Of a DNA stretch of 64,000 nucleotides, positions 1-64,000 are shown piece by piece; the first letter of the stretch is position 1; each line of letters opens with the position of its first letter. The notes under the pieces were generated by a model. It saw only the letters and a list, made by a program, of their open reading frames with translations, was not told the origin of the DNA and made no database searches. The position numbers and the translations under genes are program-made. Source of the DNA: an uncultured bacterium (lineage in GTDB: Bacteria; Cyanobacteriota; Vampirovibrionia; Gastranaerophilales; Gastranaerophilaceae); contig CACYTP010000002.1 of assembly GCA_902777385.1 (NCBI GenBank), forward strand, positions 1 through 64,000, read 5' to 3'.

Positions 1-85
1 CAGTAATAGACTGTGAGCGTAATTCATTGTCTGACAGCCTTGAGGTTATGCTTAATAATTTTGCTTGTGATGCCGCTAAACCCAT
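1..85 (-). CDS. N-terminus of an ASQA-family protein (partial)
   Basis: This is the first 28 codons of a minus-strand gene that runs off the left edge. The start is ATG at 85-83, with AAGGA about seven bases upstream as ribosome-binding site. The visible N-terminus begins MGLAASQAKLLSITSRLSDN and matches in pattern the start of the 676-residue protein at 23996 (MGMSASQARLLYLTAQLNN). The shared M-G-x-x-ASQA-[RK]-LL start and the predicted helix after it suggest one protein family. There is no signal peptide. I recall such starts from Gastranaerophilales genomes, where function is not known. A role in export or assembly is only an inference. Confidence 0.7.
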   Translation of the reverse strand, partial: MGLAASQAKLLSITSRLSDNELRSQSIT

Positions 86-160
86 AATTAGTCCTTTCCA
101 TTTAGGTTTACGGAATATAATTCTGTAAACTTGAGTAGTATTAAGATATTGTTACAATAT

Positions 161-184
161 AAAAAAAAAAGGGCTAAGCCCTTT
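161..184 (-). terminator. Rho-independent terminator on the minus strand
   Basis: A 7-bp stem (AAAGGGC/GCCCTTT) with a three-base loop is followed, on the minus strand only, by a run of ten T. It lies upstream of the ASQA-family gene (start at 85), so it must end a separate short minus-strand transcript or act as an attenuator for that gene. Confidence 0.8.
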
Positions 185-242
185 CATGTAACATCATTAG
201 TTATGGTTAATGATAGTGTATTGTATTATATGTTGGATTATT

Positions 243-297
243 ATTTGTTAGGTTAACCTAACAAATTTATTTTATAACTCTGCAATTTATTTGTCAA
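243..297 (-). promoter_or_regulatory. Promoter with a 24-bp perfect palindrome at its start site
   Basis: On the minus strand, TTGACA (297-292) and TAAAAT (274-269) are separated by 17 bp, a near-consensus sigma-70 promoter. The predicted transcription start, near 262, falls inside a perfect 24-bp dyad at 243-266 (ATTTGTTAGGTT and its complement, no loop). This is the classic geometry of a repressor operator. The transcript would run about 100 nt to the terminator at 161-184. It contains an 8-codon ATG...TAG frame at 197-174 that overlaps the terminator stem but has no ribosome-binding site. It may be a small RNA or an attenuated leader of the ASQA-family gene. Confidence 0.55.
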
Positions 298-313
298 GTA
301 TAAATTTTAAATA

Positions 314-342
314 TTGATAATTAGTAAAAATAATTATATAAT
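314..342 (+). promoter_or_regulatory. Leaderless promoter of the pilC-like gene
   Basis: TTGATA at 314-319 and TATAAT at 337-342 are spaced by 17 bp. Six bases separate the -10 box from the ATG at 349, so transcription should begin at or next to the start codon. No Shine-Dalgarno sequence is present. The same six-base spacing occurs at five other genes in this window. Confidence 0.7.
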
Positions 343-348
343 TTATCT

Positions 349-1566
349 ATGGCTAAATATTTCTACAGAGCGTTAAAAGACCGTAAAGAATTGGTTACGG
401 GTCATATAGAGGCAGAAAATCAAGAAGATGCCAAAATTAAGATAAAAGAGCTTGGTTTTATGCCGGCAGGTATCTATGATGAAAATAATTTACCGCAGGA
501 GTATAAATCTTTAAATGCTGTTCCTGTAAAAAAAATATCAAAAAATGAGTTGCAATTGTTTACGTCTGAGCTTCAAGTGTTATTAAATTCCGGAATTTCC
601 GTATTGGAGGCGTTGGATTCTTTAGCATCGCATGCTCCGGGGAAAAAATCACAGGTAATGGCGAAGGATATTTCTAATAAGATAAAGCACGGTAAAACCT
701 TTAGTGAGGCTGTAGGATATTATGATAAGGCTTTGGGAAATGTTTATATTTCTTTAAGTAAGACCGGAGAAGATACCGGAAGTTTGCCGCAGACGCTCAG
801 TTATCTTGATGAACTTTTGAAGAAGCAAATTGAACTAAAATCTAAATTTATACAAATGTCTATTTACCCGATTATTTTGATAGTTATTATGTTTGGTATG
901 TTCTTGATATTTGGCGGGTGGCTTTTCCCAAAAATGATTTCTACATTGTCTGTAAAACCTGATGAAGTTCCTATTATGGTGAAGGCTTTTACCGTAGGAT
1001 ATGATATGTTCTGGAAAATTTCTCCTATAGCGGTATTGTGTATGTTGGCTGCTTGGTTTGGCTTAGGCTTTTCTATTGGTTTTGAAAAATTAAGAGATAA
1101 TTTAAATTCGATTCTATTGAAAATTCCGGTGTTAAAAGATGCAATTCAGTATCTTGTATTATCTCATTATATGACTGTAATGTATATCGCTTATAATGCA
1201 GGAATTACAATAACTGATACGTTAAAATTATCCGAGGATACAATAAATATTAGTGTGCTAAAGAAAAAAGCTTCTGTTGTTTATCAAAAGTTACAGCAGG
1301 GACAGGTATTGGCAGATGCTTTTCAGGCTTCCGGTCTATTACCGCCTGTAATGATTTCAATGATTTCAACAGGTGAAAAAACCGGACAGCTTGGACAGAT
1401 GTTCAAGGATATTTCAAAAGACATTTCTTCAAAATTAGACAATGCTATAACCGCACTTAGTCGTGCATTTGAACCTGTAATGTTGTGTGTAATCGGTGTG
1501 GGCGTTGCAATTGTTGCTATTGCTATTGTTCAGATGTATACTAAATCATTTGAGAGCTTTTTCTAA
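349..1566 (+). CDS. pilC: Type IV pilus / type II secretion inner-membrane protein (PilC/GspF family)
   Basis: The 405-residue product has the length and layout of PilC/GspF, the polytopic platform protein that couples the assembly ATPase to pilin or pseudopilin polymerisation. Two T2SSF repeats are seen at about residues 70-195 and 270-395. Membrane helices lie near 172-194, 222-244 and 377-397. The first repeat carries the typical pattern around 'SLSKTGEDTGSLPQ' and the second around 'MISTGEKTGQLGQM'. No other pilus or secretion gene is adjacent, though a broken prepilin-like gene lies at 13.3 kb. The start is assigned by the leaderless promoter. Whether it serves pili, competence or secretion cannot be told from this window. 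Confidence 0.93.
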   Translation: MAKYFYRALKDRKELVTGHIEAENQEDAKIKIKELGFMPAGIYDENNLPQEYKSLNAVPVKKISKNELQLFTSELQVLLNSGISVLEALDSLASHAPGKKSQVMAKDISNKIKHGKTFSEAVGYYDKALGNVYISLSKTGEDTGSLPQTLSYLDELLKKQIELKSKFIQMSIYPIILIVIMFGMFLIFGGWLFPKMISTLSVKPDEVPIMVKAFTVGYDMFWKISPIAVLCMLAAWFGLGFSIGFEKLRDNLNSILLKIPVLKDAIQYLVLSHYMTVMYIAYNAGITITDTLKLSEDTINISVLKKKASVVYQKLQQGQVLADAFQASGLLPPVMISMISTGEKTGQLGQMFKDISKDISSKLDNAITALSRAFEPVMLCVIGVGVAIVAIAIVQMYTKSFESFF

Positions 1567-1592
1567 TTAAATTATTATAAAAATATTAATTT

Positions 1593-1622
1593 TTGCGGAC
1601 TTCTGTTTTTTTGGAGTAAAAT
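1593..1622 (+). promoter_or_regulatory. Promoter of nifU-nifS
   Basis: TTGCGG (1593-1598) and TAAAAT (1617-1622) have an 18-bp spacer. The leader then carries AAGGA at 1643-1647, well placed for the ATG at 1656. No obvious IscR-type or other operator was recognised. Confidence 0.5.
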
Positions 1623-1655
1623 ATACATAGAGTTAGTAAGATAAGGACAAACAAT

Positions 1656-2513
1656 ATGTGGGATTATTCCGAAAAGGTTATGGATCACTATAGAAATCCA
1701 AGAAACGTAGGGAAAATCGATGATGCTGATGCTGTTGGTAATGCAGGTTCTTTAACTTGCGGAGATCAGCTGAAAATATATTTAAAAATAAAAGACGGTA
1801 TAGTAACAGATGCTAAATTTCAGACATTTGGCTGCGGTTCTGCTGTTGCAAGTTCAAGTATATTGACTGAAATGATTATTGGTAAATCTGTAGAGGATGT
1901 CCGCAAAATTACAAATAAAGATATTGCAGATGAATTAGGCGGCTTGCCTCCTGAAAAAATGCACTGCTCTGTAATGGGTTATGAAGCTTTAGAAGATGCC
2001 TTAAAAGGATATGTTGACAAAGATGATTTGAATCAGGCTCTAAATGTAGTTAACGGTAAGTCTGAAATTAAAGAAAAAATCGTATGTACTTGTTTTGGTG
2101 TAACCGAAAATGTTATATGGGAAGCTATAAAATTAAACGGTTTGACTACTGTTGAAGAGGTTACAAATTATACCAAGGCAGGCGGTGCTTGCGGTAAGTG
2201 TAAGTCTGCAATTCAGGATATAATTGATACTTATTATCATAAAGAAAAGAAAGTTAAGGAAGAAGCTCCTGTATTATCTCCTGCACAAAAAATCCTGAAA
2301 ATTAACAATATTATAGAAAACCAGATTTCACCCGAATTACAAAAAGACGGCGGAGATATTACGCTGGTTGATATTGTCGATAATAAAGTGAGTGTAAGAC
2401 TCAGAGGAAGATGCTCAGGCTGTAGAAATTCAAATCTGACGCTAAAGGCGTTTGTTGAAACTACTTTGAAAAATGCAGTTGATAAAAATATTGAAGTAAT
2501 TGAGGTAAATTAA
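1656..2513 (+). CDS. nifU: NifU-type iron-sulfur cluster scaffold
   Basis: The 285 residues contain the full three-part NifU architecture. An IscU-like domain comes first with scaffold cysteines C35 (LTCGD), C60 (FGCGS) and C104 (MHCS). A BFD-type [2Fe-2S] domain follows with CTCFGV and CGKC. A C-terminal NifU/Nfu domain carries CSGC. It assembles Fe-S clusters using sulfur from NifS, whose gene starts one base after this stop codon. In non-diazotrophic anaerobes this pair is the general Fe-S system, and no nitrogenase gene is nearby. That general role is the more likely one here. Confidence 0.95.
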   Translation: MWDYSEKVMDHYRNPRNVGKIDDADAVGNAGSLTCGDQLKIYLKIKDGIVTDAKFQTFGCGSAVASSSILTEMIIGKSVEDVRKITNKDIADELGGLPPEKMHCSVMGYEALEDALKGYVDKDDLNQALNVVNGKSEIKEKIVCTCFGVTENVIWEAIKLNGLTTVEEVTNYTKAGGACGKCKSAIQDIIDTYYHKEKKVKEEAPVLSPAQKILKINNIIENQISPELQKDGGDITLVDIVDNKVSVRLRGRCSGCRNSNLTLKAFVETTLKNAVDKNIEVIEVN

Positions 2514-2514
2514 A

Positions 2515-3717
2515 ATGTCTGACAGGCTTATATATTTGGATAATAATGCTACAACACAGGTTGATGAACAAGTATTGGAAGAAATGTTGCCATACTTAAA
2601 AGGTGAGTATGCTAATCCGTCGAGTATGTATACTTTTGCCAAAAAGTCATCAAATGCTATAAAGGAAGCAAGGGTAAAAGTAAAAGAATTTGTTAATGCT
2701 GAAAGTGAAAGAGAAATAATATTTACTTCTTGCGGTACAGAAAGTGCCAATACGGCTATTCGTGGTGTTCTTTCCATGAATAAGGATAAACGTCATATAA
2801 TAACAACAAAAGTTGAGCATCCTTGTGTATTAAATGTGTACAAGTCGTTAGAAAAACAAGGTTATAATGTTGATTACATTGGTGTTAACTCAAATGGTGA
2901 ACTGGATTTGGAAGAACTTTCAAATAAAGTCAACGGCGATACTGCTCTTGTTTCAGTAATGTATGCAAATAATGAAACAGGTGTTATTAATCCTATTGAT
3001 AAAGTTTCTGAGATAATTAAAAGTAAAAATAAAAATACAAAACTATATGTTGATGCTGTTCAGGTTGCAGGAAAAATTCCTATAGATGTTCAGGCTTGCG
3101 GTGCGGATATGCTGGGTATCTCCGGACATAAATTTCATGCTCCAAAGGGTGTCGGTGCTTTGTATGTAAATTCAAAGACTATTATTACTCCTTTGATTAT
3201 TGGTGGTCATCAGGAAAAAGGCAAAAGAGCAGGAACAGAAAATGTACCATATATAGCAGGTTTGGGTAAGGCCTGTGAAATTGCTCAGGAAAATTTACAT
3301 TATGAGGCTACTGAAGTTAAAAGACTGAGGGATAAGCTTGAACAGGGTATTTTGAAAAATATATTCAATGCTCGTCTTAATACGGGGGTTGCAAACAGAG
3401 TTCCTAATACTACAAATATCGGGTTTGAATATGTAGAAGGTGAGTTGATATTACTGCACATGAGCGATTTAGGTATTTGTGCAAGTTCAGGATCTGCTTG
3501 TACTTCAGGTTCTCTGGAACCAAGTCATGTATTAAGAGCAATGAATGTCCCATTTACGGCTATACATGGCAGTATAAGATTTTCTTTGAGCAAATATACT
3601 ACAGAAAAAGATATTGATTATGTTAATTCAGTTATGCCGGAGATTATTGAAAAAATAGTTAAGCTTTCTCCGTATCAAGATGAATTGGCTGAATTGAGAC
3701 GCAGAAAAGGTGTTTAA
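2515..3717 (+). CDS. nifS: Cysteine desulfurase, NifS/IscS class
   Basis: This 400-residue PLP enzyme takes sulfur from L-cysteine as a persulfide for the adjacent NifU scaffold. The PLP lysine is K206 in SGHKF, a PLP-stacking histidine lies in VEHP near residue 102, and the persulfide cysteine is C329 in the loop SSGSACTSG. That loop is the long group I type. Length is normal for the family. It is co-transcribed with nifU with a one-base gap. Its 3' end overlaps the convergent zinc-ribbon gene by four bases, so no terminator separates the two strands. Confidence 0.95.
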   Translation: MSDRLIYLDNNATTQVDEQVLEEMLPYLKGEYANPSSMYTFAKKSSNAIKEARVKVKEFVNAESEREIIFTSCGTESANTAIRGVLSMNKDKRHIITTKVEHPCVLNVYKSLEKQGYNVDYIGVNSNGELDLEELSNKVNGDTALVSVMYANNETGVINPIDKVSEIIKSKNKNTKLYVDAVQVAGKIPIDVQACGADMLGISGHKFHAPKGVGALYVNSKTIITPLIIGGHQEKGKRAGTENVPYIAGLGKACEIAQENLHYEATEVKRLRDKLEQGILKNIFNARLNTGVANRVPNTTNIGFEYVEGELILLHMSDLGICASSGSACTSGSLEPSHVLRAMNVPFTAIHGSIRFSLSKYTTEKDIDYVNSVMPEIIEKIVKLSPYQDELAELRRRKGV

Positions 3718-4031
3718 TTTTTTGGCAAATGCTCCTGCCAATGTTCATCAAGCTCCTTAATAAAACGATGTGCATCAATTACGTCATCGTATGTTATTGG
3801 TTCAGGTCCTTCCTGTACTTCAAGCGGTTCACTTTTTACTTCAAGATTTGATAACCCGACAAAGGCAACCCCGAAACTTTTGCCGCAATGCTGGCATATA
3901 AGATGTGCAACAAGTAATCCGCTTTCCTGACGTTTGATTTCTATAGAATTTTCATCAAACCCGTTTTTGCAATATGAACAACATAGGTTTGAAAACATTA
4001 TTTTAAGCTTATTTTTCATTCTTTTCAACAT
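3714..4031 (-). CDS. Small zinc-ribbon protein
   Basis: The 105-residue product has CCSYC and, about 30 residues later, CQHCG, together a four-cysteine zinc ribbon of about 40 residues. An acidic C-terminal half follows, with no membrane segment. I do not recognise the family; a nucleic-acid-binding or regulatory role is only suggested by the ribbon. A longer frame could begin at TTG 4046, but that codon overlaps the -10 box. ATG 4031 is chosen because TATAAT (plus-strand 4038-4043) lies exactly six bases upstream, giving a leaderless mRNA. It converges on nifS and overlaps its last four bases. Confidence 0.7.
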   Translation of the reverse strand: MLKRMKNKLKIMFSNLCCSYCKNGFDENSIEIKRQESGLLVAHLICQHCGKSFGVAFVGLSNLEVKSEPLEVQEGPEPITYDDVIDAHRFIKELDEHWQEHLPKN

Positions 4032-4037
4032 ACCCTT

Positions 4038-4043
4038 ATTATA
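4038..4043 (-). promoter_or_regulatory. -10 box of a leaderless promoter
   Basis: A perfect TATAAT on the minus strand is six bases upstream of the ATG at 4031. No convincing -35 hexamer is seen at 16-18 bp. There is no usable ribosome-binding site between the -10 box and the start. Confidence 0.55.
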
Positions 4044-4118
4044 CAATCAACATAATAATTATTGTTTTTGGTTTGTCAAATATTCAAATTAGTATTATAA
4101 AATTAATTATTAAGAGGG

Positions 4119-4146
4119 TTTACATTTTTTTTAAAAGAGTTATAAT
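4119..4146 (+). promoter_or_regulatory. Promoter of the 31-codon peptide gene
   Basis: TTTACA (4119-4124) and TATAAT (4141-4146) with a 16-bp spacer form a strong promoter. It is followed by a 40-odd base leader and the strong Shine-Dalgarno sequence AGGAGG. Confidence 0.65.
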
Positions 4147-4196
4147 ATAATTGTAATGGTCTGATATATAACATGAAAAACTTTAGGAGGTTTATC

Positions 4197-4292
4197 ATGG
4201 AAGCTATCAATTTAATCTTGTTCGGTTTCATTGTTTATACTGCGTTAATCGTAGTTCCAAGTATTTGGGAAGAGTTAACCACAGAAAACTAG
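4197..4292 (+). CDS. 31-residue single-pass membrane peptide
   Basis: An ATG at 4197, seven bases after a strong AGGAGG, opens a 31-codon frame. Its product begins MEAINLILFGFIVYTALIVV and continues with PSIWEELTTEN. It is one hydrophobic helix of about 18 residues followed by a short acidic tail. The promoter at 4119-4146 and the ribosome-binding site make translation likely despite the length. The shape recalls the tiny single-helix subunits of membrane complexes, but I cannot match it to a named family. It stands alone between convergent genes. Confidence 0.6.
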   Translation: MEAINLILFGFIVYTALIVVPSIWEELTTEN

Positions 4293-4406
4293 AAACAGCA
4301 GAGCTTTTTTAGAATAAGAAAGCCTGAGGATTGAATTATTTTCTGCAAGATAATTTCGCCATTCAAGTATTTACAGCTAAAATTAAGTGTAAAATGTACA
4401 TTTTAA

Positions 4407-4430
4407 ACGAGGTCTAATTCAGGACCTCGT
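4407..4430 (-). terminator. Terminator hairpin overlapping the bioA stop codon
   Basis: An 8-bp inverted repeat (ACGAGGTC/GACCTCGT, loop of eight bases) spans the last codons and stop of bioA and is followed on the minus strand by TTTAAAAT. It probably ends the bioD-bioA transcript. The T-run is short, so efficiency is uncertain. Confidence 0.5.
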
Positions 4431-5757
4431 TTATGCATTCATAAGCCACATCGGTTACAAAATTCATTGTTTCTCTATCAATTATCAGTGGCGGATTAAA
4501 GTAGATAACATCTCCAAGAGGTCTAAGAATTACACCTTTTTTAAGTGCTTTCTTGTATATTTGATATCCAAATCGCTGTTTGTAATCGAAAGGTTCTTTT
4601 GTCTTTGGATTTTTTACGAGTTCTATTGCATTGATAAGACCAATTGAACGTATTTCTCCGACATATTTGTAATCTGTGAATTTTTCTTTAAGCAGGTTGT
4701 TAAAATATACAGCATTTTCGTTTGCATTTTTCAATACGGTTCCGTCTGACATAATATCTAATACGGCATTAGCTGCTGAACAGGCAAGAGGGTTTCCGCT
4801 GTATGTATGCGAGTGCATAAATGCCTTACCCGAATTATAGTCAGCATAGAATGCGTCGTATATTTCTTGAGTTGTAACAGCTATAGACATTGGCATATAA
4901 CCGCCTGTTAAACCTTTTGACAGGCACATAATATCAGGAGATACTTCTGCGTGGTCAAAAGCAAAAAATTTCCCCGTTCTGCCGTATCCGGTAGCTATTT
5001 CATCCGCAAGTATGTGAACATTGTATTGGTTACATAATACTCTAAGCTTTTTAAGATAAAGCGGAGGATAAATTTTCATTCCGGCAGAACCTTGAAGCAG
5101 AGGTTCAACCACTATTGCACAAGTTTCATCTCCAAATTGTTCAAATGTTTTTTCTGCGTGTTCAAAGCATTCACAATCACAGTTATCTCTGCATTTACCG
5201 TAAGGACATCTGTAACAGTCCGGACCTTGTACTCTTACGATATCCATAAGTAATGGCTTGTATATTTTTGTATATAAGTCGCAGTCTCCAATAGATAAAG
5301 CTCCTATGGTTTCTCCATGATATGCATCTGTAAGTGCCATAAACCTTGTTTTTTGAGTATGTCCTACCTGCTGATGGTATTGAAAGCTCATTTTCATGGA
5401 TGATTCGATTGAAGATGAACCGTTATCAGAAAAATTAAATTTGCATAATCCTTTCGGGAGAACTTTGATTAATTTTTCACATAGTTCAATAGCTCTTTTA
5501 TTTGAAAAATTTGCAAATATGACGTGTTCCAGTTCGTCAACCTGATTTTTTATTGCTTCATTGATTTTTGGGTTGCAGTGTCCCAAAAGATTACACCACC
5601 ATGAACTGATTACATCAATATATCTGTTCCCGTCGGTATCGTATAAATATATACCGTTTCCTTTTTCAATTACTATAGGAGGTAATTCCTCATAGTCTTT
5701 CATTTGTGAGCAAGGGTGCCAAATGTATTCTAAATCTCTTTCACTCCAAGATTTCAT
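4414..5757 (-). CDS. bioA: Adenosylmethionine-8-amino-7-oxononanoate aminotransferase
   Basis: This 447-residue class III aminotransferase makes 7,8-diaminopelargonate in biotin synthesis. The N-terminal WHPCSQMKDYE and the ISSWWCNLLGH segment are BioA hallmarks. The PLP lysine is in CLSKGLTGGYMP near residue 280. A cysteine-rich insert around residues 180-200 (CYRCPYGKCRDNCDC) occurs in some bacterial BioA and could bind metal. It starts two bases after the bioD stop, so the two enzymes that act consecutively are co-expressed. No bioB or bioF lies in the window. Confidence 0.93.
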   Translation of the reverse strand: MKSWSERDLEYIWHPCSQMKDYEELPPIVIEKGNGIYLYDTDGNRYIDVISSWWCNLLGHCNPKINEAIKNQVDELEHVIFANFSNKRAIELCEKLIKVLPKGLCKFNFSDNGSSSIESSMKMSFQYHQQVGHTQKTRFMALTDAYHGETIGALSIGDCDLYTKIYKPLLMDIVRVQGPDCYRCPYGKCRDNCDCECFEHAEKTFEQFGDETCAIVVEPLLQGSAGMKIYPPLYLKKLRVLCNQYNVHILADEIATGYGRTGKFFAFDHAEVSPDIMCLSKGLTGGYMPMSIAVTTQEIYDAFYADYNSGKAFMHSHTYSGNPLACSAANAVLDIMSDGTVLKNANENAVYFNNLLKEKFTDYKYVGEIRSIGLINAIELVKNPKTKEPFDYKQRFGYQIYKKALKKGVILRPLGDVIYFNPPLIIDRETMNFVTDVAYECINEVLN

Positions 5758-5759
5758 TT

Positions 5760-6449
5760 TTATATCTCCCTGAATATTCCAACTAATGTATTTTTATCAA
5801 TTTCAATATCGCTTGAATTTTTTTCTACTGTAGCAATTACCGGTATATGCGTAAGCTTTTCTATTTGAATTTTATTATCGGTTTGCATTTTATCGGTTTT
5901 ATCAAAATTGTTCAATATTATGCCATTTACCTTAATTCCGTGGTTTTTTGCATATTCGGCAGTTAATACTGCAGAATTTATTGAACCGAGTTCTGCCGGT
6001 GCAACAATGATTACATCAAGATGAAGTCCTTTTATTATGTCTTCTATTAAAAATGGTTTATCCCCTGATAAATTCATAGGACAAACTATTCCGCCTGCAC
6101 CTTCTGTAACTATATATTCGTATTTATTCTTTCTGACTGAAAAATCTTTTTTTACAAATTCAAGATCTATCGGGTTATTTTCAATTTGTGAGGCAAGATG
6201 TGGTGATAATGCAGGCTTAAACATGTATGACACAAAGTCCTGAGCGTTGCCTTCAAGGTTTGCAATTTTTTTGACATAAGCACAATCTCCGGGAGTCAAA
6301 GTACCGTTAATCTCTTCTGCTCCGCTTAAAACAGGCTTATAATATCCGCAATTAAATCCGTAATCTTTCATTTTTTTTACCAGTAATGCTGATACGAAAG
6401 TCTTACCTACATCTGTTCCTGTTGCTGTTATAAATATTCCCTTAACCAT
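5760..6449 (-). CDS. bioD: Dethiobiotin synthetase
   Basis: This 229-residue enzyme closes the ureido ring of dethiobiotin using CO2 and ATP. The N-terminus carries the P-loop GTDVGKT at residues 11-17. The conserved TEGAGGIVCP motif follows, as does APAELGSINSAVL. A longer frame from 6491 is open, but the protein proper begins at ATG 6449 (MVKGIFITATGTDVGKT), with GAGG upstream. The upstream part of the longer frame also contains a possible -10 box. It forms an operon with bioA just downstream. Confidence 0.93.
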   Translation of the reverse strand: MVKGIFITATGTDVGKTFVSALLVKKMKDYGFNCGYYKPVLSGAEEINGTLTPGDCAYVKKIANLEGNAQDFVSYMFKPALSPHLASQIENNPIDLEFVKKDFSVRKNKYEYIVTEGAGGIVCPMNLSGDKPFLIEDIIKGLHLDVIIVAPAELGSINSAVLTAEYAKNHGIKVNGIILNNFDKTDKMQTDNKIQIEKLTHIPVIATVEKNSSDIEIDKNTLVGIFREI

Positions 6450-6526
6450 AAATTTTAAAACCTCATACAAGTTTGATTTTATACCCAACATATTGTAAGT
6501 TCAAGTCCGAAATTGTATATATACAT

Positions 6527-6558
6527 AAAAGCCCTTCTGATACCTCAGAAGGGCTTTT
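6527..6558. terminator. Bidirectional-type terminator hairpin
   Basis: A 14-bp perfect inverted repeat (AAAAGCCCTTCTGA, loop TACC, and its complement) ends in TTTT in both orientations. It lies just downstream of the YtxH-like gene on the minus strand and upstream of bioD, so it mainly ends the 8.0-6.6 kb operon. Confidence 0.85.
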
Positions 6559-6577
6559 ATAAACTGATTGTTTCTAT

Positions 6578-6853
6578 TTATGCAGGTTCTTCTGTTTTGT
6601 TTCCGCTTTTGTCAAGAAGGTTCTGTAATTTCTCTCTTATTTCATCGCCTTTCTTTTGCATTTCTTCTACAACATTATCGGCTTTAGATTGAATTTCTTT
6701 TACTGTTTCGTCTGCTTTAGATGCAGCTTCTTTTGCGGAATTTGCGAGAAGTTCCCTCGTTTCTTTTCCTGATTTAGGTGCCAATAGTATTCCTGCGATT
6801 GCACCTAATGCACCGCCTACAATAAAACCTGCTAAAAATTTTGATGCTGACAT
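6578..6853 (-). CDS. YtxH-like small envelope protein
   Basis: The 91-residue product starts at MSASKFLAGFIVGGALGAI, a glycine-rich membrane helix. The YtxH signature LLAPKSGKETRE follows, and then an amphipathic, lysine/glutamate-rich coiled coil. YtxH-type proteins are membrane-anchored and often stress-linked, with no known enzymatic role. ATG 6853 is preferred over the longer frame because AAAAGGAGT stands just upstream. It is the last gene of a four-gene minus-strand set with DUF948-like and another YtxH-like protein. Confidence 0.8.
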   Translation of the reverse strand: MSASKFLAGFIVGGALGAIAGILLAPKSGKETRELLANSAKEAASKADETVKEIQSKADNVVEEMQKKGDEIREKLQNLLDKSGNKTEEPA

Positions 6854-6926
6854 AGTATTTACTCCTTTTCTTTTCAGTAATGATAATAACAAATTTTTCT
6901 TTTAATTGAATTGCCTTAAAGTAGTA

Positions 6927-7286
6927 TTATTTTTTTGTAAATAATTTCCACATTGTTCCAAAACCGTTAATTATACCTGAGAATAGTGAACTTGTTATTT
7001 CTTTGGTTTTACCAAAGGTATTTTCAACGGCATCTTTTATACTGCCCATATTCGTATCAGTATTTTTTACTATACTGTTAACGGATTGAAGAGTCTTTTG
7101 TAACTCGTCCAATGTAGGTTTTAACTCAGTATTTAGCATAACTGATGTCTGATTAAGGTTTTTAACCAGTGATGACAAATCAATTAGTAGTTTTACGATG
7201 AATACGGCTATAACAATAAACAGTATTCCCGTTATCCAGGCTAAAAATGTTAGCCCTTGGTTTAATGCAACTTGTGATAAATCCAT
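6927..7286 (-). CDS. DUF948-like membrane protein
   Basis: The 119-residue product has one N-terminal membrane helix (about residues 13-38) and then a long amphipathic helix with NQTSVMLNTELKPTLDELQK. This pattern fits DUF948 proteins of Firmicutes and Cyanobacteria, which are often encoded next to YtxH genes as here. The soluble part resembles a simple coiled coil. The start has AAGGAAA upstream. Function is unknown; co-occurrence with YtxH suggests one envelope-associated unit. Confidence 0.75.
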   Translation of the reverse strand: MDLSQVALNQGLTFLAWITGILFIVIAVFIVKLLIDLSSLVKNLNQTSVMLNTELKPTLDELQKTLQSVNSIVKNTDTNMGSIKDAVENTFGKTKEITSSLFSGIINGFGTMWKLFTKK

Positions 7287-7303
7287 TTTATTTTCCTTAT
7301 TTA

Positions 7304-7615
7304 TTAGTATTCAAAATCATTATCTGCGGATTCTAATTCTTTAGCTTTTTGCAGTTTTTGTGATTTAAGCATATTGTTAAATTTTCTGAACTGTCTTTCC
7401 AGTTTATATTTTGCTAAATCAACCGATTCAAGAGCCTGTTTTTTAGCTTCTTGAATAGAAGGTGCATTCTTTTCGTAGAATTCACAAGCGGCTTCTTTCA
7501 GCTTTTGTCTCGATTCTTCTCCCGGTTTTGGGGCATATAATACTCCGGCAACAATGCCGCCAACTACACCCGCAAGCAAACCTAACCCGAATGCCAACGA
7601 TTTATTTTTGCACAT
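7304..7615 (-). CDS. YtxH-like small envelope protein (second copy)
   Basis: This is a 103-residue paralogue of the protein at 6578-6853. It has a glycine-rich helix (FGLGLLAGVVGGIVAGVLYA) followed by the YtxH motif YAPKPGEESRQKL and a charged helical tail. AAGGAAGGAA upstream gives a good ribosome-binding site. The gap to the DUF948-like gene is 17 bp, so they should be co-transcribed. The function is not known. Confidence 0.8.
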   Translation of the reverse strand: MCKNKSLAFGLGLLAGVVGGIVAGVLYAPKPGEESRQKLKEAACEFYEKNAPSIQEAKKQALESVDLAKYKLERQFRKFNNMLKSQKLQKAKELESADNDFEY

Positions 7616-7676
7616 AGTTTCCTTCCTTTCACTTAATGAACTTATTATAACATATTTTTATATTTTGACAAGGCTC

Positions 7677-8036
7677 TTAGGCAGGAATGCTTGTCCAGAA
7701 ATCTTTTAGAATTAATCCATATTGCAATATTGCGGCTGCTTTTTTAAATCTTATTTTGAGTACAAATAAGATTGCATATATTAGAACCAGATTTATCATT
7801 TTACGTCTTAACTCAACTTTTTTCTTTGTAAAAAATCCGGTAATATTACCAATTATGTTTTGAGTCGTTTTCAGAATGTTTCGTACTTCAATAACTGTTT
7901 TTACTAAATCTGTACCGCAGTTAAGAATATCAGCCTTGGCACAATTTACTTTTTTATCACACTTTAACACCAGACTAATTATAAACCCTGTTATTATTAG
8001 TTCTGCTATAAAAATTGTTGCAATAAATACATACAT
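7677..8036 (-). CDS. Small membrane protein of unknown function
   Basis: The 119-residue product has an N-terminal membrane helix (about residues 2-24), a middle segment with two or three cysteines, and a second hydrophobic stretch near residues 80-95. I recognise no family. It is the first gene of the YtxH/DUF948 set, 61 bp upstream of the second gene. AGGAAAA serves as ribosome-binding site, and a possible TATAAT lies some 30 bp before the start. The company it keeps suggests an envelope role. Confidence 0.6.
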   Translation of the reverse strand: MYVFIATIFIAELIITGFIISLVLKCDKKVNCAKADILNCGTDLVKTVIEVRNILKTTQNIIGNITGFFTKKKVELRRKMINLVLIYAILFVLKIRFKKAAAILQYGLILKDFWTSIPA

Positions 8037-8121
8037 TTTTATTTTCCTGAAATTTGTATTATTATAATACTATATTATATTAGATAAGATGTTATTTTAA
8101 AATACGTCTAAAGGACTATTT

Positions 8122-9447
8122 ATGTTAGATAATTTAAAATTTTACCTGTCATTATTGATTGCAAGAAGTGCTTATATGGGTGTCCGCTTATTGGCACATT
8201 CTTCGGGAACTTCTTTTGCAGGTAAGACAGTTTTAAAATTTTATCCAAAATTTTTATCTCATTGCAGCAAATATATACATGAGGGCATTGTTACCGTATC
8301 CGGAACTAATGGTAAAACAACGACCTCCGGTCTTGTTTCTCATATACTCAATACTGCAAAAAAATCCGTTATACACAATCTAAAGGGTGCAAATATGCTG
8401 ACAGGTGTTGCAAATGCGTTTGCACTGGAGTTAGCTCCGTCAAAACGTTTTGATTACGCAGTTATAGAATCTGATGAAGCGTATTTACATAAACTGTATG
8501 ATTATATAAAATCTGATTTTCTGATAGTGACTAATCTCTTTCGTGATCAACTTGACAGATATGGAGAATTGGCGACTACTGCTTCGTATATTCAAAAAGC
8601 AATTGATAAAAATAAAAATCTGAAATTAATTTTGAATGCTGATGATCCTTTGGTTTCTAATTTTGGTAAAAATAGAGATGATGTTGTATATTACGGATTT
8701 GAAGATGTTGAATACTGTTATGATGTCGACAAATCGAATGCACCGACAGAGGTTTTCAATTGCGTGTGCGGAAAACCTTTAGAGTACTCAAAACGCTTTT
8801 TTGCTCAGCAAGGGCATTATTCTTGTTCTTGCGGATACAAAAGACCGGAGTGTAAATATAAAGCATCAGTAAAAGTTTATTCGGATTATTCAGAGATAAG
8901 AGTAGAGGATAAAATATTTGTAACTCATCTTGTAGGATTATATAATGCATATAACGCATTGGCAGCGATTATATTTGCTCTTGAAAGCGGTTTTTCTTTT
9001 GAGGTAATTCAAGAAGCTTTAAATTCGTACAAGTCAATTTTTGGCAGAACTGAGAAAAGGCTGATAAACGGTCATCAGACATTAATTCAGCTGATAAAAA
9101 ATCCTACAGGTGCAAGTGAAGTACTTAAAACTGTTGATTTGAATTCAAATATTGTAATTGCTATTAACGATAATTATGCTGATGGCAGAGATATTTCATG
9201 GCTTTGGGATAGCGATTTTGAGCAATTAAAAAATGCTAAAAAACAAGTTATTGCTTCGGGAATAAGGGCAAATGACATGGCTACAAGATTAAAATATGCC
9301 GGAATTCCTCAGGGAAAAATAGTTATCGAACCATCTGTGAAAAAGGCAATTGAACTTGCAACAAACGGTGCAGATAAGTCCGAAAATGTTACAATTTTGC
9401 CGTCATATACAGCGTTGTTGAAAATTAATAAGGAGAAATTTGAATAA
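8122..9447 (+). CDS. murT: Lipid II isoglutaminyl synthase, MurT subunit
   Basis: This 441-residue Mur-ligase-family protein has the ATP site GTNGKTT at residues 61-67. A four-cysteine zinc insert follows (C214, C216, C235, C237), and a C-terminal DUF1727-type domain. That combination defines MurT, which with the glutaminase GatD amidates the D-glutamate of lipid II. The start has AAAGGA upstream. Normally gatD is the next gene, but here pdxJ follows with a one-base TAATG overlap, and no GatD-like frame is found in the window. The partner is presumably elsewhere or replaced. Confidence 0.88.
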   Translation: MLDNLKFYLSLLIARSAYMGVRLLAHSSGTSFAGKTVLKFYPKFLSHCSKYIHEGIVTVSGTNGKTTTSGLVSHILNTAKKSVIHNLKGANMLTGVANAFALELAPSKRFDYAVIESDEAYLHKLYDYIKSDFLIVTNLFRDQLDRYGELATTASYIQKAIDKNKNLKLILNADDPLVSNFGKNRDDVVYYGFEDVEYCYDVDKSNAPTEVFNCVCGKPLEYSKRFFAQQGHYSCSCGYKRPECKYKASVKVYSDYSEIRVEDKIFVTHLVGLYNAYNALAAIIFALESGFSFEVIQEALNSYKSIFGRTEKRLINGHQTLIQLIKNPTGASEVLKTVDLNSNIVIAINDNYADGRDISWLWDSDFEQLKNAKKQVIASGIRANDMATRLKYAGIPQGKIVIEPSVKKAIELATNGADKSENVTILPSYTALLKINKEKFE

Positions 9448-10157
9448 TGTTACTGGGTGTAAATATTGATCATGTCGCTACATTAAGAAATGCCAGAGGG
9501 GGAGTAGAACCTGACGTTATCAGTGCCGCACTGATTTGTGAAGCTAACGGCGGAACGTCCATTACTACCCATTTAAGGGAAGACAGACGCCATATAAAAG
9601 ATGAAGATGTTTATACTCTTATAAAAACCATAAAGACAAAATTAAATCTTGAAATGGCAATGGCGGATGATATTCAAAAAATTGCTCTTGAAATCAAGCC
9701 GCATTCAATATGTCTTGTTCCGGAAAAACGTCAGGAAATTACTACTGAAGGCGGTTTAGATGTTGCAGGTCAGTTAGATAGAGTTAGAGGGTTCATCAAG
9801 CCTTTATTGGATGCAGGTATTATTGTAAGCCTTTTCATCGATCCTGATGAGGCACAGGTTAAAGCTTCAGCAAAAACGGGGGCTCAGTTCATAGAGATGC
9901 ATACGGGCAGTTATTCTGAGGCGTTTGGAACGGATAGAGAGCAGGAAGAATTTTTGAAACTGAAAAATTCAGCACAGCTTGCTCAGTCGCTTGGTTTGAC
10001 TGTTAATGCAGGACATGGGCTAAATTATAAAAACGTACACAGAATGCACGAAATTGAAGGATTGTATGAACTTAATATAGGACATAGCATAATTTCAAGG
10101 GCTGTATTTACAGGGTTGCCGGAAGCTGTTTCAAAGATGGCTGAATTGATAAAATAA
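9447..10157 (+). CDS. pdxJ: Pyridoxine 5'-phosphate synthase
   Basis: The 236-residue TIM-barrel enzyme condenses 3-amino-1-hydroxyacetone phosphate with deoxyxylulose phosphate. The N-terminal LLGVNIDHVATLRNARGG and the HLREDRRHI segment are PdxJ signatures. The loop MHTGSYSEAF and NAGHGLNYKN complete the phosphate-binding face. Its ATG overlaps the murT stop (TAATG), indicating translational coupling. PLP made by this route would serve NifS, BioA and DapL encoded nearby. Confidence 0.95.
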   Translation: MLLGVNIDHVATLRNARGGVEPDVISAALICEANGGTSITTHLREDRRHIKDEDVYTLIKTIKTKLNLEMAMADDIQKIALEIKPHSICLVPEKRQEITTEGGLDVAGQLDRVRGFIKPLLDAGIIVSLFIDPDEAQVKASAKTGAQFIEMHTGSYSEAFGTDREQEEFLKLKNSAQLAQSLGLTVNAGHGLNYKNVHRMHEIEGLYELNIGHSIISRAVFTGLPEAVSKMAELIK

Positions 10158-10171
10158 AGGATTTTTGCGTT

Positions 10172-10486
10172 ATGAAATCAAAAGAAGAAATAATTGAAGA
10201 AATGCAGTTGGTAGTTGCTCAGATGAAGGCGGATGATATAGAAGAAAATCCTGATTCTGAAATAGAGTCATTTGAGTGTGATTGCTGCGGTCAGTTAAAG
10301 TGTCTTGCAGGTTCCGTAGAATATAGCGGTTACAGGTTATGCAATGATTGCGTACTGTTAGCCGAAACCGGATTTGCTCTCGGTAAAATTAAAAATGTCG
10401 AAGAACTGGTTGACGCAATGGAAGATACCAGACTTGAGGGATTGTGTAATATAATAAAAGAAGAAGAACGTAAGGCTAATAACTAA
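10172..10486 (+). CDS. Small cysteine-rich protein of unknown function
   Basis: The 104-residue acidic protein carries a probable zinc site built from CDCCGQLKC and, 20 residues later, CNDC. Helical, glutamate-rich segments flank it, and there is no membrane helix. I do not recognise the family. AAAGGA lies upstream of the ATG, and the gene follows pdxJ by 14 bp, so it is probably in the murT operon. A promoter separates it from the DUF2752 gene downstream. Confidence 0.6.
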   Translation: MKSKEEIIEEMQLVVAQMKADDIEENPDSEIESFECDCCGQLKCLAGSVEYSGYRLCNDCVLLAETGFALGKIKNVEELVDAMEDTRLEGLCNIIKEEERKANN

Positions 10487-10514
10487 TATCTATCCTCCAA
10501 TTATATGATTTTAC

Positions 10515-10543
10515 TTTACCGTTGATACAAAAACTGATATAAT
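10515..10543 (+). promoter_or_regulatory. Promoter of the DUF2752/TM2 gene set
   Basis: TTTACC (10515-10520) and TATAAT (10538-10543) are 17 bp apart, with TGA directly before the -10 (extended -10). The start codon of the first gene is about 30 bp downstream. Confidence 0.6.
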
Positions 10544-10575
10544 TCGTGATGTTCATTAATTATTAAGGATTTGCA

Positions 10576-10911
10576 TTGAAGAGGTTTATTAGAAATATTG
10601 ATTGGAATTTATTGTTTGTTGTAATGCTGCCGTTATTATTTTGTTTTGCAGTAAAGTTTTCTGTCACACATATACAGAGCAGTATTTGTATTTTTAAATT
10701 TATAACAGGACATGATTGTATCGGCTGCGGTATGACTCGAGCATTAAATGAGATTTTAAATTTGAATTTTGCAAGTGCTTATGCGTATAATCCAAGAGTT
10801 TTTATAGTTGCACCTTTGCTTGTTGTTGCGTGGGTTCAGACTTTAAATATAGCATTAAAAGAAAATAAAAAGTATCACTATAAAAGTGGTTATGTAGAAA
10901 GAGAAGAATAA
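10576..10911 (+). CDS. DUF2752 membrane protein
   Basis: The 111-residue protein has two or three membrane helices. Between them is the DUF2752 motif GHDCIGCGMTRA, followed by the conserved YNPRVF. The family is widespread and its role is not established. The start is TTG at 10576 with AAGGA seven bases upstream; no ATG fits. TM2-domain genes follow directly, a neighbourhood I also recall from other bacteria, so the products may act together in the membrane. Confidence 0.75.
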   Translation: MKRFIRNIDWNLLFVVMLPLLFCFAVKFSVTHIQSSICIFKFITGHDCIGCGMTRALNEILNLNFASAYAYNPRVFIVAPLLVVAWVQTLNIALKENKKYHYKSGYVEREE

Positions 10912-10924
10912 AAGGAGGTAGATT

Positions 10925-11236
10925 ATGGAAAATCAAAAAGATTACACTGTGACATTGTTATTATCATTCTTTTTAGGTGGTTTTGGTGTTCACAGATTTT
11001 ACACAGGTCATATCGGCTTAGGAATTTTACAATTATTGACACTAGGCGGTTGCGGTATCTGGGCACTTATTGATTTTATCAGAATTTGTTTTAACAACTT
11101 TAAAACAGCAAGCGGACAAGATTTAGCAAAACCTAATCTTCAGTTAGGTAAAATTTTCTTCTTCGTATGGATTGCATTGTTTATTCTGGGTATTTTATGC
11201 AATACACTATCACTGGGTACTTTATTTGCAGGTTAA
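10925..11236 (+). CDS. TM2-domain membrane protein
   Basis: The 103-residue product has two hydrophobic helices joined by the TM2 signature FGVHRFYTGH, and then LLTLGGCGIWALIDF. A third helix lies at the C-terminus. TM2 proteins are small membrane proteins of unclear function. AGGAGG immediately precedes the start. The next gene encodes a closely similar TM2 region after a zinc ribbon, which looks like a local duplication with domain gain. Confidence 0.82.
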   Translation: MENQKDYTVTLLLSFFLGGFGVHRFYTGHIGLGILQLLTLGGCGIWALIDFIRICFNNFKTASGQDLAKPNLQLGKIFFFVWIALFILGILCNTLSLGTLFAG

Positions 11237-11249
11237 GAGGTATTAAAAT

Positions 11250-11690
11250 ATGGGTACTAAAAAATGTATACATTGCGGCACTGAAATTGATGAGGCTGCT
11301 ACAAGATGTTATAAATGTAAAGAGTGGCAGACAGATTCAACTGATGCTCAGCAAAACTCTTTATTTGAACAGGATGCACCGCAAGACTTTTTGCCAACAG
11401 CATTGTTCGCTTGGTTCTTAGGTGCATTTGGTGTGCACCGTTTTTACACAGGCAATATCCCGATTGGTGTTGCACAGCTGTTAACATTAGGCGGGTGCGG
11501 AATATGGACTTATATTGACTTTATTTTGATTTGTTTTAACAAATTTAAAGACGGGCAAGGCAGACATTTGGCTAAATATAGTCCTAATATAGGTATTACA
11601 CTATTTGTATTATCTCTAATTCCGTTAGTACTGATACTGTTTGTCATAATTATGGCCTTTATTGCTGCAGCGTTGGCGGTAAAATCATAA
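11250..11690 (+). CDS. Zinc-ribbon plus TM2-domain membrane protein
   Basis: The 146-residue protein has an N-terminal zinc ribbon (CIHCG...CYKC, residues 6-24), a linker of 30 residues and a TM2 domain (FGVHRFYTGN, LLTLGGCGIW). The TM2 part is very similar to the preceding gene product, so the two are likely paralogues. The gap to the upstream gene is 13 bp. The ribbon would face the cytoplasm if the N-terminus is inside. The function is unknown. Confidence 0.8.
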   Translation: MGTKKCIHCGTEIDEAATRCYKCKEWQTDSTDAQQNSLFEQDAPQDFLPTALFAWFLGAFGVHRFYTGNIPIGVAQLLTLGGCGIWTYIDFILICFNKFKDGQGRHLAKYSPNIGITLFVLSLIPLVLILFVIIMAFIAAALAVKS

Positions 11691-11705
11691 GAGGAGAGTG
11701 AAGTT

Positions 11706-12188
11706 ATGTCAGGATTAAAATGTCCGTATTGCGGATGTGAAATATCAGGTACTGAAACGAAATGTTCTTCTTGCGGAAATGACTTGATAACTCAGTGTCA
11801 GTTCTGTAAACAGTCAATATCGGTTTACGAAGAGGTTTGTCCGTATTGTTCTACCAGATTAAAAAAGAAAAACTATAAAAACTGGTTTTATGGTGTCGGA
11901 CTTGCATTGAGTATAATGTGGGCATTGCTGATGAGCGGAATAATTGTTGTTTTTGTTCATTATCCGACTTTGCTTAAATATACAAGCAAACGTGGTGATG
12001 ATTTTGCAAGTTCATTTATTGAGTTATGCTTTAAACTTGTGATTGTAACTTGTGTTCCTTATATAATATCACTTGTTAAAAAGTATAACGTTAAGGCATC
12101 TGTTATTTCGTTAGTAATAAATATCATCCTTGCAATAGCATTTTCAGTTTATGTATTGCACTTGAATGTGTTAGCGAGAGCTCATTAA
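11706..12188 (+). CDS. Double zinc-ribbon membrane protein
   Basis: The 160-residue protein begins with two zinc ribbons (CPYCGC...CSSCG and CQFCK...CPYC, residues 6-50). Three membrane helices follow at about residues 60-85, 100-120 and 130-152. It lacks the TM2 motif. GAGGAG lies upstream and only 15 bp separate it from the zinc-ribbon/TM2 gene, so the three form one operon. I see no catalytic residues, and the function is unknown. Confidence 0.72.
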   Translation: MSGLKCPYCGCEISGTETKCSSCGNDLITQCQFCKQSISVYEEVCPYCSTRLKKKNYKNWFYGVGLALSIMWALLMSGIIVVFVHYPTLLKYTSKRGDDFASSFIELCFKLVIVTCVPYIISLVKKYNVKASVISLVINIILAIAFSVYVLHLNVLARAH

Positions 12189-12205
12189 TTATAAATAAAA
12201 TATAA

Positions 12206-12235
12206 AAAACGGGCCGACAAATGTCGACCCGTTTT
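12206..12235. terminator. Shared terminator between convergent genes
   Basis: A near-perfect 14-bp inverted repeat (AAAACGGGCCGACA and TGTCGACCCGTTTT) has A and T tracts on both sides. It can end the plus-strand TM2 operon and the minus-strand fabI. Confidence 0.85.
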
Positions 12236-12251
12236 ATTTTGCAAATTTATG

Positions 12252-13067
12252 TTATTGTCTTGCAGAAATTGCGTTAGCGATAATTTCCATTTCTTCCAAT
12301 GAAGCATAAACAGCATGGCAACCGCAGTCGACATATAAAATTTGACCTGTTGTACCTGTTGATAAATCTGAAGCTAAGTACAAACCTGCTTTACCAACAT
12401 CTTCAAGTGCAACATTTCTGTTGAGAGGAGCTTTTGCAACAGCTGCTTTAAGCATCTTGTCAAATCCTGAGATACCCTTAGCGGCAAGAGTTTTAACAGC
12501 ACCTGCTGAAATACAGTTAACACGAACTCCTTTTTTACCGAGGTCAGCTGCCAAATATCTCATAGATGATTCTAATGCAGCTTTAGCAACACCCATTACG
12601 TTGTAATTTGCTACAACATATTCAGAACCAAGATAAGTCATTGCAAATATTGAACCGCCTTCGTTCATAATCGGTTCAGCATGACGGCATAAAGATATTA
12701 GAGAATATGCACTAACACCCATAGCTAAATCCCAACCTGCACGAGATGTGTCAATAAATCTGCCCTGTAAATCTTCTTTAGCGGCAAATGCAACAGCATG
12801 AACAACAAAGTCTAATTTCCCGTAAACTCTTTCGCATTCTTTGAATACGGCTGCAACTTCATCTTCTTTCGTAACATCACATGACATGATGATTTTTGCA
12901 CCCATTTCTTCTGCCAAAGGTCTTACACGTTTTTCCATTGGTTCGCCTGCATAAGTAAATGCAATTTCAGCACCTGCTTCGTACAATTGTCTTGCTATTG
13001 CGTATGCAATACCGTGAGTATTGGAAACACCAAAAATAATACCCTTTTTGCCTTCCATTAATTTCAT
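12252..13067 (-). CDS. fabI: Enoyl-[acyl-carrier-protein] reductase (NADH)
   Basis: This 271-residue short-chain dehydrogenase-like enzyme carries out the last reduction of each fatty-acid elongation cycle. The FabI nucleotide-binding start GIIFGVSNTHGIAYAIA and the catalytic YNVMGVAKAALE segment (Tyr with Lys seven residues later) are present. Length is normal. GGGAG lies upstream of the ATG. It is a single-gene unit ending at the shared terminator at 12206-12235. It would be the expected target of triclosan-type inhibitors if active. Confidence 0.95.
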   Translation of the reverse strand: MKLMEGKKGIIFGVSNTHGIAYAIARQLYEAGAEIAFTYAGEPMEKRVRPLAEEMGAKIIMSCDVTKEDEVAAVFKECERVYGKLDFVVHAVAFAAKEDLQGRFIDTSRAGWDLAMGVSAYSLISLCRHAEPIMNEGGSIFAMTYLGSEYVVANYNVMGVAKAALESSMRYLAADLGKKGVRVNCISAGAVKTLAAKGISGFDKMLKAAVAKAPLNRNVALEDVGKAGLYLASDLSTGTTGQILYVDCGCHAVYASLEEMEIIANAISARQ

Positions 13068-13194
13068 AGTTATAATCTCCCTTTTCTCAAATACTTAAAC
13101 TAAGATACAAGCTGATTCTATCATAAATATAAATCCATGGCAAGTTTGTGAAAAACTCTCGTTTTTCTGAAGCAGGGTTGAAAAATTCTAAAAG

Positions 13195-13427
13195 GCAGGC
13201 TAGTCTGCTCTTATAGAAGCTTCGCTCGTGGAATGCAAAGGTTAGTCGTGATAAAAATATAAGGGTTGCAGAAGTAAAAAAATATGTTATAATGATAATG
13301 TACAAAAACCACGGAGGATATTACCATGATTGAATTTAAGCATAGGGGGGGGGGTAAAATCCTCTCGTAGTAAAGGTTTACAAGATTTGCAGGCTAGCCT
13401 GCCTTTAGAGATGCTTCGCTCGTGGGA
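13195..13427 (+). repeat. Direct repeat pair flanking the prepilin start
   Basis: A segment of about 39 bp occurs at 13195-13233 and again at 13389-13427. Both copies begin GCAGGCTAG.CTGC and end with the shared 13-mer CTTCGCTCGTGG plus one or two bases. The first copy is upstream of the prepilin promoter; the second is inside its leader. The arrangement indicates that repeat units inserted or recombined across the gene's 5' end. Confidence 0.65.
13266..13293 (+). promoter_or_regulatory. Promoter of the prepilin-like gene
   Basis: TTGCAG (13266-13271) and TATAAT (13288-13293) with a 16-bp spacer stand just before GGAGG (13313-13317) and the ATG at 13326. The transcription and translation signals of this gene are intact although its leader is disrupted. 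Confidence 0.6.
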
Positions 13428-14420
13428 TTTTTTAAACCACGGTGAGGAAAGAATTAATCCTATTTTACGTCATCCTGAACAAAGACCAGTAAACAGTTCA
13501 TTACGGGATATTACTTTATGTCATCCCGAACTTGTTTCGGGATCTAGCCACAGTAAAACTTTAGGTAGTACTCAAAAAGAGAAGGTCGTAGCAAGTAGCA
13601 TGGGTCAGATGCTGAAACGGTCTTGGATTTGCTCCACGCTCGAACAGCCTCGTTTATGTGCCTTAAACGGCACAGTAAACTCGGTATTCTCGCTATCCGG
13701 ATTACACTTCGTTTCATCCGTCCGCAAATCCGCAGTTTAATCACCCTCGGTATTATTGGTGTTGTTGCGGCTCTGACACTGCCTACATTGATTGCAAATT
13801 ACCAAAAGCGTGTATATGTAACCCAGTTAAAGAAGTCGGTATCAGTCCTGTCCAACGGATTTAGGCTCATGATGGCACATGATGGAGTAACAGAATTAAA
13901 AGATACAACAGCGTTTAGTGGTATGTTAAATGAAAATAGATGCCAGAATGGAGGTTCTAATGGTACTAGTGGTAATTTACTTACCGATGAATGCCGTAGT
14001 ATGAAAGAGGGATTAGAGAGTGTGTTTTCAGGTATTCAGTTTGTTCCGTGTAACGGTAAATCGTCAAAAACATTGAACGGTGGAGATGCTCCTATTCCTG
14101 CACTCAAAAAGCTTTCAACCACTACATGTATACAGTTCCCTGATGGCTCTGAAATTATTCATTTCTCAGCTAAAAAAACAGGTGAGAATGTAGGTATAAT
14201 TGTTGATATTAACGGAGCTAAAAACCCAAATACTGTGGGCAGAGATATTTTTTGGCTGCATGTAAATAATAATGGACATATAACGGGCAGTTATAGTGAA
14301 GAAGAAAGTAAAAATTGGCGAACTGCAACAGATAGTAGATACAAATGTGAAATGGATGGCACAAGTTACGGCTATGGTTGTGCCGGCAGAGTACTTGAAG
14401 AAGATGCAATGAATTATTAA
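13326..14420 (+). pseudogene. Prepilin-like protein gene with a repeat-derived, frame-broken leader
   Basis: A good ribosome-binding site and ATG (13326) open a frame that begins MIEFKHRGGG and stops at 13368, just after a run of ten G (13345-13354). The pseudopilin body resumes at about 13735 as LITLGIIGVVAALTLPTLIA, the type IV prepilin hydrophobic helix. It stays open to 14420, with a C-terminal VDINGAKNPNTVGRDIF typical of this group. Between them lie about 390 bp of repeat sequence. One fewer G would put the start into the frame open to 13740, and one extra T at GTTTAA would join that to the helix. The FTLAE processing motif expected before LITLG is missing. The gene is broken, phase-variable or affected by homopolymer errors. 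From TTG 13623 the body frame is open, but without a leader. Confidence 0.65.
13525..13541. repeat. Inverted-repeat unit of the CCCGAA...TTCGGG type
   Basis: CCCGAA, a five-base spacer and TTCGGG form the core of a dispersed intergenic repeat whose translation reads CHPELVSGS. A degenerate relative (CATCCTGAAC) lies 45 bp upstream. Here the repeat sits inside the prepilin leader region. Such elements are usually non-autonomous. Confidence 0.55.
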
Positions 14421-14422
14421 AG

Positions 14423-14456
14423 CAGTGAACAGTAAACAGTGACCAGTGAACAGTTC
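14423..14456 (+). repeat. Short tandem GAACAGT-type repeat after the prepilin-like gene
   Basis: Four or five imperfect copies of a 7-mer (CAGTGAA/CAGTAAA/CAGTGAC) are strung together directly after the stop codon. The 15-mer ACCAGTGAACAGTTC at 14442-14456 recurs with one mismatch at 13485-13499 in the gene's leader, linking the repeats on both sides of the gene. Confidence 0.6.
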
Positions 14457-14490
14457 GTATCGGTGCTGTCGCACAGTTAAAATAAACCAT

Positions 14491-14671
14491 GTCATTGCGA
14501 GCAAATCAAAGGCTTGATTTGCGTGGCAATCCAGCTTATTTATCATAACAGTAAAATTTAATGGTAAGGTAATTAATTCTACAAATGATAAAACGGAGCA
14601 AATTTAAAATAATGAAACTTATTAAACAGATGTAAAAACGGCTGGATTGCTTCGCTGTCGCTCGCAATGAC
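14491..14671. repeat. Inverted pair of GTCATTGCGAGC...GCAATCCAGC elements
   Basis: The element GTCATTGCGAGC...GCAATCCAGC lies at 14491-14535 on the plus strand and at 14641-14671 in reverse complement, with 105 bp between them. This sequence type is a common dispersed intergenic repeat in several bacterial groups. The opposed copies could form a large hairpin or act as ends of a small non-autonomous element. Confidence 0.65.
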
Positions 14672-14691
14672 ATGAAATATAAAATTTGCCT

Positions 14692-14776
14692 AAAGGCAAT
14701 CCGATAGGTCGGGGAAATAATATAGTCATACTAATTATTTCAATCCTCCAAGATACCTGACCATCGGATTGCTTTT
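14692..14776. repeat. Inverted repeat AAAGGCAATCCGAT...ATCGGATTGCTTTT
   Basis: Arms at 14692-14710 and 14759-14776 are complementary over about 17 bp with two irregularities, and enclose a 48-bp AT-rich loop. The right arm ends in TTTTT on the plus strand, so it could end transcription from the prepilin-like gene. It may instead be another member of the dispersed repeats. Confidence 0.5.
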
Positions 14777-14817
14777 TATTATGTGTGTAAAGTGTGAAGT
14801 CTAGTGGAAAATCCGGC

Positions 14818-14907
14818 GGCATATAAGAGTAGGCTTTGCCAAAAATACCACGGAAAAAGTGTGAAAATATGCGGAAAAACTGGTGGCATATAAGAGTAGG
14901 CTTTGCC
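14818..14907 (+). repeat. Direct repeat pair GGCATATAAGAGTAGGCTTTGCC
   Basis: The same 23-mer occurs at 14818-14840 and 14885-14907, 67 bp apart, upstream of nusB. The spacer also carries related ACGGAAAAAGTGTGAAAAT/GCGGAAAAAC pieces. Together with the elements to the left it fills the 553 bp between the prepilin-like gene and nusB. I see no gene or RNA there. Confidence 0.65.
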
Positions 14908-14973
14908 TACCCTTGCAACCCTCTTTTTTTATGGTAATATAAATTTGTAAAAGATAATTAAAGAGGAAAATTT

Positions 14974-15633
14974 ATGCAAGCTAGACGCGCCGCAAGAGAA
15001 TTAGCATTTATACTGTTTTCACAGTTTGAAAAAAATATTACCAATTATTCTAAAAATGATTTAGAAGATATTATATTGAAATCTGTAAGAATTTTATCAG
15101 GTAACGCAAGTGATGAATTAAAAATTTCTTTAGGTGCGTTGATTGATATGAAAAACAAGATTAATGATTATGAGGCAGAACACGAAATTAATTTGAACAG
15201 ACCCATTGGAGCCTCAAATATTCCTGTTCCTTTACCTACGACATCTGATATGTCAGGTAGAATTGACGAGATGATTGATATTGCAGAAAAAGCTTTATTG
15301 GCACTCGAGATAGCTGAATTTACTACTTTGGATTCTCAGAATGAAGTAAAATCTTATGCTATTCAAATTGCGGAAACATTCCAGAAACATCACGATGCGG
15401 TTGATAATGAAATTAAAAAATATGCAAAAAACTGGGATTTTGAGCGTCTTGTAAAAATGGATAAGGATATATTGAGAATTGCTATTGTCGAGTTATTGTT
15501 TATAAAAGATGCACCGATGAAGGTTGTTGTGGATGAAGCTTTAGAACTTGCTAAAAAATATTCTACGGATGATAGCTATTTGTTTATTAACGGAATATTG
15601 GCAAAAGTTATTGTTGAAAATGGATTACAATAA
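14974..15633 (+). CDS. nusB: Transcription antitermination protein NusB (long, cyanobacterial-like)
   Basis: The 219-residue protein has the NusB C-terminal core (DKDILRIAIVELLF, VVVDEALELAKKYSTDDS, FINGILAK). NusB binds boxA RNA with NusE in rRNA antitermination. Most bacterial NusB are about 140 residues. This one begins MQARRAARELAF and has an insert of roughly 70 residues, a layout I know from cyanobacterial NusB. That is one of the better lineage clues in the window. Its stop overlaps the ftsY start (TAATG). Confidence 0.9.
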   Translation: MQARRAARELAFILFSQFEKNITNYSKNDLEDIILKSVRILSGNASDELKISLGALIDMKNKINDYEAEHEINLNRPIGASNIPVPLPTTSDMSGRIDEMIDIAEKALLALEIAEFTTLDSQNEVKSYAIQIAETFQKHHDAVDNEIKKYAKNWDFERLVKMDKDILRIAIVELLFIKDAPMKVVVDEALELAKKYSTDDSYLFINGILAKVIVENGLQ

Positions 15634-16550
15634 TGTTTAAATTCTTTTCCGAAAGCTTTAATAATTTAAAAAATGCAGTATCCAATACAGCAAAAAATCT
15701 TGTTGGAAATGTTGCTGCGGCTGTCGAAGATGAAGAAGAATTTTCCGAGTTTGTCCTTGATGATATGGAGGATATGCTGATTAGTGCCGACTTAGGTGTC
15801 GGGTATGCTTCTGAAATCGTTGATAGTCTGCGTAATCAGACAAAAATTAAGCCATCACAGGTTAGGGCTTTTTTAAAAGAAGAATTCCTGAAAACTTTAA
15901 AGGATGCAGGTTCATGTGAGCTGAATTTTGTGAATAATTCTTTGAATATATATTTTATAGCCGGTGTTAACGGAGTAGGAAAAACGACTTTAATTGCAAA
16001 ATTAGCTTATAAATTTAAGCAGGAAGGTAAAAGGGTTCTTATTGCGGCAGGGGATACTTTTAGAGCCGCTGCAGAAGAACAGTTAAATATATGGTCAAAC
16101 CGTGCCGGTGCGGATATTGTTCGTCGTGACAAGGCTGATCCGGCCTCAGTTGTTTACGAGGCTATACAAAAGGCAAAAAGTGAAGGTTACGATGTTATCC
16201 TTGTTGATACGGCAGGCCGTTTACAAAACAAATTCAATTTAATGGAAGAATTGGCAAAGATTAAAGGCGTAATTGATAAGAATGCTCCCGAAGCGTTAAA
16301 GGAATGCATGTTGGTTCTTGATGCAAATACGGGTCAGAATGGTTTACAGCAGGCTAAAATATTTCTGGAAGCAGTGAATGTTACTTCAGTTGCATTGACA
16401 AAACTTGACGGGTCTGCTAAAGGTGCTATTGTTCTGGCTATTGCCAAAGAAATGAAACTTCCCGTAAAACTTATCGGTGTCGGAGAAAAAATGGAAGACT
16501 TAAAGTCTTTTAATCCGGAAGATTTTATAAATGCTTTATTTGAGGAATAG
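15633..16550 (+). CDS. ftsY: Signal recognition particle receptor FtsY
   Basis: The 305-residue SRP GTPase docks ribosome-SRP complexes at the membrane. The N domain is followed by the G domain with GVNGVGKTT (111-119), DTFRAAA, DTAGR (192-196) and TKLDG (256-260). It lacks a long acidic A domain, as in many bacteria. It overlaps nusB by one base, and the M14 peptidase gene begins directly after its stop, so the three form an operon. Confidence 0.96.
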   Translation: MFKFFSESFNNLKNAVSNTAKNLVGNVAAAVEDEEEFSEFVLDDMEDMLISADLGVGYASEIVDSLRNQTKIKPSQVRAFLKEEFLKTLKDAGSCELNFVNNSLNIYFIAGVNGVGKTTLIAKLAYKFKQEGKRVLIAAGDTFRAAAEEQLNIWSNRAGADIVRRDKADPASVVYEAIQKAKSEGYDVILVDTAGRLQNKFNLMEELAKIKGVIDKNAPEALKECMLVLDANTGQNGLQQAKIFLEAVNVTSVALTKLDGSAKGAIVLAIAKEMKLPVKLIGVGEKMEDLKSFNPEDFINALFEE

Positions 16551-17195
16551 ATGAGTTTCAAAGTTCTAAAATCTGTTAAAACGGTATTAAATAATAGTGT
16601 AGATTTGTTATCTTGTTCTGATGATGAATTGGTAAAGCCGACCTTAATTATAGGAGTTTTTCACGGTGATGAGCCGCAAGGTAAATTTTTAATTGATAAA
16701 TATTTATCAGAATATTCTTCAAAAAATAAGTTATTTATTCCATGTTTAAATCCTGACGGAATGCAGTTAAATCAAAGGACAAATTCAAACGGGGTTGATT
16801 TGAATCGTAACTTCCCCACAAAAAATTGGGGTGAAGATACGAGTGCTGCAGGGGATAATCCTTTAAATTATTTTTGCGGCAATTCTCCTGCAAGTGAAAT
16901 TGAGACAAGATTTCTTGTTGAGATTATAGAAGAATATAAGCCTAATCTTATTCTGACGCTGCATGCCCCGTATAAGATTGTTAATTTTGACGGACCGGCA
17001 GAAGATATTTCGCAAAAAATCTCCGATATAATCGGTTATCCTGTAGAACCAAGTATTGGTTACCCTACCCCGGGAAGTTTTGGAACTTATTGCGGAGTAG
17101 AACGCAATATCCCTACAGTTACCTTGGAACTTGATGAAAATGTCTCTGTGGACAGTCTTGTTAAGCCAGTATTTAAAATATTTGATTTGTTATAA
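16551..17195 (+). CDS. M14-family zinc carboxypeptidase / murein peptide amidase-like
   Basis: The 214-residue product fits a short M14 peptidase of the MpaA/succinylglutamate-desuccinylase type. Candidate zinc ligands are H38 and E41 in FHGDE and H138 in TLHAP. The substrate-binding NSNGVDLNRNFP and catalytic glutamate E193 in TLELDE are present. MpaA-type enzymes cut the D-Glu/DAP bond of murein peptides in the cytosol. No signal peptide is seen, which agrees with recycling. It starts one base after ftsY. Confidence 0.8.
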   Translation: MSFKVLKSVKTVLNNSVDLLSCSDDELVKPTLIIGVFHGDEPQGKFLIDKYLSEYSSKNKLFIPCLNPDGMQLNQRTNSNGVDLNRNFPTKNWGEDTSAAGDNPLNYFCGNSPASEIETRFLVEIIEEYKPNLILTLHAPYKIVNFDGPAEDISQKISDIIGYPVEPSIGYPTPGSFGTYCGVERNIPTVTLELDENVSVDSLVKPVFKIFDLL

Positions 17196-17282
17196 CTTAA
17201 TACAATTTAACATTAACGCAATTTTTTTAAGTTTAAATACTTATTATTTATATACAATTGATATAAATGTGAGGATATTGAT

Positions 17283-17804
17283 ATGGAAATTAATGGTATT
17301 GAAGCGGTTTCAGCTACAAGTGCAATGCATTCGGCAAGTTCAGTTGCAAAATCATCTTCTGATTTTAAAAACTTAGATTTTGGCAGTGAAATTGATAACG
17401 ATAATGCTCTTAGGCGTCAGCAAACGAGAGAAAAAGTTGAAGATTCTTTGAAAGAATTAAAAGATAAATTAGAACTTCACGATAACTGGTATCATGTATT
17501 TGTCGGTGAAGATTATTTTAAGCTAAAAGGTGACGGAAAACTTACTTATGGCAAGCTGAGAGAAATGCTTGGTATTCCTCCAAAAGCTTTGAGTAAATCT
17601 AATCCAGATAAAGGAAAAATAAGCGATAAGGATGTTATTCAAGGGTCAATTGAGATTAAATTCTCGGATATCGGATGGTTTGAACGTCGTATGGACGAAA
17701 TGGAAGCAAGAGACGTGAGAAATCAACGAAATCATGGAAATAATATTGCCGGATACAGCCGTGCTGTGTCGGATTCGGATATATTTGAATTTCTTGGAAA
17801 GTAA
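17283..17804 (+). CDS. Protein of unknown function
   Basis: The 173-residue product starts with a Ser/Ala-rich region (residues 1-35), then a charged helical segment and a lysine-rich middle part. It ends at FEFLGK. No signal peptide, membrane helix or catalytic motif is visible and I recognise no family. GTGAGGAT upstream gives a ribosome-binding site and a good terminator follows at 17809-17834, so it is probably a real single gene. Confidence 0.6.
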   Translation: MEINGIEAVSATSAMHSASSVAKSSSDFKNLDFGSEIDNDNALRRQQTREKVEDSLKELKDKLELHDNWYHVFVGEDYFKLKGDGKLTYGKLREMLGIPPKALSKSNPDKGKISDKDVIQGSIEIKFSDIGWFERRMDEMEARDVRNQRNHGNNIAGYSRAVSDSDIFEFLGK

Positions 17805-17808
17805 CTGC

Positions 17809-17834
17809 AAGGCTCCCTCGTTGGAGCCTTTTTT
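17809..17834 (+). terminator. Rho-independent terminator
   Basis: An 8-bp stem (AAGGCTCC/GGAGCCTT, six-base loop) is followed by TTTT directly after the stop of the 17283 gene. Confidence 0.88.
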
Positions 17835-17888
17835 AATGACAAAAAATTTTATTTGTTGTAGAATTATCTCTGAAAAGAGGGATATTTT

Positions 17889-19262
17889 ATGAAATTACAT
17901 AATTCTTACACAAATAAAGTAGAGGAGTTTTCTCCAATTGAAGATAATAAAGTTAAAATGTATGTATGCGGACCAACAGTATATGATTATGCACATTTAG
18001 GTCATGCAAGATGTTATATAACATGGGATGTATTATACAGATATCTTAAATTTAAGGGATATGACGTTACATATTGCCGTAATGTTACGGATGTTGATGA
18101 TAAAATCCTTAAAAAAGCCGAAAAAGAAGGTAAAACTCCGGAAGAGGTTTCTCAATATTGGTATAAACAGTTTGCAAATTCAATGAGTGCTTTAAATACT
18201 CTAAAACCTGATATAGAACCCTTTGCAACCAAAACTCTGGGAGAAATGATTTCTATTGTAAAAACCCTTATTGAAAAAGGTTACGCTTATGAAGCTAACG
18301 GGGATGTATATTTTAGAGTTAAAAAATTCCCGAACTACGGATATCTTTCAAAACAGCCGATTGACCAGTTGGAGAGCGGTGCAAGAATTGAAGTAGGAGA
18401 ACAAAAAGAAGATCCGTTAGATTTTGCACTATGGAAGCGTGATGAAAAGTTTGGATATAAATCTCCTTGGGGTGTTGGTCGTCCGGGCTGGCATATTGAA
18501 TGTTCCGCTATGAGCAGAAAATATTTGGGCAAAACAATTGATATTCATGCAGGCGGTGCTGATTTGATATTTCCGCATCACGAAAATGAAATAGCTCAGT
18601 CAGAATGTGCGAATGGCTGCAAATTTGTTAACTATTGGCTGCATAACGGTTTTGTGACTATTAATAAAGAAAAAATGTCAAAATCGCTTGGAAATTTCTT
18701 GACTATTGATGATTTATTGAAAAAATATGATTCAAATACTATCAGATTTTTCATCCTTACAAATCATTACAGGATGCCTGTAGAATTTTCTGATGAAGCA
18801 TTATCATCAGCACAGGCAGGGGTAAAAAGAATGCTTAATGCCAAAAGAACTCAGATTGATGAAAATTTGGACATAAGTACAACCGAAGCTTATAAACAGT
18901 TTGTAGATGCCATGGATGATGATTTGAATACATCAAAGGCTTTGGCGGTATTATTTGAACTGACAAATCAGGCAAACAAGGATGTTGAGGGTGCTTATAC
19001 AATTTTATATAAGCTTGCTTCTGCGTTAGGTTTTACTTTTGATAAACCTGAGTTATCTGCTGATGAGATATCTGATGCGTTAAATAAGGTTTCAGCAAAA
19101 TTAGGTAAGGATTTCTCAAATATGGATGAACTTATTGAATTCAGAAAGACTGCAAGAGCTGAAAAGAATTGGGCTGTCGCTGATGATATAAGAATTACGT
19201 TAGATGAATGCGGTATCGTCCTAAAGGATACAAAAGACGGAACGTCTGTTGAAGCAAAATAA
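17889..19262 (+). CDS. cysS: Cysteinyl-tRNA synthetase
   Basis: The 457-residue class I synthetase has the HIGH-type motif HLGH (36-39) and KMSKS (262-266). The zinc ligands are C27, C205, H230 and E234, with the conserved GRPGWHIECSAM and GGADLIFPHHENE. It charges tRNA-Cys. GAGGG precedes the ATG. Length is normal and the gene seems to be transcribed alone, downstream of a terminator. Confidence 0.97.
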   Translation: MKLHNSYTNKVEEFSPIEDNKVKMYVCGPTVYDYAHLGHARCYITWDVLYRYLKFKGYDVTYCRNVTDVDDKILKKAEKEGKTPEEVSQYWYKQFANSMSALNTLKPDIEPFATKTLGEMISIVKTLIEKGYAYEANGDVYFRVKKFPNYGYLSKQPIDQLESGARIEVGEQKEDPLDFALWKRDEKFGYKSPWGVGRPGWHIECSAMSRKYLGKTIDIHAGGADLIFPHHENEIAQSECANGCKFVNYWLHNGFVTINKEKMSKSLGNFLTIDDLLKKYDSNTIRFFILTNHYRMPVEFSDEALSSAQAGVKRMLNAKRTQIDENLDISTTEAYKQFVDAMDDDLNTSKALAVLFELTNQANKDVEGAYTILYKLASALGFTFDKPELSADEISDALNKVSAKLGKDFSNMDELIEFRKTARAEKNWAVADDIRITLDECGIVLKDTKDGTSVEAK

Positions 19263-19320
19263 GACTGATATATGCAAATTGTGGGTTGAAATTTCTAATC
19301 TCTTTGCACAAATATTCGTT

Positions 19321-19827
19321 TTAGCCGTTATAGTTAAATATATTTTCAAATCTGGCTGCTTTTTGTTCAACGGTTTCAGTTGCAATACTTGAGTATGCTT
19401 CTACTGCACCTTTTGAAACCATAGCTTCTCTGTCTATAACGATATTCTTTGCGGCTTCAATTATATGTAACAGATAGCCGTCATTTGCGAAGTTCGAAGT
19501 TGGAATAACCGCAGAATTTCTTCTCAGACTGACTCTTGAAGATAATGCGTTATCCCATACCAGTCCTATTGTATGGTCTGCAGATGAACCCGGAAGTAAA
19601 ACACTCATTATGTTTCGTCCATCTTTCGTGGTTATTGCAGGAGTACCTCCATGTATAATAACATCGTATAATTTCGTTTCAGACAACGGTTTGAAAATAT
19701 TTTGCATAAATTTTCTCTCTAATTCAGGTTTGCCGACAAATTCTGCAGCTAAATTAAATGAACCTTTTGCATCAGCATAGAAACCCCTGAATGATACAGG
19801 ATTGCTGCCTATTCTGTCTATTGCCAT
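19321..19827 (-). CDS. Protein of unknown function
   Basis: The 168-residue product begins MAIDRIGSNPVSFRGF and has no signal peptide or membrane helix. The middle contains a glycine-bearing stretch (VIIHGGTPAITTKDGRNI). I recognise no family. AAGGAG upstream gives a convincing start. The NPVSFRG N-terminus resembles an ISFxG motif that I recall from short N-termini in Gastranaerophilales proteins. The gene is convergent with cysS and divergent from the SpoIID-like gene. Confidence 0.6.
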   Translation of the reverse strand: MAIDRIGSNPVSFRGFYADAKGSFNLAAEFVGKPELERKFMQNIFKPLSETKLYDVIIHGGTPAITTKDGRNIMSVLLPGSSADHTIGLVWDNALSSRVSLRRNSAVIPTSNFANDGYLLHIIEAAKNIVIDREAMVSKGAVEAYSSIATETVEQKAARFENIFNYNG

Positions 19828-19938
19828 ATTTTATACTCCTTAAGATTAATTCCTTGATGATATTAAATGACTAAAATTTATTTTTTGCTATATTTTATTT
19901 CGTTTTGTTACAAAAGATAATGTTTTTAATATTTGTCA

Positions 19939-19944
19939 TATAAT
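19939..19944 (+). promoter_or_regulatory. -10 box of a leaderless promoter
   Basis: TATAAT sits six bases upstream of ATG 19951, with no Shine-Dalgarno sequence in between. No clear -35 is seen. Same geometry as pilC and four others. Confidence 0.55.
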
Positions 19945-19950
19945 GATTTT

Positions 19951-21720
19951 ATGAGGATTTTTAAATTATTATTATCATTTTTAGGGATGTTGGTATTTGG
20001 TTGTGCTGCGTTGGCATTTTCGCCAAGTATTCCTCTGAATACGCTAAAGGCTGCTGAGGAGTCAAGAGTGCCTGATACTCCGGTTGCACAACAGATACCC
20101 AAAAATGCCTCTGCTCAATCTCAAATTGTTCGAGTAGGTATTGGAAATCAGTCTTTTAGCAGTTATGTATATAAAAACATAGGTATATACGGGACTTTGC
20201 CTATTACTATTTATTCAGACGGAATAGAATTAAAGAAAATTCCTGCAAATACAAATATTAATGTTACGGTAAATCCTGATAATTCTTATACGTTATCTTA
20301 TGATAACGGCTCAGAATTGGGTAATCTTACGGGTATCATAAAATTTACGGTGCAGTCAGGCGGATACCTTGGAGTAAAAAACTTGAAAAGAGCAGGCAGT
20401 GCGGCATTGTATCGCGGATATTTTGAAATAATGAAGTCTCCAAGCGGTAATCAATTTAACCTCGTAAATAAACTCCCTGTTGAATGGTATTTAAGAGGTG
20501 TTGTTCCAAATGAAATGCCCGTAAATTTCGGGCTGGAAGCTTTGAAGGCTCAAACAATTGCGGCAAGAAATTATGTTTTAGCACCAAGAACAAAATCTTC
20601 AGCAAATTATGATGTTGTAGATTCTGTAGCAAGTCAGGTCTATTTCGGTGTCGGTACGGAAAAATCATTGTCAGACAAAGCTGTAGCTCAGACAGAGGGG
20701 CTTGTTGCCCTATATGACTGGGATTTGATACTTGCTCTGTATTCTTCTACGGCAGGGGGATACACTGAAAGTTATTCACATGCTTTTTCAGATCCTCAAA
20801 CAGGACATTTTCCGGCGGCAGAAAAGCCATATTTGAAAGCTAAACCTGATATTCTGTCTCAAAAGTCCTTAAAATCTGAAGAAGATGCCGTTGCGTTTTA
20901 TAAATCCAAACCTGATGCTTATGATATCCGTTCTCCATATTTCAGGTGGACAAGAACGTGGACAGCGGATGAATTAAGGCAGGTTTTAGAAACAAATTTA
21001 CCTGCACAGTCTTCAACGGGATTCGTAAAGCCTAAGTTTGAAAAAGGTGATAAGTTGGATGATTTGCTTGAATTAAAAGTAATTAAACGAGGTGAATCAG
21101 GAAAAATCGTTGAATTAGAGATTATAACCAAGTCGCAGACGATTAAAGTTTTTAAAGAATTGGTGATAAGACGCTTGTTAACAAAAGACGGCAAGGCTTT
21201 GCCGAGTGCGAATGTAGTTTTTGAAAATATACAGGATGATTACGGAGATTTAGTTTCAGTTAATGCTTTTGGTGGCGGATTTGGTCACGGAGTTGGTTTG
21301 AGCCAATTCGGGGCAGGATTTATGGGATCCGAATTGCATCTGTCTTTTGATAAAATTTTGCAGCATTATTATTCAGGTATCGTGATAGGTACAATGCCTG
21401 TTATAGTGTCATCTGAAGGTAATCAGCGTTCTGTTACTCAAACATTTTATGCAAATAAGCAGAATGCGGAATTAGTTGTTGATAATAAGTTTCAACTAAG
21501 TTCTATTAATGTGAATATTAACGGTTCAGAATATTCATTTAAACTTCCTACAAGTATTTTTGGCGGTAACAGATGTTCAAAAATTGATATTTCAAGTTAT
21601 ATAAATCAAGGTAAAAATGTTATTACATACAGTTATCCTGATGGTGAAAACGGCAGAAAAGCCGTACGATTATTTGTAGAATTGGTGGGAAATGATGGCA
21701 GAAACAATATCTGGGAATAA
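19951..21720 (+). CDS. SpoIID/LytB-domain protein
   Basis: The 589-residue protein starts with a signal peptide (RIFKLLLSFLGMLVFGCAALA). The SpoIID domain lies in the middle (LPVEWYLRGVVPNEMP, ALKAQTIAARNYV, YSSTAGGYTES) and ends at GGGFGHGVGLSQFGA near residue 455. Such proteins are lytic transglycosylases or amidase enhancers acting on stripped glycan. The family is common in Cyanobacteria and does not imply sporulation. The C-terminal 130 residues look beta-rich. ATG 19951 is chosen over TTG 19933, which lies before the -10 box. Its end overlaps murJ by 29 bases. Confidence 0.88.
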   Translation: MRIFKLLLSFLGMLVFGCAALAFSPSIPLNTLKAAEESRVPDTPVAQQIPKNASAQSQIVRVGIGNQSFSSYVYKNIGIYGTLPITIYSDGIELKKIPANTNINVTVNPDNSYTLSYDNGSELGNLTGIIKFTVQSGGYLGVKNLKRAGSAALYRGYFEIMKSPSGNQFNLVNKLPVEWYLRGVVPNEMPVNFGLEALKAQTIAARNYVLAPRTKSSANYDVVDSVASQVYFGVGTEKSLSDKAVAQTEGLVALYDWDLILALYSSTAGGYTESYSHAFSDPQTGHFPAAEKPYLKAKPDILSQKSLKSEEDAVAFYKSKPDAYDIRSPYFRWTRTWTADELRQVLETNLPAQSSTGFVKPKFEKGDKLDDLLELKVIKRGESGKIVELEIITKSQTIKVFKELVIRRLLTKDGKALPSANVVFENIQDDYGDLVSVNAFGGGFGHGVGLSQFGAGFMGSELHLSFDKILQHYYSGIVIGTMPVIVSSEGNQRSVTQTFYANKQNAELVVDNKFQLSSINVNINGSEYSFKLPTSIFGGNRCSKIDISSYINQGKNVITYSYPDGENGRKAVRLFVELVGNDGRNNIWE

Positions 21721-23305
21721 TGAAAACAAGACTACAAGTGTTCTAAGAGCAGCATGGCTTATTGCGGTTGTTACCATTGTGAGCAAGCTTATCGGATTTA
21801 TAAGAGATATTGTTATTGCAAATTATTATGGTGCAAATATGGTTTCTGATGCTTATTATTATGCATATCAGATACCTGCTTTATCGTTAATATTGCTTGG
21901 CGGTGTCGGAGGACCTTTTCATAGTGCTACTGTTGCAATATTTTCAAAATTAATTCCATCAATAAATGAGAAGCCATCTGAGGAAGTAAATAAGTTGTAT
22001 TCGACTTTTATGACAGTTACGATAATATCCTTTTTATTGTTGTCTGTTTTGATTTATATTTTTCCTCGTCAAATTATGCAGATAATTATTTCCGGAGGTT
22101 CTGCTGAAATGGTGCAGCTGGCAGCTGTGCATTTAAAAATTATGACTCCGTTACTTGTCATTGGAGGAATTGTCGGAATTTATTACGGCATATTGATTAT
22201 TTACAAGCAGTTCATGCTGCCTAATTTATCACCAATTATAATGAGTGTTGCAATTATTGCTATATGCGTAGCCGCAGCACCAAATGACTGCAAGGGTTAT
22301 GCTCTTGCTTGGGCGACTACTGTCGGGGCTGTTTTTCAGCTTGTAATCCAGTATCCGAATATAAGAAAACTTGGTTATCGTCTAAAACCGAATTTACAAA
22401 TAGCAAATAATCCGCATTTCAAAGAAATCGGAGAATTGTTATTCCCTGCAATTTTGAGTTCAACTGTCGGACAAATTCATATATATGTAGATATGTTTTT
22501 CACATCCTCTATCTCCGAGGGGGCTTGGACAGCTGTTGGTTATGCAAACAGAGTTTTCCAGTTTCCTGTAGGAATTTTGGTTACTGCGTTTTTGGTTCCA
22601 TTATTCCCAATTTTTGCAAAATTAGTCGGTGATAAAGATTATGACGGCATTCGTTCGTATTTCAATAAGGGTGTTGGAGTTTTATTCTTTGCGGCAATAC
22701 CAATTATTATCGGGATTATGGTAGTGGGGTTGGATAGTGTAAGATTGGTTTTTGAAAGAGGTGCATTTGATTCGAATGCAACTTTTATGGTTACAGAGGC
22801 ACTCTGGTTTTTATCAGTATCAATATTGCCTTATGTGTTCAGAGATTCTATAACAAGGGTATACTACTCATTTAATGATAGTGCTACTCCTTTTGTTGTT
22901 GCTTTTTCGTCAATTGTCTTAAAGTTTATTATAAACTGGCTTTTAATATCTAAACTCGGTTGGGGGATTGGAGGAATTACTCTTTCAACCTCTTTGGTTA
23001 CACTGTTCAATGCTGTTGTTTTGGGAGTTTTAATAAACAGAAAAATTAAGATGGATTATAAATCATTATTTTTAAATCTTCTAAAAATGATTGTTGCAGG
23101 ATGTATTACCTGTGTGATTTGCTACTTTGCGGCTTTTGCATACGATAAAATTGTCGGGTTGCAGGGGTTGTTATATTTATGCGGTAAAATATTGTTTGTA
23201 TGTTTAGTTTGTATAGGGGTGTATATCCCTTTAAATTTAATGTTTAAGATGGAATATGCAGGTGAATTGGCTGAAAGATTAAAAGGAAAATTAAAATTAA
23301 GATGA
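21692..23305 (+). CDS. murJ: Lipid II flippase MurJ/MviN
   Basis: The 537-residue polytopic protein has about 14 membrane helices and the MurJ start AAWLIAVVTIVSKLIGFIRD. Further signatures are GPFHSATVAIF, VSILPYVFRDSITRVYYSF and the central hydrophilic FFTSSISEGA segment. It moves lipid II across the inner membrane. Two adjacent ATG codons (21692, 21695) are possible starts inside the end of the SpoIID-like gene. It overlaps tsaC by four bases (ATGA), so the three genes are coupled. Confidence 0.95.
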   Translation: MMAETISGNNENKTTSVLRAAWLIAVVTIVSKLIGFIRDIVIANYYGANMVSDAYYYAYQIPALSLILLGGVGGPFHSATVAIFSKLIPSINEKPSEEVNKLYSTFMTVTIISFLLLSVLIYIFPRQIMQIIISGGSAEMVQLAAVHLKIMTPLLVIGGIVGIYYGILIIYKQFMLPNLSPIIMSVAIIAICVAAAPNDCKGYALAWATTVGAVFQLVIQYPNIRKLGYRLKPNLQIANNPHFKEIGELLFPAILSSTVGQIHIYVDMFFTSSISEGAWTAVGYANRVFQFPVGILVTAFLVPLFPIFAKLVGDKDYDGIRSYFNKGVGVLFFAAIPIIIGIMVVGLDSVRLVFERGAFDSNATFMVTEALWFLSVSILPYVFRDSITRVYYSFNDSATPFVVAFSSIVLKFIINWLLISKLGWGIGGITLSTSLVTLFNAVVLGVLINRKIKMDYKSLFLNLLKMIVAGCITCVICYFAAFAYDKIVGLQGLLYLCGKILFVCLVCIGVYIPLNLMFKMEYAGELAERLKGKLKLR

Positions 23306-23886
23306 TAGAAAATATAGAGGAAATTAAAAATATACTTGATAATGATGGCGTTATTGCTTATGTAACGGATACTGTATGGGGGTTGGGGTGCTTACCTTCA
23401 TCTGAAAAGGCTGTAAAAAAAATATATGAAATAAAACATAGAGAAGCTCAAAAGCCCCTGATTTTAATGTCCTCTGAGGCATATAATCTGTTGGATTATG
23501 TTAAGCAGCCATTGAGTAAGTCTGCATCAAAGTTGATAAAAAAATATTTTCCGGGAGCTTTAACTCTTGTGCTTGAAAAATCTTCAAAAACACCTTATTA
23601 TATAACTTCAAATCTGGATACCGTAGGGATAAGGGTACCCAATAATCCTACGTTTAAAGAAATTTGTGAGAATATTTCAGGTAAAGTTTTAGCTACTACC
23701 AGTGCAAATTTGTCCCATCAACCATCTGCAAAGACCTATGAACAGGCTTTGGAAAACATGAGCGGGCTTGCGGATATTGTTATTCCTGATTACGGATACG
23801 AAGCAGAAGGCCTGGAATCAACTGTTGCCGGTATTTTTGATGATGAAATAAAAATTTTCAGACAGGGTGCTATAAAATTAGATTAG
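23302..23886 (+). CDS. tsaC: L-threonylcarbamoyladenylate synthase (TsaC/Sua5 core)
   Basis: The 194-residue protein has the YrdC/Sua5 fold signature: DGVIAYVTDTVWGLGC, KIYEIKHREAQKPLILM and the C-terminal STVAGIFDDEIKIFRQGAI. It makes threonylcarbamoyl-AMP for t6A37 in tRNAs reading ANN codons. It lacks the C-terminal Sua5 domain, so TsaC is the fitting name. The ATGA overlap with murJ implies co-translation. Confidence 0.9.
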   Translation: MIENIEEIKNILDNDGVIAYVTDTVWGLGCLPSSEKAVKKIYEIKHREAQKPLILMSSEAYNLLDYVKQPLSKSASKLIKKYFPGALTLVLEKSSKTPYYITSNLDTVGIRVPNNPTFKEICENISGKVLATTSANLSHQPSAKTYEQALENMSGLADIVIPDYGYEAEGLESTVAGIFDDEIKIFRQGAIKLD

Positions 23887-23907
23887 TCTTGTTTGATATA
23901 TGTTACA

Positions 23908-23921
23908 AATTGTTAACAATT
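23908..23921. promoter_or_regulatory. 14-bp perfect palindrome AATTGTTAACAATT
   Basis: A loopless dyad lies 75-88 bp before the start of the ASQA/GLUG gene. Its centre GTTAAC is shared with the 24-bp palindrome upstream of the other ASQA gene (243-266). It may be an operator, but AT-rich sequence makes short palindromes common. Confidence 0.35.
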
Positions 23922-23995
23922 GTCCTCTAAAAGTTAAAGTATTCCTATAAATATGCCGTAAACGAGATTAAGGAAATAATAAAAGGAATGCAATT

Positions 23996-26026
23996 ATGGG
24001 AATGTCAGCATCACAGGCAAGATTACTTTATCTTACGGCACAATTGAATAATTTGTCATTAAAAGGGCAAAATGTTTCTGATGCAAAAGCAAGATTAGCT
24101 CTTGATACTCAGGCTATTCAGGATAAGTATATCAGAGCATTAAATTCAAGCAGATTAATGTTGAACAGCAATATATTTGCAACAGACGGTTCTGTTAATA
24201 CAAGTGAATTTATTACTCTTGAAAATCTTGCTGCGAATGGTTATAAAGTTTCCGATGGCAGTAAAATTTTGGGTTATAAATGGGAAAGAATCCCAACCGG
24301 CGAAAAAGAATTAATCGAAGGTCCGGCTGAACCTGATTATACAAAACCTATTTATCCTACAAAAGAAATTGAAACAGAAGGCTTTTCTGCCCCATCAGCT
24401 ACGGCTGTTGGTGATGCAGGTAAGATGCAGGCAATAGTCAGCAATATGGGTTTATCTGCAAATGATCTTGAAGTTCAATCTTATACAACAAGAATTAATG
24501 GACAGGATCAGGAAATTAACGCTATTGTTATAAAATCTCAGGCGGGCTTTAATAAAGTTTATGAAACTTTGCAAAAAGAAGCAACATCAGGCGTTTTAGA
24601 TAATGCTTTACAACAAAATTATGCATTTGATGTTGATACTGTCAATATGTCTACTTACAAGAGTACGGGTATTCCGTTCTTCCAGGGTATATTTGACGGT
24701 AACGGCGTTACTTTGACAGGATTGAGCGGTTCTCAGGGCTTGTTCAGAGATGTTTACGGCGTAGTTAAGAATGTCAACATAAAAGGAGCAACAATTCAGG
24801 CTGAAACTGATACTATGGGTGCAATTGCAGGATACCTTGGAGAAGGTGGGCTTATTGAAAATTGTAACGTAACTGATTTAAATATCACTTGTAATTTAAA
24901 AAATCAATCTTATGAAGAAGGTTTTGATTCAGAAAGAGCAGGTATTGGCGGTATCGTCGGATACAATGGCGGTTCAGTTAAAAACTCTTCTGTTCAGGGT
25001 CAGATTTATGTGCCATACGCTGATGAAAGTTTCGGATATATCGGTGGCTTTATTGGTGCGAATGTAAATTCTGAATATGGTAATGCTTCAAATGTTATTG
25101 AAAATTGCTACTCTGATGTAAATGTCAGATTGAGTGCAAGCACTAATTATTCAAATTCAATAAACGCATTCATAGGTGATGATACTTATGAAGCAATTAT
25201 AAAGAATTGTTTGTCAATGGGCAGTATCATTACCGCAAACGGTAATGCAATAAACGGTACAGATTTGGCTAACTGGGGACCGGTAATTGAATCTAATGTA
25301 ACAAATATGATTGCCTTGGATACAAGAAATAATAATGATGTCTTATACTGGGAAAGCCAAGTGAACCCAAGTTTTGCAAACGGTTCAAGAGTCCAGCCGC
25401 CTACACTTGCAGATCAGACTACTACATTGTCCGATGGTTCTTCTGTTTATACATGGTTAAATGCAGGTGCGGCAGGATATAATGATCAGGATCAACCTTC
25501 TGCAATTAATAATGGTATCCCTGTACTAAACTTAACAGCTATTCAGGCTGACGGTTTATCCAAAACAGGTACTAAACAGGTTCCTGATACGGACGCTGAA
25601 CCTATCGGATATCAATACAAAAAGACTTACATTGAAGTTGATAAATACAGAAATGAATTGGTTTTGGACCCTGATTTCAAGATGACATCATTACAACTTG
25701 AAGAAGGGTTAAGAAGCGGGGCTTATACTCTTGTAAAACCGGCGGATAAATCAACAACACAAACACTTTTGTTAAATGGTGTATATTACAATACAATTTC
25801 ATTGAGCTGCTGTTCAATCATTACTGATGAAGCTCAGAGCGATTTGATTGATAAAGCTGAAGCTGAATACAACAGAGATATGCAGGAAATTCAACTTCAG
25901 GACAAACGTTATGAGATGGATCAAAAGAAGATTGATACTGAATATAATGCTTGTTTAGCAGAAGAAGAAAGTATTAAAACCGTATTAAGTAAAAACGTTG
26001 AAAGATCATTTAAAACATTCGGGTAA
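23996..26026 (+). CDS. ASQA-family surface-type protein with GLUG repeats
   Basis: The 676-residue protein has three parts. The N-terminus (MGMSASQARLLYLTAQLNN) and about 45 residues after it are helical. The centre (about 210-420) shows GLUG-like units: GIFDGNGVTLTGL, GAIAGYLGEGGLIENC, GIGGIVGYNGGSVKNS and YIGGFIGANV, as in beta-helix adhesins. The C-terminus (about 610-676) is a charged coiled coil ending KNVERSFKTFG. Helical ends around a variable middle recall flagellins or secreted filament proteins, but no signal peptide is present. It precedes the HExxH gene by eight bases, so they form one operon. AAAAGGAAT serves as ribosome-binding site. Confidence 0.75.
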   Translation: MGMSASQARLLYLTAQLNNLSLKGQNVSDAKARLALDTQAIQDKYIRALNSSRLMLNSNIFATDGSVNTSEFITLENLAANGYKVSDGSKILGYKWERIPTGEKELIEGPAEPDYTKPIYPTKEIETEGFSAPSATAVGDAGKMQAIVSNMGLSANDLEVQSYTTRINGQDQEINAIVIKSQAGFNKVYETLQKEATSGVLDNALQQNYAFDVDTVNMSTYKSTGIPFFQGIFDGNGVTLTGLSGSQGLFRDVYGVVKNVNIKGATIQAETDTMGAIAGYLGEGGLIENCNVTDLNITCNLKNQSYEEGFDSERAGIGGIVGYNGGSVKNSSVQGQIYVPYADESFGYIGGFIGANVNSEYGNASNVIENCYSDVNVRLSASTNYSNSINAFIGDDTYEAIIKNCLSMGSIITANGNAINGTDLANWGPVIESNVTNMIALDTRNNNDVLYWESQVNPSFANGSRVQPPTLADQTTTLSDGSSVYTWLNAGAAGYNDQDQPSAINNGIPVLNLTAIQADGLSKTGTKQVPDTDAEPIGYQYKKTYIEVDKYRNELVLDPDFKMTSLQLEEGLRSGAYTLVKPADKSTTQTLLLNGVYYNTISLSCCSIITDEAQSDLIDKAEAEYNRDMQEIQLQDKRYEMDQKKIDTEYNACLAEEESIKTVLSKNVERSFKTFG

Positions 26027-26034
26027 GAAATAAG

Positions 26035-27462
26035 ATGACAGAAATCAATAACAGAATACAAGTTTATAGAAATTGCGAAGGTCATGTTCATGAAAATGAA
26101 TATTTGTATCTTGATGAAAATGGAAATCAAACTTCACTTCCTCAAATTTCTACATTTACAAACGCAGAACATGCTCATGGCCCATCATTCTTATCCATAA
26201 CAAATAAATTTGATTTTTCAAAATTAGAAGGTCTTGTTTATGCTGATCAGGTTGTTTCCGGCGAAGTTGAAGCAGAAACATCAAGACTACAGGCTGAACA
26301 GGATACTATTAATAACTTAATAAGCGAAAATACTTCTGCTTCAACCGAGTTCTCTGCTGATAATATCGGTAAATTCACGGCAAAAGTTATAGATTTTGAA
26401 CGTTATCAAATGAATGCAGTATCAGGTTCAAACAGATTAAAAACGCAAACTAATACTAACAATTTAATTAAAAATATCAGTTTAAGTGAAAAATATTCAG
26501 AAGGTGAACAAAAGAAAATTATTGAGGGAGCGATTGAAAAACTTGCTGAATGGCTTGATGATTACATTAATAACTATGAAGAAAGAGTTGCGGAAGGTAA
26601 ATCAAGAGGTGATTCAGAAGTAAAATTATCATTCCTTCTTCGTTTAAGAAAAGCCATTGAAAATTGCGATTTCCCTGTAGGGTTTGGTAATGATGAATAC
26701 TTTAAGGCAAATTCAACAGATGATTATATTGTACTCGGTGCTTATTCAAACAGCTATTACACAGGAGAATATTTAAATCCTACTGATCATGCTAATGATA
26801 ATAATGCGGCTATTCAACACATGGACAGAAATATACTTTTGAATGCAAAAGTATTCATGCCGGAAAGAAAATATGTTGGCGAAGCTCAATTAGTTTCTGC
26901 TATAAACGCTGGTAAATTTGACTATGTTATGGATGAAACACTTGATGCTATCGGACAGCAGCAGGCTATTAACAAAGCTTTTGGTGAAATTATAATGGCT
27001 TCTGATGATGTATATTTCAACTATACACAGACATACTTAGCATCTGTTCTCGCTCATGAATTTATCCATTCTACTCACATAGGTAATGAGGCTGTTACTT
27101 ATAACACTTGTGAATTATTAGAAGACGATTTAAGAGATAAAGTTATTTATGACGGATGGTCAACAAAAGCTCAAAGTGCTGTTGATACTATCTTCTCAGG
27201 CTTGGTATTAAATGAAATTACATACGGCGAAGGGATTATCCCTACAGGCGATGGTGGAGGGCTTGGTTTCCATGATTTGTTACCTTATGATAAAACTTCT
27301 TCTTCAAAGGAAAATGTTGTAGAACACGGGCATGATGAAAATATGTGCTATACCAATGTTTATGATGAAGCCGGAAATCTTATTTCAAAAGGTTATGCAG
27401 ATTATGGCTCAGGAAATACCTTGGAAGATGATAAAAAAGAACTTATGAATTTCGTTGTATAA
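26035..27462 (+). CDS. Putative HExxH zinc metallopeptidase of unknown family
   Basis: The 475-residue protein contains H341-E-F-I-H345 in ASVLAHEFIHSTH, the zincin motif. A further histidine (H348) and glutamate (E352) may complete the metal site. The N-terminal 300 residues are acidic and helical with no recognised domain, and there is no signal peptide. It lies eight bases after the ASQA/GLUG gene, so it could process or accompany that protein. Similarity to a named peptidase family is not apparent to me. Its last 20 bases overlap the convergent HAD gene. Confidence 0.65.
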   Translation: MTEINNRIQVYRNCEGHVHENEYLYLDENGNQTSLPQISTFTNAEHAHGPSFLSITNKFDFSKLEGLVYADQVVSGEVEAETSRLQAEQDTINNLISENTSASTEFSADNIGKFTAKVIDFERYQMNAVSGSNRLKTQTNTNNLIKNISLSEKYSEGEQKKIIEGAIEKLAEWLDDYINNYEERVAEGKSRGDSEVKLSFLLRLRKAIENCDFPVGFGNDEYFKANSTDDYIVLGAYSNSYYTGEYLNPTDHANDNNAAIQHMDRNILLNAKVFMPERKYVGEAQLVSAINAGKFDYVMDETLDAIGQQQAINKAFGEIIMASDDVYFNYTQTYLASVLAHEFIHSTHIGNEAVTYNTCELLEDDLRDKVIYDGWSTKAQSAVDTIFSGLVLNEITYGEGIIPTGDGGGLGFHDLLPYDKTSSSKENVVEHGHDENMCYTNVYDEAGNLISKGYADYGSGNTLEDDKKELMNFVV

Positions 27463-28129
27463 TCCCCTCAAAATCTCTAAAATCTTTTATTATCATGTCT
27501 ACTGCAGAAATATTTTTATATAGAGAGGTATCTTCCATTGAAGCTATAGCGACAATTTTACCTATTCCTGCAGATGCAGCTGATTTGATTCCCGATATAG
27601 CATCTTCTATTACAACACAATCTTGTGGGTTTAGTCCTAATTTGTTTGCTGCAGATATATATATATCCGGCTCAGGTTTCCCTTTTATGTTTCCATCGTC
27701 ATAGACAATTCTGTCTGTATCAAACCAGTTCTCAAGTCTGAACCATTCTATAAAAAAATCTACATTGTCTTTGCCTGACATTGTTGCTATTGTTCGTTTT
27801 ATATTTTTCTCTTTTAAATAGTTTAAAAATTCAATTGCAAAAGGTGCAAGCTTGCATTTATCACCCATTTGCCGGCATTCATCTCTATATAGGCTCTCTT
27901 TTTCATCAGCATACTTCTCTACAATTTCAGGTGTTGGGACTTTTCCGATGGCGTATGTTATTATATCCAAATTGGTTCTGCCAAACATGTGTTCTCGCAT
28001 TTCATCATCCGAAAATGGAGTTCCTCTTAATTTTGCGGAGAATTTTCGCCACGCTTCAAGGTGCATTTTTGAATCGAAAAATAATGTACCGTTAAAGTCG
28101 AATATTACACCTTTGTAGTTGTCAGCCAT
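27443..28129 (-). CDS. HAD-superfamily hydrolase, beta-phosphoglucomutase-like
   Basis: The 228-residue protein has the HAD motifs in order: IFDFNGTLF (nucleophile D11), TMSGK (motif II), KGKPEPDIY (motif III) and VIEDAISGI (motif IV). The second residue of the DxD pair is N13 instead of Asp, a variant also known in other HAD hydrolases. The substrate is probably a sugar phosphate. AGGGA precedes the ATG. The gene overlaps the end of the HExxH gene by 20 bases on the opposite strand. Confidence 0.85.
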   Translation of the reverse strand: MADNYKGVIFDFNGTLFFDSKMHLEAWRKFSAKLRGTPFSDDEMREHMFGRTNLDIITYAIGKVPTPEIVEKYADEKESLYRDECRQMGDKCKLAPFAIEFLNYLKEKNIKRTIATMSGKDNVDFFIEWFRLENWFDTDRIVYDDGNIKGKPEPDIYISAANKLGLNPQDCVVIEDAISGIKSAASAGIGKIVAIASMEDTSLYKNISAVDMIIKDFRDFEGIIQRNS

Positions 28130-28138
28130 ATATATTCC

Positions 28139-28714
28139 CTAGTAATTGTTTTCTATTTTATTGTAGTAGTCAAGATACAATTTTGCATTTTTATCTTTTC
28201 CGAGTTTTTTATATACATAAGCAAGATTGTAGTGGTAATCTGCAACATTTGGCTTGTAGAATATTGCGTCATGGAATGCATTTTTTGCTTTTTTTAATTC
28301 TCCCTGTTTTAGGTAAGCACAACCTAAATTATAATGAGCCGGTGCAAACTCTCGCTTATATCTAATTGCCAGTTTGTAGCTGTTTATAGCCATATTAGGT
28401 TTATCTTGTTGAAGATATATGTTGCCAAGATTATAATGAGCCTTATAAAATCTTGGGTTAAGTCCGAGTGCAGAATTATACATGAACTCTGCATCCTCCA
28501 TTCTGCCATAATCCATCATGATATTACCCATTAACAGCATTTGCTCTGGAGTTCTTTTATACTGTGGAATACTAACAAGAATATTATAGGCATCCTCCAG
28601 CCTGTTTGCTGCATACAAAGAATTTGCTTGCATATCAATGTCAGTTGACTCCTCTGCAATTGCTAAATGTCCGGATATTAATATTGCCAATAATATAACC
28701 AATAATTTCTTCAT
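28139..28714 (-). CDS. Secreted or periplasmic TPR-repeat protein
   Basis: The 191-residue product starts with a signal peptide (MKKLLVILLAILISGHLAIA). About five TPR units follow, with the repeated AHYNLGNIYLQQ, AHYNLGCAYLKQ and YHYNLAYVYKKLG patterns. TPRs bind partner proteins; the partner is not known. A longer frame starts at 28750, but ATG 28714 is preceded at exactly six bases by TATAAT, and at 18 bp further by TTGTCA. The mRNA should therefore be leaderless. It lies nine bases before the HAD gene. Confidence 0.8.
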   Translation of the reverse strand: MKKLLVILLAILISGHLAIAEESTDIDMQANSLYAANRLEDAYNILVSIPQYKRTPEQMLLMGNIMMDYGRMEDAEFMYNSALGLNPRFYKAHYNLGNIYLQQDKPNMAINSYKLAIRYKREFAPAHYNLGCAYLKQGELKKAKNAFHDAIFYKPNVADYHYNLAYVYKKLGKDKNAKLYLDYYNKIENNY

Positions 28715-28720
28715 ATTAAT

Positions 28721-28750
28721 ATTATAGAATAAATATTCAAAATTTGACAA
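28721..28750 (-). promoter_or_regulatory. Leaderless promoter of the TPR gene
   Basis: On the minus strand TTGTCA (28750-28745) and TATAAT (28726-28721) are 18 bp apart and the -10 box is six bases before ATG 28714. Its -35 region overlaps a divergent TTGACA at 28744-28749. Confidence 0.68.
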
Positions 28751-28830
28751 CTTAAAAATACGGTTAATAATGTCAGTAATGTCTCTTTTATAGTTACTCT
28801 GCTGCGTGCCTTTTTCAGCAGAGTTTTTTT
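28744..28830 (+). ncRNA. Candidate small RNA (about 53 nt) with its own terminator
   Basis: On the plus strand TTGACA (28744-28749) and AATAAT (28766-28771) are 16 bp apart. A 9-bp stem (ACTCTGCTG/CAGCAGAGT) followed by T7 ends at 28830. No open frame with a ribosome-binding site is present, and no plus-strand gene lies upstream, so the terminator has no protein gene to serve. The RNA would span about 28778-28830. Small size and mostly AT-rich body leave this as a candidate only. Confidence 0.4.
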
Positions 28831-28838
28831 ATTGTAAT

Positions 28839-28866
28839 AAAAAGGGTTAACATTAGCTGCTAACCC
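28839..28866 (-). terminator. Terminator of the glycine-zipper protein gene
   Basis: On the minus strand GGGTTA, an 11-base loop and TAACCC are followed by TTTTT. It lies 55 bp after the stop of the gene at 28921-29739. Confidence 0.7.
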
Positions 28867-28920
28867 AAATACACACATTCACTTTTCTTTAAATAAAACA
28901 CACTACTTAAGAAACTTTTA

Positions 28921-29739
28921 TTAAGATAGGAAGCCCCAGATACCGCCCAGTATGCCACCTACAATTGTTCCAACGCCCGGAAATCCGCAAGCTGTTCCAA
29001 TAGCTGCACCTGTAGCCGCACAAGTAGCAGCCTTACCTGCAATTCTACCTACTGTATGCCACTTTTGTGATGTTTCTGATACAGGTTGTCCTGTAATCTT
29101 GGAAATATTTTCAGCTACAGTCGTTCTGTCACCGAATAAACCGAATGTTGCCGAACGTACAAATCCTGACATAAACGCACTTGAACCGTTATCTTTCAAA
29201 TCTGCCATTAATGATTTCCCTGTTAATCTTTGATATTCGGTAACTGCGTTAGCTAAAGCTGTATCATTATCCATAACACCGTTTGGATCATAAGCTTGTC
29301 TGTATGCTTGTACAAATGCCTGTAAAGCACCTTCAACCTGATCCTGTTCGTTTTCCACAATTTTTGACTGTAATGTAGTTGCAGCTAATGCAAGTCTGTT
29401 AACCGGTGCTGATAATTCTGCATTGTTATAACGGTATCTTTGCTGCTGCTGCATATTGAAATCCATCATTTGTTCTTGAGTTCTCTGCATTTGTTCGTAC
29501 ATCTTTGATGTATCAATGGGAGCAACCCCCGGATATCCCGGATATGTATAATCCAGATTACCACTGGTTGCATCGTATGAATCAAGTTGAGCTCTGTAAT
29601 TATTTAAGAAAGGAAACATTAACATATCGTTTGTGTTTGTGATTGCAGGCAGCGAATCAACCCCTGTCATCGTTGCAGCTGCCGCAGATGAACCGGTACT
29701 TCCATACGCACCCAGTCCTTGCACTAATAAAGGATCCAT
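28921..29739 (-). CDS. Protein with a C-terminal glycine-zipper segment, unknown function
   Basis: The 272-residue product begins MDPLLVQGLGAYGSTGSSAA with no classical signal peptide. A glutamine-rich helical part (about 75-155) follows. The C-terminal 45 residues are a small-residue, Gly/Ala-rich hydrophobic stretch (AATGAAIGTA, GTIVGGILGGIWGFLS). Such double-glycine-zipper tails occur in bacteriocin-like peptides and in membrane-inserting outer-membrane proteins. No peptidase, ABC exporter or immunity gene is adjacent. GGAGG precedes the ATG, and a terminator follows. A secreted or membrane-active role is a guess. Confidence 0.6.
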   Translation of the reverse strand: MDPLLVQGLGAYGSTGSSAAAATMTGVDSLPAITNTNDMLMFPFLNNYRAQLDSYDATSGNLDYTYPGYPGVAPIDTSKMYEQMQRTQEQMMDFNMQQQQRYRYNNAELSAPVNRLALAATTLQSKIVENEQDQVEGALQAFVQAYRQAYDPNGVMDNDTALANAVTEYQRLTGKSLMADLKDNGSSAFMSGFVRSATFGLFGDRTTVAENISKITGQPVSETSQKWHTVGRIAGKAATCAATGAAIGTACGFPGVGTIVGGILGGIWGFLS

Positions 29740-29865
29740 AACCTAACCTCCAAATTAAATTTTACTAACCTACCTTACTTATATAAAAAAAAATGCTGCT
29801 CTCAAATTGCGTGTAATATTTTTTTTGTTAATAAAACTTAATATTTTCCTACTTCATCTGGCGTA

Positions 29866-29894
29866 TTGATTGTTGCGTAATATATGTATATAAT
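29866..29894 (+). promoter_or_regulatory. Promoter of the TPR membrane protein gene
   Basis: TTGATT (29866-29871) and TATAAT (29889-29894) are 17 bp apart, followed by GGAGAG and a GTG start at 29913. The 174-bp gap to the divergent gene holds no other feature that I can see. Confidence 0.6.
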
Positions 29895-29912
29895 ACAATT
29901 TGGAGAGTATTT

Positions 29913-31019
29913 GTGGCTAAAATATTTTTTAAAAGGTTATTTAAGTTTTTGTTGATTGTTGCATTTATCGCATCAATTTTTGTATTTCCTAAATGGTATC
30001 AAAAACAGTGGAATAAAGTTCAGGGTATGTATTGGGTTGCTCAAGGTGACAAGTATTTAAGAAAAACAAACTTCCAAAAAGCAATAGATTTATATAAAAA
30101 AGGTTTGGAATTATATCCTGAACATTATGGTGCGTGGTTTAATTTAGGTAATCTTTATGTTGCTTATGAGGATTATTATTCTGCTATTGATGCATACACT
30201 CAGGCTATCAAGTACAACCCTAATTATGTTCTTGCAAGAATGAATTACGGTATAGTTGCATCAGAAAAGCTCGGAGATTTTGATGGTGCTATTGCTCAAT
30301 ATGATAAGATTATTGGTATAAGACGTAAGTTGGTGTATATACCTTTTGTATTCAGTAATTTGAAAAGTTATAAAACTAATATGGGGTTGGCTTATTATAA
30401 TAAGGGTGTTGCATATAGACAAAAGTCAACATATTTGGATAACAAGTATACTGAAAAGCAGGCATATTTACTTCAGGCTATAAAATCATACGAAGAAGCT
30501 GTTAAAATTCTTAAAAATGATTATGATGCAAGGTATAATTTAGCTCTTGCATATCATTTGAACGGAGATTATAATCTGGCAGGACTTACTTATTGCAAAG
30601 CTATTGAGTTAGCACCATTAAGTTACGAGGCACATTATAATCTCGCAGTATTGCTCAGTCATTTAAAATATTATAGGGAAGCTTTAAAAGAATTGCAGAA
30701 AGCAAATTTACTTGTAAGAAACGATGATGGAGAAACTAATCAATCACGTTATGTGTTTGTAATAATGAATGATGTTACCCGAAATGTGTTGAGAGATGAT
30801 GACGGTCGCAAATATATGTCAGAAGAATTTGGTAAAGACACTGAAGACGCACTTAGTCATATAAAATATGTAAACGGAAAAGTAGTGGCATCCGATGATC
30901 TTGACAAAATAATGTATAAAGAGATGCAAACTTGTGCAGGTAAAACGATATTCAGAGATGAAAATAATATTGATACTGGAGGAACTGATGTCTCTGAAAT
31001 AGGTGATTCTAAAAATTAA
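29913..31019 (+). CDS. Membrane-anchored TPR protein
   Basis: The 368-residue product has an N-terminal membrane anchor (about residues 9-27). Several TPR units follow: AIDLYKKGLELYPEHYGAWF, AIDAYTQAIKYNPNY and SYEEAVKILKNDYDARYNLA. The C-terminal 70 residues are polar and without repeats. The start is GTG 29913 with GGAGAG upstream. TPR proteins of this type scaffold envelope complexes; no partner is identified. It converges on the permease gene with a four-base overlap. Confidence 0.82.
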   Translation: MAKIFFKRLFKFLLIVAFIASIFVFPKWYQKQWNKVQGMYWVAQGDKYLRKTNFQKAIDLYKKGLELYPEHYGAWFNLGNLYVAYEDYYSAIDAYTQAIKYNPNYVLARMNYGIVASEKLGDFDGAIAQYDKIIGIRRKLVYIPFVFSNLKSYKTNMGLAYYNKGVAYRQKSTYLDNKYTEKQAYLLQAIKSYEEAVKILKNDYDARYNLALAYHLNGDYNLAGLTYCKAIELAPLSYEAHYNLAVLLSHLKYYREALKELQKANLLVRNDDGETNQSRYVFVIMNDVTRNVLRDDDGRKYMSEEFGKDTEDALSHIKYVNGKVVASDDLDKIMYKEMQTCAGKTIFRDENNIDTGGTDVSEIGDSKN

Positions 31020-31861
31020 CCTTTTACCGCACCTTCATTTTCTCCCGAAATAAAATATCTTTGCATACATAAGAAAAATATAAGAATTGGAATTGTTGAT
31101 AAAATTGAACCTGCTGCTATAAATCTCCAATTCGAACTGAACATTCCCTGTAAATTATTTACTCCCACAGGAAGAGTGTACATACTTTCTTTGGTCAGTA
31201 CAATACTTGGCCAAAGAAATTCGCCCCATGAACCGATGAACGTAAAGATTGCCAGTACAGCCAGAGATGGTTTTACCATAGGAAGCAGAACTTTCCAAAA
31301 CAGTTGCCATACGTTACAACCGTCAACTATTGCAGCCTCCTCCATTTCTTTAGGAATTCCCAAAAAAGCCTGACGCATTAAAAATATACCAAATGCAGAT
31401 ACAGCAAACGGAAGTATCAATCCCGTAAAACCGGCTATTTCCCCGTAATTATCTACAAGATGTAGCTTTAAAGTAATCAGATATACCGGAAGCATTATTG
31501 CCTGAAACGGTATCATTATTGTTGCCAGTATTGAAAAAAATGCAAAATGTTTTCCTTTAAATTGCATTCTTGCCAGAGGGTATCCTGCCATAGCTGATAA
31601 TATTAGATTTAGAAAGACCGTACCTCCTGCAACAATCATGCTGTTTATAAAGTATCCTATAAAATCAACTTTATCCCAAACACCGGTATAATTTGCAAAA
31701 GTGAAGTCTTGTGGAATTATAGTTGGTGGGTATGCAAAGATATTTTCACTGTTTCCTTTTAAGGAAGTCGATATAAGCCATATAAAAGGAAATACGGATA
31801 ATAATGATACGAAAATAAGTATTGCGTGAGTTGCAATTTTATTAAATTTTACTTTATTCAT
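31016..31861 (-). CDS. Sugar ABC transporter permease, MalG type
   Basis: The 281-residue protein has six predicted helices. The EAA loop is EEAAIVDGCNVWQLFWKVLLPM, with the conserved G at the expected position. These are features of the MalG/UgpE (CUT1) family, and the start FPFIWLISTSLK also fits. It pairs with the MalF-type permease just upstream. The frame is open to 31879, but ATG 31861 has AAGGA before it. No ATPase or substrate-binding gene lies next to it, so it probably uses a shared MsmK-like ATPase encoded elsewhere. The sugar is unknown. Confidence 0.9.
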   Translation of the reverse strand: MNKVKFNKIATHAILIFVSLLSVFPFIWLISTSLKGNSENIFAYPPTIIPQDFTFANYTGVWDKVDFIGYFINSMIVAGGTVFLNLILSAMAGYPLARMQFKGKHFAFFSILATIMIPFQAIMLPVYLITLKLHLVDNYGEIAGFTGLILPFAVSAFGIFLMRQAFLGIPKEMEEAAIVDGCNVWQLFWKVLLPMVKPSLAVLAIFTFIGSWGEFLWPSIVLTKESMYTLPVGVNNLQGMFSSNWRFIAAGSILSTIPILIFFLCMQRYFISGENEGAVKG

Positions 31862-31868
31862 AATATCC

Positions 31869-32741
31869 TTACAAATCATACTTTTTCCTTTCGAAACAAA
31901 ATATATTTATCAAAGAAAAAATCATAACAATTATCAGCAGAACTACTGCCATGGCAGAAGCATAACCTAAGTCCAGATTTTCAAATGCTCTTTCGTAGAT
32001 ATAATATACTATGGTTTTACTTGAATTTAGCGGTCCACCCTTTGTCATAACGTATATTTCCGCAAATACTTTCATTGCAGATATTGCACTAATTGTGGTT
32101 ACAAGGGCTATAGTTGGCATTATATGTGGTATTGTGACAGTCAAATGTTTTCTTAAAAAGCTTGCCCCGTCAATATCGCATGCTTCATATAATTCTTTCG
32201 GAACGCTCATTAATGCCGCCAGATATATTATCATGTAATATCCTATCCCCTTCCAAATAGTTACGATAACTACTGACAGTAATGCCCAATTAGGGTCTGT
32301 AAGCCATCCGATTGGTTGAAAACCGAATTTTGTAACTATATAATTAAGAATCCCCTGATCTGCATATAGCCACTTAAAAGCTATTGCCGCAACAACTATT
32401 GATACAATTACGGGCAAATAAATCAGAATTTTATATAGAGTAACTCCCCTGATTTTTTGGTTTATTAATATAGCTATGAATAAAGGGAATATTGCGAGTA
32501 TTGGAACTGCAATAAATAAATATAAAAATGTATTCCACATGACTTTATAGAATATCGGACTGTGAAATAATTTTATGTAATTATCAAGTCCTGCCGGATT
32601 TGGGATATATATACTTGATGAATAATCAAAGAAGCTAAGCCATACTGTCTGAAAAAACGGTATAAAAAAGAACACCAACAATATTACCGCAGCCGGTAAA
32701 AGAAATAAATATGGCACATATTTCCCATAATACTTAAACAT
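31869..32741 (-). CDS. Sugar ABC transporter permease, MalF type
   Basis: The 290-residue protein has six helices and the CUT1 EAA motif YEACDIDGASFLRKHLTVTI. The start FLLPAAVILLVFFFIPFFQT is typical of MalF/UgpA partners. It begins four bases after the stop of a membrane protein gene and ends seven bases before the MalG-type gene, so the three are one operon. It would form the heterodimeric channel with that partner. Confidence 0.92.
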   Translation of the reverse strand: MFKYYGKYVPYLFLLPAAVILLVFFFIPFFQTVWLSFFDYSSSIYIPNPAGLDNYIKLFHSPIFYKVMWNTFLYLFIAVPILAIFPLFIAILINQKIRGVTLYKILIYLPVIVSIVVAAIAFKWLYADQGILNYIVTKFGFQPIGWLTDPNWALLSVVIVTIWKGIGYYMIIYLAALMSVPKELYEACDIDGASFLRKHLTVTIPHIMPTIALVTTISAISAMKVFAEIYVMTKGGPLNSSKTIVYYIYERAFENLDLGYASAMAVVLLIIVMIFSLINIFCFERKKYDL

Positions 32742-32745
32742 ATAT

Positions 32746-33309
32746 CTATTCTATATTATTCTTGTTATTTGGGCAAGAAACATTATATTTTTTGTTATAG
32801 AATTTTTTAAAGTTTTCGTAGTCTTGTGTTGTATTCGTCAGTTTTCCAAGAGGGTATAAAATAGTATAGGTTATTTTTGTTTTTAAAGTTGGATAACAAT
32901 TTACATCATCACATTTTAGATACCCGATTTTTGCACCGTCAGTAAACCGTCTTTGTACATAAGGTTCAAAATATGTATCATCAAATATATCCTTTGATAC
33001 AGAGCCATACTGTACAGAATAAAAATAAATAAATGAAGATAAGCTTCTGTCTAAAGTTACCGGTCCGAAGTATATAAATAATGTATTAAACATCGAGAAT
33101 ACTAGAAATATTAAAAAATTTTCAAATAAATCTTTATTTTTTATTGTCCATATTATTGTTCCTGTTATTCCACCCAGTAGAGCAATAATGAATGCATTAA
33201 AAAAGAATACTCCCTCCGGTTGAGTGCTTTTATAAATGTATGTGTATATTAACATTGATACTGTTGCAATTATCAGACAAAACATAAATTGTAATAATTT
33301 TTTTAACAA
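32746..33309 (-). CDS. Membrane protein of unknown function
   Basis: The frame is open from 33348; TTG 33309 is preferred because AGAGGG lies seven bases upstream, giving about 187 residues. Four hydrophobic helices occupy roughly the first 100 residues and the C-terminal half is polar with several cysteines. I recognise no family. It is the first gene of the permease operon and divergent from the membrane protein at 33355, with only 45 bp between the two starts. Its role in transport is unproven. Confidence 0.55.
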   Translation of the reverse strand: MLKKLLQFMFCLIIATVSMLIYTYIYKSTQPEGVFFFNAFIIALLGGITGTIIWTIKNKDLFENFLIFLVFSMFNTLFIYFGPVTLDRSLSSFIYFYSVQYGSVSKDIFDDTYFEPYVQRRFTDGAKIGYLKCDDVNCYPTLKTKITYTILYPLGKLTNTTQDYENFKKFYNKKYNVSCPNNKNNIE

Positions 33310-33354
33310 GTTGAAACCCTCTGTTATAAATGTTAATCTATAACACATAGTATC

Positions 33355-34866
33355 ATGAAGAGAGAATTTTGTAAGTTGAATATATCAGGACTAAATAAGA
33401 TTACCATTATATATTTGTGTGTTCCCTTAATCTTATTTTTGAGTTTCTACTTGAATTCTGTTGCTATGATATCAGGCGTTTTGGCTGTAAGTGTTATATT
33501 ATATTTAATTTTTAAAAGCTCCGGAAATACTCATTTTAAGCTTGAAAAAAAGTCTTTACTACTAATTTTTTTTATATCTGCATTATGGGTGTTTTTATCA
33601 GGTATAGGCGGATATTTTTACCAGAATACGGACTGGCACATGCGAAATGCCATACTGCATGATTTGATAAATTATTCATTACCTGTCAGATATGACAATG
33701 GAACTGCACTTGTTTACTATTCAGGCATAATGCTGCCGTCAGCAATAATTGGTAAGCTGTTTTATTTCGTTACAAAAAACACAGAATATGCCTTTAGCGT
33801 TGGAAATTTTGCTAATTATTTGTACTGCTTATTTGGTATTATACTTGTGGCTCTGAATTTGACAGAAATTGCAAAGCCAAAGAATATTTGGAAATTACTG
33901 TTAATTCTTTGCGTAATGTGTTTGTTTTCCGGCATGGATATTATTTTGTCGTTTCTCATGGGCAATCAAGTAACTTTGGGTACTCATATAGAGTGGCATT
34001 ATCCCGGACTACAGTTTAGCAGTAATACGACACTAATGTTCTGGGTATATAATCAGTGTATTACGACCTGGTTAATAACTCTTCTTATATATAAAAAGCC
34101 TTTTGCACTGCAAAATTTTGCTTTTTGGGGTGTGCTAAGCTTATTTTTTGCTCCGTTCCCGTTTATCGGGCATGCTATTTATATGTCAGGTCTATGTGTA
34201 TATTTTGTTTTTAAAAATTTAAAGAATAGACATTATAATTTAATCTTCAAAAAAATTTTTTCGGTTCAAAATATTTTATCAATGTTAATTTTGTTACCAT
34301 TTGTTTATACTTATTATTCCTCCAATGTAATTACATCTTCTGCGGGAACGAAAATTTTAATTTCCCCGTTTGTGATTTTGTTTTTTTTAATAGAATGCGG
34401 CATATTTTTGTTGTTGATTTATAAAAAATACAGAAGAAATATTATATATATTCTAACTTTTATAAGTTTATATATTATTCCTCATATTGCTATGTATGAT
34501 TCCACAGATTTTTGTATGCGAGCGTCAATTCCGGCTTTATTTATTACAATGATTATGGTTATAAAATTTTTACTCGATGAAAATGTAAAGTATAAAATAT
34601 TAAGAATAGTTTTACTGATTTCTCTGCTGATTGGTGCTGTTACGCCTTTGCAAGAAATATCAAGAAGTATAATGGCTACATTTCTACCCATAAAAGAGGA
34701 CTATATAAAAGATCAGATTAAAACTCTTGAAGGTAAAATAGAATTTCCTTGCAAATATGTGGTCGCAACAGAAAATGATATTATTAAGACGGATACAAAT
34801 TACTGTAACTATGGGGCATTAAATCCTGATGATACAGTGTTCTTCAAATATTTTGCCAAGAAATAG
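33355..34866 (+). CDS. Polytopic membrane protein, possible GT-C-like glycosyltransferase
   Basis: The 503-residue product has about 11 hydrophobic helices. The first large loop contains NTDWHMRNAILHDL, a pattern like the acidic catalytic loop of GT-C glycosyltransferases of the ArnT/DUF2723 type. A polar C-terminal tail of about 50 residues follows. I cannot assign a specific family, and a transporter is an alternative. The short divergent intergenic region it shares with the 32746 gene suggests joint regulation. The ATG has AGTATC before it and a weak ribosome-binding site. Confidence 0.6.
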   Translation: MKREFCKLNISGLNKITIIYLCVPLILFLSFYLNSVAMISGVLAVSVILYLIFKSSGNTHFKLEKKSLLLIFFISALWVFLSGIGGYFYQNTDWHMRNAILHDLINYSLPVRYDNGTALVYYSGIMLPSAIIGKLFYFVTKNTEYAFSVGNFANYLYCLFGIILVALNLTEIAKPKNIWKLLLILCVMCLFSGMDIILSFLMGNQVTLGTHIEWHYPGLQFSSNTTLMFWVYNQCITTWLITLLIYKKPFALQNFAFWGVLSLFFAPFPFIGHAIYMSGLCVYFVFKNLKNRHYNLIFKKIFSVQNILSMLILLPFVYTYYSSNVITSSAGTKILISPFVILFFLIECGIFLLLIYKKYRRNIIYILTFISLYIIPHIAMYDSTDFCMRASIPALFITMIMVIKFLLDENVKYKILRIVLLISLLIGAVTPLQEISRSIMATFLPIKEDYIKDQIKTLEGKIEFPCKYVVATENDIIKTDTNYCNYGALNPDDTVFFKYFAKK

Positions 34867-34883
34867 CAAGTTAAATTTAATAT

Positions 34884-35957
34884 TTAGAATAAATTTCCTT
34901 GAAAAGAAATGTTAGAACTTTTTATTCCAAGATGCTCAAGTGCAAAAGGTGTAACCATCCTCCCTCGAGGTGTTCTTTGTAATAAACCTGCTTGTAACAG
35001 ATATGGTTCACATACATCTTCAAGCGTCCTAACGTCCTCTCCCAGTGCGGCAGCAAGTGTTTCAATTCCAACAGGTCCTCCGTTATATTTTTCAATAATG
35101 AGCATTAGCAGATTCCTGTCAGTTGTATCTAATCCGCATTTGTCAATTTTTAATGTATCCAGAGCGTCGTTTGCAATCTTTTTTGTAATTTTTCCGTCCG
35201 CTTTTACAAGAGCAAAGTCTGCTACTCGCTTAACTAATCGGTTAGCTATGCGGGGCGTTCCTCTTGAACGTGACGCAATGGCATAAGCCCCCTCTTCATC
35301 TGTTTCTATATTAAGTATACCTGCAGTCCTTGTTACAACTTTTGATAATTCTTCGTTCGTATAAAATTCAAGTCTGTGTATAATGCCAAATCTGTCTCTT
35401 AGTGGTCCTGATAACGCACCTGCTTTTGTTGTGGCACCAATAAGTGTGAATTTTGGTATAGGAAGCCTTAGTGTTTTTACGGATTGACCTTTCCCTGTTG
35501 TCATATCAAGATAAAAATCTTCCATAGCAGGATATAAAATTTCTTCAGCAATCTTATTAAGTCGATGTATTTCGTCTATAAAAAGAACTTCTCCGCCTTT
35601 AAGTGACATCAGTATTCCAATAATGTCTCTGGGCCTTTCAAGTGCAGGTGCAGATGTTATTTTTATATCAACTCCCATTTGTTCTGCAATAACTCCGGCA
35701 AGAGTAGTTTTACCTAACCCGGGCGGACCGTAAAACAGTAAATGGTCAAGCGGCTGATTTCTTTTTTTTGCTGCCGCAATTGTAATTTTTAAGGTTTCTT
35801 TAAGTGAGGACTGTCCAATATAAGAGTCAAAATTTTTCGGCCTTATAGTATTTTCAAAATTCTTATCACTCTCAATGGTTTCAGGTTTAACTACAGGATT
35901 TTTCCTGTTAATATCAATTTTTTTAAAATTATTTTCTTCGTCAGCTACTATACTCAT
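34884..35957 (-). CDS. ruvB: Holliday junction branch migration ATPase RuvB
   Basis: The 357-residue AAA+ ATPase has GPPGLGKTT (Walker A), LFIDEIHRL (Walker B) and the RuvB-specific ALERPRDI and [18 protein letters not shown] segments. A C-terminal winged helix follows ([16 protein letters not shown]...RTPRGRMVT). The N-terminal extension of about 40 residues is lineage-specific. It converges on the 33355 gene with 17 bp between them. RuvA and RuvC are not in the window. Confidence 0.97.
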
Positions 35958-36020
35958 AATTTTATGTTATCATATAAATTAAAGTTAGTGAAATTATTAA
36001 GTTTGAATAAGGAGTAGTTG

Positions 36021-37190
36021 ATGAAAGTTTCAGAACGTTTGGAAAAAATACCTCCGTATTTATTTGCGGAAATTGACAGAAAAATATCGGAGGCAAGAGC
36101 GAAAGGTTTAGACATAATAAGTCTTGGTATAGGTGATCCGGATACACCTACTCTAAAACCTGTTGTGGAGGAAATGCACAGAGCTATTGATGATCCTAAG
36201 AATCATGATTATCCGCCATATAATGGTACAAAACAGTTTAGGGATGCTGCTTCCAAATGGATGAAAAATCGTTTTGGAGTAGATGTTGATCCTGATACGG
36301 AAGTCCTTGCAAATATCGGTTCAAAGGAATCAATCGCACATGTTTTCTTTGCTTATGTAGATAAAGGTGACTATACTTTGGTTCCGGATCCGGGATATCC
36401 GGTATATCATAATGCTACTGTCTTTGCAGGTGGAACTCCGTATCATATTCCATTATTAGAAGAAAACGGATTTTTGCCTGATTTTGACAAGATACCTGAA
36501 GATGTTGCAAAGAAATCTAAAATATTGTTTTTAAATTATCCTAATAATCCGACAGGTGCAGTTGCAGATTTGGATTTTTGGAAGAAAGCTGTAGCTTTTT
36601 GTAAAAAGTATGATATTTTATTATGTTCTGATATGGCATATTCAGAAATGACCTATGATGGGTATAAGGCTCCTTCCGTATTAGAAGTTGAGGGCGGAAA
36701 AGATGTTGCAATTGAATTTTATTCTCATTCAAAATCGTACAATATGACCGGTTGGCGTGTTGGTTTTGTATGCGGTAATAAAGATGCCATAAAAGCTCTT
36801 GGTACTATTAAAAATAATATAGACAGCGGTACATTTAAGGCTATTCAGCAAGCAGCAACTGCGGCATTCACAATTGATCAGTCATATATTGATAAATTGA
36901 ACGGAATGTATCAGGAACGCCGTGATATTTTGGAAAAAGGCTTAAAAGAATTAGGCTGGGATATAAAACCTACCAAAGCGACTTTCTATGTTTGGATTCC
37001 AACGCCAAACGGCAAGTCAAGTGAAGAATTCGCGACTGAATTGCTGGAAAAGGCAAATGTTGTTGTTCCTCCCGGAAACGGCTACGGTAAATGCGGTGAA
37101 GGTTATATCAGGATTGCTTTAACAAAAGATACAGAAACCATAAAAAAAGCACTTCAGCGAATAAAGGATGCCGGTATCCGTTATCAATAA
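36021..37190 (+). CDS. dapL: LL-diaminopimelate aminotransferase
   Basis: The 390-residue PLP enzyme matches DapL by its start ERLEKIPPYLFAEIDRKI and IISLGIGDPDTPT, and by the PLP lysine in SHSKSYNMTGWRVGF. It converts tetrahydrodipicolinate directly to LL-DAP for wall and lysine synthesis, a route known from Cyanobacteria, Chlamydiae and plants. AAGGAG lies upstream of the ATG at 36021; the TTG at 36018 is an unlikely start. A strong terminator follows at 37200-37238. Confidence 0.93.
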   Translation: MKVSERLEKIPPYLFAEIDRKISEARAKGLDIISLGIGDPDTPTLKPVVEEMHRAIDDPKNHDYPPYNGTKQFRDAASKWMKNRFGVDVDPDTEVLANIGSKESIAHVFFAYVDKGDYTLVPDPGYPVYHNATVFAGGTPYHIPLLEENGFLPDFDKIPEDVAKKSKILFLNYPNNPTGAVADLDFWKKAVAFCKKYDILLCSDMAYSEMTYDGYKAPSVLEVEGGKDVAIEFYSHSKSYNMTGWRVGFVCGNKDAIKALGTIKNNIDSGTFKAIQQAATAAFTIDQSYIDKLNGMYQERRDILEKGLKELGWDIKPTKATFYVWIPTPNGKSSEEFATELLEKANVVVPPGNGYGKCGEGYIRIALTKDTETIKKALQRIKDAGIRYQ

Positions 37191-37199
37191 CTGATATAT

Positions 37200-37238
37200 A
37201 AAAGGATAGGAATATGTTATAAATATTCTTATCCTTTT
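37200..37238 (+). terminator. Rho-independent terminator after dapL
   Basis: A 16-bp stem with one mismatch (AAAAGGATAGGAATAT / ATATTCTTATCCTTTT) and a seven-base loop ends in TTTT. It stands between dapL and the next promoter. Confidence 0.85.
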
Positions 37239-37281
37239 ATTACTAAGTGTTAAGAATGTATATAAAAAGTATTAATCATGG

Positions 37282-37287
37282 TATAAT
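37282..37287 (+). promoter_or_regulatory. Extended -10 box of a leaderless promoter
   Basis: TATAAT is preceded by TGG, giving an extended -10, and lies six bases before ATG 37294. No -35 or ribosome-binding site is evident. Confidence 0.6.
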
Positions 37288-37293
37288 GTAGCT

Positions 37294-40200
37294 ATGGAAT
37301 GTCCTAAATGCGGAATGGAAATTGACGATAAAGCCACCGTCTGTCCGAATTGTAAGAAGGTGCTTAAAATTGTCTGTCCCAGATGTAAAACTGTAAATAA
37401 GACCAATACCTGTAAAAGGTGCGGATATGTAATTCTTACAAAATGTCATAAGTGTGGGAAAATTAATCTTACTGAATTTGGCAAGTGTAAGAAATGTTCT
37501 TTTGATTTAGAACAGAGTGTTATACTAAATGAAGCTAACACTGATCAGTTTGCGTGCCTGATTATCACATTTCCTGTAATGGGCGAGATTAAGCAGATAT
37601 TGGGTACTACAAAATTATTTAACAAATTTAAGGATAACTTGGATAAAATTATTCTGAAACACGCTAATGAAGCAGGAATCAGACGACAGACGATTGATAA
37701 AAATATAGTGCTGAGGTTTGATAAGGACTATTCTTTCAAGGTTTCTACCAGAAATGCTATAAAGGCTGCAATTGCTATATTGACTGACATTACGAAAATG
37801 AATTACAAGCTTACGAGTAAAAAGAATACTACCGTTAGATGTAATATGTTTTTAATGCAGCGTTCTATTGAAGATAATCCGTATGATTTTGATTCAGGAT
37901 TTAGTGTAAATATGGTTAACAGCAGGACTGATACTGATAAACGTGGCCGTTTAATGGGAACATTTCAGTTAATTGCTGATAACTTTGTAGAAGAAGCTAT
38001 CGGAAAAGATTATGCGTTCGATCCGTTAAGTTCAATTTCAATAAATGGTGAAATGAGAACTTTCTATCAGATTGATATTACAAAAGAAATTGTAATTAAT
38101 TATGATGAGCTTGATGAAGCTGCCAGTGAAGTTGAAATCCCTAATTTTGTACAGAATATGCTTGTTGAACAGGATAAATTAGATGGTGCAGCATTAAGTA
38201 AACTCGAGAAGCCTACTGATCCTGATGAGATATATGATATTGAAACAATAAACTTCTCTGAGATAAAATGTGAATTTATAAGAACTGAAAATATTGATGT
38301 ATTTTATCATGTAGCAAGTAAAATGCAGGCTATACCAAAAGGTATTGTTGCTATAAGGACGGATCCTTTGTATGTTCCGTATTCTATTAAGCTTTTATCT
38401 GCTATTAACGATTTAAATATTTATTCAAATATTATTACAGTTACTTGTTATGATGAGATGAAGTATTCCCCTTATTCGTTCTTCAGAAATTTAGTATCTG
38501 CGATATTTGAATATACTGTTTCGCAAAAATTGTTCAATAATAACGATTTTTCTATGTTTGCATCTATTGACAGAACAGGCATGATAAGAGACCTTATTAC
38601 ATTTAAGCAGCGTGGTGATAATCCTCAGGATACCAGATATACTTATTTTGATATATTTTTAACACTGCTGCAAGCTATTCCGAATACCCTTATTTTCATT
38701 GAAAATTTTGATAAAATTGACTCAAGTTCTTATGATGTTCTCCAATATTTATTTAAGACTTTTGAACAGCTTGATATCAGTTATCTTGTACAGTATAGCA
38801 AGGATTTTGGTCTGCATAAAGATATGCACTTCTTGTTATCAAAACCTTATTATACCGAAATTACTCTAAAACCTACTCCTTTTGAAAGAATGGTTGAGGA
38901 AAATAAGTCTTATTATAAGAATATTATGGATAGTTTTTATTTCCAGAGAATTGCAAAGTATTCGTTTGGAAGTATCTTGTTCCTTGATATTGCAATTCAG
39001 TACCTGATTGAAAGCGGCGTATTTGAGGCAGGAGAAGAGGAAATAAAACTTGTAAATCCTAAAACTCTTATAATCCCGTCAAGTCTTAATAAGCTTGTAA
39101 AAAGGCGTATCGACTTGTTAAAGGATTATCCGCAGGCTATTAAATTCTTGGCTACTGTTGTATTACTCGGTACAAGAATTGATGACAGTACCATCAAGAG
39201 TCTGGAATTTGATAATCTGGGCGACATTTTAGAAAAACTGGCTGAAATGGGATATATTTATTATTACAATAACTGCATGTATTTCCCTAATTATAATATA
39301 CTCAGAGAAAATCTTTTAGAAGCTTTAGATACTACTGTTCTAAAAGAAATTGCCGATATATTATTTACCAAGGTGTTTACGGATAATATGCCTTGTCCTG
39401 AAAAAGCTTATTTATACGGTTTGCTTCAGGATTATAAAGCTGAATTTAATGAATGGGAAAAACTTGCAAAGATTAATTTGTCATTAGGCGATTTTAACGC
39501 ATATTTGAATTGTGCTGATAAAATTTTAGAAATTCTTGAGATGAACAAAGATGAAGAGGCTCAGGAAGATATAGATAATTATAAGCTTGAGTTGTATGAA
39601 AATATTGCTCAGAATATGTTTGACTTTGTTCCTGATAAGACTTTTGCAATAGCCGAAAGAACACTACAGCAGTTGGAAAAATCAACAGAAACCGATAAAA
39701 TAATTAATTTATGTAATAAACTTATCCAAAGCTGTATGCAGTCGGGACACTATACACATGCACTTGAGTTAACGCATAAGGTCTTGGCACTGCTTCCGAA
39801 TTGTTCTATTGATCCTGGTGCTACAAACTTCAATAAATATTTCTTCCTCATGACAATAGTTCATGTTGAAATTCTGTTTAATATTGGAGCTTGGGAAGAT
39901 TGTCTGGATATAGGATATAATGTTTTGAACGTTGTAAATCAGGAAAATCTTGATTTTATGCGTCCTGATTATATGACGACAGCACAGTTTGAAAAAATTG
40001 TAATTGATACTATCGGATATATTGCGTTAGCAAATATTTTGCAATTGAAAGGCAATGTTAAAGAATTTTTGAACATTGTTCGTTCTGATTTTTCAAATAT
40101 TCCTCACGGATATGATGCATTTGCAGCTCTTGAGGATTTGATGTTCGGGCAAACTCCGCAGTATGATCAGTCATTATTGTCTGATGATAATAAATTTTCA

Positions 40201-40836
40201 GCTATTATATATCATTTTATAGAAGCATTTACGAGATGCCGTCATGATTATCAGGTTTTTGCCGAGGAAATTTATGAGGCAAAAATTTTAGCAAAACAAA
40301 ATCATCTGTCACAAATAGAATTATTTGCTGATTTGATGATAGGGTATTCTTATTTGAAATTATGTTCATTTAGAAAGGCATCTTCTATAATTTATCAGAT
40401 TATAAAAACTGCTAATGAAAACGGCTTAAATAATTTGTTATATGTTGCATGGTATGTTATGAGTGAATTGAATATGGCTCAGGGTAAATATATTGTAACC
40501 AAGGGTATTATAAACAACTCACTAATTCAGTTGGAAAAAACAGATAATTCAAACGAATTTATATTGATGCTATTTAAGTATAATATGTATAAGGTTCTCA
40601 GATTCAAAGGCGATACCGAAAATTCTGAAGTATGCTTTGCTCAGGCAAATTATATTGCGAATAAGCATAATATAAGATTTGAATTTGATACTAATCCTGA
40701 ACACTTTATACCTCTTGTTGATCCTGATGAAGATTTGTCAATTCAGGGTTCAGGATTTAAAAACGGTTCTATGTCAGATTTAGATAATAATGCCGGAACA
40801 AGTGACCGTCCGGTACAACCTGATGATAATCAGTAA
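37294..40836 (+). CDS. Large zinc-ribbon / NTPase-like / TPR protein
   Basis: The 1180-residue protein starts with three zinc ribbons in 75 residues (CPKCG, CPRCK, CKRCG, CHKCG). A region at about 80-270 looks like a degenerate nucleotide-cyclase-type fold. A segment near 340-560 recalls AAA-type STAND ATPases (LIFIENFDKIDSSSYDVLQY as Walker B), though the Walker A is not intact. The C-terminal 550 residues are all-helical TPR-like. It has no membrane helix. Sensor-regulator proteins with ribbon, cyclase, AAA and TPR parts are known; this one appears inactive in its cyclase part. It is probably in one operon with glgA, which begins 11 bp after its stop. Confidence 0.6.
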   Translation: MECPKCGMEIDDKATVCPNCKKVLKIVCPRCKTVNKTNTCKRCGYVILTKCHKCGKINLTEFGKCKKCSFDLEQSVILNEANTDQFACLIITFPVMGEIKQILGTTKLFNKFKDNLDKIILKHANEAGIRRQTIDKNIVLRFDKDYSFKVSTRNAIKAAIAILTDITKMNYKLTSKKNTTVRCNMFLMQRSIEDNPYDFDSGFSVNMVNSRTDTDKRGRLMGTFQLIADNFVEEAIGKDYAFDPLSSISINGEMRTFYQIDITKEIVINYDELDEAASEVEIPNFVQNMLVEQDKLDGAALSKLEKPTDPDEIYDIETINFSEIKCEFIRTENIDVFYHVASKMQAIPKGIVAIRTDPLYVPYSIKLLSAINDLNIYSNIITVTCYDEMKYSPYSFFRNLVSAIFEYTVSQKLFNNNDFSMFASIDRTGMIRDLITFKQRGDNPQDTRYTYFDIFLTLLQAIPNTLIFIENFDKIDSSSYDVLQYLFKTFEQLDISYLVQYSKDFGLHKDMHFLLSKPYYTEITLKPTPFERMVEENKSYYKNIMDSFYFQRIAKYSFGSILFLDIAIQYLIESGVFEAGEEEIKLVNPKTLIIPSSLNKLVKRRIDLLKDYPQAIKFLATVVLLGTRIDDSTIKSLEFDNLGDILEKLAEMGYIYYYNNCMYFPNYNILRENLLEALDTTVLKEIADILFTKVFTDNMPCPEKAYLYGLLQDYKAEFNEWEKLAKINLSLGDFNAYLNCADKILEILEMNKDEEAQEDIDNYKLELYENIAQNMFDFVPDKTFAIAERTLQQLEKSTETDKIINLCNKLIQSCMQSGHYTHALELTHKVLALLPNCSIDPGATNFNKYFFLMTIVHVEILFNIGAWEDCLDIGYNVLNVVNQENLDFMRPDYMTTAQFEKIVIDTIGYIALANILQLKGNVKEFLNIVRSDFSNIPHGYDAFAALEDLMFGQTPQYDQSLLSDDNKFSAIIYHFIEAFTRCRHDYQVFAEEIYEAKILAKQNHLSQIELFADLMIGYSYLKLCSFRKASSIIYQIIKTANENGLNNLLYVAWYVMSELNMAQGKYIVTKGIINNSLIQLEKTDNSNEFILMLFKYNMYKVLRFKGDTENSEVCFAQANYIANKHNIRFEFDTNPEHFIPLVDPDEDLSIQGSGFKNGSMSDLDNNAGTSDRPVQPDDNQ

Positions 40837-40847
40837 AGGAGTGTAAT

Positions 40848-42293
40848 ATGAAAGTTCTTTTTGCTGCGGCAGAGGTAGCACCTTTTTCAAAGGCCGGTGG
40901 ATTAGCCGATGTTGTTGGCAGTTTGCCAAAGTATATTGAGAAAAAGGCTCAAATAGCCATATTTACGCCGCTACATGGGTTAATTGATACTGAAAAATGG
41001 GGCATTAAAGAACTGGAAAATTCCGAGCTATGGTTGACATTTGGTAATCAGGGACATAAATTCAGATTGTTTATGTGTAAATTGCCGGGGACAGATATAA
41101 ATGTATTTTTTGTGCATAATGACTGGTACTTTACATGTTTTAAAGAGGTTTATCCGAAATGGTTAGATCCAAGATATGAGCATGAACGATATATTGCATT
41201 TTCACTTGCTGTTATGGAATATGCAAAATTGTTAAACTTTAAAGCTGATATTATTCATGCAAATGACTGGCACACGGCAATGATACCTGTATATTTGCAC
41301 AGTAATTACCGATATGATGAATATTGGCAGCATACAAAAACTGTATTTGAAATTCACAATTTGGCATATCAGGGTGTTTGGTTTGAGGACGTACTTGATT
41401 TTGCCAATATGAGAAAAGATATCGTTTATAACGAATGGGGTGTCGAACATTACGGGAAAGTTAACTGGATGAAAGGTGCCATTAATTATTCAGACAGAAT
41501 CGTAGCTGTTTCCCCTACTTATGCCAGAGAAATTCTAACAGGAGAATATGGTGAGGGTATGGATTATACGTTAAGGGGTGCCAGATACAAGCTGCGTGGC
41601 ATATTAAACGGTATTGATTATGATGCCTTTAATCCTAAAAAAGATAAAACTCTGGTGAAAAATTATGATGTAAAAACACTAAAGTACAAAGAGGATAACA
41701 AAAAGGCTATTTGCGAAAAATTCGGGCTTAAATATAATCCTGACAGACCGCTAATCGCATGTATAACAAGATTGGTACCTCAAAAAGGTATTGATTTAAT
41801 AAGAGATTCTGAAAATGCTATGAAAGACACTAATGCTGATTATATTTTCTTGGGCAGCGGAAATAAAGATTATGAAAATCTTTTAATCTGGTTGTCAAAT
41901 AATTCTGATAATATCAGGGCATATATCGGATATAACGGCGAACTCGCAAATCAAATTTATGCAGCGAGTGATTTTTATTTAATGCCTTCAAAATTTGAGC
42001 CTTGTGGTTTAAGTCAGCTAATTGCAATGCGTTATGGTTCGTTGCCGATAGTCAGAGCAACCGGAGGTTTGGAAGATACTGTTGTCGGTTATCCTTTGAA
42101 CGACAGTACAGGCTTTAAATTCTGGACATATAACGGATTTGATATGATGCAGGCTGTAAATTGTGCAATTGAAGTGTATAAGGACAAATATACATTTAAT
42201 GCAATGCGTAAATCTGCAATGGAAGCTGATTTTTCGTGGAAAAAAAGCAGCGATGAGTATTTGAATATGTATAAAGAACTGGCTAACAAGTAA
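40848..42293 (+). CDS. glgA: Glycogen/starch synthase (ADP-glucose type)
   Basis: The 481-residue GT5 enzyme has the ADP-glucose-binding KAGGLADVVGSLPK at residues 16-29. The catalytic EIHNLAYQG, the GILNGIDYD and the C-terminal MPSKFEPCGLSQLIAMRYG signatures are intact. It elongates alpha-1,4-glucan. AAAGGAG precedes its ATG. Its stop overlaps the next start (TAATG). No glgB, glgC or glgP gene is in the window. Confidence 0.96.
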   Translation: MKVLFAAAEVAPFSKAGGLADVVGSLPKYIEKKAQIAIFTPLHGLIDTEKWGIKELENSELWLTFGNQGHKFRLFMCKLPGTDINVFFVHNDWYFTCFKEVYPKWLDPRYEHERYIAFSLAVMEYAKLLNFKADIIHANDWHTAMIPVYLHSNYRYDEYWQHTKTVFEIHNLAYQGVWFEDVLDFANMRKDIVYNEWGVEHYGKVNWMKGAINYSDRIVAVSPTYAREILTGEYGEGMDYTLRGARYKLRGILNGIDYDAFNPKKDKTLVKNYDVKTLKYKEDNKKAICEKFGLKYNPDRPLIACITRLVPQKGIDLIRDSENAMKDTNADYIFLGSGNKDYENLLIWLSNNSDNIRAYIGYNGELANQIYAASDFYLMPSKFEPCGLSQLIAMRYGSLPIVRATGGLEDTVVGYPLNDSTGFKFWTYNGFDMMQAVNCAIEVYKDKYTFNAMRKSAMEADFSWKKSSDEYLNMYKELANK

Positions 42294-42802
42294 TGGGTAA
42301 GTATATTGGTTTTACTATATGTCTGATTGTTGGGATGGCTGTACTTGCCTTGTCCGTTATAAGTGAGAATTTTTATTGTTCTCATCCTTATAATGCTTGT
42401 TTAGTTCAGTCAAAATTTGGTATGTTTGATATTGTGTTGAGTGAGGACAGATTTTCTCCGTCAGAAATTGATAAAGTGTTTTGCGATGTACAAGTGCAGC
42501 CTTCTCGTTCTGGAGGGAAAAAACAGTTTTATGTTTTAAAGATTGCTTTAAATTCTGATAAAGAATACTCTTTGGGCAGTTATAAAAAATATCATAATTG
42601 CAAAAATCTTGTGAATAAAATTAATGATTTCAGAAAACATAAAGTTAGTGAATATACGCATGGTTCAGGACTTGGATATTCAAATACATTTGGGATTATT
42701 TTTGGAATAATTATGTTTTTTATAGGTTATCTTATTCTGACATCAAAAGAAGAAGTAAAAAAATATGACTGGGAAGACGAAGAAGAGGAAGAAACTAAAT
42801 AA
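42293..42802 (+). CDS. Two-helix membrane protein of unknown function
   Basis: The 169-residue product has one helix at about residues 5-25 and another at 128-150. Between them is a soluble domain of 100 residues, and a strongly acidic tail (EDEEEEETK) ends it. I recognise no family. The one-base overlap with glgA implies co-translation. The domain between the helices would lie outside the cytoplasm. Confidence 0.6.
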   Translation: MGKYIGFTICLIVGMAVLALSVISENFYCSHPYNACLVQSKFGMFDIVLSEDRFSPSEIDKVFCDVQVQPSRSGGKKQFYVLKIALNSDKEYSLGSYKKYHNCKNLVNKINDFRKHKVSEYTHGSGLGYSNTFGIIFGIIMFFIGYLILTSKEEVKKYDWEDEEEEETK

Positions 42803-44047
42803 TTACTCGGCACAAATATCTCTTCTGAAAGTTATGCCGTCAAAATAAATATCTTCAATATTGTCATACAAAAGTTCTCTTGCTCTTGCCAGTGTACCCG
42901 CAGATTGTGTTATAACAAGTGTTCTCCCTTTATTTGTAAGAACCTCAAGATATTTGTTTTTAGTATTATTAAAGTATGATACGTCTGTTGTATCATCCAC
43001 CATTTCAAGTCCCGTAATGACAGAATTATTATTTCTGGCGGTTAACACGCAGGATATTACACTAATATCTTTAAGAGGAATATCCTCATAATCATCTGCA
43101 AATGAGCCGTTAACGCATGCTTCTATCACGGAATAAAAATCAATATCAAGAGAATTCAAAATAGCCTGAGTATCATGGTCTTTAAAAAATGGAGTAAATC
43201 CTACGACAGAATATTCTCCGTTTCTGTTTAATATTCCTTCTATTCCAAGTATTCCAAGGTAGGAACTGCCATGATTTTGTATGTTTTCCATAATTTTGGT
43301 AACAACATTTTCCATTATTGAGGAAACCATATCCAGTGATATTTTATAATCCGGCAGATAAGCTCCTGTGCCTAACGTAAATAATCCTCCATCTCCGTCA
43401 TTTTGGAATTTATAATCCCCTACAACGGTTACAGGGAGTGCAGAATATCCGTCTGATACAACGTATAAGGTAAACGGATGCCCGTATAAATATTCTTCAA
43501 TAACAACTTTTTTTTCGTCTTGAGAAAATATATTACTTATACAAGATTGGGCTTGAGAAACTGTAGCACAAACTGCTCTCGGTGAAGTTTCAGTATCATA
43601 TTCGGATGTTATAAGTAAAGGATATTTCTCATTTTTTACATAGTCTGATGCCGGCTGAAATTTATCAAATATCCCAAATTTTGCACCTTGAAGGTGTAAT
43701 TTATATAAGAATTTTTTTGCTACGGCACGGGAAACGGCAAAACCTGCAGCATCAGCCGTTGGTGCAAATATTGGCTGAGAATTATCTCTGAAGTCGGAAA
43801 CAATATCTGCTCGGATTGCTTCTGCTGAAGTTACCACAGTCATATCTATCTCATTTTTAATTGCAAATTCAAGCAATCCTGATATGTCTGTTTCTCTTAT
43901 ATCAATCCTTTGTGCAAATTCTTGAGACATCTCATTGCCGGGAGCTATATAAACAGTTTCGATATAATCCGATTTCGCAAAATATCTGGCTAAATCATAG
44001 CTATTTGCAGATGAACCAACTATTAATACTTTCTTCTTCTTATTCAT
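42803..44047 (-). CDS. Degenerate PurD-like ATP-grasp protein
   Basis: The 414-residue protein follows phosphoribosylamine-glycine ligase over its whole length: a Rossmann start (KVLIVGSSANSYDLA), a DGDGGLFTLGTGAYLP segment, and a KDHDTQAIL equivalent of RFGDPETQ. However, the ATP-binding lysine is replaced (LLITSE, T147, where PurD has VIKAD). The metal-binding Glu and Asn of LEFN are Gly283 and Thr285. The glycine-rich AAGKG loop is also lost. It is probably not an active ligase. The product may bind a nucleotide or a protein partner. Confidence 0.7.
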   Translation of the reverse strand: MNKKKKVLIVGSSANSYDLARYFAKSDYIETVYIAPGNEMSQEFAQRIDIRETDISGLLEFAIKNEIDMTVVTSAEAIRADIVSDFRDNSQPIFAPTADAAGFAVSRAVAKKFLYKLHLQGAKFGIFDKFQPASDYVKNEKYPLLITSEYDTETSPRAVCATVSQAQSCISNIFSQDEKKVVIEEYLYGHPFTLYVVSDGYSALPVTVVGDYKFQNDGDGGLFTLGTGAYLPDYKISLDMVSSIMENVVTKIMENIQNHGSSYLGILGIEGILNRNGEYSVVGFTPFFKDHDTQAILNSLDIDFYSVIEACVNGSFADDYEDIPLKDISVISCVLTARNNNSVITGLEMVDDTTDVSYFNNTKNKYLEVLTNKGRTLVITQSAGTLARARELLYDNIEDIYFDGITFRRDICAE

Positions 44048-44053
44048 AAAACA

Positions 44054-44082
44054 ATTTTATCACTTTTCTATAATGTCTGCAA
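44054..44082 (-). promoter_or_regulatory. Leaderless promoter of the PurD-like gene
   Basis: On the minus strand TTGCAG (44082-44077) and TAAAAT (44059-44054) are 17 bp apart, and the -10 box is six bases before ATG 44047. No ribosome-binding site is present. Confidence 0.65.
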
Positions 44083-44089
44083 CAGTTGT

Positions 44090-46669
44090 TTAATTGAATA
44101 GATTAAGTTGAGGAACTTGTACCTCAGGAGTCTCTGTCGATTTCTTGCGTCCTGCCAGATTATTAGAATAATCTTTTTGCATTCTGCTCATCAAATACTG
44201 AGAACGTTTGACAACAGTCGCAGGAAGCCCTGCCATTTTCGCTACCTGAATACCATAGCTTTTGCTGGCTCCGCCTTGTACAATCTTTCTAAGGAATTGT
44301 ATTTCACCGCCTTCTTCAGAAACAGTAATTCTGTAATTTTTAATTTGCGGATAATTTTTAGTCATGACGTTCAATTCATGGTAGTGTGTTGCAAATATAC
44401 ATCTTGCCTTAATCTTATCAGCAATATATTCAGCAACAGCCCATGCTATAGCAACTCCGTCGTAAGTGCTTGTTCCTCTTCCTATTTCATCGAGCAGAAT
44501 AAAACTTCTGTCAGTCGCCGAGTTTAGGATATACGAAGTTTCAACCATTTCTACCATAAATGTTGATTGTCCAAGCGTCAAATCATCAGAGGCACCTACT
44601 CTGGTAAATATTTTGTCTACAACTCCGAGTTTAACATAATCCGCAGGTACCCAAGAACCAATTTGAGCAAGTAGTACAATAAGTGCATTTTGCCTCATGA
44701 ATGTTGATTTCCCTGCCATATTAGGTCCTGTAAGTATCATAAACTGAGTAGTGTCTGTTGAATTTGATTTTAGTTCCAAATCGTTAGATACATATTCACC
44801 TAACGGTAAAATCTTTTCAAGAACAGGATGCCTTCCGTTTTTTACAACAAATTCATCGCTTTCGTCAATTTCCGGACAGCAATAGTTATTTTCGACAGCG
44901 ACTTCTGCCAGTGAAGCATATACGTCCGTTTTAGATACACAGTCTGCTATTTCTCTTATTTTGGATACAAACTCTTTTGAATATTCTCTAAAATCAACAA
45001 ATAATCGGTATTCTAATTCTGTTGATTTAAATTTAGCTGATAAAACATCATCTTCATGCTTTTTTAATTTATCCGTAATAAATCTTTCCCCGTTGGAAAT
45101 AGTCTGTTTCCGCACATAATTAGGCGGAACAAGGCTTAAATTAGAATTCGTAACTTCGATAAAATATCCGAAAACTTTATTAAAAGATACTTTTAAGGTT
45201 TTAATACCGGTTTTTTCACGTTCTTTTTCTTCATAAGTTTTAATCCAATTTTCTCCACCTGATAAAAGTTCTCTAAAATAGTCAAGCTCTCCGCTCACAC
45301 CTTCTTTTATAATCCCTCCTTCTTTAATTAGTATAGGCGGATTGTCGTTGATTGTGCGTTCGATTAAGTTGGCATAATCCATTATGTAGCTGCGATATTC
45401 TTCGACTGCAGAGAATGGATTATTATTTAATTCTTTTGCATTATCCAAAAGTTCTGGAAGAACACTTAAAGAGTCTTTAAGGCTTACGAAGTCTCTGGGT
45501 GATGCTGAAGCATTACTCATTCTTGTCGCAAGACGCTGAATATCATATATTTTTTCTAATAAATCTATGATATTTTTTCTTGTTTCGGTTTTATTAACAA
45601 GCTCTGTAACGCAATTTTGTCTGAGCATAATGGACTTTACATCTTTAAGCGGCTGGCATATCCAGTTTTTGAGAAGCCTTGCCCCCATATTGGTTTTAGT
45701 TTTATCAATAGCCCAGAGAAGTGAGCCGTATTTATTTTTTTCTCGTAATGTTTCTGTAAGTTCAAGATTTTTTCTTGTACTTCCGTCCAAAATCATATAT
45801 TCTGATAGTTCATAAGTTTCAATTCTTTCAAATTTTGGAATATTATCTTTTAAAGTTTCCCAGATGTATGCAAGTAATGCTCCACCGGCTCTAAAGCCGA
45901 GTTTATATTTTGAAAATCCGAATGATTCCAATGTTGATGCTTCAAATACCGCTTTAAGATTGTTTTCGGCAAAAGATAACTCAAAAACATTAGAAGGTAT
46001 TTTTGAACAATTGTAGAGCTTTTGGATATTTTCAGGTAAATCTATTTTTTGTTCCGGAACAATTTGGAATGGCATAATTTTTTGATTTATTGCAGGTGCA
46101 ACAATTTCGACAGGAGATATTCTTGCAAGTTCTGCTGTCAATAGATTTAAATTTGCCTGAGTTACTTTGAATTCTCCGGTAGAGATATCAGCATAAGCAA
46201 AGCCGTAATCACCGGTTTTTTCATCTTTAAACATGGCACAGATATAGTTGTTTGAATTCTGTTTGAGAAAATCACTTTCAGTAAGAGTTCCTGCTGTAAC
46301 TACACGGGTAACTCCACGTTTTACAAGTCCTTTTGCAAATTTTGGATCTTCCAGTTGATCGCATATTGCAATCCTGTAGTTTTTTTCGACAAGTTTTTCT
46401 AAATAAGAATTTATTGACTTAACAGGAATTCCGGCTAAAGGAACTCTTCCGTAAGTGGCACCTGCTTCACGTCCTGTAAGAGTTAATTCAAGTTCTTTTG
46501 CCATTATAAGAGCATCTTCAAAAAAAGTTTCATAAAAATCTCCGAGTCTATACAGCAGTATCGCTTCAGGATTTTCTCTTTTCACCTTTAAATACTGTTG
46601 CATAACAGGAGTCAGCTTTTCTATATCCAAGTCTTGTGTATTAATATTATTGATTTCATTTTTTGTCAT
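44090..46669 (-). CDS. mutS: DNA mismatch repair protein MutS
   Basis: The 859-residue protein has the mismatch-binding start (YLKVKRENPEAILLYRLGDFYETF, with the Phe-x-Glu motif as FYE). The ATPase has GPNMAGKST (Walker A) and LLDEIGRGTSTYDG (Walker B). A helix-turn-helix near GGASKSYGIQVAKMAGLP completes it. It lies 43 bp upstream of the PurD-like gene on the same strand. No mutL gene is in the window. A TATAAT sits 12 bp before the start with no clear ribosome-binding site, so this gene too has a very short leader. Confidence 0.97.
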   Translation of the reverse strand: MTKNEINNINTQDLDIEKLTPVMQQYLKVKRENPEAILLYRLGDFYETFFEDALIMAKELELTLTGREAGATYGRVPLAGIPVKSINSYLEKLVEKNYRIAICDQLEDPKFAKGLVKRGVTRVVTAGTLTESDFLKQNSNNYICAMFKDEKTGDYGFAYADISTGEFKVTQANLNLLTAELARISPVEIVAPAINQKIMPFQIVPEQKIDLPENIQKLYNCSKIPSNVFELSFAENNLKAVFEASTLESFGFSKYKLGFRAGGALLAYIWETLKDNIPKFERIETYELSEYMILDGSTRKNLELTETLREKNKYGSLLWAIDKTKTNMGARLLKNWICQPLKDVKSIMLRQNCVTELVNKTETRKNIIDLLEKIYDIQRLATRMSNASASPRDFVSLKDSLSVLPELLDNAKELNNNPFSAVEEYRSYIMDYANLIERTINDNPPILIKEGGIIKEGVSGELDYFRELLSGGENWIKTYEEKEREKTGIKTLKVSFNKVFGYFIEVTNSNLSLVPPNYVRKQTISNGERFITDKLKKHEDDVLSAKFKSTELEYRLFVDFREYSKEFVSKIREIADCVSKTDVYASLAEVAVENNYCCPEIDESDEFVVKNGRHPVLEKILPLGEYVSNDLELKSNSTDTTQFMILTGPNMAGKSTFMRQNALIVLLAQIGSWVPADYVKLGVVDKIFTRVGASDDLTLGQSTFMVEMVETSYILNSATDRSFILLDEIGRGTSTYDGVAIAWAVAEYIADKIKARCIFATHYHELNVMTKNYPQIKNYRITVSEEGGEIQFLRKIVQGGASKSYGIQVAKMAGLPATVVKRSQYLMSRMQKDYSNNLAGRKKSTETPEVQVPQLNLFN

Positions 46670-46709
46670 AGTTATAATGGAATTATAACATGAACTGAGG
46701 ATTTTTTAT

Positions 46710-47309
46710 ATGGGATGTTTAAAAAAGTTAATTAAGTCTGTAGTATTAGCTTTAGCAATTATAGGTTTCTTTTCTATAGGTGGTAAGGATTGGGTTGTTT
46801 CAATGTGGAATAAACATATGGGAAAATCCCCTCAGACGATGATTGAAAAAGCTCAAAAAGTCGGTGATTTTTCGCAGATAAATGAAGAATATGAAATAGA
46901 AAAAGTAACCGGTATGTTGGGGTATAATGGTGTTTTAGCAGAACACAATGCAACCGGACAAAAGATGATTGTAGTAGATGATCATAAAAAGCCTATTTTA
47001 ACCAAAGAGGATATTGTGTCAGGGAATATCGAGCCTAAGATTAAATCAAGTTTAGGTAAGCTGAAGTATCAATCTTTAGGGTTGGAGGAATTTGAAATAA
47101 CGAAGCATGGTACATTATATTCCTTTGGGAAGAATACTCCTTATGTAAGATTTAATACAAAAATAACGAGATTTCCCGTAGGTGCAATGAGTGGTGTTCT
47201 TGCAGTAGTGCCTGATAAGAACGGAGAAAACAGAATTCTGATATCTTTAAATGAGAAAAATAAATATTCTCAATTATTAGCAGAAGAATTTTTCAAAAAA
47301 ATAAAATAA
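46710..47309 (+). CDS. Membrane-anchored protein of unknown function
   Basis: The 199-residue product has one helix at residues 7-22 (SVVLALAIIGFFSI) and then a soluble domain of about 175 residues. The N-terminus would be inside and the domain outside the membrane. I recognise no family. TGAGGA upstream is a usable ribosome-binding site. It lies divergent to mutS and just upstream of tRNA-Leu, with 31 bp between. Confidence 0.6.
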   Translation: MGCLKKLIKSVVLALAIIGFFSIGGKDWVVSMWNKHMGKSPQTMIEKAQKVGDFSQINEEYEIEKVTGMLGYNGVLAEHNATGQKMIVVDDHKKPILTKEDIVSGNIEPKIKSSLGKLKYQSLGLEEFEITKHGTLYSFGKNTPYVRFNTKITRFPVGAMSGVLAVVPDKNGENRILISLNEKNKYSQLLAEEFFKKIK

Positions 47310-47340
47310 TTGTGTTATACTAAAATAAGAACTAAGAAAT

Positions 47341-47422
47341 GTCGAAGTGGCGGAATTGGTAGACGCGCATGATTCAGGTTCATGTGGTTAACACCTTGAG
47401 GGTTCGAGTCCCTTCTTCGACA
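47341..47422 (+). tRNA. tRNA-Leu (anticodon CAG)
   Basis: The sequence folds as a class II tRNA. The acceptor stem is GTCGAAG/CTTCGAC, the D arm contains GGAATTGGTAGAC, and the anticodon stem CATGA/TCATG encloses TTCAGGT (anticodon CAG at 47375-47377). A long variable arm (GGTTAACACC) and the T loop TTCGAGT follow. The discriminator is A. No CCA is encoded here: the next bases are TTTT. A second copy of the 3' 17 bases ends at 47604 and is followed by CCA (see findings). Confidence 0.93.
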
Positions 47423-47604
47423 TTTTAAATTCGTAAAAATAAAATACGAAAAAAGGACGAGAACCCACCAAGCAAAGCTTGGTCAGTGGTTCGAGCGTGA
47501 GCGAGCTGAGTGCGAAGGCTTTGGCACGAGATAAACGAAGTTAATGGAGTGCCAAACCGCAGTCACGTTAAAAGCGAGCGAACAAGAGAGTCCCTTCTTC
47601 GACA
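47406..47604 (+). repeat. 17-bp direct repeat of the tRNA-Leu 3' end around a short insert
   Basis: GAGTCCCTTCTTCGACA occurs at 47406-47422 (the tRNA 3' end) and at 47588-47604, 182 bp apart, the second time followed by CCA. Such a layout is the usual footprint of an element integrated at a tRNA 3' end. The insert (47423-47587) has a 7-bp hairpin ACCAAGC AAA GCTTGGT (47467-47483) and an 8-bp inverted repeat TTTGGCAC/GTGCCAAA (47520-47527 and 47549-47556). It also repeats GGTTCGAG, a T-arm sequence, at 47488-47495. It contains no gene and no integrase. Confidence 0.7.
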
Positions 47605-47640
47605 CCATTATAACTAATAAACCATATAAAGGCAGAAAGT

Positions 47641-48048
47641 ATGTTTAAAAGTTTATTTAATTTAGGATATAAGAGAAACTTCATAGAGGCTATCGTTTTT
47701 TATATAGTTTATCTTATTTTGTTTGTTATTATACTTGCGTTAATTAATGGTGTAATTACACGCATATTATATCCTGATTCGACATCATTCCAAGAAGGAT
47801 ATGAAAGAGGTGGTCAGGTTGCAAATGTCTGCATGCCGATATTGTTATTAATATCATCAGCTGTTTTGTCTATAAGTATATTAGTGTGCAAAAAGCTTTA
47901 TAATATAGGTGCAATCTTATTAACGATTTTTACTATTTGTGTAATGACTATATTTGGTGCTATTTTAGGATTAATTCCGATGTCAATATTAACAATGCTT
48001 GGTAATAACAGTAACAGTAATAGTAATAGTGATAATAATAATAATTAA
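47641..48048 (+). CDS. Small polytopic membrane protein with Asn/Ser-rich tail
   Basis: The 135-residue product has about four hydrophobic helices (around 15-40, 65-82, 90-118) and a low-complexity tail of Asn and Ser (from NNSNSNSNSDNNNN). The tail is encoded by a run of AATAGT-type trinucleotides, which may vary in length by replication slippage. I recognise no family. AAAGG precedes the ATG. It lies directly after the duplicated tRNA end. Confidence 0.55.
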   Translation: MFKSLFNLGYKRNFIEAIVFYIVYLILFVIILALINGVITRILYPDSTSFQEGYERGGQVANVCMPILLLISSAVLSISILVCKKLYNIGAILLTIFTICVMTIFGAILGLIPMSILTMLGNNSNSNSNSDNNNN

Positions 48049-48130
48049 TTTATCTATATAGCTTTGTATCTTGCAACAATGGCTAATATGTGTTAATATC
48101 CTGTTATGAAATCGTAAAGGAATTAGTATT

Positions 48131-48319
48131 ATGGAAACAAAATCTATTGATGATAATAAGATTAATGAAAATTCAAAATCTGCATTAAATTTGAATTCTT
48201 CTAAAGCAAAACCTAAAAAATTTAGCAACAGGTTTATTGTTGTTATGTCTGTTTTGGTGTCTGTTTTAGTATATTTATTGGTTTTAAATTTGTTTGATTT
48301 ATTAAAAATTACATTTTAA
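48131..48319 (+). CDS. 62-residue single-pass membrane protein
   Basis: The product has a polar, Lys/Asn-rich N-terminal half (about 38 residues) and one C-terminal hydrophobic helix (FIVVMSVLVSVLVYLLVLNL). This is a tail-anchored layout. AAAGGAATT is a good ribosome-binding site. The function is unknown and the short length leaves some doubt, but signals and codon pattern favour a real gene. It precedes yebC by 93 bp. Confidence 0.5.
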   Translation: METKSIDDNKINENSKSALNLNSSKAKPKKFSNRFIVVMSVLVSVLVYLLVLNLFDLLKITF

Positions 48320-48412
48320 TAAGTGTGTAAATATTGTATAGAGTGTGTTGCGTGTAATATTTTTTTTTGCTAGAATGCTTACAGGTTATTAGCGAATTAA
48401 CGAGGTATAATT

Positions 48413-49162
48413 ATGTCAGGACACTCAAAATGGTCAACAATTAAACATAAAAAAGCAAAAGTAGATTCTCAAAGGGCTGTAGTATTTCAAAAATATTCAA
48501 GAGAACTTATTGTATCAGCCAGACTGGGCGGACCTGATCCGGCAGGTAATTTCCGTTTGAGAACTGCTATTGAAAAAGCAAAAGCAGCAGGATTGCCAAA
48601 TGATAATATAAAACGTGCTATTGAAAAAGGTGCAGGTGCAGGTGCTGCTGATAATTATGAAGAATTAACTTATGAAGGATATGCAGCAGGTGGTGTTGCC
48701 GTTTTTGTAGAGGCTATGACTGATAACAGAAATCGTACGGCAGGTGATGTGAGAAGTTATTTTACAAAATATAACGGAAGTCTTGGTGCTACCGGTTGTG
48801 TAGGCTGGATGTTTGACCAGAAAGGTGTTATCACATATAGTGAGGATACCGATTTTGACAAGCTGTTTGAAGCTGCAATAAACCTTGATGCCGAAGATGT
48901 CACTGAAGATGAAGGTCAATATAAAGTTATTACGAGTGTTGACAACTTCCAGAACGTTGTCGAAGGCTTGGAAAAAGAAGGATTAAAAAGTGAGACAGCA
49001 GAATTAACAAGAATTCCTCAAAATACAATTGAGGTTACGGATGAAAAAACTGCTGACCAAATTTTGAAACTTCTTGATAAACTGGAAGAACATGATGATG
49101 TTCAAAATGTTTATGCTAATTTCGATATTTCTGACGAAATTATGCAAAAATTAGAGGGCTAG
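48413..49162 (+). CDS. yebC: YebC/PmpR-family translation or transcription regulator
   Basis: The 249-residue protein has the family start [17 protein letters not shown] and the conserved [27 protein letters not shown]. Further segments are [23 protein letters not shown] and [14 protein letters not shown]. YebC proteins act on ribosomes stalled at proline stretches or as regulators. Length is normal. GAGG precedes the ATG. The diguanylate cyclase gene starts five bases after its stop. Confidence 0.95.
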
Positions 49163-49166
49163 ATTT

Positions 49167-50489
49167 TTGTCTGAATATTTTGCATTAAAAAAATTTTTTA
49201 AGGCACTGAATACATGTAATACTATTGAAAGTGTAGAAAATGCTTTAAGGACATTGTCCCAAAAAGATGTATCACTGAATATTTTTGATGAATCAATAGG
49301 AGTTGAACCAAGCGGTACTGAGTATCTTAATCTGTTAAATTCTGATTTGAACATGTTTGATAAATTTATTCAGGGTGAGCATGTAGTTATTGGTGATAAA
49401 AATATTTTTCCAATTTTACTAAAAGGTCAGCTTGTAGGCTGTATTGAAATACCTGTGTCTGACGTAGATGAGTTGTACAATTTTGAGATAGCAGCTCAAA
49501 TCGTTGCTTTAAAGATTGATAATTTACGCTTAACTTCTACTATTAGTAAAAATTTAGAGTTTCATAATGCTATGAAAAATATTGCCAAAATTATTGAATC
49601 TCAGTATGAACTTAATTATATCATCCCGCTTATAGGGGAAATTCTTGATACCTTTGTGGAAAATCATCTGATTTATATTTTTCTGAAGCAGAACGGTAAA
49701 ATGAAACTTGTATGGCCTGCTGCCTGCCTTGATGATAAGATTACGAAAAATGTTCCAAAGTACACGAAATTAAAAGAATTTTCTTTCAGTAAAAATAAGA
49801 AGACCGGATATTTCCCGTTAGTCAGTGAAAATAATGCAATTGGTTGTATTGTTACCAAGAGTACTTTGGATGAACTTTCTACTCAGGAATTATACTATAT
49901 TCAGCAGTTGGTAAAGCAGACTGCAACGACTATTACCAGAGCTAAAGTATATGGGGAAATCCTTAAATATGCTACTTTAGATGCTTTGACAGGTTTCTAT
50001 AACAGAAGACAGCTTGATGAACGTGTAAGGCAAGAGGTCTCACAAGCAAAACGTAAAAATACATCATTGTGTGCAATTATGGCAGATATTGATTTCTTTA
50101 AGCGAGTGAATGATACTTATGGTCATGCAACAGGTGATTTGGTTCTAAAGACAGTTGCAAAAATCATGAGAGGTCAGCTTAGGGAATACGATATTGCGGC
50201 ACGTTATGGAGGTGAAGAATTTGTTATTCTGCTTCCGTCGACTTCCGTAAGTGAGGCAGAAGGTGTTGCGGAACGTTTAAGAGATGCCGTTAACTCTAAA
50301 GCTATTGATATTGAAAAAGTTAATACAAAAAACAGTACTAAGAAAATTAGAGTTTCTATTAGTGTAGGAATATCTGAATATGATTATAAATCTTCTCCGA
50401 AAACTCTTGTTATGCAAGCTGATAAGGCTTTGTATAAAGCAAAAGAAACAGGCAGAAACAAAGTAGTTTTGTTTGATAAAGATAACTAA
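49167..50489 (+). CDS. Diguanylate cyclase (GGDEF) with sensory N-terminus
   Basis: The 440-residue protein carries a GAF-like region (about 60-255) without membrane helices. The GGDEF domain has GGEEF at 348-352, which is a catalytically competent form. An inhibitory I-site RxxD (R339 to D342) lies the standard five residues before it, so product inhibition is likely. It makes c-di-GMP from GTP in the cytosol. The start is TTG 49167, directly after yebC, with AGAGGG upstream. The gene is probably co-transcribed with yebC. Confidence 0.92.
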   Translation: MSEYFALKKFFKALNTCNTIESVENALRTLSQKDVSLNIFDESIGVEPSGTEYLNLLNSDLNMFDKFIQGEHVVIGDKNIFPILLKGQLVGCIEIPVSDVDELYNFEIAAQIVALKIDNLRLTSTISKNLEFHNAMKNIAKIIESQYELNYIIPLIGEILDTFVENHLIYIFLKQNGKMKLVWPAACLDDKITKNVPKYTKLKEFSFSKNKKTGYFPLVSENNAIGCIVTKSTLDELSTQELYYIQQLVKQTATTITRAKVYGEILKYATLDALTGFYNRRQLDERVRQEVSQAKRKNTSLCAIMADIDFFKRVNDTYGHATGDLVLKTVAKIMRGQLREYDIAARYGGEEFVILLPSTSVSEAEGVAERLRDAVNSKAIDIEKVNTKNSTKKIRVSISVGISEYDYKSSPKTLVMQADKALYKAKETGRNKVVLFDKDN

Positions 50490-50517
50490 ACTAATATTTA
50501 CTATTCAAAAAACGTGT

Positions 50518-50526
50518 GATATAATA
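50518..50526 (+). promoter_or_regulatory. Extended -10 promoter of the 50.6 kb membrane gene pair
   Basis: TGATATAAT is an extended -10 box, about 100 bp before ATG 50626. No clear -35 is seen. The leader is long (about 90 nt) and no riboswitch fold was recognised. Confidence 0.4.
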
Positions 50527-50625
50527 TTTTTCGCTTATCATAAATTGTAAATAATTGTTAAAATACCTTGCTGTAAAGGCAATTTCAAACATTCATTATC
50601 TTTATTGGTTTGGGTAGGAACGTGT

Positions 50626-51192
50626 ATGGTATCAGTTAATTTCATATCTCCGATAAAAAGTTCAATGAAGACATTGTACAATAGTATTCCGTCTCATGTG
50701 GTATCAAAAGACAATGTTATAAATAGTGTTGCTTATATCGGGAGAAAATGGACTTCTCCGCAGCAGCGTGTCGCAATGGGGGCTACTGCTATCGTTCTTC
50801 AACCTATTATTGATTATAAAAACAGACATGTCGATAATGAAACTAAAAAAGTTTCTGTTGCCAGAACTATTGCGAAAATTTTAGTTGGCACTTCAACAGG
50901 GTTTGCTGTCAGGTATTTGTGTATAAAAGGTATAAAGGCTTGTTCTGTTCCGTTTAAGGATATTTCATCAAATACTAAACCGTTTATAAAAAAGATAAAA
51001 ACGTTCTTTACTCCAAAAAATATGCAGCGTGAAAATATTGATGCTTTAGAACAATATCGTAATGCAATGGGAACATTGTTATCATTGAATGTAATGTTGT
51101 TTACAAACTTTATGATTGATGCTCCTTTGACAAAACTCTTTACAAATGCCCTAATCAAATACCAGAATAACAGAGAGGAGGCTAAAAAATGA
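50626..51192 (+). CDS. Lineage-specific membrane protein (first of a pair)
   Basis: The 188-residue product has two or three hydrophobic segments (near residues 45-60, 80-105 and 150-170) and a lysine-rich C-terminus. It starts MVSVNFISPIKSSMKTLYNS. I recognise no named family; I recall similar proteins in Gastranaerophilales. The upstream GTG/TTG extension of seven codons is less likely because TAGGAA stands before ATG 50626. The gene ends by overlapping the next by four bases. Confidence 0.55.
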   Translation: MVSVNFISPIKSSMKTLYNSIPSHVVSKDNVINSVAYIGRKWTSPQQRVAMGATAIVLQPIIDYKNRHVDNETKKVSVARTIAKILVGTSTGFAVRYLCIKGIKACSVPFKDISSNTKPFIKKIKTFFTPKNMQRENIDALEQYRNAMGTLLSLNVMLFTNFMIDAPLTKLFTNALIKYQNNREEAKK

Positions 51193-51905
51193 AGCTTTCT
51201 CTTGGTCATACCTGGGATGTGGTAAAAGCAGTGATATACAAGCATTATGGCGAAAATCCCGGAACAATGCTTGTGCATACTGCTACTTTGGGCTGGATTT
51301 TATCTTCAGCAGCTCAATTGTCCGCAGTAGTTTTTAATGAAAAGATTTCCCCGGAACAAAAAATGTTTCTAATCCCTCAGGAAATCGGGGATGCTGCTGT
51401 TAATATTTTTGCATTTTATACTTTGACAAGCGGTGTTAAATATATCGGTAAAAAATTAACACAGACCGCAAAACTGCGTACGGCGGAATTGACGAAAATA
51501 CTAAAAGACAGAGGTTATATTTTAGAAAAAGGTAAAGCAAGAGTTGAAGGTAAAGTATATGCCGGCGACTGGGATTTCAACGTTACAAAACTTCCCGGTT
51601 ATAAGGAGGAAATTTCTTCAGCATATAAACCGTTTAATAATGGAGCGGAAGTTATTACGGGTTTGGTCGGCTCTATTATATCAAGTAATATTCTAACTCC
51701 TATTGTTCGTAATGTTTATGCTGCAAAAAAACAGCAGGATATGATTGCTCATTATAACGAGCTTAAAGCTAAAAAAGAAGGTGTTGCAGAATTAAAGGAT
51801 GATAATTTGCAAAAATCTGAACCAGTTAATAGAGTGTCTTTTGATAAATTTAGACAGGCTGCATATAGTCATACATTTTATCCTTCAGGAAATTTAAAAA
51901 TATAA
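51189..51905 (+). CDS. Lineage-specific membrane protein (second of a pair)
   Basis: The 238-residue product has hydrophobic segments near residues 25-45, 60-80 and 145-165. Motifs include SSAAQLSAVVFNEKIS and QEIGDAAVNIF. It overlaps the upstream gene by four bases (ATGA-type coupling) and the convergent gene by a few bases of spacing. I know no function. Its C-terminus contains the SFDKF pattern. The tight coupling suggests one membrane complex. Confidence 0.55.
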   Translation: MKLSLGHTWDVVKAVIYKHYGENPGTMLVHTATLGWILSSAAQLSAVVFNEKISPEQKMFLIPQEIGDAAVNIFAFYTLTSGVKYIGKKLTQTAKLRTAELTKILKDRGYILEKGKARVEGKVYAGDWDFNVTKLPGYKEEISSAYKPFNNGAEVITGLVGSIISSNILTPIVRNVYAAKKQQDMIAHYNELKAKKEGVAELKDDNLQKSEPVNRVSFDKFRQAAYSHTFYPSGNLKI

Positions 51906-51909
51906 TTTA

Positions 51910-53295
51910 TTATAACAAGTCAGGTTCAAGTTTAGTTCCTAAAACTTTTTCTCTGAAAAGATATTGTGCATCAGGCAGAACGCAGGCAAGCAAGTAGCTG
52001 CTGATGGCAACATTTGACAGAATATTGAATGTTTTAGCAAATTTAGCTTTTGCGGCAAATTTAGATATGCGTTTTGCTGTTTGAGGAGTCATTTTATTCT
52101 TACTTAGTTTTTGTACTGATTTAATAAAATTATCCATGTTATCACGAAGTGTTCCAAGACTTTTTTCATTAAGGTATGCTCTCGGATCTCTTGTTGTGTC
52201 GTTTAGCATCTGAATTTTTTTGAGTTTTTGGGCGTATTTTACATATAAAGATTTAGAATTTTCAGGGTTGTCTATAAATTCAATAATATCTTTGATATTA
52301 CTGCTTTTCGGAAGAATAATTGATTTGTTTTTTATTTGCTCGATAAATTCACGGTCTCCCAGTATAATCGGATCTAAATTAACATCTATGTCGAATAATT
52401 GTTTTGATATTCCGGACAGTATTTTTTCAATTTGTTTAGGTGCAACAAAATTCAGATATAACATTCCAAGCATTCTGAATGCTATATCTATTGCACCACG
52501 CTTTTTCCTTGCGGTTGTTACTCTTCCAACCGCATAACCTCCGTCCGTTGCCGCCATTTTTTGTACTGTATTCATATTACACAGGTAAGAGCTTAGATTG
52601 CCGTTAAAACTTATATAAGAGCTACTTTGTTTTTTGAATTTTTCAAAATTTACCCCTTCAAATTTTATATTGTTTGAATTTAAAGTTTTTTGTTTCTCTT
52701 CCATTCTCTTCCTTGTAGAAGCTGTTATTGCATATACGGCTTTTGGTATGATGAATCCCATAAATGCAATCGGTAATATCATTTCTGTTGCAAATTTTCC
52801 TGCAAGCAGTTTTTTATATGTATTTTGATTTAATTTAACTTTTTTAAGATCTTCTACAGCTTTTTCAGCTCCTTTTACTTTAGAAAATTTTTCAATATTA
52901 CCGCTAAGAGATTGTTGGTATATAATTTCTCTTTGTGAAAGCAATTTATCTTGTTCTGACGGGCTGCAATTTTTTAATTTTTTGTCAATTTCGTTTAATT
53001 TTTCTTCTGCTTGTATAAGTTTAATGTTAACAACAGGTGAATATCCGCAAAATTTAATAATTTTGCCAAATACGGTATTAATTAGCGGAATCCCGCCAAG
53101 CCATACTGCTGATGTTGAATATTCATCAATAAGTCGTTCCCTTGTCGCAAGATAGGCTATTTCTTTATCATCCTTATTTTGTTTATAAGTTTTAAAAACT
53201 TTTGTCGGAACTTCAATGCCGCAATCTCTTACAAGCAGGGGGTATATACTGTTGTTATTGCCAATGGCTGATATTATACTGTTTATTGCTATCAT
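51910..53295 (-). CDS. Large lineage-specific membrane-associated protein
   Basis: The 461-residue product has an N-terminal segment (MIAINSIISAIGNNNSIYPL), a hydrophobic helix near residue 60 and another near 160-185. A long charged region follows, then a C-terminal helix (ILSNVAISSYLLACVLP). It is convergent to the coupled pair at 50626-51905 and seems related in style (ISFNG motif, lysine-rich). GGAG precedes the ATG. I recognise no family and no catalytic motif. Confidence 0.55.
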   Translation of the reverse strand: MIAINSIISAIGNNNSIYPLLVRDCGIEVPTKVFKTYKQNKDDKEIAYLATRERLIDEYSTSAVWLGGIPLINTVFGKIIKFCGYSPVVNIKLIQAEEKLNEIDKKLKNCSPSEQDKLLSQREIIYQQSLSGNIEKFSKVKGAEKAVEDLKKVKLNQNTYKKLLAGKFATEMILPIAFMGFIIPKAVYAITASTRKRMEEKQKTLNSNNIKFEGVNFEKFKKQSSSYISFNGNLSSYLCNMNTVQKMAATDGGYAVGRVTTARKKRGAIDIAFRMLGMLYLNFVAPKQIEKILSGISKQLFDIDVNLDPIILGDREFIEQIKNKSIILPKSSNIKDIIEFIDNPENSKSLYVKYAQKLKKIQMLNDTTRDPRAYLNEKSLGTLRDNMDNFIKSVQKLSKNKMTPQTAKRISKFAAKAKFAKTFNILSNVAISSYLLACVLPDAQYLFREKVLGTKLEPDLL

Positions 53296-53342
53296 CTTTT
53301 GTTTTCTCCAATTCTTTGTAAAAAAAATAACCTTTACGTTAA

Positions 53343-53421
53343 ATCCTGAAAAGGCTATTTTTATAAGAATTGAATTATTTATTTTAATAACGCAGCATCA
53401 ATTCTACAGCCTTTTCAGGAT
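53343..53421. repeat. 14-bp perfect inverted repeat in the 53.3 kb leader
   Basis: ATCCTGAAAAGGCT (53343-53356) and its exact complement (53408-53421) are 51 bp apart, upstream of the 51910 gene on the minus strand. A stop-free stretch of about 29 codons (ending SSSHPEKAVELMLRY) reads through the left part but has no start codon. The paired arms could form a regulatory hairpin in the gene's leader RNA. Confidence 0.45.
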
Positions 53422-53511
53422 GTGATGATGATGCAAATGAAGTTTTTGTATATTTACAAATATCATAATACTATTCTTATAGCAGAAATATATACAAATT
53501 ACAAGTAATAA

Positions 53512-53529
53512 TTTTACAATATTGTAAAA
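53512..53529. promoter_or_regulatory. 18-bp perfect palindrome upstream of the HEAT-repeat gene
   Basis: TTTTACAATATTGTAAAA is a loopless dyad 46 bp before the GTG at 53575. It resembles an operator of a dimeric repressor. Just downstream stands TATAGTATATTTTC, a possible -10 region. The 280-bp gap 53296-53574 otherwise holds only the inverted repeat above. Confidence 0.4.
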
Positions 53530-53574
53530 AGTGCCATTTTATAGTATATTTTCTTGTATTAAGAAGAGGTTGGC

Positions 53575-54543
53575 GTGGATTTAAATAATGAACAGGATTT
53601 AAATTTGATTGCCGAAAGGTGCGGCTTGCTCGGTGAGGAGAAGGCTGATACAGTTATTGCTAACATTTTAAAGCTGGATGAAAGCTATGAGCCTGCTAAT
53701 CTTGTAAAAATATATAATTATTTCATGACTATATGCAAAAATCCTGTTGTCTTATCAGAACTTGTCAGATGTCAGGATAGAATCAGAGATAAAGCTTCTT
53801 TGCCTGTTTTGGTTGATGTTTTGCTTGGTAAAACTCTTGATTATGAGGCTGTAGATAAAGATGCCTATACAAATGTCAGAGTGCTGTGTGCCAAAGCTAT
53901 TGCAAATTTGAAAGATACTACAGCCGTGCATGCTTTATTGTATTGTTTAAATAACAAAAACGAAAATTATAAGGTTCGTTTTGCGTGTGCTGATGCCCTG
54001 GGAAAAATTGGGGACAGATTTGCTGTTGCTCCGTTGATTGATGTTGTAAAAGATGAAGATGAAAAATCTGTTTATATAAGGGAGTCTGCGGCTTCTGCTT
54101 TAGGAATGCTGGGAGATATGCGTGCTATTGACCCACTGGTCAGTATTTTGGAAACTAAAAACGGTTTATTGGACAAGTTTACTTTTTTAAAAGAACGAAT
54201 TTTGGAAGCTTTGGGAAAACTTAATATTGGTGATGATGACCGGGTATTTAATGCGGTTAAAAAATCACTTATGGATGAGTCACCCCAAATCAGAATAAAT
54301 GCAATCGAAGCGTTGATGGAATCTGATAATCCAAATGCCTTTGAAACAATTAAGGGCTGTTTAAATGATTCTGATGATGAAGTTAAGAGGAATGCTCTTA
54401 TTGCTCTGTATAACTTGTCTGACAGATCTATTCTTGATGAAGTTATTAATTCTCCCGAATATTCCGATTTTTTAAAAATGGAAGCTGTTTCTATGATTGA
54501 TGAATATGAATCTGATGATGAGGAGGATTTGTCTGATGAATAA
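53575..54543 (+). CDS. HEAT-repeat protein
   Basis: The 322-residue product consists of HEAT or PBS-lyase-type repeats: RVLCAKAIANLKDTTAVHALL, RFACADALGKIGDRFAVAPLI, RESAASALGMLGDMRAIDPL and RINAIEALMESDNPNAFETI. An acidic tail (SDDEEDLSDE) ends it. Such proteins bind other proteins; in Cyanobacteria related ones bind phycobilin lyases or regulators. The start is GTG 53575 with GAGG upstream. Its last eight bases overlap queC, so the two are coupled. Confidence 0.82.
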   Translation: MDLNNEQDLNLIAERCGLLGEEKADTVIANILKLDESYEPANLVKIYNYFMTICKNPVVLSELVRCQDRIRDKASLPVLVDVLLGKTLDYEAVDKDAYTNVRVLCAKAIANLKDTTAVHALLYCLNNKNENYKVRFACADALGKIGDRFAVAPLIDVVKDEDEKSVYIRESAASALGMLGDMRAIDPLVSILETKNGLLDKFTFLKERILEALGKLNIGDDDRVFNAVKKSLMDESPQIRINAIEALMESDNPNAFETIKGCLNDSDDEVKRNALIALYNLSDRSILDEVINSPEYSDFLKMEAVSMIDEYESDDEEDLSDE

Positions 54544-55204
54544 ATCAATTATTCTTTTATCCGGCGGGTTAGATTCACTTGTTTGTTTCGGGCTTGCAAA
54601 AGATGATTATAATATAGAGCTGGCGTTGACGTTTGATTACGGACAAAAGTCCGCCATCAGAGAAATTGAGGCTTCGGCTAAAATTACGGAATATTACGGA
54701 ACTGCACATAAAGTTATAAAGTTGGATTGGTTAAAAGATATATCTGATAACGCATTAACTTCCGCTGATAAAAATTTGCCTCAGGGGCTTGATAATCCTG
54801 AAGAATCCGTAAAATCAGTTTGGATACCAAATAGAAACGGTTTGTTTTTGAATATCGCAGCCGCACATGCTGAAGCCGGTAATTATTCTCATATTATTAT
54901 TGGTGCAAATAAAGAGGAGGCTTCAACTTTTCCTGATAATTCTCAAAATTTTATAGATGCAGTTAATAATGAATTCAGATATTCAACAATGAATTATCCG
55001 CAAGTCATTGCACCCTTGATTAATCTTGATAAAAATGGTATAGTAGGTTTAGCTTTGAAGCACAATATACCGTTAGATTTGATTTACAGCTGTTATGATG
55101 ACGGTGAACTAAACTGCGGCAAATGTGAGTCTTGCACCAGATTAAAAAATGCACTTATTTTTAATGGTGCTTCAGAGTATGTAGACACATTATTTAATGA
55201 GTAG
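54536..55204 (+). CDS. queC: 7-cyano-7-deazaguanine synthase
   Basis: The 222-residue enzyme makes preQ0 for queuosine. It has the ATP-binding SGGLDS (residues 9-14) and the four-cysteine zinc motif in CYDDGELNCGKCESC near the C-terminus. The upstream frame starts at 54497, but ATG 54536 is chosen for its GAGGAGG ribosome-binding site and normal length. It overlaps the HEAT gene by eight bases and precedes a DUF366 gene by five bases. No other que gene is in the window. Confidence 0.93.
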   Translation: MNKSIILLSGGLDSLVCFGLAKDDYNIELALTFDYGQKSAIREIEASAKITEYYGTAHKVIKLDWLKDISDNALTSADKNLPQGLDNPEESVKSVWIPNRNGLFLNIAAAHAEAGNYSHIIIGANKEEASTFPDNSQNFIDAVNNEFRYSTMNYPQVIAPLINLDKNGIVGLALKHNIPLDLIYSCYDDGELNCGKCESCTRLKNALIFNGASEYVDTLFNE

Positions 55205-55209
55205 TAAGT

Positions 55210-55764
55210 ATGCAAGTAAAGTTTATAGATGAAGATATTAAATATGAGGGTTTTCAGCTTTCGCCTCACTGGATTTATAAAAATTTTAAAATTCAGGGTG
55301 ATGCGACAGTCGCATTTATTGGTGAATGTGATGTAAAGCTTAATGAAATGGTTGATATAGAAGACGTTATTAATAACGAGCCAATATATAGCAAATTAAT
55401 GCTGAGTTTTATCTCAGAACAGTTTAATATAGGTTTGGTTGAGGGTGTTTTACGTCAGCGTTTAATGATTACTACAATAAAAGAAGTTCTTGAGGCTCAT
55501 GGCATTATTGTGAAAAGAGATGGGGATGATTTGTTCTTTAATGATAAAAAATTATCCGTATCAATTGCCACAAAGTCAGCAACGTCTGTTTTAATTCATA
55601 CGGGTTTGAATATAATTTCATCAGGTGCTCCGGTAAAAGCTTCCGGTTTAAGTGAGGACATTGGGTTAACGGATATAAAAAAATTCGCCCATGAGGTGCT
55701 TGACAGGTATCAAAAAGAACTCTATGATATAATTCAGGCTACAACAAAAGTAAGAGGTGTTTAG
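55210..55764 (+). CDS. DUF366-family protein
   Basis: The 184-residue protein fits DUF366 by its start (GFQLSPHWIYKNF), the GDATVAFIGECDV segment and the LRQRLMITTIKEVL helix. No function is established in my knowledge. Its position directly behind queC agrees with a proposed link of this family to queuosine metabolism, which is a hypothesis. The start has AGTAGTAAGT before it and a weak ribosome-binding site. It ends one base before the next start. Confidence 0.75.
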   Translation: MQVKFIDEDIKYEGFQLSPHWIYKNFKIQGDATVAFIGECDVKLNEMVDIEDVINNEPIYSKLMLSFISEQFNIGLVEGVLRQRLMITTIKEVLEAHGIIVKRDGDDLFFNDKKLSVSIATKSATSVLIHTGLNIISSGAPVKASGLSEDIGLTDIKKFAHEVLDRYQKELYDIIQATTKVRGV

Positions 55765-55765
55765 T

Positions 55766-56512
55766 ATGAGAGTTGAGCAAGGTTCGGAGAAAAAAGAAAA
55801 TCTTTCTTATCAGGATTATCAAAATAAAGTCGCAACGCAAAAAAAACAGACTATAACTATGTTTGCGTCTATATTTTTAGTTCTGCTAATTGTATTTTTA
55901 GGTGTTGTAAGAATGTTATCTCCGGATGTTGATATTTCATTAGGTGAAGATCGTAATAATCAAAATCAGGAAGAAGATTATACTGAACAATATGGCGTAG
56001 ACAGCAGATTAAAAGCTCTTCAGCAAGAAGATGATGCTGTTGGTATGAGTTCAGAAGCAGCTACAGAAGATGATGGGTTGGTGAAAATTCCAAAGACAGA
56101 GGATAAGTCTTTCTTAGCGTTGCATGATGACGAACCGGTTGCAACTGATAGAGTTAGTGATAATATAGGTACACAAGGTCAGGTAACTACCGATCCGCAT
56201 CCTATTTCTTCTTCTGCTTCCCCTACAGCACTGCAAAAAGGTATAACGGATCATTCTCCTGCAGCTCAACATGATGTTGTTAATCAGCCTAAAACTTATA
56301 GAGTATATGTTGGAATGTACAGCAGTCAATCTCAGGCAGAAGTTGCACGAGGAATTTTGCAAGATTCCGGAATGGGCTTAACCCCTGTTATAAAACAGGC
56401 TGCAGGTGGATATACATTGCAAGTGGGTGCTTTTAGTAAAAAAGAAACTGCTTCAAATCTGGCAAATCGTTTGTTAAATAATAATTATCCGGCAAGGGTT
56501 GTTACCGATTAG
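55766..56512 (+). CDS. SPOR-domain membrane protein
   Basis: The 248-residue product has a cytosolic charged N-terminus, one membrane helix (about residues 30-52) and an acidic linker. The C-terminal SPOR domain covers about residues 178-248 and has YRVYVGMYSSQSQAEVA and YTLQVGAFSKKETASNLAN as its halves. SPOR domains bind denuded glycan strands at the division septum. ATG 55766 is chosen over an upstream frame. It is the last gene of the HEAT-queC-DUF366 operon. Confidence 0.85.
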   Translation: MRVEQGSEKKENLSYQDYQNKVATQKKQTITMFASIFLVLLIVFLGVVRMLSPDVDISLGEDRNNQNQEEDYTEQYGVDSRLKALQQEDDAVGMSSEAATEDDGLVKIPKTEDKSFLALHDDEPVATDRVSDNIGTQGQVTTDPHPISSSASPTALQKGITDHSPAAQHDVVNQPKTYRVYVGMYSSQSQAEVARGILQDSGMGLTPVIKQAAGGYTLQVGAFSKKETASNLANRLLNNNYPARVVTD

Positions 56513-56610
56513 ACGGTTTAAATTGATTATTTTATACTGATAATTTCTGTAGACATTATCTTGTCTTTGTGTTACCCTATTTCTATAGGGATTTTAAATA
56601 AGGAGATATT

Positions 56611-58056
56611 ATGGAAAGCAGTATAAGAGATAAATATGAAGTGGTTATCGGGCTTGAAGTTCACGCACAGCTTAAAACTAAGTCAAAAATATTTGCACCT
56701 GACGGAACCGCATTCGGTCAGGAACCAAACAGCGAAACCAGTCCTATCACTCTTGGTATGCCCGGTGTTTTGCCTGTATTGAATAAAGAAGCTGTTAATA
56801 TGGGTATTTTAACAGGTTTGGCATTAAATTGTACTATTCCTCCAAGATGTAAATTTGACAGAAAACAATATTTTTATCCGGATTTACCTAAAGGTTATCA
56901 GATTTCTCAATATGATGAACCGATTTGTGTAGGCGGATATCTTGATATTAAAGGCAAAAGAATTGGTATTACCAGAGCTCATCTGGAAGAAGATGCTGGT
57001 AAACTCGTTCATGCCGGTTCTGATGGTATTGCAGGCTCAAGCTATTCTTTAGTTGACTTGAACAGAGCAGGCACTCCGTTGTTGGAAATTGTGTCCGAAC
57101 CTGATATGAGAAGTTCAGATGAAGCAAGGGCTTACATGGAAGAATTGAGAAATATTGTAAGATATATCGGTGTTTGTGACGGAAACCTTGAAGAAGGTTC
57201 TATGAGATGTGATGCTAATATATCTGTAATGCCTAAAGGTTCTGACAAGTTTGGTACGAGAGCTGAAATCAAAAATGTTAACAGCTTTTCTGCTCTTCAA
57301 AGAGCGATCGAGTTTGAAATTGAACGTCAGATAGAAATAGTTGAAGAAGGCGGCGAGGTTGTGCAGGAAACAAGGCTATGGGATGATAATTCAAGAGAAA
57401 CTCGCTCAATGAGAGGTAAGGAAGATGCTCATGATTACAGATATTTCCCTGAACCTGATTTAATGCCTCTTGAAATTTCAAGAGAATGGGTTGAAGAAAT
57501 CCGTTCAAAAATGCCTGAATTGCCTCAGCAAAAAAGAGAAAGATACCAGAGTCTGGGACTTAGCGAATATGATGCAGGTGTAATCGTTGAGCAAATGGGC
57601 TTGGCATTGTTCTTTGATGAAGTATTAAAACTCGGTGCTACTCCTAAAATTGCAGTTAACTTTATTATGGGTGAAATTGCTGCATATTTAAAGGAAGAAA
57701 AACTTGAAATTACGGATACAAAATTAACTCCGGAAAATCTTGTTGAATTAATTGCGTTAATCGAGAAAAATACTATTTCTAATAATATTGGTAAACAAAT
57801 TATTATAGATATGCTTAAAAACGGTACTTCCGCTAAAGAAATCGTTGAGAAACGCGGTTTGAGTCAAATTACTGATGAATCTGCAATAAAAGAAATTTGT
57901 GAAAAAGTAGTTGCAGCTCATCCGAATGAAGTTGCAGCATACAAAGGCGGAAAAGTTCAGTTGTTAGGGTTTTTTGTTGGTCAGGTAATGAAAGAAACTA
58001 AAGGCAGAGCTAACCCTAAGGCAGTAAATGAGTTAATAAAAGAAGTTTTGGGGTAA
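56611..58056 (+). CDS. gatB: Aspartyl/glutamyl-tRNA amidotransferase subunit B
   Basis: The 481-residue protein has the GatB kinase-like domain: VVIGLEVHAQLKTKSKIF, PGVLPVLN, KFDRKQYFYPDLPKGYQISQ and the tail-binding GatB/YqeY domain at the C-terminus. It converts misacylated Glu-tRNA-Gln or Asp-tRNA-Asn with GatA and GatC. AAGGAG precedes the ATG. A small hairpin (CCCTAT/ATAGGG) lies in the leader at 56575-56590. gatA and gatC are elsewhere. Confidence 0.96.
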   Translation: MESSIRDKYEVVIGLEVHAQLKTKSKIFAPDGTAFGQEPNSETSPITLGMPGVLPVLNKEAVNMGILTGLALNCTIPPRCKFDRKQYFYPDLPKGYQISQYDEPICVGGYLDIKGKRIGITRAHLEEDAGKLVHAGSDGIAGSSYSLVDLNRAGTPLLEIVSEPDMRSSDEARAYMEELRNIVRYIGVCDGNLEEGSMRCDANISVMPKGSDKFGTRAEIKNVNSFSALQRAIEFEIERQIEIVEEGGEVVQETRLWDDNSRETRSMRGKEDAHDYRYFPEPDLMPLEISREWVEEIRSKMPELPQQKRERYQSLGLSEYDAGVIVEQMGLALFFDEVLKLGATPKIAVNFIMGEIAAYLKEEKLEITDTKLTPENLVELIALIEKNTISNNIGKQIIIDMLKNGTSAKEIVEKRGLSQITDESAIKEICEKVVAAHPNEVAAYKGGKVQLLGFFVGQVMKETKGRANPKAVNELIKEVLG

Positions 58057-58060
58057 AAAT

Positions 58061-59116
58061 ATGCTTACAAAGCCTCAAAAATCCAGTATGGAAATAGAAA
58101 TATATGAACAGGTTGGGATTTTATCCAATCTGTTCTATACTCATGTCAGTGAAGGGGATAAGATTAAGTTTGATATACCTTATGACATTGATAAAATTGT
58201 TTTTGTTGCCAGCGGTTCATCTTATCATTGTGCAAGATATGGTGCTGATTTATTTGGTAATATCGCAGGGATGGAGGCAAGAGCAATATATTCCAGTGAA
58301 TTTCTTTTAAAAGCTGCTGTTCCTCATGAATCTGATATATTATATGTTTTTATTACTCAATCAGGTGAAACTTCTGATACTAATGAAGCATTAAGACGTG
58401 CAAAAGAATTTGGAATGAGAACTCTTGCTATCACTAATAAAAAGGGTTCAACTATATGGAATGCTGCTGATTATAAGATTGATTGCTGTGCCGGTGAAGA
58501 AAAGAGTATTGCTGCAACAAAATCGTTAACTACGCAGATGATGTGTGTTACTTTACTTGTTTTAAAGTATGCTAATTTTAAAAATATTGATATATCCGAT
58601 TGGATGACGCAGACAAAGAATGTTCCTAATGCCGTAGAAGCTGCTTTAGGTTTGCATTCTGATATTAAAAAAGTAGCTAAAAAACTTGCAAAGTATAAAT
58701 TAATTGTTGTTACGGCTGATGGTATTTCGTATGCTATTGCAAAAGAAATTTCCCTAAAAATCAAGGAAACATCTTATATATGCACAATTTCCAGTATTTT
58801 GGGTGAATTTATGCATGGTCATGTTGCTGTTTTTAATAACAAGTCAGCTCAAATTCATGTTTCTGTTGATGGTTTACACGAAATTTCTGTAAGAAATTTA
58901 AACAAAATTCAAGAGGATTATAATGTTCCGCTTTGTTATATTGGGAATTTACAAGAACCTGTAAACACAGATTTTATTTTAAATACTCAGGCAGAAGGCA
59001 GTATAGTGCGTTCTTTTGCCTCTGTGGTTATCGGACAGTTGTTAGCACTTGAAATTGCTAAATCATTACACAGAAATGTTGATAAACCGCACGGATTAAA
59101 TAAAATTGTTAAATAA
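58061..59116 (+). CDS. SIS-domain sugar isomerase / deaminase (GlmS C-terminal half-like)
   Basis: The 351-residue protein has two SIS domains. The first has VASGSSYHCARYGADLF and ITQSGETSDTNEALRRAKE; the second has VTADGISYAIAKEISLKIKET and the C-terminal NVDKPHGLNKIVK, which is close to the GlmS end. It lacks the N-terminal glutaminase domain and its cysteine. Candidates are a glucosamine-6-phosphate deaminase of NagB-II type or a related amino-sugar isomerase. It starts five bases after gatB and is followed by a strong terminator. Confidence 0.85.
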   Translation: MLTKPQKSSMEIEIYEQVGILSNLFYTHVSEGDKIKFDIPYDIDKIVFVASGSSYHCARYGADLFGNIAGMEARAIYSSEFLLKAAVPHESDILYVFITQSGETSDTNEALRRAKEFGMRTLAITNKKGSTIWNAADYKIDCCAGEEKSIAATKSLTTQMMCVTLLVLKYANFKNIDISDWMTQTKNVPNAVEAALGLHSDIKKVAKKLAKYKLIVVTADGISYAIAKEISLKIKETSYICTISSILGEFMHGHVAVFNNKSAQIHVSVDGLHEISVRNLNKIQEDYNVPLCYIGNLQEPVNTDFILNTQAEGSIVRSFASVVIGQLLALEIAKSLHRNVDKPHGLNKIVK

Positions 59117-59121
59117 GTATA

Positions 59122-59155
59122 AAAACAGGTCTGATTAATAAATCAGACCTGTTTT
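59122..59155. terminator. Terminator after the SIS-domain gene
   Basis: A perfect 15-bp inverted repeat (AAAACAGGTCTGATT, loop AATA, and its complement) ends in TTTT and serves the plus-strand operon. It lies between convergent genes and may also act on the minus strand. Confidence 0.88.
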
Positions 59156-59196
59156 ATATAAAATATATTTTAAAGTTTGGTAGCCTGTAACCGTGG

Positions 59197-59769
59197 TTAT
59201 CTGTTTTCTGTCGGGTTATTTTCAGTTTCTGCGGTTGAGCCAGATTCTTCTGTTTCGGATGTTTTTGTAGCTATTTTTTCTTTAGATTTATTTTTATAAC
59301 ACATAAAGGCATAAACTGAAATAATAAAGAATAACCAGTATGCTAACCAGGAAATGTAATCAAACATATCGGCATAACTTTGCACAATGTAACCGGGTTT
59401 TGAATTTTGACCATACGCTTCGAAATTTTTAGATGCTGATGTTAATACAGCTTCTACGTTTTGCGTTGTATCCATAATTGTATATACTCTGAATGGTTTA
59501 ATATCTTTCCCTTCAGCTGTTTTATATATAGGCAAAGCTCTTATACTTGCAGGTATTGTGTACCATACCTTAGATTTCTTATAGCTAAGCGGGGTTTTAT
59601 TATCAATATTGAATTCTTTTGCAGTTGTGAATTTGCCGGCATATTCTTTTTCAATACTACATTTGTAAGAAGAATTACATGTTAATATTTCCTTAGTAGG
59701 TTGCATACATGTGTAACCTGTTATAAACAGTATTACAAAACAAATAAATATAATGTGTTTTTTCATCAC
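59197..59769 (-). CDS. Secreted/membrane protein of unknown function
   Basis: The 190-residue product has a hydrophobic start (IIFICFVILFITGY) followed by a cysteine. A soluble domain with two more cysteines (CNSSYKC) spans residues 28-130, a C-terminal membrane helix lies at about 135-155, and a Ser/Thr/Glu-rich tail ends it. The topology is domain outside, tail inside. The TGYTC sequence does not match a lipobox well, so a signal anchor is likelier. GAGGTGA precedes the ATG. It lies 19 bp after apt. Confidence 0.6.
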   Translation of the reverse strand: MMKKHIIFICFVILFITGYTCMQPTKEILTCNSSYKCSIEKEYAGKFTTAKEFNIDNKTPLSYKKSKVWYTIPASIRALPIYKTAEGKDIKPFRVYTIMDTTQNVEAVLTSASKNFEAYGQNSKPGYIVQSYADMFDYISWLAYWLFFIISVYAFMCYKNKSKEKIATKTSETEESGSTAETENNPTENR

Positions 59770-59788
59770 TTCACCTCGCTGTCTTTTA

Positions 59789-60322
59789 TTAATACTTAAG
59801 CATAGATATTATTTTACCGCAATTATTAAGCTTTTTCCTTCCGTTAAGGGCTTCAAGTTCAATTAAAAATCCCATACCAACAAGATTTGCACCGGTTTTT
59901 TTTACAAGATTAGATGCAGCCTCAGCTGTTCCGCCTGTTGCGAGCAAATCATCTATAATAAGAACGTTGTCTCCTGCTCCAAAAGCATCCTTGTGTATTT
60001 CAATTTTATCAGTGCCATATTCAAGTTCATATTCCTGTGAAATAGTTTCAGCAGGAAGCTTATTAGGTTTCCTTACCGGCACAAAGCCGCAACCCATTTT
60101 ATATGCCATAGGCATTCCAAATATAAAACCTCTGCTTTCTATTCCGGCAATGTAATCAATTTTTTCATTTTTAAATTGCTCGCACAGATAATCAATTATT
60201 ACCGGTAAGGTTTCTTTATCCTTGATGGCTGTTGTTATATCTCTGAAAATAATTCCCGATTTTGGAAAGTCTTTTATATTTCTAATTTTTGCTTTAACGT
60301 TTTCTTCTATCGTAATTGTCAT
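59789..60322 (-). CDS. apt: Adenine phosphoribosyltransferase
   Basis: The 177-residue type I PRTase makes AMP from adenine and PRPP. The PRPP motif is VLIIDDLLATGGTAEAA, with the start RNIKDFPKSGIIFRDIT, the ESRGF segment and the VPVRKPNKLP adenine loop. Length is normal for the family. GGAG stands before the ATG. It lies 21 bp after the glycosyltransferase gene on the same strand. Confidence 0.96.
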   Translation of the reverse strand: MTITIEENVKAKIRNIKDFPKSGIIFRDITTAIKDKETLPVIIDYLCEQFKNEKIDYIAGIESRGFIFGMPMAYKMGCGFVPVRKPNKLPAETISQEYELEYGTDKIEIHKDAFGAGDNVLIIDDLLATGGTAEAASNLVKKTGANLVGMGFLIELEALNGRKKLNNCGKIISMLKY

Positions 60323-60343
60323 TATACTTCTCCATTCTTTTAG

Positions 60344-61684
60344 TTAATTATTAACTTTTTCCTGTTCTCGTTTTATATTTTCTTCTTCTTCTTTTATTAG
60401 TCCGTGTGCTGTTTTACCCCATCTCATATCTTTTTTAAGGAATAGTATCTTAAAGCAGATAAACAGTTCCAGCGGGAACCATAAAATAAGAAGATAAATA
60501 CTTGTCATAAAGGCTTCTTTTAGTGCATTGATTCTGCTGTAGTTGTCGTAGCGTCTCAGAGCATATCTTGCCGCTGAGAAGAAACCTAAGCCGATTACGC
60601 AGCTGATAAAGATAGAGGAATACAGCATGTGTGGTGGTGCATCTTTTGCTAAAACTTTAAAACATCTTATGAATATCTCCATAAGACACCATAACGGCAT
60701 AATAAATTCAGATATGTATGCCATCATGTCAACTCTTGCTCGTAGTGATATTTTTTTAGAACGGAATGCAGGGCCTACAAGTTCCAAATATCTTCTAATT
60801 GTACCTTCCAGCCATCTGCGGCGTTGCCTGAAAAGAGGGTACAAATATATAATACCTTCCTCATACACAACAGCATCCAGACAAAAACGAATATCCCAAC
60901 CCTTTATATGCAATCTTGTTGACATGTCCAGATCATCGGTGATTGTGTAATTATTCCAGCCTCCAATATCATCTAATGCTTCTCTTTTTATTAGTTCGCC
61001 ATTTCCTCTGAGTTCGACTGCTCCTTTAACTGAGTCACGACTCAGCTGACAGTGTACATCAATGCTATATTCGTCACTCTGACATTTTGTAAGCCAATTG
61101 TAGTCTTTATTTCGTATGACTTTCCTTGCCTGTACGGCACCTACATCTTTCGGCTCAAGCTGTGGTACAAGTTTCTTTAAAAAATCACGTTCTACAGTAG
61201 CATCCGCATCAAAAACAAGTATTGCTTCTCCTTTTGCAATTTTTAGTGCGTCATTTAATACGGCAGATTTGCCGGGGAAAGCATCCTTATCTCTGATAAG
61301 AGCTGTAACTTTTTCATATTTTTTTTCTAATTCTTTAATTACAGAAGCTGTATTGTCTGAACTTCTGTCATCAATTACTATTACTTCAAAATTTTCATAA
61401 TCCATATCCAGTATGTTAGCTACTGTCGAAGAAATAACACCTTCCTCGTCATGAGCAGGAATCATAACTGTAACAAACGGTTTGTAGTCTTCATTAATTA
61501 CTTGGGGATATTTTTGCAGTTTTCTTTTTTTATAATTGTAAGCAAGACTGGATATCATCAGGTAAAGTGCCATTAACGTACATAAAAATGCGAGTCCCCA
61601 AACGGTATTAAAATAACTCTGGAATATATAGATGAATACTCCAAGCCCGAATATTATGATAAAAAGTTCAATTCTTTCTTTCAT
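60344..61684 (-). CDS. Processive family 2 glycosyltransferase with membrane helices
   Basis: The 446-residue protein begins with two membrane helices. The GT2 domain has the UDP-binding IDDRSSDN, the metal-binding DADAT, TDDLD and the QRRRWLEG motif typical of processive enzymes such as PgaC, cellulose synthase and hyaluronan synthase. Three or four helices follow at the C-terminus. It probably polymerises a beta-linked polysaccharide, perhaps poly-N-acetylglucosamine. The polymer and accessory genes are not in the window. The diguanylate cyclase nearby may regulate it, but no PilZ domain is seen. Confidence 0.85.
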   Translation of the reverse strand: MKERIELFIIIFGLGVFIYIFQSYFNTVWGLAFLCTLMALYLMISSLAYNYKKRKLQKYPQVINEDYKPFVTVMIPAHDEEGVISSTVANILDMDYENFEVIVIDDRSSDNTASVIKELEKKYEKVTALIRDKDAFPGKSAVLNDALKIAKGEAILVFDADATVERDFLKKLVPQLEPKDVGAVQARKVIRNKDYNWLTKCQSDEYSIDVHCQLSRDSVKGAVELRGNGELIKREALDDIGGWNNYTITDDLDMSTRLHIKGWDIRFCLDAVVYEEGIIYLYPLFRQRRRWLEGTIRRYLELVGPAFRSKKISLRARVDMMAYISEFIMPLWCLMEIFIRCFKVLAKDAPPHMLYSSIFISCVIGLGFFSAARYALRRYDNYSRINALKEAFMTSIYLLILWFPLELFICFKILFLKKDMRWGKTAHGLIKEEEENIKREQEKVNN

Positions 61685-61728
61685 AAAATTATCTAAAGAC
61701 TACCTTCCCTCTACCTAATACCATTAAT

Positions 61729-61757
61729 ATTGTATCAAAAAACATTCAAAATGTCAG
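61729..61757 (-). promoter_or_regulatory. Promoter of the glycosyltransferase gene
   Basis: On the minus strand CTGACA (61757-61752) and TACAAT (61734-61729) are 17 bp apart, giving a leader of about 40 nt. The 246-bp divergent region holds this promoter and that of the HU gene. Confidence 0.55.
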
Positions 61758-61870
61758 CTATTTTAAGTTTTTGTATCATTTTATATGTGTGCATTTACAG
61801 CTATTCTCTTCTAAAAATCCTTTAATAAGATGTTTTTTGACGAAGAAATGTTAATTTTTTGTTATTATAC

Positions 61871-61898
61871 TTGCACAAATCGGAAAATCCGCTATAAT
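61871..61898 (+). promoter_or_regulatory. Promoter of the HU-like gene
   Basis: TTGCAC (61871-61876) and TATAAT (61893-61898) are 16 bp apart. The spacer contains CGGA AAA TCCG at 61881-61891, a short inverted repeat that could be an operator. AAAAGGAG stands before the ATG. Confidence 0.65.
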
Positions 61899-61930
61899 TA
61901 AAGGGTACATTTAAGAAAAGGAGTTTTATT

Positions 61931-62209
61931 ATGAACAAAGAAGAATTAGTACAAGAAGTATCTAAAAAAGCTAAAGTATCTCAAAAAGAAGCTGCTGAAG
62001 TAATCGGTGCTTGGGTTGATACTATTCAAAAAACTGTTTCTAAAGGCAAAAAAGTAACTTTAGTTGGCTTTGGTACTTTTGAATCAAGAAAAAGAGCTGC
62101 TAGAACCGGCAGAAACCCTCAAACCGGCAAGGAAATTAAAATCCCTGCTAAGACAGTTCCTGCATTCTCAGCTGGTAAAAAATTCAAAACTATTGTTAAC
62201 GGCAAGTAG
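61931..62209 (+). CDS. hup: HU-family histone-like DNA-binding protein
   Basis: The 92-residue protein has the HU fold: MNKEELVQEVSKKAKVSQKEA, VTLVGFGTFESRKRAAR and the beta-arm GRNPQTGKEIKIPA with Pro at its tip. It bends and packs DNA without much sequence preference. The codon usage is biased to common codons, as expected for an abundant protein. A terminator follows at 62229-62268. Confidence 0.96.
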   Translation: MNKEELVQEVSKKAKVSQKEAAEVIGAWVDTIQKTVSKGKKVTLVGFGTFESRKRAARTGRNPQTGKEIKIPAKTVPAFSAGKKFKTIVNGK

Positions 62210-62228
62210 TTCGTAGTTACAGATATTT

Positions 62229-62268
62229 AAAGGCATATCATTCAATTTGAGTGATATGCCTTTTTTTT
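62229..62268. terminator. Terminator of the HU-like gene
   Basis: A 12-bp stem (AAAGGCATATCA/TGATATGCCTTT) with an 11-base loop is followed by T8. It abuts the stop of the convergent 62267 gene. Confidence 0.88.
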
Positions 62269-62512
62269 ATCTAAATACACTGTTAGTTTTTGGTTGACCT
62301 CCCTGCATATTAGGCGGTGGGGCATCAGGTCGTCCGTATTCTTTCAAATCTACATGTCTTTCTTTTGCCAATTTTTCAACGTCTTTTGGCGACATTTTTT
62401 GTAATTGCTCAACTGTAATTCCAAGAGCTTTAGCTAAGTCCTGAGGTCCTTTTCCCTGTTTTCTCTGCGGCTGCTGAGCTTGTTGCATGCTATTAATTGC
62501 ATCCAATCCCAT
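62267..62512 (-). CDS. Small protein of unknown function
   Basis: The 81-residue product starts MGLDAINSMQQAQQPQRKQG. It has a helical middle (LAKALGITVEQLQKMSPKDVEKLAKE) that resembles a helix-loop-helix with LGITxEQL, and a Pro/Gly-rich tail. AAGAAAGGAGT is a strong ribosome-binding site. There is no membrane helix or signal peptide. The gene is convergent to the HU gene and stands 149 bp upstream of the pheS terminator side. Confidence 0.65.
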   Translation of the reverse strand: MGLDAINSMQQAQQPQRKQGKGPQDLAKALGITVEQLQKMSPKDVEKLAKERHVDLKEYGRPDAPPPNMQGGQPKTNSVFR

Positions 62513-62613
62513 ATCTACTCCTTTCTTGCTTAATACATGTCTATAAAGTAAATTTTTGAATTGAATTGCGTGATAAATATTTTTTCGTTACAAATATTTT
62601 CATGGTTATAATA

Positions 62614-62648
62614 AAAATGTCCTTTTAAACTTTTTAAAAGGACATTTT
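62614..62648. terminator. Terminator between pheS and the 62267 gene
   Basis: A 16-bp perfect inverted repeat (AAAATGTCCTTTTAAA and complement, three-base loop) ends in TTTT. It lies directly after the pheS stop on the minus strand. Confidence 0.87.
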
Positions 62649-62661
62649 GTGCTAAACCTTG

Positions 62662-63696
62662 TTAAAACTGCTTTAAAAATCTTACATCATCGTTAAAGAA
62701 AAGACGAATATCGTCTATTGCATATTTTAGCATGGCTAGTCTTTCTACTCCCATGCCGAATGCAAAACCGGAATATACTTCAGGATCAATCCCGACACCT
62801 CTTAGTACATTCGGGTCAACCATGCCTGCCCCAAGAACTTCTAACCAACCTGTTCCGGAGCATGTTTTACAGCCTTTTCCCCCGCACATGATACATTGAA
62901 CGTCAACTTCGGCAGAAGGTTCTGTGAACGGGAAAAAACTGCTTCTGAATCTTGTTGGACGGCTTGAACCAAAGTATATTCTGATAAATTCATTTAATAC
63001 CCCTTTTAAATCCCCAAATGTGATGTTTTTATCAACATATAACCCTTCTATCTGGTGGAAGAAGTTATTTTTACGGGCATTAATATTTTCATTACGGTAT
63101 ACTCTCCCCGGAGAAATAACCCTGATTGGAGGTTTTTGGTTTTCCATAACGTGAATTTGAGCACCGGAAGTTTGACTTCTTAATACAACATTAGATGCAA
63201 GCGAAGTGAAAAAGGTATCCTGAACGTCTCTTGCCGGGTGATCTTTTGGAATATTAAGCATATCAAAGTTAAAATATTCAGTTTCAACTTCCGGAGAATC
63301 CTTGCTTTCTACAACTGAAAATCCCAAACTTTGTAATATTGATACTATTTCATTCGTAGTAGATGTTAGCGGATGAATTCTGCCTTTAGGAGTAAATTTG
63401 CCGGGTAAACTCACATCTATTCTTTCTTTTTCTAATTTCTGATTAAGTTCTTTTTTATAAAATTCATCATGTTTAGTCTGAATTGATGTTTCAAGCTTTT
63501 TTGTGATTTCATTTGCCAAAGAACCTATGATTCTTTTATCTTCATCTGATAAATTTTTTAAATTCTTTTTTATTTCGTTAAATTCCCCTTTTCTGCTCAA
63601 GTATTTAGCCCTTATTTCGTCTAAATCACTTATAGAAGCAGCTTTTGCTATATCTTCTGTAGCTAATGAATAAATGTTTTCCAGTTGTGCTTTCAT
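62662..63696 (-). CDS. pheS: Phenylalanyl-tRNA synthetase alpha subunit
   Basis: The 344-residue class II synthetase subunit has the N-terminal coiled coil and the RIHPLTST start of the core. Further motifs are LRSQTSGAQIHVME, RVYRNENINARKNNFFHQIEG and FPFTEPSAEVDVQC. A cysteine cluster (CIMCGGKGCKTCSGTGW) is as in many bacterial PheS. The end GFAFGMGVERLAMLKY carries the catalytic GxG. GAGGA precedes the ATG. pheT is not adjacent in the window. Upstream, an MBL-fold gene ends 16 bp before its start. Confidence 0.96.
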   Translation of the reverse strand: MKAQLENIYSLATEDIAKAASISDLDEIRAKYLSRKGEFNEIKKNLKNLSDEDKRIIGSLANEITKKLETSIQTKHDEFYKKELNQKLEKERIDVSLPGKFTPKGRIHPLTSTTNEIVSILQSLGFSVVESKDSPEVETEYFNFDMLNIPKDHPARDVQDTFFTSLASNVVLRSQTSGAQIHVMENQKPPIRVISPGRVYRNENINARKNNFFHQIEGLYVDKNITFGDLKGVLNEFIRIYFGSSRPTRFRSSFFPFTEPSAEVDVQCIMCGGKGCKTCSGTGWLEVLGAGMVDPNVLRGVGIDPEVYSGFAFGMGVERLAMLKYAIDDIRLFFNDDVRFLKQF

Positions 63697-63712
63697 TCTT
63701 TATGTCCTCATC

Positions 63713-64000
63713 TTAATTTATTTTGTTATATCTCTTTTCATACTCTACGGTTGTACTTTCTCCGTGTCCTGTGTGTATCTGAATATTGTCATCTAATTTA
63801 AATATTATGTTTTTAATGCTGTTTTGAATATCTTTAAAGTTGCCACCGAGTAAGTCTGTTCTCCCATAACTGTTTCTGAATATCGTGTCTCCGCAAAATA
63901 AGTGGTTGCTTATCAGGTAGCAAACTCCACCTTCAGTATGTCCGGGTGTGTGTATTACATCAACTTTTATATTCCCAAATGATATATTATTATTTTCGTT
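63713..64000 (-). CDS. Metallo-beta-lactamase-fold hydrolase (partial)
   Basis: The last 95 residues of a minus-strand gene run to the right window edge. The visible part has HTPGHTEGG, with the third-position zinc histidine, GDTIFRNSYGRTDL (zinc-bridging Asp), and the C-terminal THGHGE-type IHTGHGEST. These match glyoxalase II-like MBL hydrolases such as the YcbL or ComA2-independent small group. The substrate is unknown. Its stop lies 16 bp before the pheS start, so the two may be co-transcribed. Confidence 0.88.
   Translation of the reverse strand, partial: NENNNISFGNIKVDVIHTPGHTEGGVCYLISNHLFCGDTIFRNSYGRTDLLGGNFKDIQNSIKNIIFKLDDNIQIHTGHGESTTVEYEKRYNKIN

Follow-up and report, generated by a model that had tools for sequence, protein, structure and literature searches.

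Introduction

In Neisseria, the poly-G tract of pilC is located in the signal-peptide region and the repeat of the opa genes in the leader. The pilC gene undergoes poly-G phase variation by genic tracts of G9-20, and opa genes carry CTTCT repeats at up to ~12 loci (PMC5953494). Type IV prepilins are recognized by their class III signal peptide (Gly or Ala at position -1, FTLAE with Glu5 and a hydrophobic stretch of ~21 residues), and their known leaders are 6-26 aa long (PMC4471445). Rickettsia palindromic elements are known as in-frame insertions (PMC10969869).

The window analyzed here, i.e., the whole stretch of 64,000 nucleotides from a member of the Gastranaerophilaceae, carries a prepilin gene that can be compared with these systems. 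As in Neisseria pilC, poly-G is found within the coding sequence, ON/OFF states would depend on the reading frame and type IV pili would be affected. However, pilC encodes a pilus adhesin/assembly factor present in one or two copies, whereas here the prepilins themselves would be switched, at dozens of loci, by a tract located in a class III leader. As for opa, one type of surface protein is encoded at many scattered loci, and since every locus has a repeat of its own close to the start, combinations could vary. Unlike here, the opa repeat is a pentamer and not poly-G, the proteins belong to the outer membrane, the loci number about a dozen (compared to up to 56) and their leaders have no repeat insertions. 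The pilE/pilS system shares with these genes a diversity of pilins within one genome, and an exchange of bodies between loci is also suggested here. However, pilS cassettes are devoid of promoter and start, whereas each gene found here has its own Shine-Dalgarno (SD) sequence, ATG and, for the modules that we call type A, promoter, and we found no locus dedicated to expression like that of pilE/pilS. Rickettsia palindromic elements, compared by behaviour only, are likewise short dispersed repeats in frame within protein genes, but the insertions described here cluster at a single tolerant site, the prepilin leader, a part that should be removed by cleavage. Searches of open-access texts (an incomplete library) retrieved no report of poly-G switched pilins in this lineage.

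Leader modules in the genome of the window

The genome of the window (G000, 2.32 Mb) has about 60 prepilin starts, of which about 40 carry a common leader module of two main types, MIGFKHR-G and MSISVFDLR-G. Every module comprises an SD, an ATG, 6-10 codons, the G tract and, after the tract, VKSSRSKGLQ, usually followed by a single open frame to the prepilin. On its way to FTLAEVLITLG, this frame crosses repeat cassettes that vary from one copy to the next. Nearly all type-A modules are preceded by TTGCAR/TTGAAA-N16-17-TATAAT, and the DNA further upstream differs. Tracts of at least nine G are strongly concentrated in these modules: 35 occur in the genome, compared to about one expected (first-order Markov estimate from the composition of the window), and 34 of them lie in prepilin leader modules. 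The sole other one (L297, C14:30818) is a G10 tract located, in frame, in the signal-peptide region of a protein with a TonB-C domain.

Intact paralogues of the window copy carry the FTLAE motif of type IV prepilins, and two out of three score above the cutoff of Pfam N_methyl (PF07963). The genome also has genes for a prepilin peptidase (PF06750 at C21:22119) and for PilC-like platform proteins (PF00482 at C17 and C2). Motif and machinery identify the intact genes as type IV prepilins, leader length apart: the repeat-bearing leaders reach about 180 codons and so fall outside the known range. The first-pass annotation had mentioned prepilins of gut relatives with long leaders made of similar repeats; such leaders are indeed found in dozens of genes, both here and in further species of the family, and several of them contain CHPELVSGS/MLKQVQHD segments. 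Other genes are repeat-free and have leaders of ordinary length (L164, L171, L163 and L071; e.g., MTMFSPRGGGVRTSRSKGLQAFTLAEVL in L164). The ancestral leader was probably an ordinary one of 20-30 aa carrying a G tract, into which repeats were later inserted, in frame, between SKGLQ and FTLAE. The repeats are passengers in the leader, and the putative switch is the G tract adjacent to the ATG. Furthermore, L078, L095, L089, L090, L098, L108 and others have a duplicated FTLAE (FTLAEGATHVAQSAKPRRAAFTLAEVLITL, a 20-codon unit), possibly giving two prepilin cleavage sites.

The copy integrated between fabI and nusB

The features of the window copy and of its surroundings are the following:

12252-13067, minus strand: fabI
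13130-14920, plus strand: whole pilin cassette between fabI and nusB (approximate limits), absent at this site in three congeners
13266-13293, plus strand: sigma70-like promoter, TTGCAG (-35, 13266-13271), 16-nt spacer and TATAAT (13288-13293), conserved at type-A modules
13313-13328, plus strand: Shine-Dalgarno GGAGG (13313-13317), 8-nt spacing and ATG start (13326), conserved across modules
13326-13344, plus strand: first part of the prepilin leader, MIEFKH, with about 30 other near-identical loci in the genome
13345-13354, plus strand: G10 tract, the putative frame switch, at a position common to the modules; ATG frame open onward only at G9/G12
13355-13388, plus strand: continuation of the conserved leader, VKSSRSKGLQD, in a frame shifted by one base from that of the ATG
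13389-13428 (also 13195-13234), plus strand: dispersed repeat GCAGGCTAGCCTGC...
13501-13620, plus strand: dispersed repeat encoding CHPELVSGS...MLK
13607-13736, plus strand: further repeat encoding RSWICSTLEQPRLCALNGTVNSVFSLSGLHFVSSVRKSA, with a 96% copy at C5:2666-2802 and also found inside the intact leader of L161
13731-13745, plus strand: deletion joint GCAG/TTTAATC (break after GCAG), FTLAE lost and frame shifted by comparison with L161
13737-14420, plus strand: pilin body, with an N-terminal helix devoid of FTLAE and an intact C-terminal part, 57-64% identical to several full-length paralogues
14974-15633, plus strand: nusB

The promoter, GGAGG and ATG are all present, in agreement with the intact start signals described in the first-pass annotation. 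Its reading of the frames was also accurate: at G10, the ATG frame encodes MIEFKHRGGGKILS* and stops after 14 codons at a TAG (13368-13370), and one G fewer (G9), or two more (G12), opens 137-138 codons (about 135 had been announced) through repeat DNA, ending in VRKSAV before a TAA (13738-13740). Each tract length from G7 to G14 was tried and none leads from the ATG to the pilin body. The 390 bp separating the start signals from this body had been taken for dispersed-repeat DNA replacing the leader. The repeats are real, since pieces of 13326-13745 match about 70 places of the genome (13476-13618 has a 94% identical copy at C8:6444-6586), but the first ~60 bp, including the G tract, are the conserved leader module found about 40 times. 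The repeats did not replace the leader; they were inserted between the conserved SKGLQ and FTLAE.

The sibling species represented by G004 (MAG RUG10582, which we take to be of rumen origin) carries at L161 the same repeat followed by VQHDKKRKVAFTLAEVLITL, and the window copy is about 46 nt shorter than this intact arrangement. Its pilin body begins with LITLGIIGVVAAL... and has, as previously described, an intact open frame, which is one base off at GCAGTTTAATC; the FTLAE of type IV prepilins is missing at the joint. An extra T at GTTTAA had been proposed as a second homopolymer switch. This candidate was ruled out: compared with L161, the site is a deletion scar, and no tract length rescues the gene. 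Since both FTLAE and the frame were lost by deletion and no tract length restores them, the window copy is a pseudogene whatever its tract length. The earlier doubt, that the loss of FTLAE reflects decay, was therefore right for this locus. The further possibility that no FTLAE-containing alternative exists does not apply to the family, in which FTLAE-containing paralogues are numerous. Another broken pilin (C5:2666-2868) has a joint that is similar to that of the window copy but different. The predicted structure of the window pilin body associates a long N-terminal helix and beta strands with low confidence (mean pLDDT 58.8), and a PDB fold search with this low-confidence model found no match.

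Tract length and reading frame

Among 147 tract loci followed by a pilin core, 131 have an open frame from tract to pilin (unselected figure). For 99 distinct leaders, picked for being open, an open frame such as that observed has a median probability of 0.01, and stops interrupt both other frames in nearly all of them. The 131 tract-pilin frames, from 31 genomes, comprise 17 in frame with the ATG (ON), 76 at +1 and 38 at +2. ON states are thus depleted (17/131 compared to the expected one third, nominal P = 9e-8, paralogues not being independent), and a phase-variation model therefore needs selection for OFF.

Paralogues with similar flanks within one genome differ in tract length and hence in state. 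Three paralogues of G083 share the same leader, of which L241 is ON at G11 while the others are OFF at G12 and G9. Of the 20 frames resolved among the 56 modules of G012, those at G12 are ON (n = 5) and those at G13 OFF (n = 13); in G006, G9 is ON (L266) and G10 is OFF. The in-frame copies of G004 include L156 (G12) and L178 (G9), and its G10 and G11 copies are at +1 or +2, with one exception. Two properties of contingency genes are therefore found in the family, i.e., a repeat whose length sets the reading frame (G012 and G083) and a length that varies between similar copies, although no length gives the pilin in the window copy. Slipped-strand phase variation would explain the placement of the tract, the length differences between similar paralogues and the mixed states. 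With a probability of about 0.7, these genes form a large and mostly OFF repertoire of poly-G phase-variable prepilins, whose leader tolerates in-frame repeat insertions; it is known from assemblies, which give one length per locus. Slippage of the G run as a switch of a repeat-encoded prepilin leader, first put forward for the window copy, thus seems to hold for dozens of genes of the family but not for the copy for which it was proposed, which is dead at any length.

Other genomes are more uniform: all 10 offsets are G10/+2 in G048 and all seven are G11/+1 in G145. Of the 20 intact cases in the genome of the window, 17 have the pilin frame at +1, three at +2 and none in frame, and the +1 offset is kept even where a substitution lengthened the run. 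Within these three genomes, offsets appear more uniform than expected from a free drift of tract length. This uniformity, including the +1 offset retained despite substitutions, would fit a model in which tracts are normally out of frame, and slippage of transcription or frameshifting of the ribosome at the G run yields a steady low expression without any DNA switching. L121, in which a stop codon of the pilin frame immediately precedes the run, agrees with it, since any change of frame must happen inside the run. However, lineages differ in the offset needed (+1 in G000, G006 and G012, +2 in G048), some copies are in frame, close paralogues have tracts of different lengths and some intact genes retain interrupted runs; we thus consider this model unlikely. 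Frameshifting by the ribosome at the stop codon itself (...TCGTAG) was set aside because this stop context is not common to the genera. Somewhat less probable still is an intermediate situation, in which the out-of-frame offset would be selected because RNA polymerase slippage at the G run provides low-level expression, rare tract changes leading to full expression. If it were true, the pilus coat would be a graded mixture set by the tract lengths of 30-56 loci and encoded in the discarded leader.

Five modules have interrupted G tracts (L061, L098, L099, L116 and L101), and in the four that have a pilin the offset is still +1 and the frame stays open as far as the pilin. Those with intact frames (L098, L099 and L116) are not fully explained by the phase-variable repertoire if they are locked OFF.

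Mobility of pilin cassettes

Three congeners (L328, L332 and L334) lack a pilin at the fabI-nusB site, and the search for an intact orthologue of the window gene found none. Comparison of the cassette with these three sites showed no clear target duplication. Upstream of nusB, G004 carries the promoter of the modules but no pilin gene (L327), perhaps the relic of a lost cassette. At a syntenic locus (L090 in the genome of the window, L162 in G004), the flanks are orthologous and the pilin bodies differ, that of G004 resembling other loci, which suggests that bodies were exchanged between loci. The absence of the cassette from fabI-nusB in congeners and the different bodies of L090 and L162 indicate that pilin cassettes move or recombine.

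Such exchanges, together with the large majority of OFF copies, would also be expected if these copies were mainly a silent store, comparable to Neisseria pilS, that donates pilin bodies to expressed loci, with a secondary role for the tract. We give this only a small chance, since the OFF copies keep an SD, an ATG, a promoter (type A) and a frame open over the whole leader, all needless for stores, and no single expression locus is evident.

It is very improbable that translation starts elsewhere, the tract being irrelevant. Most type-A modules of the genome of the window do contain ATGATTG, whose TTG, four bases past the ATG, is in the pilin frame (+1), and some leaders end in MGKKAAFTLAE, i.e., with a Met near FTLAE. 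However, in most leaders of G004 (ATGAGCGAATTTTCACCTA-G10) as well as in L088 and L094, the pilin frame contains no ATG, GTG or TTG ahead of the tract, and in L121 it contains a stop. Many leaders lack a Met close to FTLAE, and an internal start would not need the upstream leader to be open, yet it is. TTG and internal Met starts were thus rejected as general rules.

Distribution in the family

The pattern GGAGG-N-ATG-N-G9 was found in 40 of the 145 sampled genomes of the family and in 13 of 41 genera, its reversed control being near zero. In a sample of the order, 63 of 192 genomes carry it, all from this one family, compared to none of the 22 genomes from other families. Modules reach 56 per genome (G012). 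Their leader sequences are unrelated between genera and alike within species. That tract lengths are assembly or sequencing errors in genes that are really all in frame is hardly credible and was rejected as the main cause: although the assemblies are drafts, some contigs end at modules and homopolymers are error-prone, random errors would not repeat one offset at unlinked loci, the same architecture is found in 31 genomes and confined to prepilin leaders, and the joint of the window copy is a deletion independent of the tract.

Clear non-pilin matches are few in the family. One of them, L197 (G052:C8:79832), is an epimerase-like gene (ISGGGGFLGSNI...) with an out-of-frame G11 tract among its first codons, and may encode a phase-variable sugar enzyme. 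Furthermore, a tract-bearing prepilin-like gene of G103 (L202) has in its body a CPPGW stretch that recalls, by eye, phage tail collar proteins.

Discussion

In the phase-variable repertoire that we propose, each gene has its own SD and ATG (and promoter for type A) and a poly-G tract located 6-10 codons past the ATG. As read from the frames, one tract length modulo 3 joins the ATG to leader and pilin (ON), and with the two others a stop is reached within about 10-20 codons (OFF). Individual pilins would be switched independently of one another by slipped-strand changes of their tracts and, most copies being OFF in assemblies, a cell would make a small and changing subset of dozens of pilins. 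The motif suggests that the prepilin peptidase removes the leader at the A/G-FTLAE site, including in the case of long leaders. Cleavage of the leader would explain why in-frame repeats between SKGLQ and FTLAE are tolerated: a disposable peptide would let mobile repeats spread through a coding sequence.

If this is right, automatic annotation misses or truncates many pilins of these genomes, because the consensus shows most of them out of frame. A single family of gut bacteria would possess, for one type of surface protein, a repertoire of poly-G switched genes of unusual size, in which the switched units are the pilins themselves and the tract lies within the part that is cleaved off. Pilus composition could thus vary from cell to cell, evading phages or host immunity.
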